Shown here: in pieces, positions 1-64,000 of the stretch
Layout of the letters: each line of letters opens with the position of its first letter
How positions within the stretch are numbered: the stretch's first letter is position 1
Assembly: GCA_012862575.1 (NCBI GenBank)
Contig: BLSF01000002.1
Span: forward strand, 930,001-994,000
Source: Parietichytrium sp. I65-24A
Taxonomy: Eukaryota > Sar > Bigyra > Thraustochytrida > Thraustochytriidae
Direction: 5' to 3'
DNA: 64,000 nt
Translations under genes and position numbers: made by a program
The notes under the pieces: generated by a model
Seen by the model: the letters and a program-made list of their open reading frames with translations, nothing else
Database searches by the model: none
What the model was told of the DNA's origin: nothing

Positions 1-1069
1 TCTCTTCCTCCGTCACCAAAACTACTTGATCCAGGTCGATCCTCTTCAGGTCCTTTTCGCCGGGCCCCTCCATCTTCGTTTGCTCACCAGGCCGCTTCAC
101 GACTTTCAGCCGCCTTTCTCCACCTTTCACAGGTCACCTTACCGGTCTCACCAAATATCTTCCTTTCTTTCTTTCTTTCTCAGTCTCGCTGTCAGTGAGG
201 CATACGATTATGTACACGCTCGCCAGCCGCCGAACGAGCTGCCATCCGATCGCTCTATCGCCCCTGCCCGAGAGTCACAGGTCGGCTACAGGACACTACA
301 GGACAGGAGACAGGACAGTCTCGCGCGCCTCAGCCTCGCGGTCTAACAGCCAGCACGCAGCGTGCGTGAACTGCTTTACTAAAGGCAGTGCCACAATCGG
401 ACCACAACAGAGTCGCTCTCGTGGTCGCACGTTGCGTTCGCCTAAGCGCTTCTCTGGCGGTGCCGAGTGTCCCCTGTCCTCTCCGAGATGCTCTTCTGTG
501 ATACCCGTCTAACCCGGATTCCTTGTTCTCCTCTTTGTTTTGCCTAGTTCCGCTTTGGCACTTTGGTTTGTTTCATTTTGTTTTGTGTTGCGACTGTTGC
601 GACTATCACGTGAATATCACGTGTCACGTGTGTTGTTTGGTGTTGCCTCTAGCTAGGTCAATGTGTGCTTTGACGTAAACACGAAACGCGGAACAGACAA
701 GAACAGACGCTCGGAACAGCTTTCGTCAACTGCAAAGAATAAAACCTTGAAGATGGAAGTTTGAAGTTGGCCGTGAGTCCGTTCTCTCGGCTAGGCTACG
801 CTAGCTGCAGACAGTGATGATTTGATGATCAAGATTGAAAGTAATGCAAATGCAAATAATGCAAATGTGCTGTTGATTGTTGATTGTGGACGAGTTCATT
901 GTGCCAGTCAATCGATCGAGATGAGCAAATGCAAGGGAAGAAGAGAGCTTTGCAAAATTGTTTCAATTGGAGTTGGAGTTGGAGAGTTTCAGGCACACAG
1001 AGGCCCTCTAGCCAGCAAGCTCGAAGGGCTGCGAGAGTATGGAGACATGGGCACGGGTCAAGTGAGGGT
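1..1069. other. non-coding left edge, no gene recognised
   Basis: No open frame here looks like a real gene. The stretch lies 3' of the minus-strand gene ending at 1070, so its right part probably carries that gene's 3' UTR. Short CT-rich runs (for example around 165-185) and one dense cluster of CACGTG palindromes (607-630, listed separately) are the only structure I see. Confidence 0.5.
607..630. promoter_or_regulatory. cluster of three CACGTG palindromes
   Basis: CACGTG occurs at 607-612, 618-623 and 625-630, three copies in 24 bases. CACGTG is the classical E-box/G-box core bound by bHLH and bZIP factors in eukaryotes. It lies downstream of the gene ending at 1070, so if functional it more likely serves a gene left of the window. 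That it is a promoter element is inference. Confidence 0.35.
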
Positions 1070-2491
1070 TCAAGTGGGCCTGGAACGGGACCTGCGGCGG
1101 TCTTTCTGGCGAGTGCGGCGCTGGAGTGAGCGAGTTGCAGGGCGACGGACGGAGGGCTTTACGTGTTTGGCGCAGCTGGAGAGCTCGCAGCAGCGCGCGC
1201 AAGATCCTGCTGCGCAGTCACGGGCGCCTACGCGATTGCAACTTGTGCACTGAATCATTGCCGACTCGCCGTCGCGCAAAAGTGCTAAGATGCGGGAGAC
1301 AACTGCTTTGCAGGCCAGGCCTCTGTTTCGAGACGAGAAATCGGCGAGAAAGTCTTCTTTTGGTACCATCTGACCTTTATGTTTCAAAGCCAGCCGTTTG
1401 GTGTAGGGGTCAAGCTTGACCCTCTTTGTGGCAAACCACCAAACCGACTCTTCGAAGGGGGTTTTGCTCTTGTGGCGGCGAAGGCTCTCCTCTCCTATCA
1501 GGTCCCCGAGCCTACTCTCAGAAGAAAGCACTGAACTTGCTCCGTCCTCGTCGCCCTCGCTGTCGTCGTTTCCAAATAAGCTGTCCTTTTCAATCTCTTC
1601 ACTTAGCTCTTCGACTGATGGAGTGTGCGATTCCAACTCTTGGAGCCAGGGTCCAAGATTGGCAGCCGGACTTCCTACCGCATCGTTTTTCGTTTCAATA
1701 TCGGGTTTTTCTGCTGGCTCGTTCGTCTGCTCGTCCTCGGCCTCCTCTTCTTCCTCGCTTTGGTCTGTGGTGCGATCTTCTCCTTTCGCAAACATGTCCG
1801 CATCATACTCCTCGCCAGGTTCGGGCAATAGTGCGCAGCTGTCCACAGGGCTTGGAGGGGTTCGATCTTCCTGGTCCCCTGTGCTATTCTCAACGCGCTC
1901 TTCTTGGACGTTTTCGTATGCCTTCGGCGAACCCGGAGGAGATACCCCCAGGAGTTTCATGATTTCCTCAAGCTGATCTTCCTCCGAATCGTAATGCTTC
2001 AGAAGAGCTCCACCAGAACGCGCTAAATCAACTTTGAGCTCCACGAATGTTTTGTACAAGGCGCAGCCCTCAGATGGTGCGAGATAGCGCAAAATTTGTC
2101 GGAAAGGCTCAATCCCGGTTCCTGCAAACTTGTACCATGGCAGGGCTGCTTGCTCCCAAGGGAGCAGAATCTTCTCTTCGTGAGAAACTTTCCTTTTCTT
2201 GTTCGCGCACGCGGGTCCACAGCGTTGGCGGATTCGTTTTTTAACAGCTTCCTTTGTCTCAGAGCCGCCCCCGGAAAGCTCTTCCCGCCGAGTAATTCGG
2301 AACTGCCCGTCGTCGAGCTTGGCAACCTTCTCCGCCTCAGGAGAGATCTCCGCCTTTCGTTTCACACCAACAATCTCCTTGACAGGTGTTCCTTCCGGAG
2401 CGATAACTTGAATCTGCTCGCACGCACTAGCCTCAGCGGTTCCATCTGCTTGGCGGTCTTCCGCTTTGGAACTCGCGAACACTTGGCCCAT
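1070..2491 (-). CDS. acidic/basic nuclear-type protein with C-terminal Cys-rich zinc motif, unknown function
   Basis: Single-exon 473-residue protein starting at a true ATG. I do not recognise the whole protein. The N-terminal third is charged with clusters such as KKRIRQR and KKRK that look like nuclear localisation signals. Residues about 200-330 are very acidic and low in complexity. A short conserved-looking block with EESVWWFATKRVK follows. Residues 415-443 form a compact Cys-rich motif, C-x2-C-x7-C-x4-C-x2-CC-x4-C-x2-H, followed by a basic tail. The motif's spacing resembles the zinc finger of plant SHI/LRP1-type regulators and related CC-type fingers in protists, so zinc binding is likely. 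A nucleic-acid-related role is only inferred. No intron is needed. Confidence 0.7.
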   Translation of the reverse strand: MGQVFASSKAEDRQADGTAEASACEQIQVIAPEGTPVKEIVGVKRKAEISPEAEKVAKLDDGQFRITRREELSGGGSETKEAVKKRIRQRCGPACANKKRKVSHEEKILLPWEQAALPWYKFAGTGIEPFRQILRYLAPSEGCALYKTFVELKVDLARSGGALLKHYDSEEDQLEEIMKLLGVSPPGSPKAYENVQEERVENSTGDQEDRTPPSPVDSCALLPEPGEEYDADMFAKGEDRTTDQSEEEEEAEDEQTNEPAEKPDIETKNDAVGSPAANLGPWLQELESHTPSVEELSEEIEKDSLFGNDDSEGDEDGASSVLSSESRLGDLIGEESLRRHKSKTPFEESVWWFATKRVKLDPYTKRLALKHKGQMVPKEDFLADFSSRNRGLACKAVVSRILALLRDGESAMIQCTSCNRVGARDCAAGSCARCCELSSCAKHVKPSVRRPATRSLQRRTRQKDRRRSRSRPT

Positions 2492-3472
2492 GACTCCTGC
2501 GAAAGGTTTTCAAAAACGTTGACAGTCAATTAATCGTGGACTCTGGCTTGTCAGTGGCTGCGCCAATCCAGGTCTTCGTCTTCTTATACCGTCCTGCTGC
2601 TGAAGGCCGTCAGTCTGCTCTCTCTTTTGTGCTGCTCCATTCCGGAATTGCTTCTCCAACATCTCCAACCCGAACATTGAAGCCCATTGCAAAGATTTGC
2701 AAAGATTGCAAACTTTGTTCAAACGGAAAGCGTTCCGCAGCTGTGCATAAGGTGATCAAGGTATATCCTAGATGGCAGTATTTTTCGAAAAATCATATTC
2801 GAAATCGTATTTGCGTTTCTCTGTCAGTGATATCTTCGGGTCTCACGGTGAGAACGAAACGAATACACCTGGCGGCGATTGCATGCCGATTGGCAGGAAG
2901 AGCGAAAGGGAATACATGACGCGAAATGGATGGATGGAAAAACGTAAGCGGACTATTTGATTCACCCTTTCAACGACTGAAATGACGACTCGGCACTGCG
3001 AGGGAAAAGGTCACAAATAATGAAGACACGAGCCAATACTGTGCACAAAGAGCTGACAAGGCATTTCGAGTCTCTATAAAAGAGCACTACAAGTAGACAG
3101 CCTGGCACTGGGAAACTTCACGCTACCGCCGATTCCGGAGAATGTTCCACTCACGTATTTCTGGCACGGGCCCCGCCAACCTTGGGAGTGGACAGCAATA
3201 CACCCTGCATACTGTTTCAGAGGCAGTAGAGTGAAGATTAGAGCCTCGAAGAGTTCTATGAAGATGCGGAAAGTGCACTGTCGTTGGCGAACAGTAAGAA
3301 GAGGGATCGGTGATTCTCACTGTCAGTCCAAGAGTTTCTTGTCGAGATCTTCAAAAGTCATAGAAGCAGGTGCAATGTTAGAGAAAATGAAATAGGAAAG
3401 GGTATGTATGTGTTTGGTGTTCTGTTTTCAATCCTTGATTCCAGGCACTTGCTCTTGTTATTTTTTACGGAA
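2492..3472. other. intergenic, no gene recognised
   Basis: Lies upstream of the minus-strand gene starting at 2491 and holds the 3' flank of the helicase gene ending at 3473. Open frames are short and show no family resemblance. A perfect TATAAAAG occurs on the plus strand near 3074, with no plus-strand ORF after it. Confidence 0.45.
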
Positions 3473-5029
3473 TTAATGGATAGCGTTGAGCTGCTGCATG
3501 AGCTTGTCTCCGAGTGTTGAAATGTCGTCAATCTGGATGAGCGGGCGATTCACCTCTTGGTTGGCAAACAAGGCGCGCTCGATTTCTTTCATGCAGTGCA
3601 GGTCTGGAAAGGTCGGAGACCGGGCGACAAGAGACACAGATGCTCCTTTCTTGGTCCAGCGACCGGAACGACCAATACGATGGACAAAGTTCTCTGGGTC
3701 TGGCTCTCTATTCACATTCACAGGGAGGTCTACATTGATCACCAGGGTGACATTTGGATTGTCGATACCACGCGACGTAACGTTTGTGGATATCAAAGCC
3801 TGGCGCTTGCCTTCCTTAAACTCGCGCAAAACATTGTCTCGGTCCGCCTTTGCCATATCACCATGGATTTGGCCAACGTCAAAGCCCTTTTCTGTACGCA
3901 GAAAGTCGGTGAGCTGCTGCACCATTTTCTTTGTGTTGCAGAAAATCACAGTTTGTCCAAGATTGAACCCAGACACGCTCTCCCAGATTTCTGTTATCAT
4001 GTCAAACTTTTCTTGATAGATCTTGCGCGAGTCGGTCTCTTCCGGTTTGCCTACCAAGGCAAAAAAGTTAACCACCTTGTCTAACGTCACGTCCTGCTTT
4101 CTCAGTGTGATTTCGTGATACTTTGTCTGATCGTTGTTGTCGCCGCCGACAAATCGCTGCGCAACCTGCCTCAGTTCTTCGGTGAATGTAGCGCTAAACA
4201 ATAGCAACTGGCATGGTTTTCCCTTCCGCTTCTTCAGGATCATATCACGGATTTGAACGACAGCGTCGCCATTTCCGTTTGGAGGCGCTTGAACCATCTT
4301 GTCAGCCTCGTCGAGGATGAGCATTCTGCACTCGCTGGCATCGATCATTGGCTTTTTCTTCTTGCGGCCATCTGCATTCATCAGGTAATTTTTCACAGAT
4401 CCAACCGTTCCTACCACAACTTGTTCCATAAAGTCTTCACCGGGCTTGAGCTCCCACTCTGTAGCAGTGTCAGTACCATTTTTGCTCCGGGAGCTCATAA
4501 TTCTTCTGGCGTGAATGCCCTTCGGGGCCCCTAGCGACTCCACCTCTTGTGCAATCTGAGTGCACAACTCCTGAGATACGCACAAAATAATCGCTTGTGG
4601 CGTGCTGGGCTTGGAGTCTGCGGTGATACGACCAAGCATCCCGATGACAAACGTTCCAGTCTTACCAGTTCCTGCCTGAGCCTGTCCAATCAAGCTCAAG
4701 GGCGGATCTTTCAGAATCAGAGGGAGACCAATCTGCTGAATCTTCGACATGTTCGCCCAACCTTTCACCTCCGCAATGGCCTTCTTCAGCCCGTCGTCGA
4801 TCTGCAGCGAAGAGAAGCTGGTCACCGGCTGTGTATCATGCTGACCTTCCGCGCAGCCCGCTTCGCGAACCATTAACTCCCCGGAGTGCAAGTCCGGTGC
4901 GCCTTCCACATTCAGGTCCAAACTCTTCGACACCTGTTCCGCCAGCTGATCGCCTTCATCGACCTCGTCAGCCCAGCTCTTGCTCACCTCGCCGATCTCG
5001 TTCTTTGCAGCGTCCGCCATTGCAGCCAT
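3473..5029 (-). CDS. DBP5: DEAD-box RNA helicase, DBP5/DDX19 type
   Basis: 518-residue ATP-dependent RNA helicase of the DBP5/DDX19 group, which remodels mRNPs at the cytoplasmic face of the nuclear pore during mRNA export. The Q-motif region (about 68-105) precedes Walker A AQAGTGKT (117-124), DEAD (240-243), SAT (279-281), TSRGID (418-423) and HRIGRSGR (450-457), so all core helicase motifs are intact. An acidic N-terminal extension of about 65 residues precedes the core, as in the family. The frame is open further upstream but the first in-frame ATG is at 5029, with a second at 5020. The length matches the usual 480-520 residues. DBP5 rather than eIF4A is chosen from motif wording around the Q-motif and C-terminus; a close DEAD-box relative remains possible. 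Confidence 0.88.
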   Translation of the reverse strand: MAAMADAAKNEIGEVSKSWADEVDEGDQLAEQVSKSLDLNVEGAPDLHSGELMVREAGCAEGQHDTQPVTSFSSLQIDDGLKKAIAEVKGWANMSKIQQIGLPLILKDPPLSLIGQAQAGTGKTGTFVIGMLGRITADSKPSTPQAIILCVSQELCTQIAQEVESLGAPKGIHARRIMSSRSKNGTDTATEWELKPGEDFMEQVVVGTVGSVKNYLMNADGRKKKKPMIDASECRMLILDEADKMVQAPPNGNGDAVVQIRDMILKKRKGKPCQLLLFSATFTEELRQVAQRFVGGDNNDQTKYHEITLRKQDVTLDKVVNFFALVGKPEETDSRKIYQEKFDMITEIWESVSGFNLGQTVIFCNTKKMVQQLTDFLRTEKGFDVGQIHGDMAKADRDNVLREFKEGKRQALISTNVTSRGIDNPNVTLVINVDLPVNVNREPDPENFVHRIGRSGRWTKKGASVSLVARSPTFPDLHCMKEIERALFANQEVNRPLIQIDDISTLGDKLMQQLNAIH

Positions 5030-6073
5030 TCTCCAACGCCCCGCAGCCACAGCACCAGAAACCAACACTCGCGTCCGAACGTAACCGCCACGCAGCCACT
5101 CACACAAGCAAGGCAACCGCGGAGGGTTTAATAAATGTATGCGCCTCGACTGCAACTGTCTGCTAGTGGCGACCCAGGACTTGATTGGCGACTTTCCGAT
5201 ACCCGCGTTCTTCGCTATTCGCTCTCCGCGCACCGTTTCACGCACACTCGTCAACTTCTTCCTCTCTCGCGTTCTTTCTACATCTACGATGGGTGCTTAT
5301 TTGCAGTCAGTGCCTTGCCTATGCCTATCCCTCTGTCTATCTTGCTTTGTGCTCTATCTCTCCTCCCTATCAATCAATAAATCAATCCCTATCATATGAT
5401 CTGGACCTTCCACATCCTTCCACATCCTTCCACGGCGGCCTGCCAGTAATGCACGTCACAAAAGGCCCTTGTGTTGACGAAGTTTAGTCTTTCGAGGTAG
5501 GTTCATAATAGCCGACACAGACCCTTCTCGTAACAGACGCGTTCATGTGCGTTTAATCTAATCTCGACTCTAATCAACTACAAGTTTAACACAATCTTTC
5601 GATTGATCATCATAATCATCATCATGCCATGCTCAACTCAAAATGCAATGCACACTATAAAATTACAATGCAATGCCATAATCCTCCACAATCGATAGAT
5701 ACACAATCACATTCGCAGCCAGGGCTCTCTCAAAGCGAAAACAGCAAAGTCCATCCATCATGACCAGCACGAACATGCTTTTATCTAGGACAACGAGCGG
5801 CTGAGGGACCAGGGATGACCAGGGAGACAGGTGAGAGATCAGGTGAGGCAAGGATTCCCCTAAATCGCGACTACTTTACTCCTGTGTAGGGACTCGGTTG
5901 GCCGCCAACATATGCCAACATCATCTGCCAAGTTCGCCAAGTGAGCTGACAGTGAGCTCGAAAGTGCCGAAAAGTGGGTCGAGTACGTGCCACGGCCTCG
6001 AGCGCGCAGTACGCGAGTACGCCTCGACACGTATGCGGAGAGTGCGGACGGGGAAAGGCCCGCACGACAGCCG
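5030..6073. other. divergent intergenic region (helicase / RCC1 protein)
   Basis: About 1 kb between two divergent start codons, so it should hold promoters for both genes. I see no gene. CATC and AATCAATC low-complexity runs occur around 5370-5640. No TATA box stands out at a convincing distance from either start. Confidence 0.45.
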
Positions 6074-7648
6074 ATGAAGGGGTGGCGCAAGCTTTGCACC
6101 GCTGCCAAGGTGTCGGCGCAAAGTGGTGGAGTGGCGCACGAGGGCAAGAGACTGCGCGCTTTTGGGTTCGGGTACGGCGTGAATGGTGCCCTGGGACAAG
6201 GTCACACGAGGAGAGAAGAGCTTCCGGTGGAGATTATCGGAGGGCAGCTGCTAGAACGGGAACGGATCCTGCAGGTCGCGGCCGGGTGGTAAGTTGCTGT
6301 GGTGCAAATGATGGTCAGAATTCATATTCGCTCGGGAGATAGCGGCTGCGCCGGCGAGGTGGCGAGCGAGGGACTCCGGCGAGGTGGCGAGCGAGGGACT
6401 GTAGGTGGAAGTGTGGTCTGACTGTGTTGGTGTGTGGTTTTGTACTGTGAACGCAGGGGGCATAGCGCGGTTCTCACGGAATATGGGGACGTGTGCGTCT
6501 TTGGGCGGACGCATGACGTCCAGCAGGCTGTGCGCTTTGGGAGGATGGCCGCTGGGAACTCGCTTATATTGCGAGCATTGGAAGCTCTCGGCTCAAATAA
6601 TTCCATCGATGCCATATCTCCTCAGCGCCTCCTAGACTTTGTCGTGAGCGAACCGCAGAAGAAGCAGCCTTTTTTTCAACTCATCGAGAGACCAAACATT
6701 GAGAAGGAGCGGCCAGTGATCAAGCAAGTCGTCTGCTCTGCAGGGCTAACCGGAATGTTGAGCGACGATGGCAAGCTCTATATGATCGGCTCTAACCAGT
6801 ATGGGCAGTGCGCTCGGAACACCCGAGAGCTTTACGTCTATTTTCCGAAGATTGTAATGGGCTTTCCTAAAGATGACAACGTTGTTACTCAATTTGGGCT
6901 TGGGTTTAGGCACGGGATTGCCCTCACAAAACGTGGGAACGTGTACACATGGGGAAAGGGTCACAGGGGGCAAGCTGGCCACGGTCGTGGAAAAATTCAA
7001 GACTTTCTCGTCGCAGAGCGTGTCGAGAAAATCCCACCTGGTAAAGTCAAATCTGTTGCTTCAGGATTCAACCACTGTGTCGTACTATTGGAGGACGGTC
7101 GTGTGTTTTCGTGGGGGAAACTTCAGTCCGTCAAGAAGAAGGCCAATGGCTCTTTTGAGGTTGTAGACGTCCTTGAGCCCAAACAAGTCGAGTTTCCTGA
7201 GGGCGAAAATATACAAAAGGTTTGGGTCGGACAGCACCACAACGTAGCGTTGTCGTCCACGAACCGATTTTATCAGTGGGGTCGCTTATCCGACCGAGTG
7301 ACGAGCTCTAATGAAGCTGTTCTTGATCAAATCGATCAGCGCGATACTGAACACTCTGGCACCAGTCTGAAGGAAGCTGAAGCCCTTCAATCTTGCATAG
7401 ATGTGCCTGTGCAGCTTAAGGTCCCCGGGGAATTCAGTCTTTCCAGGAATTTCGAAATCCATCCCGGCTTTGACAACACCATACTCACATGTGATGACCT
7501 CCCTGCGCCTTTGTTATGGGACTGGAATTTGAACCCTTTGCCTTGGGGTCTACATGAGCCCGGCTTGGAATCTTTTTTGCAGCAATTCAAGGTCAAACAG
7601 GTTTCTCAAGGCTGGCAGCATACGCTGATTCTGGCGGAAGAGAGGTAG
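6074..7648 (+). CDS. RCC1-repeat (beta-propeller) protein, one intron
   Basis: Two exons, 6074-6288 and 6457-7648, give 468 residues. The intron (6289-6456, GTAAGT...CAG) splits the Trp codon in AAGW|GHSAV, and removing it restores a continuous RCC1 blade. Blades are recognised by FGFGYGVNGALGQG, YMIGSNQYGQC, VYTWGKGHRGQAGHG, VFSWGK and FYQWGRL, each followed by a GxxH or GxNH-type strand. The family forms seven-bladed propellers; RCC1 itself is the Ran exchange factor, but most RCC1-repeat proteins do other jobs. The propeller is divergent with long inserts, so I do not call it RCC1. The first in-frame ATG is 6074; the frame upstream has only non-ATG starts. It converges on CDC20. Confidence 0.82.
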
Positions 7649-8677
7649 CGCTGACCGAAGGACCCCGTGTGTGTGTCTCCGTAAAAGAGTAAATGAAAGT
7701 CACGCTGGCTGAGGGGTACAGTCTTCGTCAGTGATGTAACTTGATTTGATTAATTAAAATATCTGCATTTGAGATGGACCAGGGAGTACGCTCCGAGGGT
7801 TAATTTCCGAAAGTTTCCGTTTTACAGACTTCCGCGGTCATCTGAGCGTGAAGAAAATTTCTAAACTAGAACGACGCGATTCGGCCATTCAATCTGATGT
7901 TCCATTGTCGCCCAGCTTTTGTTTTGTTTTGCTCTATCACGAGTGGAACTCAGCTTTTTGTTTTGCTGCACCTCGAGTGAAGCGACAAAGTTGGAAATGT
8001 TGTAAGCCTTGGCATTGACTTTTGAAAAAACTAGTATGGGAAGTTATAAACAAGTGCAGATTGATTGTTCGAGAGAGCATGTCGCTTTGTTGTAATAACA
8101 ATAAATATATAACAATATAAAACAGAACTCTGGGCAAAACCAAAATAGAAAATGGCTTCAGTATATGATCTTTATGCTCACAATTAATTTCAGGGTTGCG
8201 AACAGCTCCATGTCGGTCGAATCCACGGAATGAATGGCACAACAGATGCACGCGCGCGTCGCCATGCAACACCGGGTGTGCATGCCGAAACAAAAGAAAA
8301 CAAAAGATCTCTCTCATCATTAGCCGAAAAAGAAAACTTTTGAAAAAGAGGAAAAAGAGGTTCTGACTGGACGTGATAGAGAGAGGGAAAAGAAAGGTGT
8401 GGCCGGCCATTGACGGGCCGGGCACCTCTGACTCTTCTCTCAATCAGATATTCAACACTTACCGGGAAAAAAATATGTTGTTGCTCAAACAGGCAAACAA
8501 GTGACAGAGTACTGTGATCAATTCATACACGGGTTGGGGGTTATACAACATGGTGCACTGCGTTTCCGCAGGCGCAAGACAAAAATATGGACAAAAAAAG
8601 CAAGGGAAGTGGCAGCCATCTTTGAAGGGCACGCAATGCCGGTCTCCCTATGCTATCGAATCGGTGAAACGCCAAAC
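7649..8677. other. convergent intergenic region (3' flanks of RCC1 protein and CDC20)
   Basis: Both neighbours end here, so the stretch should hold two 3' UTRs and polyadenylation sites; AATAAA occurs near 8100. A 168-codon minus-strand open frame (7937-8443) has no family resemblance and is not supported as a gene. Confidence 0.5.
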
Positions 8678-10177
8678 TTACCGGATGTTCATGCGATGAA
8701 GACTGCCGCGAGCGTCAGATCCAGGCATGGAGAACTTCTTGGTCTTTGTGGCGCTAGCTGCTTCAAATACTTTCCAAAAACGCAAAGTCTCATCCGCAGC
8801 AGCAGAGCAAACCATGGTGCCCTCCGGGGAGAGAGCGAGGTGCAAGACTCTTGCAGTATGTCCAGAGAGCTCCTTGGTCTTGACCATCGAAGGGTACTTC
8901 CAGAGGCAAAGCTGGTTCTCGCTAAAGCCATGGGATGAAAGCAACTCCTTTTCATGTGGGTTCCAAACCAAAGAGCACACCTGCGATCCAGTGTCAACAC
9001 TGTTCAGGCAAGCCCCGTTCGCTGCATTCCACATCTTGATGGTGCGGTCAGCAGTACCACCTCCACTTGCCAAAACGTTGCGCTGGTGTGGGCACCAGGC
9101 AAGAGCCTTGACAGCGGCCTGGTGTTCAGCAATCTTGAGGCGTGGGTTTTGCGCAGCTTGCGAGCGCGAGCCACCCTCGCTGTAGCGAGCGTCCCAGAGG
9201 CACAACAAGTTGTCGTTTCCTCCAGAGGCCAGGGTCTGGCCACATGGAGACCATGTGAGTCCACAGACCTCTTGAATGTGGCCCTCGAGGACACCGACTT
9301 TGTGCTGCGCGACGCGGACATCATGGTGCACGATGGTAGAGTCGCGGCTTCCGCTGGAGAGAATATGCTGATTCCACGCCAGCGAGGAAACGCGCGCGCT
9401 GTGGCCATCCATGTTGCGCAAAAGCTTGCTAGTCTCGATATCGTAGAGCTTTGTCTCGCTAAAGTTGGTGCCCACTGCGAGATAGCCGCCGCCCTCCTGA
9501 ACAAACTTGACAGAGGTGATGTAGTCGTCCTCGCCTTCGCACTGGCACAGCTCATCGATATTTCCGCTCTCTGCGTTCCAGAGGTACACTGTCTGTCCCA
9601 GAGCCACTGCGAGGATGTTTGAAGCCCCCCAATCTACAAGGTTGAGGTAGTAATCATCCAAGAGATCTGGTGCGTCGAGAATACGCTCTGGAGCAGATGG
9701 GATGTGGCGAGTGGCCTTGACAGGCTTGGAGACCTTGGTCTTGTTCATGGTGTAGAGCACCTTGAGAGAGTTTTCGTAGTCCTCAGGCGGAGCCGGAGCC
9801 TTCTTCTTGAAGGCGAGCACTCGCGAGTCGCTTGCGCCAAGGCTGTTTGCAAGAGTCTTCTTGAACTCAGCTCGGGTTGGGCTGTCTACCATGTTGGAAG
9901 CCGAGGTGCTGTTCTCCTTCATCAAGTTGTAGTGCGCGTTCGTAAAATCCATTGCTGCGCGATTTGGGATGAACCGATCATGCTGTGGCGTGTTCTTGCC
10001 CTTGTACGGGGTTCTGGTTCTTTTGCGGGTGGACAATGGTGTCTTGCAACCCCCTGCTCTCTCCTGCAATGCCTTTCTCTTCCACCGTGGTTCCACGGAG
10101 CTGTCCACCTCTTCATTGAAGTTGAGGCAATCATCCAGCTCGAACTGCTCTTGCACGTATGCGTTTGCGGCCTTCAT
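8678..10177 (-). CDS. CDC20: CDC20, APC/C activator WD40 protein
   Basis: 499-residue single-exon protein. CDC20 binds and activates the anaphase-promoting complex and recruits substrates for ubiquitination at mitosis. The C-box DRFIPNR is at 67-73 and is followed by AAMDF. A KEN box lies at 87-89. The linker IPSAPERILDAPDLLDDYY is of CDC20 rather than CDH1 type. Seven WD40 blades fill about 175-480, and the chain ends in Ile-Arg, the IR tail that docks on APC3/CDC27. These diagnostic elements are all intact. The start codon is ATG at 10177. It shares a divergent promoter region with the histone deacetylase at 11191. Confidence 0.95.
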   Translation of the reverse strand: MKAANAYVQEQFELDDCLNFNEEVDSSVEPRWKRKALQERAGGCKTPLSTRKRTRTPYKGKNTPQHDRFIPNRAAMDFTNAHYNLMKENSTSASNMVDSPTRAEFKKTLANSLGASDSRVLAFKKKAPAPPEDYENSLKVLYTMNKTKVSKPVKATRHIPSAPERILDAPDLLDDYYLNLVDWGASNILAVALGQTVYLWNAESGNIDELCQCEGEDDYITSVKFVQEGGGYLAVGTNFSETKLYDIETSKLLRNMDGHSARVSSLAWNQHILSSGSRDSTIVHHDVRVAQHKVGVLEGHIQEVCGLTWSPCGQTLASGGNDNLLCLWDARYSEGGSRSQAAQNPRLKIAEHQAAVKALAWCPHQRNVLASGGGTADRTIKMWNAANGACLNSVDTGSQVCSLVWNPHEKELLSSHGFSENQLCLWKYPSMVKTKELSGHTARVLHLALSPEGTMVCSAAADETLRFWKVFEAASATKTKKFSMPGSDARGSLHRMNIR

Positions 10178-11190
10178 TTTCCTAATTCACTTTTTCTCTT
10201 CTCTTCCGTCCGTCCGTCCGACCAAACAATAACAAATCCTTCAACAACAAAAAACCAAAACCGACTCTCTCTACTTTGTCACAACGACCTTCTTTCTCTC
10301 TTTTTCAATTCACAACTCGCACAACTTCGACAAACTCTCTCTCAAACACACTTTCGCTATCGCCTTAAAAAGAAACCTTTGCTCATTCACTTTGAGTTTG
10401 GGTTCTGCCCGCCACATTCACCACACTTCGGAGCTCCATCTTTCCCTTTACTATCATCATATTATATCATCATGCATCATCCCGAATTACTAGGACCCAC
10501 CCACGAACATACATTCGCAGAGGAGTCTCTCTTTACACGGATTCCTATTCCCTCCCTACTGCTCCAGCTCCTCCCTCCTCCCAATACTTCCCCACCACGC
10601 TTACCAGACGCCTATTCACACTTACTCCCCTCCCTCCCCACCCCAGCTACACGCTCAGCTAAGCAGTCTTAGTTTATTAGCCGAAAATGCTAGTGCTCCA
10701 CTTTGGGCCCTTCGAATTTCGCAATGATTATGGAATATGCGCACCCCCACCCCACCCCACCGTCACAATGGCGTGTTCGTTACGTGATATAAATCTTGGT
10801 CATGGTGTATTGTTCTAAGATTCGCGTCACATAAGGTCAATGATACGACTACAGCTACGTCTCATGGGGGTTCTCGTGACGCAGAACGGACTCCTATTGG
10901 CGGAATCGAGTGTGGAAGCTAATCATTGGTGGTAGAACCGTAGATACTGGAATGGATAGAACTCTGGCGTGCTAAGGGGAAATTCGAAAGCGTAGGGAGC
11001 GGGATAGCGGAGAGTGTGAAGAGCTCAAAGTGTACGCGGAGAAGTTGCAGTGTCCTCGCACGCGAGAGAGAAAACGCCTCTCAGTCCGCTAATAGACTGC
11101 GGCACCGCGCAGTTCTTCCAAGTTGGGACGGTGCGCTAGAGGGCGTATCGAGGGGAGTGGGAAGCCCGGGCAGGGGAGTGGAGAAGCGAG
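10178..11190. other. divergent promoter region between CDC20 and a class I HDAC
   Basis: 1,013 bases separate the two start codons. CT-rich stretches lie upstream of CDC20 (10190-10330). A shared bidirectional promoter is plausible from the layout, but no specific element can be demonstrated. The open frame running into this stretch from 9704 is a shadow of CDC20. Confidence 0.45.
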
Positions 11191-12710
11191 ATGAGCAAGA
11201 AGACCAAGGTGACGTACTTTTATAAGCCGGATATCGGCAGCGTGTACTATGGCCCAGGGGTAAGTGATTTTGGATGTGGAGCTGTGGACCCGCTCGACTC
11301 GAAGAATTTTGTGAGCGGAAGAACTAATCAGTGCTGGATGATTGGACTCGTTGTTGTTGGTAGCACCCCATGAAGCCTCAGCGGCTCAAGCTGACGCACC
11401 ATCTCTTGTTGACGTACGGGTTGTACCGAAAGATGGACGTGCTGCGGCAGCACGATGCAACCGCGGAAGAGCTTGAGAGGTTTCATTCGCACGAGTATGT
11501 GGACTTTTTGAAGCGAATCACGCCAGAGACTGAACACGAGTTTGAAAAAGTGATGGGCAAGTTCAAAGTCGGTCCAAACTCTGATTGCCCCGTGTTCGAC
11601 GGACTTTACAACTTTATGAGCAGCTGCGCTGGTGGATCTATCGACGCTGCCGTAAAGGTGAATCACGGGCTGTCCAACATGTGCATCAACTGGTCAGGTG
11701 GCTTACATCATGCGAAGAAAGGAGAAGCTTCCGGCTTCTGCTACATCAATGATATCGTTCTGTGCATAGTCGAACTTCTCAAATACCATCCGCGCGTTTT
11801 GTATATTGACATTGACATTCATCATGGGGACGGCGTGGAAGAAGCGTTCTATACCACCGATCGAGTGATGACTTGTTCTTTCCACAAGTATGGAGAATTT
11901 TTCCCTGGAAGCGGGGCTTACACAGACACTGGAGTTCGCGCGGGGAAGAACTACGCCGTGAATTTTCCTCTCAAGGATGGTCTGGACGATGCTGGGTTCG
12001 AATCAATTTTCAAGCCTGTGATCAATAGTATCATGGAGAGGTACCAGCCTGGGGCTGTCGTCATGTGCTGTGGTGCGGATTCGATCACTGGAGATCGTCT
12101 TGGTGTCTGGAATCTGTCTATCAAGGGCCATGCGAGCGCAGTAGAATTTGTAAAGAGCTTTGGTACCCCAGTTATCCTCCTGGGTGGAGGCGGTTACACA
12201 CCCCGCAACGTTGCTCGCTGCTGGGCCTACGAGACCGGTGTCGCTCTTGGCGAGCAATGCGACATGGAGAACAACATTCCTTGGAACACCTATCACAACT
12301 ATTTCGGACCAACTCACAATCTACATCTCGTCACGGACCCAAACATGAAAAACATGAATTCGAAGGCCTACCTGGAAAAGTACACCAACCTCATATTGGA
12401 AAACTTACGAAACGTTGACATTGCACCAAGTGTACAGTTCCAGGACGTTCCTTCGGATTTTTCAAACCCCGACGAGCGCCGCCGTGCCGCCGAGGATGAT
12501 GCTGACCCTGACATACGCTCTACAACAGAGCACACGAGGAGCCACGAGGCCGAGTTTTATGAGGAGCACAGCGAACGGGATCTCGCAAACTTTAGAAACC
12601 CCGCTGACGAACTCGACGAAAGCGAAGTCCAAATAGGCGAAAGTGAAGATCAGCCACGGCGGGAGCCTTATGAGAAGGGCACGGAGTGTGGCGGCTTCGT
12701 ACAAGAATAG
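11191..12710 (+). CDS. class I histone deacetylase (RPD3/HDAC1 type), one intron
   Basis: Exons 11191-11259 and 11364-12710 encode 471 residues. The zinc-dependent enzyme removes acetyl groups from histone lysines in the nucleus. Catalytic features are complete: GGLHHAKK with the paired His at 138-139, the metal-binding DIDIHHGDG (about 172-180), GADS, and [16 protein letters not shown] near the C-terminal end of the domain. An acidic tail of about 90 residues follows, as in HDAC1/2 and RPD3. The 104-bp intron (GTAAGT...TAG) sits in phase 0 between GPG and HPM. The start is ATG at 11191, giving [12 protein letters not shown] convergent paralogue with the same intron position follows 400 bp downstream. 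Confidence 0.93.
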
Positions 12711-13108
12711 CAACGCGATGGCTCTCCGTTTTCATGTTCCCTCTTTCTGGATGATATGGCCTTGGAGAAGTATTATCATAGAAACCTTTGCTCGCACCTT
12801 CTTTAGACCAACCATCTTTTCCCATTTTCTATTTTTCGTAAAAGGAAAAGATTGTTTTCCCTCAGGCACATGGCTGACAATCTTCTCCGATCTTGAGGTC
12901 CTCCTTCTCGTGAGCACCACAAGTGAATCTCCCCACTGGGACACGTATGGAGCGAAACCTATTGGACTCACAGCCGACAAAGAATCTGGGCGGCGGGAAA
13001 ACGGAGTGCTGAAGATTATTTTAAAGATGATCGTTTGAATTTGACTGTAGTAATCTCGCTCGTAGTTTCGAACGACTCGGGCCAAATTCTCCCGATAATG
13101 GTCGAACT
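12711..13108. other. gap between two convergent HDAC genes
   Basis: 398 bases between stop codons; should hold both 3' UTRs. I see no gene in it. Confidence 0.5.
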
Positions 13109-14491
13109 CTAAAGTTTGTGATCCAAGTATGAACTTGGCGGAAGCTCCTGCATGGCAACGCTAGGAGCACCTTGCAGCTGTTGCAAATTTTGCAAAACAG
13201 TTGTCTTACACTTTTCCAGGTACTCCTTAGTGTTGGCGTTATGCATATTTGTTGGTGTGAGATGTATTTTGTGGTCAGGCTTGTAGTAGCCCGAGTATTC
13301 ATGCTCGGGAATGTCGTCTGAGATGTCCTCATCCAGTAAAACGGAAGTTTCGAAAGCCCAGCATCTCGCCACGTTGTTGATTGTATAACCCCCGCCGCCA
13401 AGAACAAGCATAGGGAGCCCGAAAGATTTTACAAATTTGACCGCATCGGCATGCCCACGAACGGAGAGGTTGAAATTTCCAAGCCGATCACCAGTCAAGG
13501 AGTCTGCACCGCATTGCAGAACGACAGCTCCTGGTCTAAACACCTCCATAATTTTGCGAATGACAGGGTTAAAAATCTTTGCAAAATCATTATCGGTCAT
13601 GCCCTCCTTGAGTGGCACGTTGACGCAATAATTTTTGCCTTTATCTGCCCCTGTTTCGTCGATGTTCCCCGTTCCTGGAAAAAAATCATTTCCATATTTG
13701 TGAAATGAACAAGTCATCACCCGGTCTGTGAGGTAAAAAGCTTCCTCTACGCCGTCGCCGTGATGAATGTCGATGTCAATATACAAAACCCTGGGGTGAA
13801 ACTTGAGGAGCTCCAGGATCGCAAGTACAATGTCGTTTACATAGCAAAATCCGCTGCCCTCAGCCTTTTTTGCGTGATGCAGCCCGCCTGTCCAGTTGAT
13901 AGCAATATCGCAAATTCCGTGATTAAGTCTAGCAGCCCCGTCTAAACTTCCACCGGAGTAGATGCTGCAAAAGTCAAACATGTCAGAGAATACCGGACAG
14001 TCCGGCGACTCGAGGTTGAACTTTACAGCCTCGCTAGACAGCGCCTTTGCAGTGTCGGGGGACGCGCGCCGGATAAAGTCAATGTATTCGGGCGAGTGAT
14101 ACTGCGCCAACTCCCCGGCCGTGGCCCGATGCGGGCGAAAGCAGTCCATCTTCCTGTACATCCCGTACGACAATACCAAGTTGTGCGTCAGCAGCAACCG
14201 CGCGGGCTTCATCGGATGCTACTCCCCCATTCCCATTCCCATTCCCAGTCGCCCATTTCGCCCATTTCGTCCATTTCACGCCACGTTCATTTTACCTAAA
14301 GTCAGCTCACTAAATTCCGCACATTCGACTCCGCTCCCCAGCCCACACTTCCCCACAGCTTTTTTCGCCAATTCTTCCCCAACCTTCCACGCCGCCAATT
14401 GGAACTTCTACCAACAACTTACGCCGGGCCCATAGTGATGCAGCGGGAAATCCGCGTCGTAAAAGTACGAAACTCGCTTCTTGCTGCTCAT
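13109..14491 (-). CDS. class I histone deacetylase (HDAC3-like), one intron
   Basis: Exons 14219-14491 have to be split: exon 1 is 14423-14491, the intron 14219-14422, and exon 2 13109-14218, giving 392 residues. Catalytic elements match the neighbouring [26 protein letters not shown] and [15 protein letters not shown]. The protein ends shortly after the catalytic domain, without an acidic tail, so it is shorter than typical HDAC1/2; HDAC3/HOS2-like is my best guess. The 204-bp intron (GTAAGT...AG) lies in phase 0 between GPG and HPM, exactly where the paralogue's intron lies. The intron contains CCATTC-type simple repeats (about 14225-14275). The ATG is at 14491 ([11 protein letters not shown]). 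Confidence 0.9.
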
Positions 14492-15073
14492 CTTGCTCCC
14501 CTTCCTTCTCCCCGTGCGGTGCTCCCTCGCGCGCGCGCACCCTCGGAGGCCGCTGACTACAGGTTTTAGTGAATAAGCCTAGAACTGCCAGGTTTTTCCC
14601 TCAACCAAGAGGCGGATACGATTCATATCATATTGAAATATCTTTGTAGCGTCAAATATTAGAGAATAAAAAGAAGCAGTGATGTTCTCTATTGGACTAT
14701 GTATGTATGTATGTAGGGGCGCTTGCTCCAGAATACTATGAGTGACTAACGATTCCTGGTATTTAGCATTTAGCATTTATCGTGGTAACCGGTACGCGAA
14801 TGAAACAGTATTCATTAAGGTAATTACTGTGAAGGGGCTACGACCATCCAGCCACTGTACTCGAGGCTGAGAAGATTTGTCGAGAGTACTGTACTAGTTA
14901 TTACTACTCAGCATCTCTAGCAATCATCGGTACTGTATGCAGCGAGGACGGAGGAAAAGTTTGCGAATCACGATTAGGTGCGGGCATCGAGGTGCGTAGG
15001 AAATTAGCACCAACTCTTTTGATTCGTTTGAGTGGGGACCCGGCAGATCTTGGACGGAACCGAGGGGTAAACT
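14492..15073. other. divergent intergenic region
   Basis: 582 bases between the HDAC start (minus) and a small plus-strand gene. A short TATG tetranucleotide run occurs near 14700. No other gene is seen. Confidence 0.45.
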
Positions 15074-15319
15074 ATGGGCCGTGCAGGAGACTTGGCGCAG
15101 TCGGGGCTGAAATGGCTCGCGAGAATCGGGTTTGTAGGGGCGTTTGCCGTTCCATCGTTTTTGGTGGTGTACAATGAGTATGTCCGGCAAGGCTCTGTTT
15201 TCTTTGCACTCATTTACGGTTCGCTCGCTGGACTGACGGCGTGCGGACTTGGAGCTGCATTTGGTTGGACTATTTCCGGGTTCTTGCCCTTTGAAGATCA
15301 AAAGTCCAAGCGAAATTAA
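15074..15319 (+). CDS. small two-TM membrane protein, unknown
   Basis: 81 residues from ATG to stop, with no family I recognise. Two hydrophobic segments (about 15-35 and 43-70) are separated by a short polar loop (NEYVRQG). The second is rich in small residues (GSLAGLTACGLGAAFG), like a glycine zipper that packs helices. The C-terminus is short and basic. It could be a subunit of an organellar or ER membrane complex, which is inference. The hydrophobic pattern and the good ATG context support a real gene. Confidence 0.55.
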   Translation: MGRAGDLAQSGLKWLARIGFVGAFAVPSFLVVYNEYVRQGSVFFALIYGSLAGLTACGLGAAFGWTISGFLPFEDQKSKRN

Positions 15320-15480
15320 AGGGGTTGCTTCGTGCTTCAAGTTGCATTCTGTGGCGAAGATACTGCATGCAACGAGACGGGATGCAGCTCTCCCAATTGG
15401 GGTCTGTATTTTTTTGTCAGCAGTTTTCAACGCTCGTGCAAACATTGTCATAAAATGAATAGAATGTACATATCATATAT

Positions 15481-15729
15481 TTACATTTGCGCTTTTCGAA
15501 ATTTGAAGTTGGCAACATTTCTTCTTTGCTCGAGGTGCTTTCGGATTCTGTACAGTAATGTTTTTACTTGCTCCTCCACAAGGTCTGTTGTTGAGTGCGA
15601 CACGAACGAGAATGAGGCTTTCACCTTTAACCTTTTTGCAAGAAGAGCTAACAAACACGGATTAAAGGAGGCCTTGCTGAGCAAAATCCCGAATTCTGCT
15701 CTCCGAGCGCCTGAGAATTCGCGCTTCAT
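15481..15729 (-). CDS. tentative small basic protein
   Basis: 82-residue ORF from an ATG, with no recognised family. It is rich in Lys and Arg and has helical, amphipathic stretches (LLALLAKRLK, VEEQVKTLLYRIRKHLEQ). It lies between the small TM gene and the LRR-kinase gene. The opposite strand is also open here, which lowers confidence; it could be chance within a 3' UTR. An upstream minus-strand segment (about 15666-15850) in another frame also looks protein-like, so a spliced longer gene is possible, but I could not find a frame-consistent join. Confidence 0.25.
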   Translation of the reverse strand: MKREFSGARRAEFGILLSKASFNPCLLALLAKRLKVKASFSFVSHSTTDLVEEQVKTLLYRIRKHLEQRRNVANFKFRKAQM

Positions 15730-15934
15730 GGTCAATCTGCACAATGCGCAAACCACTCACGGAGAGCAGTCCCTCAAGCACGCGCTTGCTCAGACCCTTA
15801 GAAAGGTAGGCGATGGGGGAGTGCCCCGATACGATGCGCACGAGACTATGTGCTGCGTGTCAAAAAATGGCCTGGAGAGAGATATTTAAGCGGGAATCGA
15901 GAAACAGTAAATTCATTCGCTCACAACCTTGTTT

Positions 15935-18900
15935 TTAAAATATACCAGGCGGCAGAAACTCGAGATCAATCGAGTCACGAAACTCGACGAGAAGAGACTT
16001 TAGACCATTCACCACCTCCTTATTCGCCCGGCCAGAGATCTCGGCGGCCCAATACTCTCCCAGCCTCTTAGCGCGTAGACGTTTCATCTCCTCGTCGCGC
16101 TCGGCGTGGTCGCCATAGAATACATCCTTATCCCTTGATCGATTTGAAGGACAGCTTGCTACATGACTGTGTGCAGCCTGACTGGTTGGCCCACAATTTT
16201 CAAGGCACCATGCGCAAAAGTAGGTTTTGCAACCATTCCCAAATTGATCGATGCACTGAACGGCAAAGCACGCGTCAAAGTCCACAAAGGCCTTCTTGCA
16301 GGAAGGGCACTGCAGAGTAAGGATCTCATTGATAATTTTCTTTCGGTGCAGAAGCAAGGATTGGTCGTCGATACTCTTCTTGAGTTCCTCCTCAAGCATT
16401 TGCTGGAAATTGCGCTGAAGACGGGCTTCTTGTCTGTCTGCAGCCACCTTGAGAAGCGTCTTCCAGTCTGGCTCCGTCAACAAAGCCGCGATCGAACTTG
16501 ACGGCAACAATTCTTGACACTCAGGCATGCAACATTGCAGTGTTCCGTCTAATGCGACTGCTTCCGGGTTGACGCCCCCTCTCACAAGGTTTGTCAAACA
16601 CTCCTTGCAAAAGCAATGCGCGCCGCTTCCACACGCGATCGTATTTTGCTCAAGACACTTATCCCAGCACGTCGAACAGTCACGTGTCTCAGGAGGTTCT
16701 TCAGTGAAAAACTCGTCTTGCAAGGCCTGGTTGGCCGTCGGCCGGGCGTAAGGATCATCGCTCATTAGACTCGAAATCAGAGCATTGCAGCCACTACCTA
16801 CCTCAGCGACCCCCTCCAGTAATTGCTTCAGAATCTTTCCACAAGCGTATATGTCCACAGCCGCAGTGACCCTATGTTGCGACCCGTCCCTCAACTCCGG
16901 AGCGAGATAGTCCAGTGTCACTTGGAGGTTAGTTGTTAGCGTGCGGCCATCCTTCTGCACACCGTCAAAGTCTCCCAGAACCGCGCGGAACGACCGGGTT
17001 AGGAAGATGTTGTGCGGTTTCAAGTCGCAATGGACGTGACCTGCCGAATGAATCTTGTTCAAACCCTGAAGTATATCCATGGCCAGCGACTTGCATCTCG
17101 AGATCTCCCTTGCCATCGGTGGAGTCGACTCGAGCCACACATTCAGGTCACCGTTCTCATAGAAGGGCATCACAATGCACCCGTGGTTCGCTTCGCGATC
17201 TAGAAATACACTTTCCACTCGAGCCACATTTGCATCTCGCAAGGAGGTTAGCACGGCACACTGCCGCAGAAAGCGCTTTTGGGCATCAGGGTTGGCAAGA
17301 TGGAAGGATTTGAGCACCTTTTGGGGTGCTGCCGCTGGACTCCCAACTGACACTTGTCCCTTCGGGATATGGACCACGTCGACCTGTCTTCCAGCGCTTA
17401 AAGAGCCCAGCGGTCTCACGACGATGAAGTCTCGCGCTCGAAAGCCTTCCAGCAGGACACCGCTCTTCTGCAGCAAATCCGCACCAGGCACATCCACCAC
17501 CCCAAGAACTCGAGTCCACTCGGAGCTGACCAACAGCTCTGGATAGTGCAACTCGGCTGCGCGCAGCAATCGTGCACGCTCTGCCACCAACCGACAGGAT
17601 ACTCCTCTCCACGTTTGCCGCAACTTTTTAGAGTCGGCCTCCAGCTCCTCTTTCCGGGTTGTCAAACTTCTGTCCTGGTCTTCGTCTCGTAAAATTTGCC
17701 TCTCGAGTTTGCGAATCGCTGAGTCAACATCATCATTGTCGTCCTCCAGGCCATGCAGGTTCTTTACGAGTAGCTTGAAGGCTTCAGTGGACGGCTCTTC
17801 GATCCCTGCCGCATAGAACGCCTGCAAAGCATTAAACTTGCTCACTTGCTCACGGACCCATGCGAGGAAGACTGACATCTCAGCATGAACGAAAAAGCAA
17901 ACAGCCTGCAGGGACTTTTCAATCTCCGCTTGAGGAAAGTCGATCTCGGGGCGATCCTCCTCCAAGAAAGTATACTCGCCTTCTAACGCATCGACTGCTT
18001 TCTTCAAGGACTGTTTTACTTCTTCCAAGCCATCTGCTCTTGAGACGACTTCGAAGGCATCTCGGTTACCGTCTTGGGACGCGACGCGTTTGAGCTGCAA
18101 AAGCGCTTCCTCGGATTTGGCTTGCCATTCTCGGGGGTTGTGGCGGTTCTTCCACTTTTCAAGAGACTCAAAGGCACCTCGAAGTTGAGCCATCGTCCTT
18201 GAATAAATTCCCCGAAAGCTCTCAAGTTTGAACGTCCCAAGCTCTGCACTGCTCCTGATATTTACAACCTCATTCTTAGTCAGCATGGCCTTCCACCGCT
18301 GCACCTCTTTTTCTGCGATGATAAGTGTTTCATTTGCCTTTTCCTCGAGAACCAGGGACACCTTTGCTCGAAGACTCTCCCGGGCGTCATTTCGAGCTTG
18401 CTTGAGTTTGATGTTGCTCTTCACCTCCTCCTGGAGCGACTTGAAGGCCGCTTGACTCTCATTCGCAGAACCGACTGCGGTGATAAAACCTTGAAATGCT
18501 TCTGTAGGGTCCCGCGTAAACTCGGCAGCGCAACACTCCAGCGCGGCAGCGGCTTTAGGCAACTCCACTTCGCCCTTTGCGGACCTACGTCGCCCAGCAA
18601 GATCAGCGTTCAAGCTTGCCAGCCGCGCAAAGAGCTTGACTGACTCCGTCCAAGGCACTGGCCCCTCTGCTTGTCTTCTGCGTCTCTCCACTTCCTCTGC
18701 TTCTTTCCTGAGTCTCTCCGCTTCCTCTGCTTCTTTCCTGAGTCTCTCCGCTTCCTCTGCTTCTTTCCTGCGTCTCTCCGCTCTTAAGAACTGCTCCTTC
18801 TCAAGGCGCTTTGCAGGGTCTTTGTTTCGGTCGATCTCTGTGCGAATTGACGGGTTACCTATATCATGACTGAACAAAAAGACATGAATTCGTCAGCCAC

Positions 18901-20094
18901 CAAGTCGGAGAAAGTTCAACATGAGACTAATTTCTTTTACCACACTGGTGTCAAAGTCACACGTACTCGATTGTAATCAGCGCTGTGTTTTTTTTCAACG
19001 CGCGGCCGATCGCTGATGCTCCCTCAGCGCCAATTCCATTAGCGAAAAGACTATTTCGTTACAAATAGACGTGAAATCGTCAGCCACCAAGTCCGAGAAC
19101 GTTTAGCAAGCTTCTAAACATTGTCGCCAAACCGGTGTCAAAGTCACGTACTACAACTGAATCAGCGCAGTGTTCTTCTCCAACGCGCGACCGATCGCCG
19201 ATGCTCCTTCATCGCCAATGTTGTTACCGCGAAGACTATCTCATTACAAAAAGACATGAAATCGTCAGCCACCAAGTTCGAGAAAGTTCAGCAAGAGACT
19301 AATATCTTTCACCAAACCGGTGTCAAAGTCACACATACCCCAATGTAGTCAGCGCAGTGTTTTTTTCCAACGCGCGACCGATCGCTGATGCTCCTTCAGC
19401 GCCAATATCATTCGAATGAAGACTATTTCGTTTTAAAGAGACGTGAAATCGTCAGCCACCAAGTCCTAGAAAGTTTTGGAAGGTGCTAAATCTTTACACC
19501 AAACCGGTGTCAAAGTCACACATACCACAATGTAGTCAGCGCAGTGTTTTTTTCCAACGCGCGACCGATCGCTGATGCTCCTTCATCGCCAATGTTGTTA
19601 CCGCGAAGACTATTTCATTACAAAAAGACATGAAATCGTCAGCCACCATATTCGAGAAAGTTTAGCACTGCTTTAAACTTTTACGCCAAACTGGTGTCAA
19701 AGTGGCGCGAAAACTGCCAAAGTCAGCAAGTAGTGCGTTCTTACGAAACTAGTGAAAGTCACGCCAGGTTTCGAGAAGCAGTGCTATAATCAGCGAGACT
19801 TGCTGTGATTCTGGAGAATGACTTACATCAACCAAAGGAGAGTTTGGTTTCTCTCGAGCTTGGCGGCGATCTTTTCCGCCCCATCTGGTCCCGCGTTGCA
19901 ACCCGAGTCAAAACTGCGTGAAAGGAAAGCACCATTAGAACCGACGTCTTCCGCCTCTCAACACGCTGCTGAAAGAAAACTCACAACACACCTTGTTCCC
20001 CTCGGTCGATCGCTTCAAGACCTTCGTCCAACGAGTCCACCTTCCAAAGCCTCATCTTGCCCGCTCCAACTTTCAACAAGTGGTAATAGCCCAT
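15935..20094 (-). CDS. LRR / coiled-coil / protein kinase / RING-like multidomain protein, seven exons
   Basis: Seven exons in transcript order: 19985-20094, 19827-19913, 19526-19609, 19339-19422, 19152-19235, 18967-19050 and 15935-18869. All junctions are phase 2 and the total is 1,155 residues. Residues about 37-190 are ribonuclease-inhibitor-type leucine-rich repeats, one per internal exon (pattern NNIGDEGASAIGRAL). A coiled coil with three 10-residue repeats RKEAEEAERL follows, then a long helical region. A protein kinase spans about 657-898: HCDLKPHN (791-798) and APE are intact, but DFG reads DFD (811-813) and the glycine loop is poor. A RING-like finger (C909, C912 onward) and a second Cys/His module (1032-1084, CPSC...FCAWCLENC...H) end the chain. 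This suggests a sensor kinase coupled to ubiquitin ligation, which is inference. Confidence 0.8.
18691..18780 (-). repeat. 30-bp coding repeat, three units
   Basis: Three almost identical 30-base units at 18691-18720, 18721-18750 and 18751-18780, with a degenerate fourth at 18661-18690. They encode the decapeptide RKEAEEAERL in the coiled coil of the LRR-kinase protein. A period of ten residues is not a heptad multiple, so it probably extends a charged single helix or a skipped coiled coil. Confidence 0.85.
18870..19609 (-). repeat. tandem exon-intron repeat encoding single LRRs
   Basis: Four units of about 187 bp, each an 84-nt exon (one 28-residue LRR) plus an intron of 97-103 bp, all joined in phase 2. 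The units alternate. Exons 19526-19609 and 19152-19235 carry LRGNNIGDEG, and their following introns share one sequence type. Exons 19339-19422 and 18967-19050 carry IGAEG versions with a second intron type. The alternation indicates duplication of a two-exon block of about 374 bp. Introns and exons are both highly similar, so the amplification looks recent or homogenised. A partial intron-like copy lies inside the 217-bp intron upstream (19610-19826). Confidence 0.85.
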
Positions 20095-22772
20095 CTTGTC
20101 TTTCTTTCCTTCAGCTTGTCAGTCTCCAGAGTTCGCGCACGCCTCGATCCGGTCCTGAAACTCGATGCGTATTCCGATGGAGCTCAACTTGCGTGGTGGG
20201 TTGCTGATCAGCAGCTGCGAGCTGGTGGAGTCGCACAGATTCACAGAGATACACCCACATTATCAAGATCCGCGGACGCTGTATTCGCTGTATGACATTC
20301 CCAGCTTATCCCAACTTGGTTTGATGGGGTAAACTATGGCCGACACTTTTGCCATAGATTATATTTGCGAACTTCGCATTGTTCGATTTCTGGGGGCTCT
20401 TCTGGTGACGGTCGACAAAATTGCCAAAATGATGCAAAATGACAAGACTCCAACGTCGCCCGGATGGAAGGCGGCTTGCCGAGATCATGCGATTGACAAA
20501 GGAAGCAGAGGCGCGTTATGAAAAGGTGTTGGAGAAAATAAAACATTCGGAAGAAAAGAAAGAAATTAGCGAGGACGAGTCTTCAGAGATGGTAGAGGAT
20601 GTTCATTCTTTCTGTTGCCAATGAACAGCCGGTCGTAAGCATCACCGCTCGGGCGAGGAAGTGGCATCTCTTTCTTTCTTTTCTCTGTTCTGCTTTGTTC
20701 TGCTCTTTCTTTTCCTGGGGCAGAGGCTAGAAGCCAGATGCCGAGAGCAGAGGAGAAAATCAAAATTCCTGATTTAACGCTAGCATCCGAGAGAAACAGA
20801 GAAAAACGTGAGAGGGAGCCAAACTACGAATCAGAAAACACCCGTACCTCCAGCGCAAAATGGTTTTCTTCTCGTCAGCAGCTTTCTGGCGACGAGCCAT
20901 CGCAATCGCAATGGCAGCGGGAGGTGGCATCACGCCGGGTTTTTCGATTGGCGTGCCTGACCACACTAAAATTGTTGTGACCATGGAGATAGTAGACTTC
21001 TGTGGGTCCAAATGCTACGCGGACCTGTTCCCATTCCCATTCCCTCGTGACGACGAAAAGGCTCCTGGATCGAGGTATCTCGACGCCGTGCTGGCGCGGT
21101 CCGATGACCCTCATATCTCCGCCGCCTTCGCCGTTGGGTTGCGGATTACGCCACCTTTCTCTACGTCATCGAGTAGATGCACTTTTCTCTCTCTGTTGCG
21201 GTCCCCGAGACCAGCAGTGTCCTCAATGCAGACAACATCAAGTTCAATCTGCACCTACGGTTTCTTTACTGACGGGTCACTCGGGGAGACCTTCACCTCT
21301 GCCTCCACGGACATTCCGCTCGACATGTACTATAACTATCTTGACGGCCCGAATGCGGGCAACACCGGGCACAACGATACGATTTAGAGTTTCGGTCTGG
21401 CCAGATCGTTCGCGTCCCGGCCGTGTTGCCAGACAGGTTCGTCTGTCTGTTCCCGACAAGCTGCCCTGGTTTAGCCCGAGCAGGCGCTACCGTCACATAA
21501 CCCCCTGTCTAGCACCAGTAACGCGAGTCAGGAAATTTCTTCTCTGGCACTTCAGACCAACAAACGCAACCGCCACCATCATTTCCAAACCTCGCACAAA
21601 GAGACACTCGAGCTGGCAGCACTGGTAGCCGTTCGCTCGACCATTCCAAACTCTTGTCCAGAATCCCCGCCGCCAATGCCAGCCCCTTGGTCCCCGCAAC
21701 CGGCCGTGTCTCGCATAATTCGTCTAGGTTTTACCCCCTCCATCAAGTTTAGTGAGTGCAATCGACGAGAAGAGAGACACAGCGTTTTTCAAAGTCGGTG
21801 GAGTCGGTGGACGGACCCGTTCATTAAAAGTATAAAAGCGCACTGGAGTACGATTATCTCACACTTTTCAATTATCAAACGGTAGCGCCGCTGCTGTGAT
21901 GCGCGCATGATGCGCCAATTCTGTTTGGGTCACAACTTGCACGAGCAAAGAAAAAGCCTTTCTAAGCTTACATGTTCTCCATGCGTTTGGCTAGTCGCTC
22001 TCGTACAACGGCCCTACTCTTATAACCCGGAAACAGGGTAATCACCACTATCCGATCCGGGTAATAGCTCCCAGTTTCCCGTGACGAACAGTAGCTCCCC
22101 ACTCAACGAACAAAAACGAACCTCTACGACAAGCCTTCCTTGGGCAGGGAGTTCTTTCACGTCAGTCTTAATTATCAAATAGACTCCGTTATACTCTGAT
22201 CAGCATGAATTAATAGCTCCCGGAAGACTTGTCTCCATTTCCTCCAAACTATTTATTCCAAATTCCACTTTCCTCCGACTACTCTTGTGAGGAGCAAGTC
22301 GTAAGTTTAGAATTTAGAAGGACAAGAGGGAAAGAAAGAAAGACCTTGTGAGAGGAAGAGCGCAAGGTGCCCAAGCGAGGTGTACGCGCCAGCACGACGA
22401 AAGGGTGACAGCGGGAGTAGGAAGGAGCGAGGACACCCAACGTCCCCACAGCGCACACCTGCGCAGCGCTGCGTGCGCGCTCACGTCGGCCGATCTCGCG
22501 CGTGGCGTCTCGGGAGATCCGCGCAAATCGTCACTTCAGCACCGGAGAAAGTGCTCTTCCAGCGAGACGAAAGCAGCCCGCACCTTTGCTCAAAGGGCGT
22601 TTGCGAGCGCCTGCGAGTGCCCGCCAGTGGCGTACGTTTGTGTCCTCGCAGGTTAGTCCCAGCGTCCTCACGTGTAGAAGGAGTGGGCCGGTGGGTGAGT
22701 GCGGAACGTTCGTGCGTGAATTCTTGGAACGTTCGCATTTTGTTGGGGGATTGTAGATTTTAGAGTGGGGAA
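20095..22772. other. 2.7-kb gene-poor region
   Basis: No convincing gene. A 61-codon plus-strand ORF (20439-20624) encodes a charged helical peptide (LTKEAEARYEKVLEKIK) and might be an exon or remnant. A 175-codon ORF at 20860-21387 has no clear family. A perfect TATAAAAG lies near 21830 on the plus strand without an ORF behind it. The right end must hold the promoter of the gene at 22773, and the left end the promoter of the LRR-kinase gene. Confidence 0.4.
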
Positions 22773-25202
22773 ATGCTAGCGAGTTCGCAGGCGTCGGCGA
22801 CACTGTGCGCGGTGTCGCAGCGCATAAGAGAGAAGAATCCAGGGAGAGTGCCCATCATCTGCGAGGCAGACCACTCTCGGAGCCTTAAAGGATGGGGAAC
22901 GAAAAAGTCTAAATTCCTGGTGTCGGAGAAGCTGAATGTGAACCAATTTAGGAAATTCGTTCGCAGCAACTTGACCTTTCACGGTGACCCTGTGGACACG
23001 GAAGCGCAACTCACCATGGGCCAAGGGAGCCCTCCAAAGGTTGTGCTGTTCCTGCCTACGGGAGAGGAGATTCGGGACGGGCTCCTTGGCGTGGCCGACT
23101 TGGACAGGCTGCACAAGAGCCCGGATGGCTTTCTGTACCTTAAATATGTGGCCAAATTTTCTTCAAAGTCGGATGTCCTCGTGGTGCCGTGCGATCCGCC
23201 CAGACAGAGTGCGACACACATCTCAATACCGCACGTAGTCAAAGAGGGAAGCAAGGAGAGCGACGAAGACGAAGACGATGCCAACGACAACAACAACAGC
23301 AACAACGAGGCAGCGATGAGTGGTGATCCGGAGGATCGGTGCAAGACATCGTTGGCTGAGAGCGAGGAGCCCTCCCAAGGCTCGGGAGATTCGACTGCAA
23401 AAGTGGATCGCAGTGTCACTTTGAGCGGCGAAGAAGCACTTCCTTCATCTGAAGCCCATGACAACAGCGAAACAATCGAAGCTGAGATCTCGGCCTCGGA
23501 CGACGAACAAGCAAACCTGGACGTGTATACTTCGGATCCGCCCGCGGGACTCAAGGACGACGTACTGGAGAGAGTGACAGCGCAAGCCGGCGATGAAGAA
23601 GACGTGTTGAAAGATGAGTGCGAAAATGGATCTGAGGAGGTTGGGCGGAAACTTGCGCAAGCTGACGTCTTGACAAAACCGCTTTCTGGAGCTGATGGCT
23701 CGAAAGAGTGCACCGATGCGTCCGCGGAGCAAGTGGAGGAGGCACCATATGTGAGCGAAAGTGACTCGTCTACTAATGGCGACGAAGCTTCCCGAGTCCA
23801 CAAGGCTGGCGATGAAGCAGCTGATGACGAGAACAACGATGATGCGGACCCATCTTCGAGTGCTCGTGGGATCGAAATTGAAGAAACGGCTTCTCACGAC
23901 GCGCATCCGGATGTTTCAAGAGCAGTTGAGAAGAAAGACCAAGAAGACTCTCTCGAGGAGGATTGCCAGTCAAAACATGTTGAGGAGCCAAGTATTCCAG
24001 CCCCAGGAGAGCATCAGCGAGAACGACCAGCTGAGACCACCGCGGACTCCTCAAGTGTGACCGGCCAGGTTTCCGATAGTCCCAAGATGGAGCGCGAGCG
24101 AAGGGTTGAGCATCCGGCCACTGCAGCAGATGTTGACGACCTGTACAAATCCCCGCTCTATTCTGCACTTTCGCGCAAGCGTGCTGAGATGAACAATATG
24201 TCACCTCCGAAATTCGACCTGAACGATGGCGGTGAAACAACGTCTGCTCTGCACGCAAACAGCTATCAGCCGCCAACCCTGATGGAAAGGAATAAATCAA
24301 ACGGTGGCATGGAGTCCGTGGTGTTCACTGGCCTGGATTCGATGGTGCTGAGCGACGACGGGAGCTCAAATCGCGAAGACGCATTGTCTAATTCGAGTGG
24401 AATTGAGTCGACAAGTGGCTGGCCAACATTATCTAGGGAGAGCACTGTTGATGATATGCGGAGCCACGGCACATTTGTTGGAAACCCGCCCACCCAGACC
24501 CACCACTTGAATTTTCGCTCTGCAAATTTTCGGAATTCAATTCCAAGCTCCCCGATGTTAGATTCGAGATCGATTTTGCATCAAGCGGCATTGCGGCAGC
24601 CAGCACACCAGCAATATGGATATGCACTCGATGAACCCATGGCCGGGTATGCTGTTGCAAACGGCAACTCAACGTACCGAAAGCCACAGCGGTTCGCACT
24701 GGACGAGATGGACGACGAGGAAGCCACCAATCACATGCAACAAGAACATGGATTTCCAGTGCACGCTGGCTTCGCGGAGGAAGATGAGTGGGTTGAACTT
24801 GACGAACATGATGTGTTGCTAGAAGACTCTCCTCAAGGCAATTCTTTCGAAGCAGGGAAAGCTTTTCTACGCGAAAAGTTGTTCAACTTTGACCTCAACT
24901 CGGTTAACACGGATGCCATTTCAAGCAAGGCGGCGTCCCTTCGAGATTTGGCCTCCAACTTGATTGCAAACAGCAAATACGATATGAGCTTCGTGAGCTC
25001 TATCGCATCTGGAGTCGCCGCGCGTGGAACCTCGCTTAAGCAAAGCGCGCAGTCCTGGAAAGGGGACAGCTCCGCTACTAGCGACTCATTTGCGTCTTCC
25101 CAAGCCTCTCATGTATCGACGAATCACAAGGTTGTAGAAGAGGACTGGACTTGCCTCGACTTTGATGAGAAGGACGAGTCACCAGGAGGTCTCTTTGTCT
25201 AA
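22773..25202 (+). CDS. ATG8-like domain protein with long acidic region and C-terminal LIR-like motifs
   Basis: 809 residues, single exon, true ATG. Residues about 14-130 align by eye with ATG8/LC3/GABARAP: RIREKNPGRVPIICE, KFLVSEKLNVNQF, VVLFLPTGEE and DGFLYLKY, with a 15-20 residue insertion after the central strand. The two N-terminal helices of ATG8 are mostly absent. The chain continues past the position where ATG4 would expose glycine, so it cannot be lipidated like ATG8. Residues about 160-640 are acidic and disordered. Two LIR-like motifs preceded by acidic residues occur near the end: WVEL (673-676) and WTCL (792-795). An autophagy scaffold or regulator is inferred. It converges with CLN3. 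Confidence 0.8.
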   Translation: MLASSQASATLCAVSQRIREKNPGRVPIICEADHSRSLKGWGTKKSKFLVSEKLNVNQFRKFVRSNLTFHGDPVDTEAQLTMGQGSPPKVVLFLPTGEEIRDGLLGVADLDRLHKSPDGFLYLKYVAKFSSKSDVLVVPCDPPRQSATHISIPHVVKEGSKESDEDEDDANDNNNSNNEAAMSGDPEDRCKTSLAESEEPSQGSGDSTAKVDRSVTLSGEEALPSSEAHDNSETIEAEISASDDEQANLDVYTSDPPAGLKDDVLERVTAQAGDEEDVLKDECENGSEEVGRKLAQADVLTKPLSGADGSKECTDASAEQVEEAPYVSESDSSTNGDEASRVHKAGDEAADDENNDDADPSSSARGIEIEETASHDAHPDVSRAVEKKDQEDSLEEDCQSKHVEEPSIPAPGEHQRERPAETTADSSSVTGQVSDSPKMERERRVEHPATAADVDDLYKSPLYSALSRKRAEMNNMSPPKFDLNDGGETTSALHANSYQPPTLMERNKSNGGMESVVFTGLDSMVLSDDGSSNREDALSNSSGIESTSGWPTLSRESTVDDMRSHGTFVGNPPTQTHHLNFRSANFRNSIPSSPMLDSRSILHQAALRQPAHQQYGYALDEPMAGYAVANGNSTYRKPQRFALDEMDDEEATNHMQQEHGFPVHAGFAEEDEWVELDEHDVLLEDSPQGNSFEAGKAFLREKLFNFDLNSVNTDAISSKAASLRDLASNLIANSKYDMSFVSSIASGVAARGTSLKQSAQSWKGDSSATSDSFASSQASHVSTNHKVVEEDWTCLDFDEKDESPGGLFV

Positions 25203-25450
25203 GAAGGAGAACGTTTTCGCAGAGATCGGCGGACAGTCAAGCCGCTTCGTGTCTCGAATTTTGCTCCTCCTTGCGTCAGCAATGGACCAAGAGCTGTAAA
25301 GTCTTGTTGTTTCATTTATTTCTTTCCTCCAACCACTCTATTTTTTAAACACTTTTTTTGTTGTACATCTATTGCAGTATGTGGGGCTTTCAGACCAGCT
25401 GCGGAGGCTTTATCCGATTGGCGGCCAGCGACGGCCCTTTGCTGGGGTCG

Positions 25451-26741
25451 TTAGTACTTGTAGCCACATTCAAATGTTGGTGGCTGGCCGTCGTCAGAAA
25501 TTCCTTGCGCGCCGTACAAACAGCCTTGGATGATGATACCCAAAGCGTTCGACACTGTCGTACCAGCGGTGGCGGCAACAGACACAGCACTCATTGAGAA
25601 CTCTTTGTGTCCGTTTGCCAAGGTCCGCGACATGATTGCAAAGGTGTGAACATAAACACTCCCGCCAAAGAATCCAACGACGAGACAGAGAATGAGCAGC
25701 GAATTGTCCCACCACCATCGGTACAGTGGATCCAAAATGAAGAATGCAAGGAGGCAACATTGCATGATAGGCATCGTCCAGAGCAGCGAAAGGGAGAGAT
25801 GGACACAAGAACCTGAGCTTCTCGAGAAAAAAACTCCTACCTGATAAAGCCAGTTCGAGTAGAGGTAAAATTTAGCTCGGGCTGCTTGATCCTTCACGGG
25901 GAAACCTATAGCTGCCCATGTCCCGCTTTGCATGGAATACTCGCTCACGTACACAAGAAACATCGGAATCGTGTAAGGCCACAACGATTTGAAAATTTTC
26001 ATCTTCTCTGAGACTGGCAGATGGGTGATATCGTCCTCTGCCGTTGGTTCGCTCGGCCCAATCAGCTCACTCGACTCGTCGAGTTCCTGAACGACAAGAG
26101 GTTCCAGATGTTCACCTTCATCGCCACGAGCGGGTTCCAAGGAGTTATGCCCGACCGCGTTATCTCGGTCACTCAAATGACTTGGTTTGATGAGCAGCGC
26201 TTCGTAAACACATATGTACATGATAGGTAGCGCGACGGAGAGAAACAGGGTTGTGCTGAAAGAAAATCCGAGAGCGTCATTAAAGAACGCTTTCCAAGCG
26301 TACCCGAAGATACCAGCCGCCCCAGTTCCACTGGACCATGCCGTCACGCCTTTTCCGCCATAGAAAGAAGTCAGAGCGAGGATTGAGCTCTCCCCTAGTC
26401 CCTGCGCGATCGAGCCCAAAGCCACGCCAAAGAGCTGAATGCCCATAACCTTCGAGGACCCAACCGTGATGACGCTCATTGCGAACAGACAAAAGCACAT
26501 CCTCACCCTCGTTCGATACGACACAGCATGGTAAAAGTACGGCCCGACGGCTTGCAGCACCAAGGTGGGAAACGTCTACACGAACAACACAACCTCAGCT
26601 TCACGCACCTCCTCACCAACTCCAAGCGGTCCTCCTCAAACCTACATTGCACAGATAAACAAGGCCAACTCCGCCAGCGGAAATGGACTTGGCCCCGGCG
26701 TTCAAGATCACAAATATGCTGTTGTTCAATAGCCTGTCCAT
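25451..26741 (-). CDS. CLN3: CLN3 (battenin) lysosomal membrane protein, two exons
   Basis: Exons 26646-26741 and 25451-26575 encode 406 residues; the 70-bp intron (GTAGGT...TAG, 26576-26645) lies in phase 0 between YLCN and TFPT. Family hallmarks are LLNN plus a hydrophobic helix at the start, GLGESSILALTSFYGGKG, the conserved VSEYSMQSGTWAAIGFPV, and GVFFSRSSG. About eleven hydrophobic segments are visible, as expected for this MFS-like fold. CLN3 acts in the lysosome/vacuole and is linked to clearance of glycerophosphodiesters; loss causes juvenile Batten disease in humans. The first in-frame ATG (26741) leaves only a few residues before the first helix, so the usual cytosolic N-terminus is short. 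Ser/acidic loops sit near residues 170-215. Confidence 0.9.
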
Positions 26742-27314
26742 TCGGCCGAACGGCCAGCCCGTATCCAGTTCACGTCAGTTCCTCACTTCGTCAGTTCCAC
26801 ACAAACCCAAACCCACCCGGCCAATCTCCCGCACGCCCCGCCATCCTTCCCATTTCTCCCCAGCTCTGGCCCGGCAACCTACCCAAGCAGCCACAACGCG
26901 ACGATGTCGCGGCTGGTGGCATTCATTGTCCTCGACTGGCCTTGTCCGCGCTCCAAAAAGGTTTCTCCGACAGTCTCTGGGTGAGGTCTTGCACAACTTG
27001 CACGACTTGCAGGACTTGCACGACTTGCAGTGCGGCGAGCGGGGACAGTCGTGGGTGTACGCGGAGACTGACCGTTCTATCCAGGCAACCCGGACTCGGG
27101 GAGAGAGCGCTGGGCTCGTTGGGAGAGAAGCAAGGTTGAGGTGTCAAAGAAGAAGAAGCAGAAGAAGAAGAAGGAGAGGTGGAGAGTTGGAGAGGATCCA
27201 ACGGTTTTGCGAGCACTGGAGCACTGGAGCACTGGAGCGTTGGCGAAGTGGTCAAGAAGTGGATGGAATTCGTGAAAGCAGTGCGTTCGTCTGGTTTGAA
27301 GAGAAAGAAAGGAG
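26742..27314. other. intergenic, upstream of CLN3
   Basis: 573 bases between the 3' end of the WD40 gene and the CLN3 start, all relevant to minus-strand genes. It contains short direct repeats (ttgcacaacttgcacgactt type near 26990-27030) and AGAAGA runs near 27150. No gene is recognised. Confidence 0.45.
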
Positions 27315-30209
27315 TCAGGAGATCTGCCGAGGGAGATGGACTGCGGCGCGAGGCGACGGTGGGGACCTGTTTGGGCTTGTGCTTCTTCCGTTCACGCTCA
27401 GCGCTGGTGGTGTTGGGCGCAGCACTAAGTCTGCAAAACCATGATGTTGGTCCCAAGCAGATGGGCTTTGATCTTGTCGCGGAGATTTGAGCGGCGTGCG
27501 GCGAGGGCGATGCTGCTTTGATCGCTCTGCCTGGTTGCGCAGAAATGCTGCAGAGGAATGCCTTATGTCTCGCAAAGTTGTGGCAGCGGGAGCTAACGCC
27601 GACCCATCTTTTGCTGTTGGGTTAGTCTCTGGCAAGCGGAGATGAGGAGTCTTGGAAGTTGGGTGCGTGCTGTTGTTCTCGCTAGCGACGGCCTTGGCTT
27701 CTCTCCGCGAGGCAGCAGCATCTTGTGGAAATGGAAAAACCGCATGGGCTGACATGCTTGGAGATGGCAGTTCGTCCGAGTAATGGATGTCTCTGAAGGA
27801 TGGCGGCTGAGGAGCGGGCTGGAGAGCAACATGACCAGTGACGACCTTGCGCGGCGACGTTGCCTCTGCGGACGCCTGGTCTTTCGGTGATGCTGGCATG
27901 ATACTCGACAGCAGAGAGTTTGCAAGATTCTCGAACGGCCCGGCAAACCCGGAGGGGGTCTGGTTCGAAGAAGCAGGGACATAAGCATAATAAAAGTTCT
28001 TGGAAGGGTCTTGCGGTAGACGAAACATCCCCAGCTCAGGATCTCCACCGAAAGTACTTCTCCTCCCCCTAGGAATGGGCTCCAAACCCATCGATAATAA
28101 AACTGCGTCAATGCGTTCCCCTGCTCTGATGGACTGTACAAATTTTTCCAGAGAAGTCCCGGAAGCCCTGCGCTGAAATTCTGCTTCGCCGGAAGCCAAT
28201 GCGGTAAGGACTCTGTGACAAGGAAATGGGGTATAAACGAGCAATTTGCAGACGGATTCTGCGTCTAGCTGATACTTGCGCATGTTTGTCGTCAACCGCG
28301 AGAGTAAGACTTCATGCGAGGAGTCTTCTAAATACCCTACAAAGGTCCGAAAAAAAGACTCTGCGTCCGAGCCGTGGAGAAGGTGTCGGCCGTCTCCGTG
28401 CTGGGCAAGAGCCTGCTCAATTTTTTTGCCGCCGGAACCTTCAAAGAGTCGCGCAATGGCAGCGCGGTCGCCGGCCTGTACGCCATAACCGCAAGCAGCG
28501 ATTGCTCGCTCCAGAGCTTTTGCACGCCGGGTGAACGTCCAAAACGCTTCGCATGTCGAGCTATGCACACTGGAAGCGTACTCTGCGAGAGCCTGTAGCT
28601 CGAGGAGGCCTTGCACCTGAAAACCTAGCACCCGGCCACTGCAGCTCACAACAACATAATGCTGCGATAATAAATGATCTGAAGAATTGTCGCTTCGAAG
28701 TACAGGACAAACGAACTTGACTGGCTCTGGTGTCCGTATCTGGAAAAGCAGCCTTCCAGACTCGACGCACCAGATTTTGATGGAACAGTCGTCAGAAGCC
28801 GAGAAAACGATACCCTCATCTTCCCCTGCGTCTGGAAATACTTGTGCGTAGTTGCGGGTGAATGCCACGCTTGAGCACGCTCCGTGATGCAGCATTCGAT
28901 GCTCAAGCCCCAAAAGTTCTGTCCGACGCACTTTCTGCAAGTCATTATTTCGCACAAAGTCCCGTTTTATCTCCGATGGCGTCTTTGCCGTTCGAGAGTC
29001 CTCCCGTGTGGTCTGAATGGTATCTGCGAGTTTTCTCTTCGAATCGTATTGGTATTCCATCAAAGCAGCTCGAAATTCCCCTTTGCAGTCTTCAAGCTCC
29101 GCTGCACCACCGTCAGGAATTTTGATGCAGTCGCTATCCATTGGGATATAGTGCATACCTTCACGCGTTTGAGCTGCGATGGCCAAAATGTCAGCGTTAA
29201 CAGCTGTGCTGAGGTCCTCGTGAAGGGGGATTGCGTTCCATACCTTCACCTCTCCGCCTGATGAACACGTTACGATACGCCTCGCATTGCAGGCAACGTC
29301 AAGCGCTCGAATGGGAGATTCATGTGCGTCGACTGAGCCCCGGAGCTTCACCTGGTATGAAAAGTCGCAATCTTCCTCCTCGCCCCCTTCCTGTTCGTCT
29401 TGTTGCATTTCAGCCTGAGTGCGCCGTTCAAGATCTCCGGTCTCGCCGCCTTTTAGTGCGGGTGTCTCCTCTGCAACTCCGGCATCCTGCTGAGGATCCT
29501 TCGGCTCCAATTGAGAATCATCCGCTTTTGCATGCTCAGCTAATTCAGAGTACACAGCGTCGTAAGAATCTGTTCCTGGTGAGTCCCAGATAACCACTTT
29601 TCCGTCGCTGCCGGCACATAGGGTGCGCAAACTTCCGTCTCTCAAACACGAGAAAGCGCTAACAGAATGTAACGTGCAATCGTGAGCGAGCGAGTAAACT
29701 GTATCTCCGGTTTCTAGATTCCACAGTCTTGCCTTGCCGTCCGCAGATCCTGTACAGAGGTAGTTTTCGGCAACAAAAGCACAGCACTTGACATGGTCTT
29801 TATGGCCTTTGAGCACCAGCTTGAGGCCTTCCCCGGAGGTTGTGCTCCATATATACACTGATTTGTTCTTTGAACAACATGCAATAGTTTCACCACTCGG
29901 TGAGAATTTACAGAATGTGGCCTCGCCCGATTTACTTTTACTACCTTTTCGGTTGCTCTTTGCCGAACCCACGTCACCCTCATCTTGCGATTTTGCTGTC
30001 GACAAAACAAAGAGATCTTTACTAACGCCCATATTCTCAAACGCGAACCCCCATCCTTGACAATACTTATCGTGGCAAGCAGCGACCATCATGTCGATTT
30101 CCTCCGCCTGCGCCCTTGCAGCCAGCGGCCCGTCGCCCCGCACCCACACATCAATGCATGCGGCATTCCTGCCAATTTGCTGGCAGAATACCAGGCCCCC
30201 GGCTTGCAT
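27315..30209 (-). CDS. WD40-repeat protein, unknown function
   Basis: 964-residue single-exon protein. WD40 blades are visible at about 100-215 (CKFSPSGETIACCSKNKSVYIW, GHKDHVKCCAFVAENYLCTGSADGKARLW as two blades), with further blades to about 360 and again at 480-560 (GIVFSASDDCSIKIW). Acidic, glutamate-rich insertions separate the blades. The C-terminal half (about 560-800) is helical and unfamiliar. The last 150 residues are Ser/Pro/Arg-rich and probably disordered. A second possible start is the MM pair at residues 40-41 (30092). No signal peptide or TM is seen. I do not recognise the family beyond the propeller. Confidence 0.75.
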   Translation of the reverse strand: MQAGGLVFCQQIGRNAACIDVWVRGDGPLAARAQAEEIDMMVAACHDKYCQGWGFAFENMGVSKDLFVLSTAKSQDEGDVGSAKSNRKGSKSKSGEATFCKFSPSGETIACCSKNKSVYIWSTTSGEGLKLVLKGHKDHVKCCAFVAENYLCTGSADGKARLWNLETGDTVYSLAHDCTLHSVSAFSCLRDGSLRTLCAGSDGKVVIWDSPGTDSYDAVYSELAEHAKADDSQLEPKDPQQDAGVAEETPALKGGETGDLERRTQAEMQQDEQEGGEEEDCDFSYQVKLRGSVDAHESPIRALDVACNARRIVTCSSGGEVKVWNAIPLHEDLSTAVNADILAIAAQTREGMHYIPMDSDCIKIPDGGAAELEDCKGEFRAALMEYQYDSKRKLADTIQTTREDSRTAKTPSEIKRDFVRNNDLQKVRRTELLGLEHRMLHHGACSSVAFTRNYAQVFPDAGEDEGIVFSASDDCSIKIWCVESGRLLFQIRTPEPVKFVCPVLRSDNSSDHLLSQHYVVVSCSGRVLGFQVQGLLELQALAEYASSVHSSTCEAFWTFTRRAKALERAIAACGYGVQAGDRAAIARLFEGSGGKKIEQALAQHGDGRHLLHGSDAESFFRTFVGYLEDSSHEVLLSRLTTNMRKYQLDAESVCKLLVYTPFPCHRVLTALASGEAEFQRRASGTSLEKFVQSIRAGERIDAVLLSMGLEPIPRGRRSTFGGDPELGMFRLPQDPSKNFYYAYVPASSNQTPSGFAGPFENLANSLLSSIMPASPKDQASAEATSPRKVVTGHVALQPAPQPPSFRDIHYSDELPSPSMSAHAVFPFPQDAAASRREAKAVASENNSTHPTSKTPHLRLPETNPTAKDGSALAPAATTLRDIRHSSAAFLRNQAERSKQHRPRRTPLKSPRQDQSPSAWDQHHGFADLVLRPTPPALSVNGRSTSPNRSPPSPRAAVHLPRQIS

Positions 30210-31767
30210 GTCGGCCTATGCGCAGCAACCACTGCCGCGCTTTCACCGTTCAATCTGCATTCAGATGTCGTGCACAGCAACAACTTTGACCAGCGAAATT
30301 CACCTCCTGCTCTCCTGCGCAGTCGCAAAAACTTCAACCTTGTTTCTGACTGTGCAGTTTCCAGCTGCAAACTATCGAGCCTGCGTTTCTACCGGGGCGG
30401 CTTCCGTCTTGTCGTCGATATGTCGCTGCTGCCGCTGATTCCAACCTCTTTCCGTGATATACTTTTCGATGCCGGGATACGCCTTGTCGTACGTACGATC
30501 TCCGCCTTTCTTTTCACGCGTACCAAGTATCAAGTATCAAGTACCAAATATCAGTTCCACTGCTGTGCCCTTGCTCGGGGTACTCGAGGACGTTCGTCTC
30601 TATGTCTTCAAGTTTCTGCCACGTCCATCTCACCACTAGCAGTATTATGCGTTTTCAGTAAGACAATTGCACTTGGGCGCTTCAAGTTTCAACGCACATG
30701 TTCATTATACATTTATAGTAGGGAACGCCATAAGGTACCAATGTGTTAGGAGTGATCAGAATTCCCGAGATCCCCGAGTGGCATATGAGACTGCTACTGG
30801 ATATGGGTTCCGCAAGGTATTACGGGAAACTATGAGGTTGATGAATGGCCACGTGTTAAGTGTTAGTATAGGGTGGGGTTAGGCGGGAAGAAGTTGTCTT
30901 TCGATCCAAAACGTCTTGAGATGCTGCCCATTAGCTGACGGGACTATTCTTGGATAAGCAGTTCACCTATAGTGCTGATCTCTTCACTTGGCCAAGGCGA
31001 TCTCATGGACCTAGAACAAGTTTTTCTTTTGTTCCAAAAAAGTACCATCAAACAAAGAGGAAGAAAAACATGCTTAGCTATAGTCCCGATGACACTCACC
31101 TAAGCGGCACTGAGTACTCACAGAGTCATTCACTCACCGTCCCATCGTTCAATGATGATGCCAAGAATGCCAAGGGATAAGTCGTTGGTGCTTGTACTTT
31201 GGTAGTTGAAATTCGTTAGCGGAGCAGTACGGCGCAGTAGCTATAGCAATGCAAAGACGGGAAAGGAATTCTCGTTTCTCACTCCTTTTCTTGAGTTGAA
31301 CAAACATTCCAAATTGAACATGCACTTTTAGATGTCAACGGATGACGAATTTCAACAATGAAAACTCACAGTCAAGAAAAAACTGTTGGGTCGCGGTCCA
31401 GTGTTCACTGTGGCACATTGTGAGCAAACAGTTTACTGCTAGGAGACATACCTGGACCACAGACAAGTATCACAGGTTGGGTAGGGCGAGGTAGACAGGT
31501 TATATGTTGAGATCTTGGGTTGATGATCAATCCGAGGGTGGTCCAGTCCCATAATGCCAATCAGTGCAAGCATCCATTGAAGAAACAAAGATCGATCGAC
31601 TGTGCAGAACAGGCTGTTGCGCGAGAATAGGACACGTGCTGACGGTGCGCGGCAAATAAGGAGCATAAGGAGTAAGTTGCAGCGACGAATCTCGCGCGAG
31701 TGCGTGGCTTGAACTGACAGGAGGTGGAAACAGGCTAGTTGGAGTTGGAAAAAGGTTAAAGGGAAAA
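30210..31767. other. 1.56-kb divergent intergenic region
   Basis: Separates the WD40 gene (minus) from the first claudin-like gene (plus). AAGTATC-type short direct repeats lie near 30525-30550. CACGTG occurs singly near 30850 and 31633. No coding potential is convincing. Confidence 0.45.
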
Positions 31768-32849
31768 ATGAACCGCGACCACGGAAGAAGGGGAAGCAAC
31801 GGAAGCGGAGGTTGCCTCATTGTGGCGTTCATCCTTGTCCTCTTCGCAACTGTGAGCCCATACTGGCTTTGGCAGACCTCGTGGTCTTGGTCTGGATCAA
31901 CCTCCACGATTGCTACAGGCTCTTTTGTCTTCTCGAGCGCGTCAAGCCAGGTACCATGCTGGGGCACTTGCGTGATCTTCGCACAGTGGAACTACTATTC
32001 TTACTTTGACAACTCCATTTGCCAAGGTGAGGCGTACACCAAGGTTGGGCAGTATGGGTTTTGCACGGCGGAAAATGGAACCTTCCAGACAGCTTCGCAA
32101 GTGAAGGCAATTCAAGGATTGATGATTACCTCTTGTAAGTCATATGATGAGAGAATGTCTTGCATTGGTTTCTCTGCAGCCCACCTCAACTAATTTTCTC
32201 GAGGCAAAATTTGTGACAGGCGTAACCTTGCTCATTGCTTCCGTGTTGGGCTTCGTCGCTCCCCAATCCGGGGGTTCCAAAGCTGGATTCTCTGCAGCTC
32301 TTTTTGCCTTTATTTCGGCTTGCACTACGTGCGCTGCAGTAAGTTTTGGTTCCGCGAGAAAACGAATGCTTCTTAATTCTTCTGACAAGCGTTTGCGCCT
32401 ATCCCTGTTAGTTTTCCGTGGCCGCATCATACGGTGAGTTCACGAGCTTTTGACAAGAGCTTAAGGGCGCGATTTTATCTGACTGTTTCTTGCTTACAAT
32501 TCGCACAGATTATTATCAAATACTTCGTGAGGGTAATGGCTACCTTCCGTTTAGAAGCAGCACTGGTCTCTACATTACCTCAAGCCCGACCCAGATGTGG
32601 TGGGGCCCAGCATTCGTCTCGACAGTCATTGCTTTCATCCTCTCCCTATTTTCGACGGTGTCCTTGTGCGCGGTTTCAAAGACCTTGGGTAAGTCATTCC
32701 AATATTTTAGTATAGCTGAATGCGTCTGTTGAAGATTTTTTCTCTAACCCGATGCCTCAACAGACGAAGATGATATTGAAGGAACATACGGAGCAGGCGC
32801 TGCTGGAACTGGCGGCAATACAGACTATGGCTACGTTTCCAAAGCATGA
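31768..32849 (+). CDS. claudin-like tetraspan membrane protein, five exons including a 22-nt microexon
   Basis: Exons 31768-32134, 32220-32338, 32412-32433, 32509-32688 and 32764-32849 give 257 residues. Each intron (73-85 bp) has GTAAGT or GTGAGT and an AG acceptor. The 22-nt exon encodes FSVAASY plus one base; skipping it would break the frame, and the neighbouring intronless paralogue has the matching FSVAAS. Four hydrophobic helices are seen, TM1 at about 16-36 and TM4 near 215-235. The large first loop has a Trp/Cys pattern (WGTC) reminiscent of the claudin/PMP22 superfamily. The tail is short, with DEDD and Gly-rich residues. Function in this organism is unknown. Confidence 0.75.
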
Positions 32850-33593
32850 GACACGAACATAGCAGCAGCTGATTGAACGAAGCTCTCTGCATTTTGGAAA
32901 CCAATTACTTCACTTCAATCAATCAATCAAGAGAACAAAAATAAGTAATGGTAATTTCCAATCATCTCTTCACTCGTTTTCAAGTTTGGCAAAATTCAGA
33001 ATTCAGGAAAACGCATTAACTCTTCCACTTTCGAAGCTGTCAATGTTCCTGCATTCAAAAAGAAGCAGTGATATGCGGCAGTTGGCCAGCTCGCCAGAGT
33101 GGACTGTGAGTGCAAGTACGGCAATGTTGCGCTGTTGTGATGCTGAGACGGTTGATTTTGCTCTTGCGCTGTTGGTGCTTTCAGAAAAGTTAAAATGTAA
33201 ACCGCCAAACTACTGGATTCATACAGAAACCTCTCGCGCTCACTCTTCATACAGTTTCATATATCATAAATCTTAACAATCCTAAAACAGCAAATGTCCC
33301 TGTACGAAATTCGTGGGCGAACGGAAATGTGCGAGCCCGAAAGTACTAAACAGTAATGGTTTGTAGTGTGAGTCAGTCAGTGAATTAAAGTGTCAGGTGT
33401 TTGACAAGTTTGACAGCGGGTTTGTGGAGGGTGTGCTGTGTGGCCGTACTGTAGCTTAGAAAAGACCATTATGGAGAGCACTTGAACTGCAAAAGTGCTG
33501 CGGAGGAAACGTTTAGTCAGGTGGAGGCAGACTGGGCTGCCTCAGCACCAGAGGCATCCAGAGGCCCAGTGAGTGACGGGAATCCAAATTTAG
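32850..33593. other. gap between tandem tetraspan genes
   Basis: 744 bases holding the 3' end of the first copy and the promoter of the second. AATCAATCAATC occurs near 32915. No gene is recognised. Confidence 0.45.
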
Positions 33594-34430
33594 ATGGAGG
33601 ACGAGGGCCGACGCCATCGCGGGCAAGGAAGCAGATGCACTGGGCTCTGCTTGTGCACAGGGTTCGCGGCTGCACTGCTGTCCGTGGTGTACCCGTTCTG
33701 GCTGTGGCGAACTTCATTCACGTTCCATATCAAGTCGCGGGAGGCAACAGTTGGTACGGGAGCGTTCGCGTTGTCGGCGTCCTCAGAAGAATGGAATTGT
33801 GCTTTTGAAGGGTCGTGTTTCGTGTATAAAGGATGGAGCGGCATGTCTAGATTCAACGAGACGCTCTGCACGAAACCATTCTATGAGCATGTTGGGCCGT
33901 TTGGCTTTTGCGACGGTGGAGAGGGCGGAAACTTTCAGGCGCCCGCATTCCTTGTCTCCATTCAGGCCTTTTCCATCATGGCGTGTGTTTTCACTTTCGC
34001 TGCGAGCATTTTCGCATTGTGTGCACCATCTGCGGGAGGCCGGAAGCTAGCGATGCTGGCCGTAGCGTGCTCTCTGAGCGCGTGCATGTGTAGCTGTATT
34101 GCCTTTTCGGTGGCTGCGTCATCGGCATGGTATCAGACTTTTCGAAGTGCTCAAGGAGGGTCGCTGCCATTTCTAACATCCCAAAATGACTGTGCCGGGC
34201 AGCCATGCCTTTTCTTGGCAGAGAACGTGCAGCTCGGGTATGGTCCTGCGTTCTGGTCTATGATTCTGTGTTTTGTTGTTTCTCTTTTCGCGTCTTTGTC
34301 ATTGTGTGCAGTGAATACAGAGCTTGCAACTCAAGATTCCGAAGGATCATATGGAAAGGGAATAGACTATAGAGAATTCCCACCGTATGTTGATGATGGA
34401 CATTATAAGATCACGACGGCCGTGGACTAA
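33594..34430 (+). CDS. claudin-like tetraspan membrane protein, intronless paralogue
   Basis: 278 residues, single exon, ATG at 33594. It aligns along its length with the five-exon gene just upstream: PFWLWRTSF against PYWLWQTSW, GPFGFC against GQYGFC, FSVAASS against FSVAASY, and YGPAFWS...SLSLCAV against WGPAFVS...VSLCAV. Four TM helices and a Cys-containing first extracellular loop (NCAFEGSC) are visible. The C-terminus is longer, with several Tyr. An AATAAA lies at 34433-34438 immediately after the stop. Tandem origin is clear; the absence of all four introns suggests intron loss or a cDNA-mediated event. Confidence 0.78.
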   Translation: MEDEGRRHRGQGSRCTGLCLCTGFAAALLSVVYPFWLWRTSFTFHIKSREATVGTGAFALSASSEEWNCAFEGSCFVYKGWSGMSRFNETLCTKPFYEHVGPFGFCDGGEGGNFQAPAFLVSIQAFSIMACVFTFAASIFALCAPSAGGRKLAMLAVACSLSACMCSCIAFSVAASSAWYQTFRSAQGGSLPFLTSQNDCAGQPCLFLAENVQLGYGPAFWSMILCFVVSLFASLSLCAVNTELATQDSEGSYGKGIDYREFPPYVDDGHYKITTAVD

Positions 34431-34589
34431 CAAATAAAGCATTCTTTTGTACACACTAGTTTTGAAAAGTTCTGTGCAATCCCGGTATCACACACACACA
34501 CACTGCTCCAAGTATTCCTGAACCTCGATTGCCCCAATTTTGGCTACCTATGCATGGAAACTCGGGTAGACACACCACAGCTACGCAGT

Positions 34590-35156
34590 CTAGCTCTCCG
34601 ATGCGGAACGAGAGGGCTTCAGGAGATACCCCGCCAAAGCAATCTCGTAAGCCTTCACAAGGTTTCGAAATTGCTCCGCACTGCCACCTGCATCGGGATG
34701 GAGTTGTTTGGCTTTGATCTTGTAAGCTTTCTTTAACAGGGTTTTTCGCTTTGGCAGCTCTTGGAGGCCGAGAAGGGCGAGAGCATCACTTAGGCTGGTC
34801 TCGCGCTTTTTCAGCTCAGCTTCGAGCGTTTGCTGCCAAGAGTTTCCCTTGGCATCGGTCCATGACTCCCTTCTACCGTACACTCTGAATGCCCCCGGAG
34901 ACAGCGTCCCGTCGTCAAATAAGTCAAGCACGGCTTTGGGAAGCGGGCAGCTCCCACATCTAGTATCGTAGCCCCAGAATAAGCAGCAAAATTCGTCAGT
35001 CACCAGCCCACTACCGCTTCCACCCTGCGTGACAACAGAAGCGGAGGTATTGCTGCTGCTTGAAAACCTGGTCAGCTCCATTCCCTGTGTCCGTAGTCCC
35101 TGACCAATACTGGCGGCGCTCCTTTTGCCCAGCCTCTTGCTCGCGTGAGGCAGCAT
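34590..35156 (-). CDS. J-domain co-chaperone, probably mitochondrial
   Basis: 188 residues. The C-terminal J domain (about 122-176) has the HPD tripeptide at 153-155, which stimulates Hsp70 ATPase, in the context KAKQLHPDAGGS. A short J domain at the C-terminus, with no G/F or zinc-finger region, makes it a type III (DnaJC-like) protein. The N-terminus (MLPHASKRLGKRSAASIG) is basic, Ser-rich and free of acidic residues, like a mitochondrial presequence. Four cysteines at 57, 58, 67 and 70 (CC...C-x2-C) could bind a metal or form disulphides. Its partner Hsp70 is not in the window. It converges with the upstream tetraspan gene. Confidence 0.8.
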   Translation of the reverse strand: MLPHASKRLGKRSAASIGQGLRTQGMELTRFSSSSNTSASVVTQGGSGSGLVTDEFCCLFWGYDTRCGSCPLPKAVLDLFDDGTLSPGAFRVYGRRESWTDAKGNSWQQTLEAELKKRETSLSDALALLGLQELPKRKTLLKKAYKIKAKQLHPDAGGSAEQFRNLVKAYEIALAGYLLKPSRSASES

Positions 35157-36215
35157 TGTATTTACTCTCCTGCCCGGTGACCTACGTCCGACTCAACTCC
35201 GCCACCTGGCTGGTGCGAGTGTCTCATCTGACGCTCTTCGGCTGCAAGTCCAAATCCCCCCACACTTAACGACGATCAACAGCACCAAGGCCTCCTTCGC
35301 CTTCCTCGCCCCTGTCCGTCAAGCACCAGCGAAATAGCCCGTTGCCGTCGCGACGCACCCCGGAGAGTGCGGTACTCAACATCTCGCACAGCGCTGTACC
35401 ATTGATTAACTTTTCTTTCGATAGATCAGCCAGAGAAACTCTTTTCCAATTTCTGTGTCGCCATCTTAGGTACACGCTCAGTGTCAGTACATGTCAAAAC
35501 CAAAAGTCTCGCATTGCCTCCGAGCGCCGTCTTCTTCTACTTTCCATTTATTTTATTATTATTGATGTCGTCGTATTGGACCTGTTCAGTGATGACCATC
35601 GACGATAAGTTATACAAGTTATCAAAATTCAACAAACACGACCACGTCCTCTCGCGTTCGAGCGCTTGGCTAGTAGCTATCTACAGCTACTACAAAAGAA
35701 GCTCATAAACCTTAGCTAATAGAGCTAGTACAATAGTCCCACGGTAATATGCAGTACAAGCACACATACTCCTATTCTACCTCAATTAGCTCTTACTATC
35801 TGTATCAGATAGCATGTGGATGAGTCGCACTGTCTTATCCCAGCTAGCTAGCTAGTAGAGGCTAGTAGCGAAGGGAGATAATGATTAAGGACGGCTCGAT
35901 GACTGCGATTACTAGAAAAGACTGATTGATGACAGCGATTCCTGCGACCATGATGCCAACCAAAGAAACATGTTCAAGTAGAAACCAAAGAAAGCAAAGC
36001 GAAGGAGACACTTGAGACACTTGAGACAGTCGTTGTTTGTGTTGTCAATTTGTGCTGTCAATTTGTGTTGTTTGCGTTGTTTCCGTCAGGAGAGAGAGAG
36101 TGACTCGTGCGAGGTTCGCGCGCAACGGGAGTGCGTTTGAGGGCAGGAGTGCAGTATTGCAGTATTGCGTGGCGCAGCAAGTGTAGTTCGCACAGTCGCA
36201 GTCGCAGGCGGTGAG
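35157..36215. other. 1-kb divergent intergenic region
   Basis: Between the J-protein start (minus) and a mitochondrial-type gene (plus). A minus-strand open frame at 35266-35475 encodes a basic peptide without recognised family. GCTAGCTAGTAG-type short repeats occur near 35845-35865. A short AGACAC/GACTTGAGACA duplication and TTTGTGTTGT repeats lie near 36005-36075. Confidence 0.4.
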
Positions 36216-37037
36216 ATGTTTTCCAGATCAGGGAGGATGATGGCCGCAGGGCTCTCGCGGGCTAGGGCGCCGGCAGCGAGCAGAAAACTGTCCATGGGAG
36301 CGGCAGGAACAGCTGGAGCAGGAGCCACGCCTGCGGCAGCGGCTGGGGCAGAGGTAGCTGCAGAGGAAGGGTGGTCGCTGGGTTGGCGACTTGCGTTCTT
36401 TGGCACGTTCCTTACTGCCGGCGGCACGGCCACCGCAGCGTACACCATCTCGACGGATGAGGCTGCGCTCATGTGGGCGCAGGAGAATGTGCCTGCGTTT
36501 GTCAAGCTCGTGGCCCCTGCAATCGGGCTCCCGGTCGATGAGGAGACTGGCGAGCTGGACGAGGAGGAAGCTTTCCCGCCGACAATTCAGGAGCTCGTCG
36601 GAGATACGGTCCCCGTGGCTTGCACGTTGCGATCGGGCAAGGTCTACTTGGTGCAAGTTGCTTCCGATGCACAAGAGAGCGGAATCGCCGCGGCGCTCGC
36701 TCAAAAAGCCGATCTCGCAGAGCTGCAGCGCGATCCTCTCGTAAATTTTTCGTTTGTTGACCCAGAGGAAGGCGAGGCTCTCGCAAATCGTACCGACGAA
36801 GACATTCAGCGCGCGTTCGAAATTCGTTTGCCAGAGCTTCCAGCGCCTGGCACTGCTACTAAAAAGGAGCTGCAGGCGTTGTTGGACCTTATGCGCGCTA
36901 GAGAGCTGGAGTTTAAAACTCAGGTACAACTAGGAAAGAATCACGGATTTGAGACCCCTCAGTGGTCGAGAGCGATTGAGAGGGTCGAAATTTTGAAGGC
37001 CGAGCTCAAGAAGCAAATTAAGTCTGCCAAAAACTGA
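36216..37037 (+). CDS. predicted mitochondrial single-TM protein, unknown
   Basis: 273 residues from the first in-frame ATG (upstream the frame is open but has no ATG). The N-terminus (MFSRSGRMMAAGLSRARAP) is rich in Arg, Ser and Ala and lacks acids, as in a mitochondrial presequence. A Gly/Ala linker follows, then one hydrophobic helix at about 57-78 (WRLAFFGTFLTAGGTATAAY). The remaining 190 residues are acidic to mixed, with a possible coiled coil at the end (ELQALLDLMRARELEF). The layout suggests an inner-membrane protein with a soluble C-terminal domain. I recognise no family. Codon use and the long open frame support a real gene. Confidence 0.6.
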   Translation: MFSRSGRMMAAGLSRARAPAASRKLSMGAAGTAGAGATPAAAAGAEVAAEEGWSLGWRLAFFGTFLTAGGTATAAYTISTDEAALMWAQENVPAFVKLVAPAIGLPVDEETGELDEEEAFPPTIQELVGDTVPVACTLRSGKVYLVQVASDAQESGIAAALAQKADLAELQRDPLVNFSFVDPEEGEALANRTDEDIQRAFEIRLPELPAPGTATKKELQALLDLMRARELEFKTQVQLGKNHGFETPQWSRAIERVEILKAELKKQIKSAKN

Positions 37038-37220
37038 GTTCTATGCTTGTCTTTAATGTCTACCTCGAAGTTCGGAATACTGTTAAAATTTTTGGGATTT
37101 TACTGTTGTTAATATGACGTTTTGTTGAAATGGAGTACCAGGACTACGGTCTTGCTGACCTTCACTTCTTTTGCTCTGCTGAAAGGCAGGAGCGCGAGAG
37201 AGCTGAAGCGTTTGGGTCAT

Positions 37221-38453
37221 TCACTGCCACAAATTTCGGTCAGCCAGTTTTGGCTCCAACAAGCTAACAACCTCATCTAACAAAGGACCAACAGAGACGT
37301 CGCCAATTTTGAGCTGGCAAATATTGTCGGCACGGGTTTCGCCCACGTTTACTACTGCGATAGGTTTGCCTTGCTCGTGCGCAGCTTTGCAGAGCCGAAA
37401 ACTAGAGTACACAGTCAAGGAAGACCCTAGCACTAACAGACGGCCTGCCTCCCTCACCATTTCAAACGAGCGCTCGCGCGTTGCAGCAGGTACAGAGCCT
37501 CCAAAGAATACAATGGTCGGCATGAGCACTCCGCCGCACAACGGGCATCCAGGCACCACAAATGCGGAAAAGTCCGAAGTTTGCACGTCCGCGTCTCCAT
37601 CGGCCCGAACATCTATCTTGTGCGCTTCGGGCATAAATTTACGAAACCATTCCTCGTTTGACCTCTGCACCTTTTGGTGGAACTCCTGCCTCGAAAATTC
37701 CGCACCGCAGTTTAGGCACCCGACGGAATCAGTATGGCCGTGAAGCTCGAGAACCTTTTTCGACCCCGCTCGCCTGTGCAGTCTATCGACATTCTGAGTA
37801 ACCACTCCATTCACCAGGCCAAGTTCCTCTAGCCTCGCCACCGCCTTGTGCCCAATGTTTGGCTCTGCGCGTTGAAAGTACCCCGATGCAACCACAGCCC
37901 TCGCCCAGTACCGCTTTCGCAAGACATCCGAGCCGGTAAACTCTTGATGCGTGAGGGGTTTGTGACCTTCGCATCAGCAAAATCAGATTTCCGTCAACCA
38001 TTTTTCGTTCGCAACACCATTCACCCGTCAATATCCATCCCACCATGCGCCCATTCATTCTCCCGCCACTCACCTCTGCTGTACGAGCCTTTCTCGGGCG
38101 ACCTGTAATCCGGAATCCCGCTCTCCGTGGATATCCCCGCTCCCTGTGCAAGCCACAAGCCACGCTGATATGTCAGCCACATCACGTCGTCAAACCCACA
38201 TCCGGTCCACCTCTCCTCTCCGTGGCCCTCCAGAGGATTCGCCGCGCACATTCCAGCCTACATTCCAGCTTCAGCCGCTCCAAACGCGCTCCCCAACTCC
38301 GCCCAATCTTGCAAACGAACCGCAGATCCCTCTACTCACAGTTATCACGCACACCGGTGCGCGGGCCTCAGGCAGAAGAAACTCACTCAGCGCCCGCACT
38401 GCCTCGCGGCTGGGCACCGCCTTCGCGAGGTCTGGCACGAAGTCGAAGCGCAT
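37221..38453 (-). CDS. SIRT4: SIRT4-type sirtuin (class II), three exons
   Basis: Exons 38340-38453, 38074-38143 and 37221-37966 give 309 residues; human SIRT4 has 314. Introns are 196 bp and 107 bp, with GTGAGT donors and AG acceptors, in phases 0 and 1. The NAD-binding GAGISTESGIPDYRSP spans the first junction (residues 39 on). TQNVDRLH, the catalytic His137 in LHGH, and zinc-binding Cys145/148 and Cys202/205 are all present, as is GSSLTVYS. Class II sirtuins are mitochondrial NAD-dependent deacylases/ADP-ribosyltransferases. The ATG chosen leaves no obvious presequence. The frame is open for 87 codons upstream without ATG, including Arg-rich sequence, so a non-ATG or alternative first exon may supply targeting. 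Confidence 0.9.
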
Positions 38454-38867
38454 GGGACCCGAAGCTCTGGCACGGGTGGCGATGGGCCAATGGGCCAACG
38501 GGCCAACGGTGGCAGTGGTGGCAGTGGTGGCAAAGGTGCCTTGTTCCCTTTTTAAAGGGTGACGGGAGCTTTGCCAACGCGCTCGATCACCTCCAAGTCC
38601 TCCGCAGCACCGCAGCAGAGCTCTTCGAGAGTGTTGGCAAGAATAGTTGTGAGCGAAGGCGATAGTTGTATAGTTGTCTGGCGCTCGAAGAGATAGAAGG
38701 AGAGGGGTGTGCAAGCAGAAGCAGAAGAATGAGAGAGAGAGAGAGAGAGGGCTCGTAACACAGGTGTAAACATCGTTTTATTTGAGGTATAGTTGAGTTC
38801 GTTGAAAATTGAGAAGGTGCAACAGCTGCAAAGTGCATGCCCACGCTGTGAGCTCAGGGCTGTGCGT
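38454..38867. other. intergenic, upstream of SIRT4
   Basis: 414 bases between the ABCA stop and the SIRT4 start. Contains a (GA)n run near 38731-38748 and, next to the SIRT4 start, GGCCAAC and GGTGGCAGT short tandem repeats (38485-38530). Confidence 0.5.
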
Positions 38868-41800
38868 TTACTTGCGACGGGTTGGGAGAGCCTGAACAGT
38901 GCCCTTGGAGCGAGGCTTCTCGTAGGTGCCCTCGGTGGCCGCGAAACGGTTGAAGATGGTCTCGAGGGTGGTCTGCGAGATGGAAAACTCCTGAATTCCA
39001 GCCTCGGAGCGGTGATGCTCGACAATCTCAAACATGTCGGCGAGGGTCACGCGGTCCGAGCCAGGGACGCGGAAGCGAAGGCGCTGGCCCTGGCGCTCCT
39101 GGAGAGTAGCCTCACTGCTGATCTTGTTCACAAGAAGCTCCTCAATCTTCTTGAACTTGCGCTCGGTGAGAATCCACTCCGCAAAGTTGATGGCACTGAC
39201 AAAGCCGCTGCCCTGAGTGATGATCTGGTTCACTTGCGAAACTTTGAAGCTCTCTTGAAGGTCGCTTGCCCCAGCTTGCTCGAGAGCACTCTCGATTCTG
39301 CCCACGCGGAAAAGCTCCTGCGCGTCACATCCAAACTTTTCAAGGATCTTGTCGAGCTCGGGGCGGGAAGAAAGAGCGATGGTGCACTCAAGGTTGAAAC
39401 CTTGTCCATAGAGCGACTTGATACGCTGAACAGAACCGAGGCAACGCATGCCTCCCTCCACCATGATCGCAAGGCGGTTGCAAAGGGCCTCGCACTCCTC
39501 CATGGAATGGGTAGTGAGGAGAACACTAGTTCTCTTTGCGAGACGCTCGACAAAGGAGGCCACCAGACGGCGTGAGTTAGGATCAATCCCAGCGCTAGGT
39601 TCGTCTAAAAGAACGAGCGATGGAAGACCCATGGTCGCCATTGCCACACTGAGTTTGCGCTTGTTACCGCCAGAGTATCCGCCAGCAGGCTTGTCTGCAA
39701 ACTCGTTCAGCCGCAGCTCATCAATGGTCTTGTCAATCACAGACTCGAGCTGATCCTCGCGAATGTTCTTGATGCGACCGTAGTATCTGAGATGCTCGCG
39801 ACCAGTGAGAAGATCAAAGATCGCGTCAGCCTGCGGGCAGTACCCGAGGCACTGCTGTGCCTTAGAGGATTGGCGCACCACGTCAAAGCCATCCACAAAG
39901 ATGCGGCCTTCAGTTGGCTTGAATTCGCCGGAGAGCATTCCAAAGGTGGTTGATTTGCCCGCTCCGTTGGAGCCCAGGAGGCCAAAGCACTCGTTTTTGC
40001 GAAGTCCCAAAGACAGCGATTGCACTGCGACCTTTCCGTCGTTGTAGACTTTGCGAACGCGCTGGAAGGCGGCCTTGACGTCGCTTTCCTCACCAGCTTT
40101 GGTGAGGCTGCGGAGCTCAGGCACGGAGTAGGATTCGATGAGCTCGCGCTCAGCCTTGACGTCATCATCCTCCTGCGCAATACCAGACTCGTCCTCAGTT
40201 GCATAGCTGAAGGTTTGAAGCGCGCTGGATTGGCACAGTCCGCCACGGTAGCGGGTTTGCAGGAATGCCACGATGAGCAAGTAACCAATTGCCTCTGCTC
40301 CCAAAAAGATCATGTTCTTGCCTCCAATGTTGAGCGAGAATGCGGTGAAGTCCTCTTTCGGCCTGTTTTCAAGGGTCTCGTCACCATAGATCTGGGCAAA
40401 CAACTCCAAGTTGCCCACCCTGAACAGCCCTTGAGCCAGACAGTAGCTCGGCACGAGGCGGTAGATGTTCATCCAGTTCTCGTTGTTTTGTCGACTCTGC
40501 TCCATGAAGAGCATGACGGTGGAAAGCAAGAGAAGCACAATACTTCCGAACAGGTTGAGAAGCAGGGTACCAAACTGGGCGAAGGAGCTGGTCGAAAAGA
40601 AGTAGGACGTGCAGTAAGTGAATGGGGTTGCTGCAAACCCGTAGAGGATGAAGAGGAGGATCACTGCTGGAGCCTCGTTGGTGAAAGCAGTGACATCATA
40701 CGCGAAGATCAAGCAGATGGACAACACGCAAGGCACGATGTAGGTTGCCATATCGAAAACATAGCAACTGATCCAGTAAGCGAGTGGAGACACACCGTTC
40801 ACAAGCTGCTGATGCCAAGCTTTGGACTCGCGCTCTTTGACGAGAAAGACTGCATACCCGGTTGGCACGAAAGCAAATGCGATCGCAATTGTGACAGTGG
40901 CAGTCAGCGACTCGTAGCCACTGTTGACTTCGATCTCATTCTTGGTGTATGGAAACATGTCAAACCCGGTGTCAATCTCAGCCTGATCCTCGCCCAAGTA
41001 AGAGGAGAGTGCAGAGTGCGCCCTGTTCAGCATGTAAGGCATACCAAACACGGAAGAAAAGTTGTACGCTACGGTGAGCTCACCACGGATAGACTCATCG
41101 CTTACGTTGAGGACGTTTCTCATGAGACCGACGTAACTGTTGCTTTCGGTTGCGTTTGCCATGCTCAAGGTCAGCGAAGCATACTCCGCGAGCTGCGTCT
41201 GAAATGCTTTGGTAGCGGACGTGTTCATGACGGAACAGAGGGATGCGCCACTGCCTGCGATAGGCTGCACCTTGGTCAGAGCCTCTCCGATGGCTCCATA
41301 AACATCGTCTGACTTCAACAAACTAGGAAAGTATGCCATCATGTAGTAGCCCATGTAGGTAGAAATCGACTCAATGGACGCAGCAAAAGAATCATCGAAC
41401 CTACAGAAAGATGATTCCTCGGATCCTACGTCAACGCTGAAGTCAAGGTTGATGTCAGGGATATCGAGGAGCTTTGCAATATCGCTTGTAGCGGTGGTGA
41501 TCGGCACTGGATTGTCGAGGCCGTCGTTCCAGCTTGCAGCTGTTGGGCCAATGTCGTACACAGAAGGCGATTTCTCCCCAGTGAGGCTAAAGAGGAGGAA
41601 CCCGAGGACCAAGAAGATGATCGGGATGAAGAGCTGGCAGATCCAGGCCTTTGCGTCGCGCCTGGTGAGCAGAATGCGTTTGTTCATCAAAGTCTTGATC
41701 TGTTTTCCAAGAATTCCTTTCCTGTCGCCGAGAATATCTGGGGAGGTGGTGTCCACACCGTCGTGCTCAACTGGCACAACATGGGCTTGGAGCTCCTTGC

Positions 41801-44516
41801 CACTGGTAGAGTGCCTCTCGCTAGCCACCATTTCCAACTGCTCTGCAGCTGCTGCAGCCTCAGCGCGGTCAACAACGCGCATGAAAACGCTGTCAAGGTT
41901 GGTCACAGAGATACCCGGGGTTCCTACCACCATAAGATCCTGGCGACTTGCAATAATGCGGAGCAAGCTTGCAAAAGATTTGGATGCCTTGAGCGGAGTC
42001 TTGATGATGAGCTCAGTGCCAGCGTTGGAGACGATCTCGTGGGTTGGAATTTCCTTGCCAATGATATCGATCAGCTGGTCACGGGATTCCTCAGTTGCGG
42101 AAATCTCCTGAGTGATGGTGATAAGGTATCCGACACCATACTCCTTCTTCAAGAACAGTGAGGAGCCGCAGCACTCGAGCTTTCCGCGGGCCATGATCGC
42201 AATACGATCTCCAAGGATATCTGCTTCGTCCATGTAGTGCGTGGTGAGAATGATCGTGCGGCCCTCGCGGTATTGCGAGATGGTGCGCTGAATTTTCTGG
42301 CGAGAGGACACGTCCAAGCCAGAGGTGGGCTCATCAAGAATGCAAATGTCGCTGTCCAAGAGAGCCATTGCAAGTTGCAGCTTGCGCTTCATACCACCAG
42401 AAAGGTAAGCAGCACCGGTGTAGTATTGGCGAGTAAGTCCTACCTCCGCAACCAACTTCTTCACACGGCGCTCGATCTGTGACTTTGGAATGCACTTGAT
42501 GGAGGCAAAGAGCTTCATGTGCTCCTCAACAGAGAGCGATGGGGTGATCACATTGTGCTGTGGGCACACACCCAAGCGCCTGCGAATGAGAGCGATATCG
42601 GAGGAGCAGTCGTACCCGTTAACTAGCGCAGTTCCGTCGGTGCTGGACAACATACCCGAGAGGATACTGGACAAGGTGGACTTTCCAGCTCCGTTGCTTC
42701 CGAGAAGAGCAGTAATTTGTCCTTCGAAGAAGGAGAAGGTGACGCCTTTCACTGCACGAACCTTTCCGGTCTTGGTGTTGTAGGTCTTCTGCACGTTGTT
42801 GAGGACGACTGCTTTACCTGCCTTACGAGCGGACTTGAGAGCTTCCGACACAGGTTCAAAGATGGACGTCTCAGAGAGCACGAGCTCATCTTCCTCTTGT
42901 TTCTGCACTGCGTTCTGGTAAAAGGTCTCGGTCTCCAAGTACTTTGAGTCCTTCTTGATCTTGGACCCGCGCAGGGCACCTTTGAAGAACATGGAGACAG
43001 GCCAATGCCACTTTTCGCGAGGGGCGCGTCCGCCGATTGGCAGAATTGCATCAAAGTAGGCTGCCAGGAAGATGTAGAGGAAAAAGTCAAAGCACATGAG
43101 AGACAAGCAGGTCTTCACCGAAAAGTTGCTTGCGGTAGTGGTCTCATCGTAGTTGTACCAGTGGACTCCAATGCGCTCGCTTTCTTTGCGTGCGAAAGAA
43201 GTACTTCCGAAAGAGAACGCGGCGGTAGGATGAATGATGGAGATGAGGCCCTTTACCGCTGCAGGGGTTCCTGGGGAATCCAAAGCCGTAAACAGCAGGT
43301 AGGCAACGAAAGACAAAATCACGCCAACCATAGTTGCAAGCGTGGTGCGCTCAAAGAAGGCAGAGACGAGGAATGCCTGGCCCACAGACGCAATAAAGTA
43401 GAGCATGTAGAACAAGAATACGATCCCAGCATCAGAGTTTTCGAAAAGTTTTCCTGCGTTTGTCACCAACGTAAGGAAAAGAGCCTGGAGAATGAAGAGC
43501 GAGAGGAAAATGGTGAGCCAGGCCATCATGTACGCCGAAGGGCTGAGACCCATCACAAACATAAGATCGCGGAACTTGATCTCCTTCTCCAAAACAAGGA
43601 TGTTGATGGTGAGGGCGATTGGGTACAGCGTGGCAATGAACATAAACAGAGGGAATCTGCTTGCCGTTTGGGTCCAAAAATCGTCGATAGCGTAAGCCTC
43701 GGTTCCCATTGGGAACTGGTTGACGCTGAGAGAGATATCTTTGCCATGGCGCTTGGAGAGAATAAACTCGTCGACGGTCTTCTGCATGCTGAGGGTGCCA
43801 CTCATCAGGTACTGGTCACTGTACTTGGTCTTGCCCTTGTTGAGCTCGTCAGTGGAGTCTGAAAAGCTATCTGGGATGGTGGCAGAGTATCCCGAGGTCC
43901 TGTTGACTCGGACAAAATAGGAGGAGTCAGAACGGAAAATGACGGCGCCGCCCACCTTTGGCTTGGACTCTTTACCGTAATCATCGGCAGAGATGTAGGC
44001 ATTCAAGGAGTCGTTGTCGACCACAGAGTCGCTGCCAAGCAAGCGGTCGCCCAGAGAGGCATCAAGCTCGGTGAGATAGGACTTGAAGGCCTCAGCGGTC
44101 TGGATTTGAGTTGCGTCGTCCTTGTTCTGTGGGAGAACGACGAGCTTGAGCTCCTCGCACGCGTCGGCGAATTTGACCGGTTGGTCATAAAAGTCGCAGA
44201 TGAACATCATGTTGGCCATTCCGAAGCTCATGAACTTGTCAAAGTTACTGAGGTACCATACCCCAGTCGAATCGGTTCCAGCCAAGGTCGCATCAGTTGG
44301 GATGCTCGCGATTTCGGAGAGGGATGGAATCTGGATCACTTCCTCAAAGTAGTCGGACTGGTCCTTGGTTTCTGCCTTTGTACTAAACTTGAGATAAATC
44401 AATCCCATCAACACGAGGAATGGGATGAGAAGCTCAATGATCAAACGGAGCGTCTGACGGCCTTTGAGCACGGCCGCTCTGTAGAGCTGGCCATTGTATT
44501 GCTGAATCCACTCCAT
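38868..44516 (-). CDS. ABCA-family full ABC transporter
   Basis: 1,882-residue single-exon protein with two TM-NBD halves, the ABCA layout. TM1 near residues 25-45 is followed by a large non-cytosolic loop and a TM cluster (about 290-480). NBD1 has Walker A GSNGAGKST near 604, signature LSGGMKRK near 705 and LDEPTSGLD. The second half repeats this, with a long loop, TM cluster and NBD2 (GSNGAGKST near 1512, signature YSGGNKRK near 1611, LDEPSAGID). Both ATPase sites look intact. ABCA proteins move lipids or sterols across membranes; the substrate here is unknown. The first in-frame ATG is 44516. Plus-strand open frames of up to 430 codons inside it are shadows. No intron is needed. Confidence 0.93.
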   Translation of the reverse strand: MEWIQQYNGQLYRAAVLKGRQTLRLIIELLIPFLVLMGLIYLKFSTKAETKDQSDYFEEVIQIPSLSEIASIPTDATLAGTDSTGVWYLSNFDKFMSFGMANMMFICDFYDQPVKFADACEELKLVVLPQNKDDATQIQTAEAFKSYLTELDASLGDRLLGSDSVVDNDSLNAYISADDYGKESKPKVGGAVIFRSDSSYFVRVNRTSGYSATIPDSFSDSTDELNKGKTKYSDQYLMSGTLSMQKTVDEFILSKRHGKDISLSVNQFPMGTEAYAIDDFWTQTASRFPLFMFIATLYPIALTINILVLEKEIKFRDLMFVMGLSPSAYMMAWLTIFLSLFILQALFLTLVTNAGKLFENSDAGIVFLFYMLYFIASVGQAFLVSAFFERTTLATMVGVILSFVAYLLFTALDSPGTPAAVKGLISIIHPTAAFSFGSTSFARKESERIGVHWYNYDETTTASNFSVKTCLSLMCFDFFLYIFLAAYFDAILPIGGRAPREKWHWPVSMFFKGALRGSKIKKDSKYLETETFYQNAVQKQEEDELVLSETSIFEPVSEALKSARKAGKAVVLNNVQKTYNTKTGKVRAVKGVTFSFFEGQITALLGSNGAGKSTLSSILSGMLSSTDGTALVNGYDCSSDIALIRRRLGVCPQHNVITPSLSVEEHMKLFASIKCIPKSQIERRVKKLVAEVGLTRQYYTGAAYLSGGMKRKLQLAMALLDSDICILDEPTSGLDVSSRQKIQRTISQYREGRTIILTTHYMDEADILGDRIAIMARGKLECCGSSLFLKKEYGVGYLITITQEISATEESRDQLIDIIGKEIPTHEIVSNAGTELIIKTPLKASKSFASLLRIIASRQDLMVVGTPGISVTNLDSVFMRVVDRAEAAAAAEQLEMVASERHSTSGKELQAHVVPVEHDGVDTTSPDILGDRKGILGKQIKTLMNKRILLTRRDAKAWICQLFIPIIFLVLGFLLFSLTGEKSPSVYDIGPTAASWNDGLDNPVPITTATSDIAKLLDIPDINLDFSVDVGSEESSFCRFDDSFAASIESISTYMGYYMMAYFPSLLKSDDVYGAIGEALTKVQPIAGSGASLCSVMNTSATKAFQTQLAEYASLTLSMANATESNSYVGLMRNVLNVSDESIRGELTVAYNFSSVFGMPYMLNRAHSALSSYLGEDQAEIDTGFDMFPYTKNEIEVNSGYESLTATVTIAIAFAFVPTGYAVFLVKERESKAWHQQLVNGVSPLAYWISCYVFDMATYIVPCVLSICLIFAYDVTAFTNEAPAVILLFILYGFAATPFTYCTSYFFSTSSFAQFGTLLLNLFGSIVLLLLSTVMLFMEQSRQNNENWMNIYRLVPSYCLAQGLFRVGNLELFAQIYGDETLENRPKEDFTAFSLNIGGKNMIFLGAEAIGYLLIVAFLQTRYRGGLCQSSALQTFSYATEDESGIAQEDDDVKAERELIESYSVPELRSLTKAGEESDVKAAFQRVRKVYNDGKVAVQSLSLGLRKNECFGLLGSNGAGKSTTFGMLSGEFKPTEGRIFVDGFDVVRQSSKAQQCLGYCPQADAIFDLLTGREHLRYYGRIKNIREDQLESVIDKTIDELRLNEFADKPAGGYSGGNKRKLSVAMATMGLPSLVLLDEPSAGIDPNSRRLVASFVERLAKRTSVLLTTHSMEECEALCNRLAIMVEGGMRCLGSVQRIKSLYGQGFNLECTIALSSRPELDKILEKFGCDAQELFRVGRIESALEQAGASDLQESFKVSQVNQIITQGSGFVSAINFAEWILTERKFKKIEELLVNKISSEATLQERQGQRLRFRVPGSDRVTLADMFEIVEHHRSEAGIQEFSISQTTLETIFNRFAATEGTYEKPRSKGTVQALPTRRK

Positions 44517-47500
44517 AATGAACAAACAACACGGAGCGATCGGTGTGCTACGCCCACTGCTCGGTCGCGTTCGCCCACTGGCTCGAGGCTTGACGGCAAG
44601 TCGTCAGTTGCTCGGCAGCGCTTCCCTGGAGTTTGGGGTTTACAACCAATTCGCTCAGGCTTGTTCGCACTACTCTGTACTACAAACTTCATTCATTGCA
44701 ACCACCTCTCTACTGCAGCTTTACATTTCGCACGCACATTGCACGAGCCTGCCGTCCTTCCACCCTCCCCCTCACTTACATCCACCTATAACCCTTCTTA
44801 CCCGTGTCTTAGAGAGCTTTCTCCACATTCTCCACGCCACGCGAGAAGTGGAAAGGAGACTAGCAGGCACTTAGTAATTGGTGACGAAAGGTGTAGGTAC
44901 CGGTGCTAGTATTCAATACCTTCTTCTACCCAAACACAATTTGTTATCAACGATGGTCAACGATGCCACAAAGTTTACGTGTGACTCGCACCTGTCGAGA
45001 AAGTACCCACCTCGGCGGTGGGCTACCGGCAGCTATCTGGCCCTACAACTCCACAACTTGGCTTCTGACTGACCAATACTTATGTAATGATAGGTGTACG
45101 GGTAACTCCGTGTATCTGTGCCTGCACCTGTGCCCTGTGTCGTGACGGTACTCAAGTAGTCAGTATTCACAGTCGACTAACTCCACTCACACTCACACTC
45201 AACTCACCACCGAAATAAACTTGAGTTACTCACCCAACGACTCTGAGGAAAAAAAAACAAAGGAGAGGAGTCAAGAAAGAAAGTGGTCCTGACAAAGAGT
45301 GAGTGAATGGGAGAAGGGTCGATCGACCCAGCTGCTCTCTATCCGTAATTGAATCAGTCCTTACAAGGAGGGAGGTGTGTACCAACCACTACAGTCAGTC
45401 AAACTTATCTGTAATGATTTATCCGTCTTGTTGTTTGTTTTAACAATCAATCAAGAATTTGGGGAATTTGGGGATGGGATGGGTTGTCCAAGAGGAGACC
45501 AGAGTGTTAAGTGTCGAGAGTTTGGTGTCGAGAGAGCCCGATTCGAACGAAATCTAGCCCAGTTTAGTTTGCGCTACTAGGTGAATGGAATTTGTGGTGC
45601 GAAGTCCCTCTTCCTTCGCTCCCGATCTCCCGAGCTTGCCTCAAAACGTCTCTGAAGGAAGAATCAAATTTGGCCAAAACTGGTCACGGAAATCAAGCGC
45701 ACTTGGAAACTTTGTATCAGTTGGCGTATCCCATTCTTCATTGTTCGCTCAACATCAACCATTTGTTAATTACGTCCATGCCCGACGAACTCGAAAACGA
45801 GGATTCGGGCGGGCATGTATTGAGACACAAACAGTAGAGTGCGCACCTTTGTATGAGGAATCTGGCAGGCTGGCAGGAGCTCAACCTCAACTCCAACTCA
45901 ACCAACTCAACCTCAACGTCTATGCATACAATGGACAAGTCACTCACCAATCTGACGTTGCGAGATGTTGCGAGAGGGAGAAGCTAAAGCTGGTGGAACT
46001 GGCCGCTCATCTAAACCTTTCTTTTACTTATGAACACACAAAGAGTGCAAATAAATTCTGACTGTGAATTCCAAATAATAATTCAAATTCTACAAACAGA
46101 AGCCTAGCATGTAGCATCGGCACGTTCGGAATGAACTATTTCAAACTCTAAAAACAGAACACTGCGACTGTTTGACATGACAAAGTGGCGAGCTCCTCAC
46201 AGCTCAAGCGAGCTACAAAAAATGGCTCAACACCGTTGGGTGCATCGGCCTCAGCGTTCTTATAGTCCAGCTAACCGAGCTCTGTAGTATCGCTTGAGCT
46301 CGAGATCAACACAGTATTCTGATGACACGTGTGTGCTTCTGCGAACACAAATTTCCAAGGTGATTCACGGCACTCTCGCGGCGTCAACAGACTACTACTA
46401 CAGTAGCTACTAGCCAACCCCTGCAGCTAGTGGTCGGCGCCACTCCGTCAGAAGAAGTTGTTCAATGCAGAGGCAGGCCCCTTCGACAACTGTCAATTGA
46501 CATGTGAATTGCACGTGCTACTGACAGTGAGTGGTACATCGGACACTTTGAGCTGGAGATACGGAGGACGGCCAAATTTGTGCCGTCGCATTAAGCTAAA
46601 GATACAGTCACAAAAGTCAGAAGGCGACCGCAGGAATCGCTCTGAGTTGGAACTTGGAGGAGACCATCTTGGCCCTGATCGCAAGTCAAAGGGCCTTTCA
46701 CGGATTTGCCGAGAGGATAGATAGACAGCAAGTTATGAACCTTACTCATTTTTGTGCGACAGACAGTTTGCGCGTTGGAGGTGGCAACAGTGCGAGATGT
46801 GGTGACGATTTTTGGAAATTAACAAAAGGCGGATCTCCAGATCTCGATGAGTTTGTGAGGCCGGTTGGAATTCTAACTCTCAGCGGCCTCGGCTCAAGTC
46901 ACAAACAAATTCGAAAGATCAAATTTTCATGTTTGAGAAATACAATACTGTACAGTACTCTGAGCTGTTTCCCACCTCTCACACCTTTCACTTCTGCCAA
47001 CCGCAGAGCAAGCGAAATCGATCGCCAGCAGATAGTTTGGACGGCGAAGGCGGTACTCCGTACTCAGTTCTCAGCACCTTGACAACCTTGACTGTCATGT
47101 CAGTACCGGTACATCTACAGCACAGCACTAGAGTCGAGCTTGTGAGTTGCAATCAAATGCGGTTGAGCGACCTGGCGACTCTCGTACAGGCTGGGCGAGT
47201 CACAATGTATGCCTTGTACAGCACCGGTCGGAAGAGACCGGGCCGGTGCAATCAGACTTAGAGTTGTTCCGATTCGGAAACATCAGTTTCCACCTCCGCA
47301 GGCACTGATATTCGTGAGAAAAGCTCATTGTTCCCGACCGCGATGACATCGCCAAGGATCACGGAGGACTTCCGGCGTCTTTCAGCTTGGTTCATAACAG
47401 ACCCTCCGCACTCCGACTAAGTAATTTATGGTGATGTCGCGGTTGGCCATGCACTGTGTTTAAGCGTAATGGGGCACGACCAAGTACCGTATGATAAGGT

Positions 47501-47803
47501 GAGGATGCGCAAATCGGCCTGAGTAGTCTCGCCTCCAATGAGACAGAGATGCCGCGAACAGCAAGAACTTCAGGGATCCCACCTCGATCCTGACGAACCT
47601 GCTCCACTTGTGTCTAATGAACGAGAACCCATTTCTTGTCTAAATCTGTTACTGTGGTGTGGTCACTGCTGGGTTGGTATTCTATCATCATCCGGGGCAG
47701 CGCGGGTTTTCTTGAAAACTCACCTGGCGAGCAGGCGACCAAATAAACGAAAAATAGTCAATTTTGGTTGTTTTACTCTCTCCTTCTGTCAAATCAAGCA
47801 AGT
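44517..47803. other. 3.3-kb stretch without a recognised gene
   Basis: The largest gap in the window, between the ABCA start and the 3' end of uL24m (both minus strand). The longest plus-strand frames (45585-46061; 46654-47082) show no family resemblance, and the second begins at a non-ATG codon. Low-complexity CAACTC/CTCAAC occurs near 45885-45925. It may hold a lineage-specific gene, long UTRs or non-coding RNA. Confidence 0.4.
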
Positions 47804-48514
47804 TTACGAGGACCCCTCGTACGTTTTTCGCAAAACTACATCCGATGGGGTATCGCGTGGGTATGTTGTGGTGTCGCGCCTATATGTGAGAGCAGGGTAT
47901 GGGATCACCACGCCGCTGCGAGCAGCAAGACGGACCTTCGTCCCGTCCTCCAAATAGCCAGTCTTTACGCGTGTTGGGAATCCATCCTTCGGGTCGATGA
48001 GATTGACGTCCGAGTAATGCACAGGTACCTCCTCGTGCACCTCCGATGCTTTGAACGTGTTTTCGTCCATCTTCTCCACCTTCTGCACGTTCATGTTCTC
48101 CACCAAAACCTTGTCCTGTGCTCGCAGCACCTTCTTCACGATACCTTGCTTGCCGTTGTCAGGTCCTGGCCCAATGAACACCACGCGGTCCCCGGTTACT
48201 ATTTTCCATTTCCGCACTGCCGCCATGCGCTCTGCCTTCTTCTTCATCGGCTTCACAGGCTTTTTCTGCACGCCGCTCTGTAGACGAAGCTTCATTTCCT
48301 TCTCCACCAACGACTCAAAGTCTGGGCCATCCTCGGGAATCTTCACTTTGTCGCCCACCTGCAACTCGGGTCTGTCCCGCACCGGAGCGTACCGTGCCGC
48401 GATGGTCTGCGCACTAGTTCCAAACCCGCGGACACTCCATGCCGTACGCGCCGATACCGGCAACGTACGCGCGCGTAACTGCGCGCCTCCCAGCGTTGCC
48501 AGTCTGCCCAGCAT
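47804..48514 (-). CDS. MRPL24: mitochondrial large-subunit ribosomal protein uL24m
   Basis: 236 residues from ATG at 48514 (the frame runs 25 codons further upstream without ATG, through a CT repeat). The N-terminus (MLGRLATLGGAQLRARTLPVSARTAW begins basic and acid-free; shown here only as its first residues MLGRLATLGG) is a typical presequence. A KOW motif lies at about 103-145 (VTGDRVVFIGPGPDNGKQG, then DKVLVENMN), the RNA-binding core of uL24. The C-terminus follows family order with VHYSDVNLIDP and a GTKVRLA strand. uL24 helps initiate large-subunit assembly. The chain is longer than bacterial L24 (about 100 residues), as is usual for the mitochondrial form. Confidence 0.85.
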   Translation of the reverse strand: MLGRLATLGGAQLRARTLPVSARTAWSVRGFGTSAQTIAARYAPVRDRPELQVGDKVKIPEDGPDFESLVEKEMKLRLQSGVQKKPVKPMKKKAERMAAVRKWKIVTGDRVVFIGPGPDNGKQGIVKKVLRAQDKVLVENMNVQKVEKMDENTFKASEVHEEVPVHYSDVNLIDPKDGFPTRVKTGYLEDGTKVRLAARSGVVIPYPALTYRRDTTTYPRDTPSDVVLRKTYEGSS

Positions 48515-49121
48515 TATGCTTCGCGGTATACTTACTACTTCTCTCTCTCTCTCGCTCTCTCTCTTTTTCTCTTTCTTTCTCTCTACCACGGGCCGACTCC
48601 TGAATTGCGAATTGCTATGCGTTCAGTGGCGTATGCCGAGGGGTGCGCGCGTACACTGGCTGCTGGGCGCGCGCGCGAGGGCTGGGAGCGTCGGAGGAAC
48701 ACAGAGCTGTTCGCTGCGGTGTTGGGGGACTGTGCGCACCACGACTTTTCGTAGTGTTGGCTACGCTGTATGCCAACCCTGGCAGCGAACGAGGGAAGGC
48801 TTCTTTTCTCTGCCTAGGGATGTGATACGACACTGGGTATGTAATTGAGCTCAGCTACCGGTACCTCTATCTCTGCTACGTACACTACTCATTCACATTC
48901 ACAGACTTCACAGACTTCACAGACAATCAATCAACAATAAGCTTACTGAACAATAGTGAATCAATCTAATCAATCAATGAATCAGTGAAATCAATGAATC
49001 TGTGAACACGACAAAGTAATGTTGAATTTGGTAAGTGGAGACGTGCTGCGAGACTTGCCGCGGTGCACATAAGGAGGCACCCGCTGCATTGTGTTGAGGC
49101 GAGTGAATTGTGTGCTGCAAG
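48515..49121. other. divergent intergenic region with CT repeat
   Basis: 607 bases between uL24m (minus) and a VOC protein (plus). A (CT)n run with interruptions lies at about 48538-48582, just upstream of the uL24m start. AATCAATC and TCACAGACT direct repeats occur at 48900-48985. No gene is seen. Confidence 0.5.
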
Positions 49122-49523
49122 ATGGCCGCGAGATTGAGGCAAGTGCTCTTGCTGACGCGGGACGTAGGAGCTGGAGTCAAGTTTTACGGGCCGCAGGGGC
49201 TCGGCCTGCGGGTGCTCTATGAAAGCGACGCCTCAGCGGACATGTCAGCGGGCGACGCGCAAGCAGATTCGCCTTCCGCTTCCACAATTATATCGCTTCA
49301 AGCTGTAGAGCGAGAAGCGGACTGCTCCACGGGCTACAGCCCAATCTTGCACTTTGACGTCCCAGACATGGACGACATGGTCACAAGGCTTCTCATGATG
49401 GGCGCAAGATTGGATGGTCCGATCAAGTACCCTATTCACGGCAAAGTGGCCTCGATCCGGTCGCCAGATGGGCACATGATTGGGCTGTTCGAACCGAACC
49501 TGGACATCCCGTCCCAAGACTAA
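49122..49523 (+). CDS. VOC/glyoxalase-fold protein
   Basis: 133 residues from the first in-frame ATG. The pattern is the vicinal-oxygen-chelate fold: VLLLTRDVGAGVKFYGPQGLG at the start, ILHFDVPDMDDMVTRLLMMGA in the middle and IRSPDGHMIGLFEP at the end. This matches glyoxalase/bleomycin-resistance/dioxygenase relatives. Metal ligands may include His of HFDV and Glu of FEP, but the enzyme activity cannot be told from this. A single small domain pair is typical of the family. AATAAA at 49582-49587 follows the stop, and the MORN gene converges 124 bp away. Confidence 0.8.
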   Translation: MAARLRQVLLLTRDVGAGVKFYGPQGLGLRVLYESDASADMSAGDAQADSPSASTIISLQAVEREADCSTGYSPILHFDVPDMDDMVTRLLMMGARLDGPIKYPIHGKVASIRSPDGHMIGLFEPNLDIPSQD

Positions 49524-49647
49524 GAAGGGCAAGGAATTTGAATCTTTTCGGCAAGGACATCTGTTCTGCAAAAGGGCTCTGAATAAAAGGACATGGTTCA
49601 CTTTTTCATACAAGGTGTGTGCGTGTGTGCTTTCAAAGGGGCACGAA

Positions 49648-51702
49648 TTACAGGAGCATGCGGTCAAGCAGCTGTTGCATAAACTCCTCTTTAGAGAGCT
49701 CTTGGAGCCTATGCTGAGGAAAGCTCTCGTAGATTTTCTCGACTAGCCGCTTGACGAAATATTGAAACTCGCAAGAGAGAACATCAGCGTCCAAGACTTG
49801 GAGGTAGTCCTGGTCACGATCACCATCAACGCTAGACCATAACGCCTCGGCCATGCTCTTCATCACAAAAGACCTTTTTAAACCAATGCAACGCTCGGCA
49901 AGTTCCGCTCTTTCCTTCGCCATCCTCTCCTCCTCCATCCTGCGGGCACTCTCAAGTGCCTCACGCGCCTCGGCCTCTGCTTCCGCAGCCTTGTCAACCT
50001 TCTTTCCTTTGGCACCAGCGTCCTTTTTCTTTTTCTCGGCAGCCTTCGCTTCTTCCGCAATCTTATTTTCCTCTGCCTCCCTGGCGGTGTCCCCTTCCTC
50101 TTTGTTCTCCTCGTCCAACTGCTCTTCCACAACTGGCTTTGGTGGTAGATTGAGCTCCATCCCGGTCGAAGAACCCAACAACTCGGCCCGGACAAGACGG
50201 TGTAAGATCAACCGGCCCGTTGCGACTCGATCAGACTCTTGCCCATCGATAATTCGTGAGCACAGACCAAACGCTAATGTATTCCGATCATCAGGGGGAA
50301 CCAGTCTGTCGCAGGCTTGGCCAAGTGCGTTTTCATCCGCGTGTTCAAATAAAGACAAGTTCTTTTCCATCAACTCGCTAACCAACACAGAAAGGGACTC
50401 ATCCCCGAGAACCGGTGCATACTTCTCATGAGCGATCCTCACCAAAACTTCGATAAACTCTCGAAATAGGATTCTTTGGTCCCGGTAGTGCGTCTCGCCC
50501 AACTGAGCATGCTTGTCTCCGTGGTGCAGACGCACTACGCCCAAAATGCGATCGATTTGAGCCAACGTGAGCTTTTGGTCCGGGATCTTGCAAATTTGGC
50601 ACAACATCCACAGCTGCCAGAGGCGCATGGTAAATAGATCACCGTCTGCAGTCTCTGGGGCTTCGGAGCGGCTAAGTTGGCTACATGTAAGAAAGATCCC
50701 GCGCAGTTGACCGTTCCAACGCAACAAAACGCTCTCGACCTCTCGATGAACCCTTCGAACGTTCGGACCAATGCCTGGAACCAAGTCTTCGATGGAAAGC
50801 TCCACACCTATAGTGCCGAACGCGGAACCTACTGTATTTCCCACTTCCGGCTCGTCACCAACCATCTTGTCCGCCTCAAACCCTCCTATGTAAACTCGGC
50901 CGTCAGCGAACGTATACACACCTTGACCACTTTTTTGATCTTTGTACCACTCGCCGTGGTATCTTGATCCATCTGCATAATAGAACGTTCCCATACCGTG
51001 CCGCATTCCGTCGTGCCACTCGCCATCATAGTGATTGCACATTAGTGTCCGAGGCAGCGACGACTCCTCTGCTGCTGCACCCTTCAGTTCGTACCAGAAA
51101 TATTGCCCCCTACCCTCTTGTTTCCCTTGCTTCCACTCGCCAACATACTTTTCATTTTTGCTAGGCCATTGCATGCACCCAATTCCTTCGGGCAAATCAT
51201 TATTCCAGTCGCCGTCGTATACTTCACCGCCAACGAACTGCATCCGACCCTTTCCCTCTTTGCGGCCATCTTCCCAGTCCCCTTCGTACCAGACGTTCTC
51301 GCCTTCAGAAGCGCGGCCATGGCCATGCCTTTTGGAGTTCTTAAAGTCGCCCTCGTACCTTACATTGGCATCTTCATGGGAATACACCCCGGTTCCATTG
51401 CGCTTTCCGTTCGAAAAATCCCCAGAGTACGATGATCCGTCGCACCAAATCACCTTCCCTTCGCCCTCCAGCTTGTTGAATTTAAAGTCGCCTTCGTAAA
51501 CAACGCCGTCTGTCCAGACCATGCGGCCATTCCCGTGCATCTGTCCCCGGAAGAACGACCCTTTATATTTGCTTCCGTCAAAAAACTCGGCCTCTCCCTC
51601 CCCATGGAAGCTGTGAAAGGTCCCATCCCGTTCAGACCTTTCCCCGGAATACTTTGTGATCACCGACCCGTCGATCAGCTCGGGCGGTATAGGGTCCTCC
51701 AT
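49648..51702 (-). CDS. MORN-repeat ciliary protein, RSPH10B-like
   Basis: 684 residues from ATG at 51702 (the frame upstream has no ATG). About ten MORN repeats fill residues 15-265 (pattern YEGDFKNSKRHGHG, YDGEWHDGMRHGMGTFYYADG). A middle domain of about 300-480 has FTMRLWQLWMLCQICKIPDQKLTLAQID and FREFIEVLVRIA, resembling radial spoke head 10 homologue B. A long Glu/Lys/Ala coiled coil (about 530-590) precedes a C-terminal helical domain ending in EFMQQLLDRML. RSPH10 sits in the radial spoke head of motile cilia. Neighbouring head-to-head WDR19 supports a ciliary context. Assignment rests on domain order, not on a database search. Confidence 0.75.
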   Translation of the reverse strand: MEDPIPPELIDGSVITKYSGERSERDGTFHSFHGEGEAEFFDGSKYKGSFFRGQMHGNGRMVWTDGVVYEGDFKFNKLEGEGKVIWCDGSSYSGDFSNGKRNGTGVYSHEDANVRYEGDFKNSKRHGHGRASEGENVWYEGDWEDGRKEGKGRMQFVGGEVYDGDWNNDLPEGIGCMQWPSKNEKYVGEWKQGKQEGRGQYFWYELKGAAAEESSLPRTLMCNHYDGEWHDGMRHGMGTFYYADGSRYHGEWYKDQKSGQGVYTFADGRVYIGGFEADKMVGDEPEVGNTVGSAFGTIGVELSIEDLVPGIGPNVRRVHREVESVLLRWNGQLRGIFLTCSQLSRSEAPETADGDLFTMRLWQLWMLCQICKIPDQKLTLAQIDRILGVVRLHHGDKHAQLGETHYRDQRILFREFIEVLVRIAHEKYAPVLGDESLSVLVSELMEKNLSLFEHADENALGQACDRLVPPDDRNTLAFGLCSRIIDGQESDRVATGRLILHRLVRAELLGSSTGMELNLPPKPVVEEQLDEENKEEGDTAREAEENKIAEEAKAAEKKKKDAGAKGKKVDKAAEAEAEAREALESARRMEEERMAKERAELAERCIGLKRSFVMKSMAEALWSSVDGDRDQDYLQVLDADVLSCEFQYFVKRLVEKIYESFPQHRLQELSKEEFMQQLLDRMLL

Positions 51703-51880
51703 CCCGTCCCGTCTGAGCTCCCTGCGCGCCTGCACCCTCTTCCACTTGCGTGCTCACAGTACGTTCCAGAGCGCCCCAACCCCTGCGAGAAACTCCAAAT
51801 CAGGGCGTCAAAGAGCGCCTTCAGCCACTTGTGCTTCCAACCGGGAACGGAAAGAATGAGTCAATCAACCAATGAAATTA

Positions 51881-51943
51881 ACAATCGACAATCGACAATC
51901 GACAATCGACAATCGACAATCGACAATCGACAATCAACAATCG
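51881..51943. repeat. 7-bp minisatellite, nine units
   Basis: Nine tandem copies of ACAATCG, one with a single A in place of G (51930-51936). It lies about 180 bp upstream of the RSPH10B-like start. Confidence 0.95.
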
Positions 51944-52700
51944 CTTCAGATGCTTCCTTTCGATGTTCTAACTTGCGCCATGTGCGCTCGCTCGTATCGC
52001 TTGTATTGCTCGTATTGCTCTTGCGACGCTTTGCCTAATTTCCTTTCCTGCATTTCATGCGCCAACTGAGCGGACTCTACGCACTAAGGCTAAGCCTCCC
52101 GTATTCAACAATGCAAGCATAGAGATCCGTTTCAGAGGAACTTTAATCTATTCACGATCAGAGAGCTGTTCCTTAACGGCTGGGCGAGCTCTACCTTAGT
52201 AGTTTGGGTAGAAAATCATAGGCTGCGGCGTTAAGATCGGCGTAATGAGGGATGAGGGAGGATGAATGCGGTTCGCAACATTGAAGACTTTGAAGTGGAA
52301 CCAATAATGAATGCGAACAAGACGAAGGCTGTTTATTCCATTCAATACAACTATCTCCCTCCATCTCGTTGCCGCGGGCGCCCTGTGAGCAGCACTGGCA
52401 AAGTGTCAAAGTGCGATCATCCGCCATCCATTATTCTATCCATTGCAAAGAGAACTCACATGTGGCATGAACCTCATGAACCGCTTCCAACGTCTAGTAA
52501 GGTGCGCTACCGGAGGCATGGGTCGCAACTAGGAAGTGTGAGCAGCAACAACATAGAGCAACGGGGCAAATTTACACCGTGCATGCAGTCAGAGTGTGTC
52601 AGGTTAGCGACTGTTGAGCGCGTTTCGCTTGTTTCGCTTCAGTGAACACAGACTTGGGAGTCCATCGATAGTTGGACGCGGAACGAGGCGTCAACTCACA

Positions 52701-52735
52701 GGTCGCAGGTCGCAGGTCGCAGGTCGCAGGTCGCA
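52701..52735. repeat. 7-bp minisatellite, five units
   Basis: Five perfect copies of GGTCGCA, ending 25 bp before the WDR19 start codon, so probably in its 5' UTR or core promoter. Confidence 0.95.
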
Positions 52736-52760
52736 GCGTTGGTTGGGAGATAAAAGCAGG

Positions 52761-55700
52761 ATGAAGGAGCTCTTTCAGGTGGGCGAGAAATACCACGGCA
52801 AGGGCCAGGTTCTCGCCAAGTGGCAGCGAGACGGGAGTCATGTGGCATCCTGTGGTGCGAACGGTCTGATTGAGATTTTCGACCGCCATGGCCAACCTGT
52901 GGAGGAAATTGGGCTGAAAAACTCGAGCCCGGTGATCTCCATGGACTGGGACAAGGACGGGGAAATCCTCGCGATTCTGCAAGACCGCATCGCCACAGTG
53001 TCGCTCTTTGACATGAACAAGAGGAAATTGACACACCTGGACACAAATCTCAAAGATGCGAGGTTTCTTGCGTGGTCTCGGACGGGGCCGCAGCTCGCCA
53101 TTGGAGGGGGCAATGGTTCCCTCTTGCTCTACAGAAAAGACACCCTGCGCCAAGAGACAGTCGTTGGCAAGCACTCCGGAGCTATCGTTTGCGGAGCTTG
53201 GAGCGAGTTTGGCAATAGCCTCGCCCTGGGCTCTGAAGACAAAACTGTATCAATCAGCAACAGCGAAGGCTCCACAGAGGAGCAGTTTCAATGCAGTGGA
53301 AGGCCCGTGAATGTTGCATTTGCGCCGCCAAAGTCTTTGTCGCACAAAAGCGACAAAGGAGAGGAGACCAGGCAATGGCTTATCGGGGTTTCCACCAAGT
53401 CTGAAACATTGGCCATGTTCGCGCCTGGAGCCGACCCGATTGAGATGCAGTTCCAATCGAGGTACGGAAAGCTTGTGAACTTTGGCTGGCTCTCAAACGC
53501 GTCAATTGCGATCGGGTTTACCACCGGCTATGTGATCGCCATCTCCACAACTGGGAGCAAAGTCGGCGAAGAACTTTTCTCGGAAAGAGTGCATCGCACC
53601 TCGTTAACTGATCTGGTGGTGTCCAGAAGCTTGATGCGCGTGGCCTCGTGCGGGGACAGTACGGTGAGAGTGGTAGATGCTCAAAAGTGGCAAGAGGTTA
53701 AGAGCGACACCATTACACTCGACAACGAAGAAGGCCAACTAAGCCAAATGTATTGGACCTTGGATGGCCAAATTCTTTCCGTCACAACCAAGAGCGGTAT
53801 CTTGTACAATTTTCTCACCAAAATGCCAATGGTGAACGTTGCGAACGGTCCCAACATTGCCTACCTCAGCTCGCTCCGCGAGATTTCAATCGTCAACGCC
53901 CTCGAAATGCAGCGGGGAATCAGAGTTACGCCCATCAAGGTGCCTACTCAACTAGAACCGAGCTTTCTGGCGCTCGGAGTCGACCACATCGCTGTCGGGA
54001 TGAACAACCGTGCCTGGTTTTATCGATTTCAAGGCAATGAAGACCCTTCGAAGACGGACGAGTTGGTTCAAGAACAAGAATTTCTTGCCAGCGTGCAGAC
54101 CTTAATTCTGAATGACACCGTGTTCGCCGCGCTATGTTCTGGAAGGGTCTACCTCCAGCGAATCGAGAAAATTCCCGGTGAAGAAAATGCTAGCGCCGTC
54201 TTCCCGGAGCCTGGCGGTCCTGACATTACATGCATTGCACTGACCAACAACTTTTTGATTCTCGGGGACTGTGAAGGGGGGATCAACTTCTTCTCGTTGC
54301 ACGATGGCACCATGATTTCTGGGTCTGAGCTTCGTCACGAGTGCGGCATAAAAAGGATTTATTCCAACAACTCTGGAACGAGGATCATCTTCCTCGACGA
54401 AGCTGGGGGCGGCTTTTTGTTCAACCCGATCGATGCCCAGGTCCTAGAAATTCCGGACCTCTCTGCCGAAACCGTCAACGTCATGTGGGATGGCTTAGAC
54501 CCGTTCGTGTTTGTGATCGCCGATCCACACGAACTCAGCACCTATGTTTACTCACCACTCACGATTAACGGTCCGTGCGTTACGAAGATTGGCCCTCTGG
54601 AGGTTCTCGAGAATGGGGACATGGTCACTGAACCGCTCTCTACACAAATGCCCCCAGGATACACGAGCATCGTGTCCTTTGGAGGTATTGTGACGTGCCA
54701 AACGCCTGGCTCGCAGTTGTCCAAAGTCATGCTTGGATCTCACGAGGCTTTACACAGTCTTGAGAGGACTCTCGAAGCAAGTCGGCAAAAATTTTTCCAG
54801 AGTCTAGCTCTTCGTAAGCTTCAAGATGCATGGAACATGGCGCTCGCTGTGGAGTCCCGCCCGTACTGGCTTGCTCTCAGTGGGCGGGCGATGGAAGAGC
54901 TCAATGTCGAGATGGCAATTCGCGTTTGGAGGAAACTCGGCGATGCGGGGATGGTCATGGCGTTGGAGAGAATCCGTTACATAGAAGACAAGTACCTTCT
55001 CGCAGGAAACATTGCTGCGCTCTTCGGGGACTATGCTCAGGCTCAGGAATTGTACCTCCTCTCGCCGTCCCCAAAAGCAGCTCTGGATATGCGCAAAGAT
55101 TTATTGCACTGGGAGCAAGCCCTCAAGCTCGCCGAAACAGTGGCACCGGAACAGATACCTCAAATTTCCGAAAAGTATGCTCAGCAATTAGAGTTCAAAG
55201 GTGAATACAGAGCTTCGCTTGATCTATACCAGGCTGCACTTGACGGAGCCGAGCGCACGCGAGTGTCCGCGCGAGGCAAGAGAGCAGACTATGATGAAGA
55301 GGCAAAGGAGATTGAGGCTGCTAATGACGGCGCGCTTGCCTCGGTAGAGGCAATCAAGAAGCAATGCCTTGCAGGTATTGCCAGAACAACCCTTCGTGTC
55401 GGAAACATTCCAAAGGGGGTTGCTCTCGCAATTGAGTCCAAGGACCCTGGGCTTTGCAAGGAATGCGCGGATATTCTGGTATCCGCCAAACAATTTGCTG
55501 ACGCCGCAACGCTGTACGAAAATGCCGGCGAATTTGAAGAGGCTGCAAGCATCTACATCAAGGCAAAGAATTTCCTTGCGGCACAACCTTTGCTAGCAAA
55601 AGTCACCGCGCCTCGACTTCACCTCCAGTTTGCAAAGGCAAAGGAAGCAGAGAAGGACTATCGCACCGCAGTGGCAGAGTATGAAAAAGGAAACGACCTT

Positions 55701-57026
55701 GACTCCGTCGTTCGCGTATCGCTTGAGCACCTGCGTCAACCTGAAAAGGCATTTGCCATCGTGCGGAAACATCAGAGCTCACAAGGAGCCGAAATGGCTG
55801 CTCGATATTGCCAGAGCGTGAACGACTTTCGCGGGGCGATCGAATTCTTGCTCATGGCAAAGCGATCTGCGGATGCATTCGAGCTTGCAACCACACACGA
55901 TACGATGGAAGTGTTCGAGTCCGCCTTGGGCGCGGAGGGAACACCGGAAGAGTACAACAATATTGCGAGATACTACGAGTCCAAGCAGCACCACGGCAAA
56001 GCGGCCGAGTTTTATGCAATTTGTGGCCAGTTCCACAAAGCACTCAAGCTTTACCTCCAGTCCAACGAGATCGAGAAGGCGATCGACGTTGTCGGCAAAG
56101 CTCGGTCAGACGTTCTCACTCACACCTTGATCGACTTTTTGATGGGAGAAACCACCGGCGTGGTTCAAGATCCCGTGCATATTTTCAGACTGTACATGGC
56201 ACTTGGAAATTACCCTCAAGCCGCCAGAACCGCAATGGTCATTGCCCATCAGGAGAGGGAGAACGGGAACTACAGGTCTGCGCATAGCACGCTGTACGAA
56301 ACCCATCGTGAGCTGGAGTCGCGAAACATCCGGGTGCCACAGAGCCTTCGTTCAGCATTTTTGCTCTTGCACAGCTACCTTCTTGTCAAGAAGAGAATCA
56401 AGGTGGACGACCACCTTGGTGCAGCTCGCTTGCTCTGCCGTGTAGCGAAGAACATTTCCAAATTCCCAAGCCACACCGTTCCGATCCTCACCTCCACCGT
56501 GATTGAGTGCCAAAGAGGTGGTCTGAAGAACACCGCTTTTGAATATGCTACCCAGCTCATGCGGCCAGAGAACCGCACCGGCTTGGACGCCAACTACAGG
56601 AAGAAGATCGAGACCATCGTACGCAAGAGGGGTGGTGCAGAGCTAGAAGACCTTCCTGAAATCCGCTCCGAGTGCCCTTACACCGGGGAGATGGTCCCCA
56701 ACTATGAGCTGATGTGCCCCACAACAAAGAACCAAATTCCGTTCTGCATTGTCACTGGGCGCCACATGGTCTCAGAGGACTGGTGTTTTTGCCCGGTGAG
56801 TAAGATGCCCGCACTTTATTCCGAATACGTCAACTATCTTCAGAATGTGAAAACCGATGACGAGCGAGTCGATCCGATCCTCGGCAAACCTGTCTCTGTA
56901 ACTGATCTCCGCAAGGTGGATGATCCAAAGGCGTATCTCGACGCTTACTCTGCCCCCATGGATGATGAAGACAATGATGACGACGATGGCCCGCCAAGCC
57001 TCCCACCTCGCATCCAGCAGTCCTGA
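52761..57026 (+). CDS. WDR19: WDR19 / IFT144, intraflagellar transport complex A subunit
   Basis: 1,421 residues, single exon. WDR19/IFT144 is a core IFT-A subunit needed for retrograde transport in cilia and for membrane-protein entry. The N-terminal half carries two WD40 propellers (from about residue 15 to 650; for example HVASCGANGLIEIFDRHG and FGWLSNASIAIGFTTGYV). The C-terminal half is a long TPR/alpha-solenoid (AQELYLLSP, AATLYENAGEFEEAASIY, ALKLYLQSNEIEKAI). The end has the family's zinc-binding region: CPYTGEMVPNYELMCP, CIVTGRHM and WCFCP. Its length is close to the human protein (1,342). The first in-frame ATG (52761) opens MKELFQVGEK; the frame runs further upstream without ATG. 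The acidic tail DDEDNDDDDG is unusual. Confidence 0.93.
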   Translation: MKELFQVGEKYHGKGQVLAKWQRDGSHVASCGANGLIEIFDRHGQPVEEIGLKNSSPVISMDWDKDGEILAILQDRIATVSLFDMNKRKLTHLDTNLKDARFLAWSRTGPQLAIGGGNGSLLLYRKDTLRQETVVGKHSGAIVCGAWSEFGNSLALGSEDKTVSISNSEGSTEEQFQCSGRPVNVAFAPPKSLSHKSDKGEETRQWLIGVSTKSETLAMFAPGADPIEMQFQSRYGKLVNFGWLSNASIAIGFTTGYVIAISTTGSKVGEELFSERVHRTSLTDLVVSRSLMRVASCGDSTVRVVDAQKWQEVKSDTITLDNEEGQLSQMYWTLDGQILSVTTKSGILYNFLTKMPMVNVANGPNIAYLSSLREISIVNALEMQRGIRVTPIKVPTQLEPSFLALGVDHIAVGMNNRAWFYRFQGNEDPSKTDELVQEQEFLASVQTLILNDTVFAALCSGRVYLQRIEKIPGEENASAVFPEPGGPDITCIALTNNFLILGDCEGGINFFSLHDGTMISGSELRHECGIKRIYSNNSGTRIIFLDEAGGGFLFNPIDAQVLEIPDLSAETVNVMWDGLDPFVFVIADPHELSTYVYSPLTINGPCVTKIGPLEVLENGDMVTEPLSTQMPPGYTSIVSFGGIVTCQTPGSQLSKVMLGSHEALHSLERTLEASRQKFFQSLALRKLQDAWNMALAVESRPYWLALSGRAMEELNVEMAIRVWRKLGDAGMVMALERIRYIEDKYLLAGNIAALFGDYAQAQELYLLSPSPKAALDMRKDLLHWEQALKLAETVAPEQIPQISEKYAQQLEFKGEYRASLDLYQAALDGAERTRVSARGKRADYDEEAKEIEAANDGALASVEAIKKQCLAGIARTTLRVGNIPKGVALAIESKDPGLCKECADILVSAKQFADAATLYENAGEFEEAASIYIKAKNFLAAQPLLAKVTAPRLHLQFAKAKEAEKDYRTAVAEYEKGNDLDSVVRVSLEHLRQPEKAFAIVRKHQSSQGAEMAARYCQSVNDFRGAIEFLLMAKRSADAFELATTHDTMEVFESALGAEGTPEEYNNIARYYESKQHHGKAAEFYAICGQFHKALKLYLQSNEIEKAIDVVGKARSDVLTHTLIDFLMGETTGVVQDPVHIFRLYMALGNYPQAARTAMVIAHQERENGNYRSAHSTLYETHRELESRNIRVPQSLRSAFLLLHSYLLVKKRIKVDDHLGAARLLCRVAKNISKFPSHTVPILTSTVIECQRGGLKNTAFEYATQLMRPENRTGLDANYRKKIETIVRKRGGAELEDLPEIRSECPYTGEMVPNYELMCPTTKNQIPFCIVTGRHMVSEDWCFCPVSKMPALYSEYVNYLQNVKTDDERVDPILGKPVSVTDLRKVDDPKAYLDAYSAPMDDEDNDDDDGPPSLPPRIQQS

Positions 57027-57401
57027 GCGGAAGCACTCTTCTCTGCTTCTCTGCGTCTACCCAAGGTGTCTGGGATGTACAATTCATTTTCATTTTAAAA
57101 TGGTGCCAACAATTGCCAAAGATAATGCAACTCCAACCAATAATAATAAAAAACTACCGAAACAATCAAGACGATCCCAAGTTCCATTTTTACTCAGAAT
57201 CATTGTTTAGTTACACGACACCTTTATTGGTTTTGGCCCTCGAGCGCCGTCCGATTTTGCCGAAATCGAGTATTCATCACGTACAACTTTGGGTTCGCAT
57301 GGCTGCTTTCTACTCTGAGTTCACAGGGGAAATTTGAATCTGGCAACCGTCAGCTTTGGTGCCTTTTCACAAACCCATCAGACTCTGGAGGCGCTCGTTC
57401 T
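57027..57401. other. convergent gap (WDR19 / HisIE)
   Basis: 375 bases holding both 3' UTRs; A-rich AATAATAATAAAA near 57140 could serve polyadenylation. No gene is seen. Confidence 0.5.
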
Positions 57402-58736
57402 TTACTCTGCTTTCGCATCCGCTACTTCCTCTTTCTTGTCCTGGCCTCCAAGCGCCTCTTCTGCGGCTTTGATTCGGAATTCCTTTGCGTTTCCTGGTCT
57501 TCTCTTGACTTTTCTTGAGCGCATGTCGAGCACGTTACCCACATCTTCCAGGGTTGCATTGCCGGCAGCGCATGCGGTAAACAAAAAGTAAGCCAGGTCT
57601 GCGACCTCCTCCGCAACGTGCTTGGGATCCTCTTCCTCGACAGCCTCTACGACTTCCTGAGCCTCCTCGAGGAGTTTGTTACGCATGAGCGCACGGTCCT
57701 CAAAAAGCCGCTTAGTGTATGAGCCGGCAGGAGCGCTCTCCTTTCGTGCTTGCAAAGTTCGGCAGAGGTGTGGAATTCCCCCATCCTCGCCCCAGCAGGT
57801 TCGGCATCCCTGATGGCAGAATGCTGGCGGATCCCCGCGCTGCCTCACCCGAAACCTGAGAGCATCACAGTCGCAATCAAAAGAGACATCCACTAGCTCT
57901 TGAATAGCACCGCTGGTATCCCCCTTGCGCCACAGGGACTTGCGCGAGCGGGACCAGTACACTGCTCTGCCACCTGCAACTGAAGCGAGAATCGAGATTG
58001 CGCTCGAGTACACGAGCCCGAGTGCGATGCCTGTCTCGTCAGTGACGACTGTAGCATACAAGCCATCAGGCCTATCGGTGCGCAGGCACGATGTAAGAGC
58101 TTCTCCCACGCCAAACCCTGGAGTCGCTTCAGTGGTCTCCTGCAACTCTAAAACACCCTCCTTCAGCTTTGGCAAGGTAACGTGCTTGGACTCCAAATTC
58201 ACCGGCCTGTCCGACCCCAGCAAGTGATGCAGCTTGCCCACGAGCGCATTCCTCTCCGCAAACGACTCTCCCGGCGACCAATCGCATCGCAGATCAAACC
58301 CATTCGGGAAGGCGTCCTTCACCTTCTCCCACATCTCGCTCGCAAATGCTTCCACCTGCGCCGCGTTCTCGCACGTCTGCGGGACCACTACCGAGATCCT
58401 TCCCACCACTTCTGCCAGCCTCTTCAGCCCATCTCCGCCCAGCTCTTCCACATTCGCCACCACTGCGCGCAGTCTCGCGGCCGGCACCTGCGACAGCGCG
58501 TTCACTGCGCTGTCCAAATCTCCGTCCAGTTCCACCACCACGTACTGCGCTCCGACGTCCAGCCACTGCACGATTGCGTCCACGTCACTTGCGGGGACCG
58601 GTCCCGCGGACACTCTGTTGAGCCCTTGCGACAGAAGACTCCACAGGTCTTCGCTCCCGCACGACGACGGCAACACCACGCACGCGCATCTCGCCGCACA
58701 CCCAGCAGCCTCCAACCCCACGTGCGGGATGAGCAT
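57402..58736 (-). CDS. HisIE: phosphoribosyl-AMP cyclohydrolase / phosphoribosyl-ATP pyrophosphatase with HIS4-like N-terminal domain
   Basis: 444 residues, ATG at 58736. It catalyses steps two and three of histidine biosynthesis. The HisI domain (about 216-335) has SRKSLWRKGDTSG, DCDCDALRFRVRQ and CHQGCRTCW, whose Cys residues bind catalytic metal. The HisE domain (about 345-430) has KLLEEAQEVVEA and EEVADLAYFLFTACA, whose acidic residues bind magnesium. Residues 1-215 resemble the TIM-barrel-like N-terminal region of fungal HIS4, a HisA-like fold whose role there is structural. Fungal HIS4 continues into HisD (histidinol dehydrogenase), but this protein stops after HisE. No presequence is obvious. 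Catalytic motifs are intact. Confidence 0.88.
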   Translation of the reverse strand: MLIPHVGLEAAGCAARCACVVLPSSCGSEDLWSLLSQGLNRVSAGPVPASDVDAIVQWLDVGAQYVVVELDGDLDSAVNALSQVPAARLRAVVANVEELGGDGLKRLAEVVGRISVVVPQTCENAAQVEAFASEMWEKVKDAFPNGFDLRCDWSPGESFAERNALVGKLHHLLGSDRPVNLESKHVTLPKLKEGVLELQETTEATPGFGVGEALTSCLRTDRPDGLYATVVTDETGIALGLVYSSAISILASVAGGRAVYWSRSRKSLWRKGDTSGAIQELVDVSFDCDCDALRFRVRQRGDPPAFCHQGCRTCWGEDGGIPHLCRTLQARKESAPAGSYTKRLFEDRALMRNKLLEEAQEVVEAVEEEDPKHVAEEVADLAYFLFTACAAGNATLEDVGNVLDMRSRKVKRRPGNAKEFRIKAAEEALGGQDKKEEVADAKAE

Positions 58737-59701
58737 CTTATCTTGTCTCTTTCCTCCCTCTTCCGACCGTTATTGCGCGGACTGTGTGTGTGTGTGTGGG
58801 TGTGCAAGGACGCTTTCTACTCTGTTTGTTGGGAGATCAACTGTGGGAGACCTGTGGGGGACCTGTGGGGAGGAGCAATTTTTGCCGAGAATTTGTCGGA
58901 GATTTTGGGTGTGGTGGTGGTGCTCGACAGACGAATGAGTGAGTCTGCTCTGCGATGTAGTAGGTGGAAGTAGCAGGCAGTAGCAGCTGGATGGAACCCC
59001 GCCTGGGTGCTCTGCGATGCGAGGTCGGTGAGTCTTGAACTCCCTTGGAGCTCAGGAGTAAATGCGGGCTGCGAGACGCTACCCGGATGCATAGCAAGCT
59101 TGTAACGAACATGCGTTCCGCAAAGTGCCAGGGAGACGAGAAAGAAACGGATAGTTAGTTGTTTTTTCGAGTGCTTGTCAAAATGGGAAACAATCAGTGA
59201 AATTCAACAAAGAAGACAGAAAGAGACAGAGACAAACATAGAGAGAGTGAGAGAGAGAGCAAGGGTAGTCTAGTGGGAACGGGAGCTTAGCGTATTGTTT
59301 GAGAGTGCCGAGACGGCTATGGAATAGTGTGTAAGTGTCCTCGCCAAGAGCGCCAAACGATAGCAAACGTACACTTCGCACAGCGCACAGCGCACAGCGT
59401 CGCCCACGGCTCTGCCAGTCGCTCTCTGCTCTCTGCTTTCTGCTCTCTGCTCTCTGATCTCTGATCTCTCCACTCCAGAACCATCGTTCAATTAGCCTGC
59501 GTCTGTGCAGAGTGTGCTTCAGATTGTGCAGAGTGTGCAGAGTGGGAGAGGGAGGAAGGAAGGAAGGAAGGAAGCGGCGCATGCCGGCGCTCTGACGATT
59601 GAGTGCGGCGTTTGTGGTTGCAGTGTGGCAGTTGTCGCCACGAGAGCTATCGCTTTGCGGAGAGCGGAAGGCTCGTTTGAGGCAGCGCCGTCGCCGGCAC
59701 A
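58737..59701. other. divergent intergenic region with several microsatellites
   Basis: 965 bases between HisIE and the last gene. Contains a (GT)n run at about 58785-58798, TGTGGGGACC repeats near 58850-58870, (CTCTCTG)n-type repeats at 59415-59470, and (GGAA)n at about 59555-59575. No gene is recognised; the minus-strand frame 59178-59870 is low-complexity and unsupported. Confidence 0.5.
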
Positions 59702-62700
59702 ATGGGCGAAGAACGCGACTGGCGTTGGGTGCTGGAAGGGCTCTGCAAAGCTGCGCGCAAGCAGGGGAGCTTGCCAGGTGTGGCCGTGCCCGACACTGTG
59801 GTGATTGAGAATGGAGTACCAACGCAATGGATGTTTTGCGACCAAGGCAGTATGAAGTTGCGGCCCGCAAAGTGGTGTTCCATGGACAGTGTGCGGAGCA
59901 AGTTTAGACGGCTGGCAAACACAACATCGATGGACAAACTCGCAGTCGCCACCATGAAATCTGGGGAACGGATGGTGTGGTCCCGCGACAATTTGATGGA
60001 AGACAAGGGCTTGGACAAAGTGGCTAGTTTGCAGGTGTACATCGAGCCGAAGGGCATCTCGGCGGAGGCGAATAATCCTTCGTGCTACCGTAACGAGCTG
60101 ACTGTACAAGCCGATGGCAGGCTGCAAATCAATTCCTTTCGACTTGGTGCTCCAACTGCGAGTAATTTGACAGATGGTAGTCACCGCCGCGAATCGATCA
60201 GGTCGAGGCACACAATGGTGAACGAGAGAATGAGCCAGATATCGCAGTCGATTGTTCGCGTGTTGGAGATCATAAACAAATGCAGAATATTCACGTTTAT
60301 TGCCGAGTATGTCGTGGACTCCTCGGATAAAGTTTGGGTCCTCGGAACAACTCGAGTCGTTTGCATCCATACTGATGAATTCGCAGATGCCTTTGAGCCA
60401 ACGGTCACCATTGAGCCTCCCACAAACTATTTGCAAAGGAAACTTGTTACTGAGAACAGCGAGAAACAAGCGTTCCAAGCTATTGAAGAAGGGTTGACCT
60501 TGAGGGAGTTGGGCTTGCCCAAGGACGCGACGATGATGGATATAGCTAACGCGACCCTGGAGCGAACGAGCGGCAAAAGTAAGAAAAGAAAAGCGGATGC
60601 AGTAGAAAAGACGAAACCGTTACCCAGGTTCCCTGCAGAAGGGAATCGTCAAATTAACCCGTTCACTTTGTCCCGAGCTAGCAGCTCATTTGTTCTCTTT
60701 CAACAGCAGCAGCAGCAGCAGGCTCAGCAACAAGCACAAGCGAGCTCGCCGACTTCTCCCGGCGTGAGCAGGCGACCGCGTTTCTCGGTGGCTGAAGCGC
60801 TTTCTCAGAGTGGGCTTGGACCTGGTGCTCTCGTAGAAGAAACTTATGACCCCCTCTTTGCCATTGGTGAAAATCTGGAGCGGGGAGAGTTTTCACTACA
60901 GTCCAGCCAAACACAAGGATGTCCGGGAGACTTTTGCGGAATACCAATACAACTCAAATCGGGCCAATCTGATCTGGACAGCATACCTGCCCTTCCGGAT
61001 TTTGTTCACGGCAACGTTGTGGAAGGAAACGCCGGGATGGACAATATGCCAAGAAGTCCGTCAGGTTTTGTGCAGAGTCCAAAAACTTCTCGCGTGGGAT
61101 CTGACTCGCCGTCTGACAGACCGTCGAGCCCTCCCCACGCAACCAGGGATCAATTGACAAATAGTGTAAGTTATAAAGCGATCATTCAAGCTCGTGCCGA
61201 ACGGAGACTTGTGGAGCTTTTGATTCGCCGAATTCAGAAGGGCGATTCTGGCGATTACGTCCAGTCCGTGGAGGATCTGGAGAATTGTGAGCTAGGAATG
61301 GTGTATCCTGCGCACTGTTACCGACAGATTCAAGTTTGCGAGAATTGCTATAGGCTGTACTGCAAAATAGAAGACTCAAGGCAAAAGTCGATTGCCAAAA
61401 TGGATAAAAAGTACCCCGAGATGATGCGGCGAATCAAGGAGCTGGACGAAGCCGATCAGGAACGTACTGCAAAGTTCAAGTCAGGATATCTTGATCGCCG
61501 TGTGCACCCCTTTAGCAAAGCTGGTCGGAAGCTAATGGCGCTTAGCTTTGAGGAGCTGCGCAAAATTGCCGTGGAGCGATCCCGTGATGCGATCCACGTA
61601 CTTACAAAAGCGGACCTTGCGGAATTTCGTTCCTTTCAGAGCCCGCCGCCGAGGGTGGTGCAGGTTTCGCAGGCGCTGATGTTGCTGACAACGGGAAAGT
61701 TTTTGACATGGGAAGCCTCCAAGCGCTTGATGGCAAACGGAGATCGATTCATGGCAATGTTGCTGGATCTTGATGCCGAGTGCTTACCTCCTCAGCGAGT
61801 CACGGACCTTGAGCCGTTTCTCAAGGATATCCACTTCCGGCCAAACTACTTGCTGCCCATTTGCAAATCTGCTGCATGCTTTTGCGAATATGTGATTGGG
61901 GTTGTGCAGGCGCACAAATACAAGGTTGGAACGGCACACCCTCGGAGCGATCCTCTTCTGTTTCTGGATTATGATGAAACTGATGATCAGGACAAGACAA
62001 TCTTTGACGAAGAAGGCAAAGACGGAACGCAGGATGATGAAGAAGAAAACCTAGCTTCAGAAGGCTCGTTCCTCATCACTGTGCCGAAATTTTTGAAGGA
62101 CAAAGTCAAACGGTCCAAGCATCTTCAGACTCTAAACCATTCCGCAGTGAACACGGCACCTGTGGAAGTAAAATTAAGCGCTCAACGAGCGGAACTCGCA
62201 CTGAAACGTCCAAACTCTGCTGGAGGAAACATTCCCGAGGAAACTCCTTCTTATGCTCGACCAAAGTCTGGCTCAGGAGTTCTCTCCGCGTCAGGCATAG
62301 GCTTTACGTCAGATACAACTCACATATCAAACTCTGTGGATGTGTCGGAGCTTAACTTGATAGACGTGAAGGACGAGGACTATCATGGGGCCTCAGGTTC
62401 GCCTTTGCTCTCTCCAAAGGGTCTCAGTGCTGCCCAACATCGATCTTTCGCAGGCACTCAGGTAGGCTTCAATCGACATGAGTCTATCCATCCCCTCAAA
62501 AGAGCCGCAGGAGAACACACGGCGTCCGCACCAGCTGTCGGGCCAGAGGTGAGCGATGAAGAGATGATTTTACTTCGGCGAAAGATGCGTCAAAACTCTG
62601 AAGAGCCTGTCTCGGAAGATCCCGAGGCGTTGAAGGCTCTGTCGAAGCGAGAGCGCAGAGCCCGAAGACGCGTGCAGCAAAAGCAGATGGAACGACTTCA

Positions 62701-64000
62701 TGCCGGGGGCAACCCTGTAGTCCGCCAGGAAGGGGAGGGCGAGTCAAGTGCAACAACTTCCTCATGTGAGACGTATCAGTGCTCAGATGGGGTCACAGTC
62801 GTCCCCTACGAAGTTATGGGGGATGGCGGAATCGAAGGCGATGCTCCAAACATCATCGTGGTCCACGACATCTTTGACACGTTCGAGTCACTTCAAATTT
62901 TCTTGGAACCCGTGATGCGAAAAAATCGTGGCTCTCAAGCGCTGCTGTTTAATTATCCTGGCCAGGCGTTTTCAAGGTTCCCGGACGAAGCTACGACGCC
63001 ACTCAACAACACCTTCATCTCTGCTGTCATGCACGAACTCCTTGGTTATCTTGAGAGCAAAGGCGAATTTTGTTGCTCCATTCGCCCATTCTATTTGCTT
63101 GGAATCGGAAATGGAGCAAACATCGCCGCTCAGTTTGCCTTGCAATTCGGTGGACTTCCGGAGTATGCAAAGATGTTCCGGGGGCTCGTTAGCTTCAATG
63201 GATTTGCTAAAGTTGACGAGCAGCTTGCTGGAATCTTGCACTCCTCTGTGAACGTGCTGTCCTGTTTCCCGCCATCTCGGCCAGACCTTCCAATCTCCTA
63301 TTTTACCCGCTATCTGTTTTCGGACGACTATTTGCAGCGCATCGACCCTGCATTAGTTCTCAATATTTACACAGCAGTTGCAAACCCAATAACGTTGCAG
63401 GGCAGAATTCAACTCTGCAATGGGGTGCTCCGGCACAAGGAAATGGCCACGCAATTGAAGGAGTTGCAACTTCCAATCATTGTCGTACAAAGCACTGAGA
63501 ATGCTTTCGTGAACCCATCCAACGTTGACGCTTTTCTGGAAGGTAAGTCTGTGTCGCATCTCTGGTCGCACCAGATTGCAGATTCAAAGAGCTTGGGGCA
63601 AAAAGGGCGAGAACAACTTCACGAAACCCTTGCTGCAGGAGATAGAGCAATGGTCATCTGGTTGAAAGCTGGTCACGAAATCAGGCAAGAATTGAAGGCG
63701 CAAGTTCAAAGCATCTTCGAAACACTGCTTGCTTCCCCCGAGCAGTCATCATTCATATCGCCTTCAAAGCCACCTGTATCACAGACGAGGGGTTCTTCAC
63801 CCGTGAAAAAAGGACCTCGGCAAAGTCACCACCAAGAGCCGGAGGATTCAATTCCAATGAAAGTAGAAGGTACCTCGATTCTTGGAGAGGAGCAGACGAC
63901 GCCTGAGAAAAAGAGCGAAGCCAAGGCGGAGTCTGACGCTTCGTGCGAATTCGAGGTCGCCATGAAGAAACACCGCGAAGCTACGCGCCAGGCGGAAATT
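59702..64000 (+). CDS. very large protein with NDRG-like alpha/beta-hydrolase domain, partial at right edge
   Basis: The frame is open from ATG 59702 to the window end (1,433 codons, no stop), so the gene is truncated by the window. Residues 1-260 form an unfamiliar domain with RIFTFIAEYVVDSSDKVWVL. A polyglutamine tract is at 334-340. A Cys-rich strip CENCYRLYC starts at 546. Long acidic and Ser-rich disordered segments follow (about 750-1000). From about 1040 to 1345 an alpha/beta-hydrolase is visible: IIVVHDIFDT, FNYPGQAFS, nucleophile elbow GIGNGAN (1134-1140), and AGHEI with His1325. The elbow has Asn where catalytic Ser is expected, as in NDRG-type pseudo-enzymes. A basic-acidic region follows to the edge. 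The function is unknown to me. Confidence 0.75.
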   Translation, partial: MGEERDWRWVLEGLCKAARKQGSLPGVAVPDTVVIENGVPTQWMFCDQGSMKLRPAKWCSMDSVRSKFRRLANTTSMDKLAVATMKSGERMVWSRDNLMEDKGLDKVASLQVYIEPKGISAEANNPSCYRNELTVQADGRLQINSFRLGAPTASNLTDGSHRRESIRSRHTMVNERMSQISQSIVRVLEIINKCRIFTFIAEYVVDSSDKVWVLGTTRVVCIHTDEFADAFEPTVTIEPPTNYLQRKLVTENSEKQAFQAIEEGLTLRELGLPKDATMMDIANATLERTSGKSKKRKADAVEKTKPLPRFPAEGNRQINPFTLSRASSSFVLFQQQQQQQAQQQAQASSPTSPGVSRRPRFSVAEALSQSGLGPGALVEETYDPLFAIGENLERGEFSLQSSQTQGCPGDFCGIPIQLKSGQSDLDSIPALPDFVHGNVVEGNAGMDNMPRSPSGFVQSPKTSRVGSDSPSDRPSSPPHATRDQLTNSVSYKAIIQARAERRLVELLIRRIQKGDSGDYVQSVEDLENCELGMVYPAHCYRQIQVCENCYRLYCKIEDSRQKSIAKMDKKYPEMMRRIKELDEADQERTAKFKSGYLDRRVHPFSKAGRKLMALSFEELRKIAVERSRDAIHVLTKADLAEFRSFQSPPPRVVQVSQALMLLTTGKFLTWEASKRLMANGDRFMAMLLDLDAECLPPQRVTDLEPFLKDIHFRPNYLLPICKSAACFCEYVIGVVQAHKYKVGTAHPRSDPLLFLDYDETDDQDKTIFDEEGKDGTQDDEEENLASEGSFLITVPKFLKDKVKRSKHLQTLNHSAVNTAPVEVKLSAQRAELALKRPNSAGGNIPEETPSYARPKSGSGVLSASGIGFTSDTTHISNSVDVSELNLIDVKDEDYHGASGSPLLSPKGLSAAQHRSFAGTQVGFNRHESIHPLKRAAGEHTASAPAVGPEVSDEEMILLRRKMRQNSEEPVSEDPEALKALSKRERRARRRVQQKQMERLHAGGNPVVRQEGEGESSATTSSCETYQCSDGVTVVPYEVMGDGGIEGDAPNIIVVHDIFDTFESLQIFLEPVMRKNRGSQALLFNYPGQAFSRFPDEATTPLNNTFISAVMHELLGYLESKGEFCCSIRPFYLLGIGNGANIAAQFALQFGGLPEYAKMFRGLVSFNGFAKVDEQLAGILHSSVNVLSCFPPSRPDLPISYFTRYLFSDDYLQRIDPALVLNIYTAVANPITLQGRIQLCNGVLRHKEMATQLKELQLPIIVVQSTENAFVNPSNVDAFLEGKSVSHLWSHQIADSKSLGQKGREQLHETLAAGDRAMVIWLKAGHEIRQELKAQVQSIFETLLASPEQSSFISPSKPPVSQTRGSSPVKKGPRQSHHQEPEDSIPMKVEGTSILGEEQTTPEKKSEAKAESDASCEFEVAMKKHREATRQAEI

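Follow-up and report, generated by a model that had tools for sequence, protein, structure and literature searches.

Genes in which each exon of a tandem array encodes one leucine-rich repeat (LRR) are of a kind already known, from brown-algal ROCO genes, from Tetrahymena and from vertebrate NOD/NLRC exons. In the available sections of the cited reports, the brown-algal LRR-ROCO genes have 72-bp exons encoding 23-residue LRRs, and LRR-ROC-COR is the only ROCO architecture (Teng 2024, PMC11378527; also citing Zambounis 2012). The LRR genes of Tetrahymena have 90-bp exons, numbering tens of thousands and associated with LINE-like elements, and the youngest of these genes are concentrated in subtelomeric and pericentromeric regions (Xiong 2019, PMC6564038). 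Most human NOD and NLRC genes carry one 28-residue LRR per exon (PMC6642158).

Here we describe an LRR gene family of Parietichytrium sp. I65-24A, starting from one gene in a window of 64,000 nucleotides, the whole stretch of DNA that was analysed. In the literature covered, mostly open-access, we recognised no account of a protist with arrays of 84-bp LRR exons. Variable lymphocyte receptors of lampreys are lymphocyte antigen receptors, assembled somatically, whereas the present family is known from one genome assembly; the lamprey system (PMC3900441) was among those compared.

As far as the available sections of the compared papers go, the family is like the brown-algal one in its tandem phase-2 one-LRR exons, exon shuffling and LRR-ROC-COR proteins, and its LRR-only arrays are likewise possible reservoirs; it differs in that its exons measure 84 nt, its LRRs have 28 residues, one partner is of kinase type and a TIR domain occurs after ROC-COR (PMC11378527). 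With Tetrahymena it shares very many fixed-length LRR exons and an extreme phase-2 bias, and the variable unit number and ectopic recombination reported there are both proposed here. By contrast, the exons here are of 84 nt and form a pool common to two named partner modules, undescribed in the Tetrahymena sections available (PMC6564038). As in vertebrate NOD/NLRC and NLRP exons, the exon border is fixed inside the beta-sheet and preserves the frame (PMC6642158; NLRC5, PMC3848420), while the human NLR-family genes are not described, in the sections available, as a homogenised genome-wide cassette pool (PMC6642158).

Structure and history of the window gene

The window gene comprises seven predicted exons and six phase-2 introns on the minus strand, 20094..15935 (Table 1); once joined, the exons give an open frame of 1,155 codons followed by the stop. 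Each of the four internal 84-nt exons stands between AG and GT and encodes one 28-residue LRR; both this and the phase 2 of all junctions agree with the original prediction. The splicing of the 84-nt exons is predicted from the sequence. The motif LxxLxLxxNxL, with 28 residues per unit, places the repeats in what we take to be the ribonuclease-inhibitor (RI) class, a single unit scoring 22.4 bits for LRR_6, below the cut-off of 23.4. Exons of 84 nt ending in GNKTLQQL or similar occupy the head position in several other arrays, comparable to exon 2 of the window gene.

Table 1. Predicted features of the window gene (positions in the window)
Feature	Position	Strand	Details
Exon 1	19985..20094	-	110 nt; ATG at 20094; ends in phase 2; donor GTGAGT; from sequence and frame, start codon and donor choice putative
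Exon 2, first-LRR / N-cap-like	19827..19913	-	87 nt; acceptor GCAG, donor GTAAGT
LRR unit 1, 84-nt exon	19526..19609	-	LRGNNIGDEGASAIGRALEKNTALTTL
Intron 3' of unit 1	19423..19525	-	103 nt
LRR unit 2, 84-nt exon	19339..19422	-	LHSNDIGAEGASAIGRALEKNTALTTL
Intron 3' of unit 2	19236..19338	-	103 nt
LRR unit 3, 84-nt exon	19152..19235	-	LRGNNIGDEGASAIGRALEKNTALIQL
Intron 3' of unit 3	19051..19151	-	101 nt
LRR unit 4, 84-nt exon	18967..19050	-	LFANGIGAEGASAIGRALKKNTALITI
Last intron	18870..18966	-	97 nt; acceptor TCAG
Last exon, stop included	15935..18869	-	half-LRR start, coiled-coil-like region, protein kinase domain, cysteine-rich tail
Whole repeat array	18874..19703	.	period 187/372; query of the genome search

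TRF found periods of 187 (4.3 copies, score 1013) and 372 (2.2 copies, score 1108), in line with the expected 187/374-bp periodicity. Exon identity is 90.5% between units 1 and 3, 87.8% between 2 and 4 (82 gapped columns), 88.1% between 1 and 2, and 78.6-79.8% for the other three pairs. The following introns, compared with the last one taken 3 nt shorter than its full length, yield 85.1, 88.3, 86.3 and 74.5-83.2%, respectively, and this similarity bears out the claim that exon and intron were copied as one. The two proposed unit types do alternate in the window, but the array is a mosaic, units 1 and 2 resembling each other almost as closely as 1 and 3 do, and with only four units the alternation is statistically unestablished. 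In 27 runs of at least four units, taken from the window and the first 20 loci, lag-2 identity was above lag-1 identity in 13, below it in 13 and equal in one. The 374-bp dimer is therefore rejected as a general amplification unit; it is a local pattern. At other loci the period of the longest exact repeats is one unit in L012 and L018, two units in L016, 1,065 nt in L029 and 1,597 nt in L024. The exact adjacent duplications in L029 (1,064 nt at 1,065) and L024 (406 nt at 407) could be assembly errors. Recent duplication fits other loci and not the window array, for which it had been proposed: exact repeats reaching 60 nt are absent from the array, and identity between its units is 77-88%. Since phase-2 one-LRR exons are copied with their introns, the number of units is in principle free to vary.

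The last exon matches Pfam Pkinase (E 2.8e-27, 96.2 bits against a cut-off of 31.7), and HCD and DFD motifs are visible in the predicted kinase domain. The coiled-coil-like region, recognised by eye, holds a 30-nt repeat (18664-18782). The cysteine-rich tail has a C/H pattern conserved in the window gene and six paralogues and is possibly RING/RBR-like: it weakly matches a chain (E 0.028), presumably HOIL-1/RBCK1, and one paralogue matches IBR_2 (E 0.0074-0.013), which the tail of the window gene itself does not. A profile search of the PDB returned kinases only, and a single-sequence AlphaFold model of the tail (pLDDT 43) is too low in confidence to build on. There is no Roc or COR match in the last exon at E 0.01, so the window gene is not an LRR-ROCO gene, and NACHT and NB-ARC, the domains that mark an NLR, are likewise unmatched both in this exon (E 0.01) and in the nine frames lying downstream (E 0.05). 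Among viral contigs, none of 42 pattern matches to the kinase module was confirmed. Long intronless frames were also seen, as was a frame resembling what we take to be WDR19/IFT144. Searches for other genes gave no chlorophyll a/b-binding match (the control was positive in one cyanobacterium), no PfaA match above the cut-off, and no elicitin match, the elicitin controls being equally silent.

A genome-wide family and its partner modules

A search of the whole genome for other such arrays, which the original prediction had suggested, yielded 455 near-copies of the exon core at up to three mismatches, and none with a reversed-pattern control. With the array as query, at least 130 array matches were found, 40 of 105 candidate places being scored. 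The recurring cassette is an 84-nt exon with an intron of about 102 nt, in phase 2; outside the window this phase is assumed by the 84-nt search model, and its independent test comes from the window gene. In none of 220 consecutive unit pairs from the window and 28 loci could the intron be read through (215 contain a stop, five a frameshift), and intron lengths in these pairs fall into all three classes modulo 3 (88, 68 and 64). The commonest splice-site bases are kept at 96% (A and G), 96% (G) and 94% (T) in 310 LRR-like windows picked regardless of splice sites. By the 84-nt model, 283 of 312 LRR-like windows, from the window and the 28 loci, are intact, and the other 29 lack intact splice sites or carry a stop. 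The window gene is thus probably one member of a genome-wide, LRR receptor-like family of interchangeable cassettes.

Two modules follow the arrays. One consists of the coiled-coil-like region, the kinase and the cysteine-rich tail; the other is ROC-COR, in some cases with TIR. The kinase module stands directly after eight of 35 runs, and ROC-COR or its remains after another eight. ROC-COR is carried by L023, whose partner matches Roc, COR-A and TIR_2, and by C35 and C4. The remaining 19 runs have no close, intact partner match of either kind within the stretch examined, and the tails of L021 and L026 are degenerate, which raises the possibility that many loci are reservoirs or pseudogenes. 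For 51 of 105 units the nearest unit at another locus has the same partner class, against a permuted mean of 49.3; similar arrays precede at least two C-terminal modules with no detectable sorting. The minus strand, the genome-wide family, the domains of the last exon, the ROC-COR-TIR partner elsewhere and the binding-face diversification described below were absent from the original prediction.

Variation of the predicted binding face

Among 210 distinct exons, entropy reaches 3.8, 3.9, 3.5, 2.9 and 2.5 bits at positions 1, 2, 4, 25 and 27 and is at most 2.26 elsewhere; that is, variation peaks on the predicted concave beta-strand face. In 2,634 pairs of 217 units, counted pairwise without a codon model, nonsynonymous divergence at the five x-codons fixed by the LRR motif (24, 25, 1, 2 and 4) is 4.30 (4.11-4.51) times intron divergence and 3.09 (2.68-3.50) times pS of the other codons, for which pN/pS is 0.51 (0.41-0.63). 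Codons chosen, circularly, from the same data gave a ratio of 5.07 in place of 4.30. As pS of the motif codons (0.561) is as high as their pN (0.530), their own pN/pS does not exceed 1, and the excess holds relative to introns and other codons. Positive selection on concave sites is reported in the brown-algal sections available (PMC11378527), while the concave excess here comes from pairwise counts with equally high pS at the same codons.

We consider it probable that the family encodes candidate recognition proteins from a germline repertoire of LRR cassettes, and that unequal exchange, conversion over short tracts and diversifying selection have shaped it. Selection on residues alone would be insufficient, since synonymous diversity is also raised within the variable block for several residues; the mostly conserved Asn at codon 3 has 0.47, against 0.14 for Asn at codon 20. 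The third base of this Asn codon is linked to those of codons 2 and 4 and not to codons 0 and 6, and six nucleotides in a row reach 1.71-1.97 bits (maximum 2) next to bases that hardly vary. All this would suit a targeted, hypermutation-like mutagenesis of codons 1-4 in place of conversion and selection, which we nevertheless regard as very improbable. Identical 14-nt blocks are shared across loci 20 times, against 1.2 in shuffled data (maximum 5; 200 shuffles), as expected under block copying. In the clearest patch case, a single unit, the L018.3 block matches another contig (C98) exactly over 20 nt, the same search also giving a two-mismatch place on C16. Moreover, in three of the eight pairs with intron divergence of at most 5% the exon is identical too, which also counts against the favoured reading. 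The 12-nt block itself is nearly uncoupled from the rest of the unit (r 0.052 with introns, against 0.470 for the exon core; 33,679 pairs).

That the family is a neutral or decaying set of tandem repeats, under concerted evolution, mostly of pseudogene loci and without a role in recognition, seems unlikely. The runs without a close intact partner fit such decay, as do the ROC-COR remains at C21, C11 and C26 and the 13 of 28 clusters lying no more than 10 kb from a contig end, where 3.5 would be expected. No two-copy TTAGGG or TTTAGGG was found on either strand in L001-L028, so a subtelomeric placement is unsupported; repeats that break the assembly would account for the excess at contig ends just as well. 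Decay is opposed by the constraint seen in pN/pS of the other codons and in the kept splice sites, by the concave-codon excess over introns and by the high share of intact windows. Somewhat less unlikely, still with the odds against it, is a scaffold or adhesion family whose repeats vary to fit different endogenous partners, for example at cilia or in contacts between cells, and not to fit non-self. The kinase module is of an intracellular type, and immunity has no direct sign here; on the other hand, a homogenised frame with a hypervariable face, unit duplication and TIR or ROC-COR partners are, we infer, commoner in recognition families.

In the favoured germline repertoire, unequal exchange between similar introns would change repeat number, and short-tract ectopic conversion would carry binding-face patches between loci while homogenising frame and introns. 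Diversifying selection would maintain the patch differences. Ligands of the LRR face would be diverse, in all likelihood non-self or allelic self/non-self. Signalling would fall to the C-terminal module, through phosphorylation and perhaps ubiquitin or through GTPase/TIR activity. Variation centred on the predicted binding face, and at least two kinds of signalling module behind the units, suggest a repertoire of immune type like those of brown algae and Tetrahymena. A more far-reaching version appears doubtful to us: a library of several hundred cassettes on at least two signalling chassis, in which the patch and not the exon would be the unit of diversification and recognition would be renewed by swaps of patches of about 12-27 nt between loci, through block conversion or block-targeted mutagenesis. 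If this were true and also mitotic, patch swapping would give clones differing repertoires.

Beside brown algae and Tetrahymena, the family is one more instance of arrays with one LRR per phase-2 exon, and its repeats have the size of those in vertebrate NOD/NLRC exons. That similar units are followed by two different signalling modules is undescribed in the available sections of the compared literature. Each 187-nt unit brings together intron, frame and binding face, so that near-neutral sites can be set directly against constrained and diversified ones, and the origin of recognition diversity in unicellular eukaryotes becomes directly testable.

LRR exon array of the window gene

The window covers positions 930001-994000 of contig 2 in a genome of 42.5 Mb and 172 contigs. 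The predicted array of leucine-rich repeat (LRR) exons is borne out, and lies on the minus strand. In the seven-exon gene model, all junctions are phase 2 (6/6 introns), and the joined frame comprises 1,155 codons and a stop. The introns behind LRR exons 1-4 are 103, 103, 101, and 97 nt long.

Gene model and other features of the window
Feature	Position	Strand	Source
Exon 1	20094-19985	minus	gene model
Exon 2, 87 nt	19913-19827	minus	gene model
LRR exon 1, 84 nt	19609-19526	minus	gene model
LRR exon 2, 84 nt	19422-19339	minus	gene model
LRR exon 3, 84 nt	19235-19152	minus	gene model
LRR exon 4, 84 nt	19050-18967	minus	gene model
Last exon (seventh)	18869-15935	minus	gene model
30-nt tandem repeat, 4 copies	18664-18782		
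Histone-deacetylase-like frame	11364-12707	plus	
Histone-deacetylase-like frame	13112-14218	minus	
WD-repeat-like frame, 1,472 codons	52608-57023	plus	

The 84-nt LRR exons are believed to be spliced exons, since the introns are untranslatable and splice-site bases are kept above the upstream bases. Among 220 consecutive unit pairs (a unit being an 84-nt exon with its following intron) from the window and 28 fetched stretches, none can be read through the intron, as a stop is met in 215 and a frame shift in five. Splice sites played no part in picking 310 LRR-like windows, of which 96% carry the most frequent base at each acceptor position, and 96 and 94% at the donor positions; for the ten bases preceding the acceptor, the share is 58-85%. 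AG, GT or GC, and no stop were found together in 283 of 312 such windows.

TRF periods of 187 and 372 agree with the 187/374-bp periodicity of the original prediction. The alternation of two unit types proposed there can be seen in the window, but as a mosaic, units 1 and 2 being also alike. Exon identity is 90.5% for pair 1-3, 87.8% (with gaps) for 2-4, 88.1% for 1-2, and 78.6-79.8% for the others; for introns, the respective values are 85.1, 88.3, 86.3, and 74.5-83.2%. No exact repeats of at least 60 nt were found in the window array. In other fetched stretches, exact repeats recur at steps of one unit (L012, 352 nt at a spacing of 186; L018, 327 nt at 187), two units (L016, 315 nt at 370), or more (L024, 531 nt at 1,597; L029, 1,064 nt at 1,065). 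A two-unit dimer is not the general amplification unit, as lag 2 exceeded lag 1 in 13 of 27 runs of units, fell below it in 13, and tied in one.

The 30-nt tandem repeat lies in the coiled-coil-like region at the beginning of the last exon. Adjoining the gene are two face-to-face frames, which we take from their translation to encode histone-deacetylase-like proteins. The intronless WD-repeat-like frame presumably resembles WDR19/IFT144 and, if correctly named, would imply a cilium or flagellum.

Repeat family and partner modules

The window array DNA has 130 matches in the genome (40 of 105 candidate places scored). A 35-base exon-core pattern with at most three mismatches yielded 455 matches, 257 on one strand and 198 on the other (positions given for the first 100), and its reversed control had none in the same genome. 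Besides the window, we read 20 stretches, then eight smaller ones and one of 1 kb. Locus counts cover part of the family, as they come from the fetched stretches only, mostly selected for similarity to the window. Thirteen of 28 clusters, not a random sample and with hand-copied coordinates, are found no more than 10 kb from the end of a contig, compared with 3.5 expected on the same contigs. Among 15 loci scanned, 5S rRNA genes were seen near LRR arrays in L020 (4814-4933, plus) and L022 (2110-2211, minus), and the final bases of L013 presumably represent the 3' end of 18S rRNA. Contig 66 carries, at 8.5-22.5 kb, an open frame of 5,583 codons that matches the PfaA model at four ketosynthase-like places and may encode a giant polyketide synthase.

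The window and 28 loci contain 35 runs, split at gaps above 1 kb; two of these are one contig 88 array interrupted where L029 ends. The window's last-exon module directly follows eight runs, on contigs 2, 30, 8, 140, 45 (matched in two pieces), and 88 (three, the third cut by the stretch end). A ROC-COR module or its remains follow another eight: nearly full length on contigs 12, 4 (two frames), and 35, with its ROC-COR part alone on contig 107, as a weak match (25% identity) on contig 75, and as short remains on contigs 21, 11, and 26. Near the other 19 runs, neither of these two module types, the only ones sought, is present intact; three of these runs have fragments or, on contig 107, a module 2 kb further along. 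The downstream frames in L026 and L028 had no Pfam match. On contig 88 (L029-L030, ca. 100-122 kb), three long and two shorter last-exon matches form a tandem cluster with LRR arrays upstream.

The partner in L023 (853 aa) matches Roc (1.8e-18), COR-A (7.4e-14), and TIR_2 (1.9e-8), its best solved relatives being 4wnr, a ROC-COR-type leucine-rich-repeat protein, and LRRK2 chains. Matches extend into its TIR part (residues ~714-799) on contigs 35, 4, 73, 93, and 19, and more weakly on 42, 48, and 28; some may be unrelated TIR proteins. The post-array exons of the window, L023, and L009 share the starting phase and begin with half an LRR. Units do not appear to sort by partner module: of 105 units at 14 loci, 51 share the partner class of the closest unit at another locus, compared with 49.3 on average under permutation (51 reached in 753 of 2,000 permutations).

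The window's last exon matches Pkinase (E 2.8e-27), and behind the kinase lies a cysteine-rich tail that six paralogues retain (50-84% identical to the window). The tail may be an RBR-type domain, on slender evidence; we take its pattern to resemble RING1 and RING2 of RBR ligases. Against solved structures it gave one chain at E 0.028, presumably HOIL-1, and TRIM21 RING chains at 0.069 and above. IBR_2 matched one paralogue's tail (E 0.013 or 0.0074) but not the window's own, where the sole match, to an EF-1 beta acidic region (0.011), was at chance level. A profile search of PDB returned nothing but kinases, and a single-sequence structure model of the tail was uninformative.

Variation at the predicted binding face

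Of 234 hits, 220 were retained, the remaining 14 being too unlike the consensus or containing a stop. Among the 210 distinct exons, entropy is highest at positions 1, 2, 4, 25, and 27 (3.76, 3.89, 3.47, 2.86, and 2.46 bits), followed by position 7 (2.26 bits). In LxxLxLxxNxL, the six positions marked x (24, 25, 27, 1, 2, 4) form the exposed concave LRR face. All top five fall within them (chance among 28 positions 6/98,280, calculated by hand); with 0.78 bits, position 24 does not count as variable. The variation thus seems to sit on the predicted binding face.

In 2,634 pairs of 217 units with intron divergence below 15%, pN of the five concave codons, set beforehand by the motif with the split codon excluded, is 0.530 vs. 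intron divergence of 0.123 (ratio 4.30, 4.11-4.51), and exceeds pS of the other codons 3.09-fold (2.68-3.50); the other codons have pN/pS of 0.51 (0.41-0.63). The bootstrap intervals resample units, which are not independent. Against this stands the five codons' own pN/pS of ~0.94, as their pS is 0.561; they look saturated in both classes alike.

The variable 12-nt block (codons 1-4) appears to evolve apart from its unit. Across loci (33,679 pairs, 266 units, including a contig 98 unit fetched for its matching block), block identity correlates with intron identity at r 0.052, compared with 0.470 for the exon core; within loci, r is 0.181 for the block and 0.571 for the exon core. An exact block twin exists for 49 units; for 28 of them, the twin is about as close by introns as any unit, and for 16, the introns are more than 0.05 closer to some non-twin. 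There are 20 identical 14-nt blocks across loci, compared with a mean of 1.2 and a maximum of 5 in 200 shuffles; this is partly due to shared descent, since their introns (0.787 and 0.785 alike) somewhat exceed random likeness (0.740 and 0.731).

The clearest case is unit 3 of L018. It equals neighboring unit 4 at 99/100 nt upstream, 57/57 last exon bases, and 100/100 nt downstream, but over the first 27 exon bases there are six differences, three of them in the block. These 27 bases match the contig 98 unit at 26, with the introns ~72% alike (62/86; 71/99). The search with this block region also gave a place on contig 16 with two mismatches; the block of unit 4 had no genome match beyond its own array.

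The diversity of the block is compatible with conversion coupled to selection as well as with mutation targeted to the block. Eight pairs have intron divergence of at most 5%; on average they differ by 0.019 in introns, by 0.088 at variable sites, and by 0.021 in the remaining exon, and three of them are exon-identical. Synonymous diversity is raised within the block, being 0.47 at the mostly conserved Asn codon 3 vs. 0.14 at Asn codon 20. At its third position, codon 3 shows linkage with the same position of codons 2 and 4; no link was found with the first position of codon 4, nor with the third positions of codons 0 and 6, where lower variability reduces the power. We favor conversion with selection.

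Comparison with known systems

Published accounts describe similar arrays. Brown-algal ROCO genes have phase-2 one-LRR exons with selected concave sites (Teng, 2024; PMC11378527), the exons being 72 bp, unlike the 84 nt here. Tetrahymena LRR genes share fixed-length phase-2 exons in arrays with ectopic recombination, but of 90 bp (Xiong, 2019; PMC6564038). As here, each exon of most human NOD and NLRC genes encodes one 28-residue LRR (PMC6642158). Since these are published, phase-2 one-LRR exon arrays are a kind already known. The present arrays differ by their 84-nt exon length, in a genome where no light-harvesting matches were found, by the kinase and ROC-COR-TIR partners downstream of similar units, and by the apparent uncoupling of the binding-face block from its unit.
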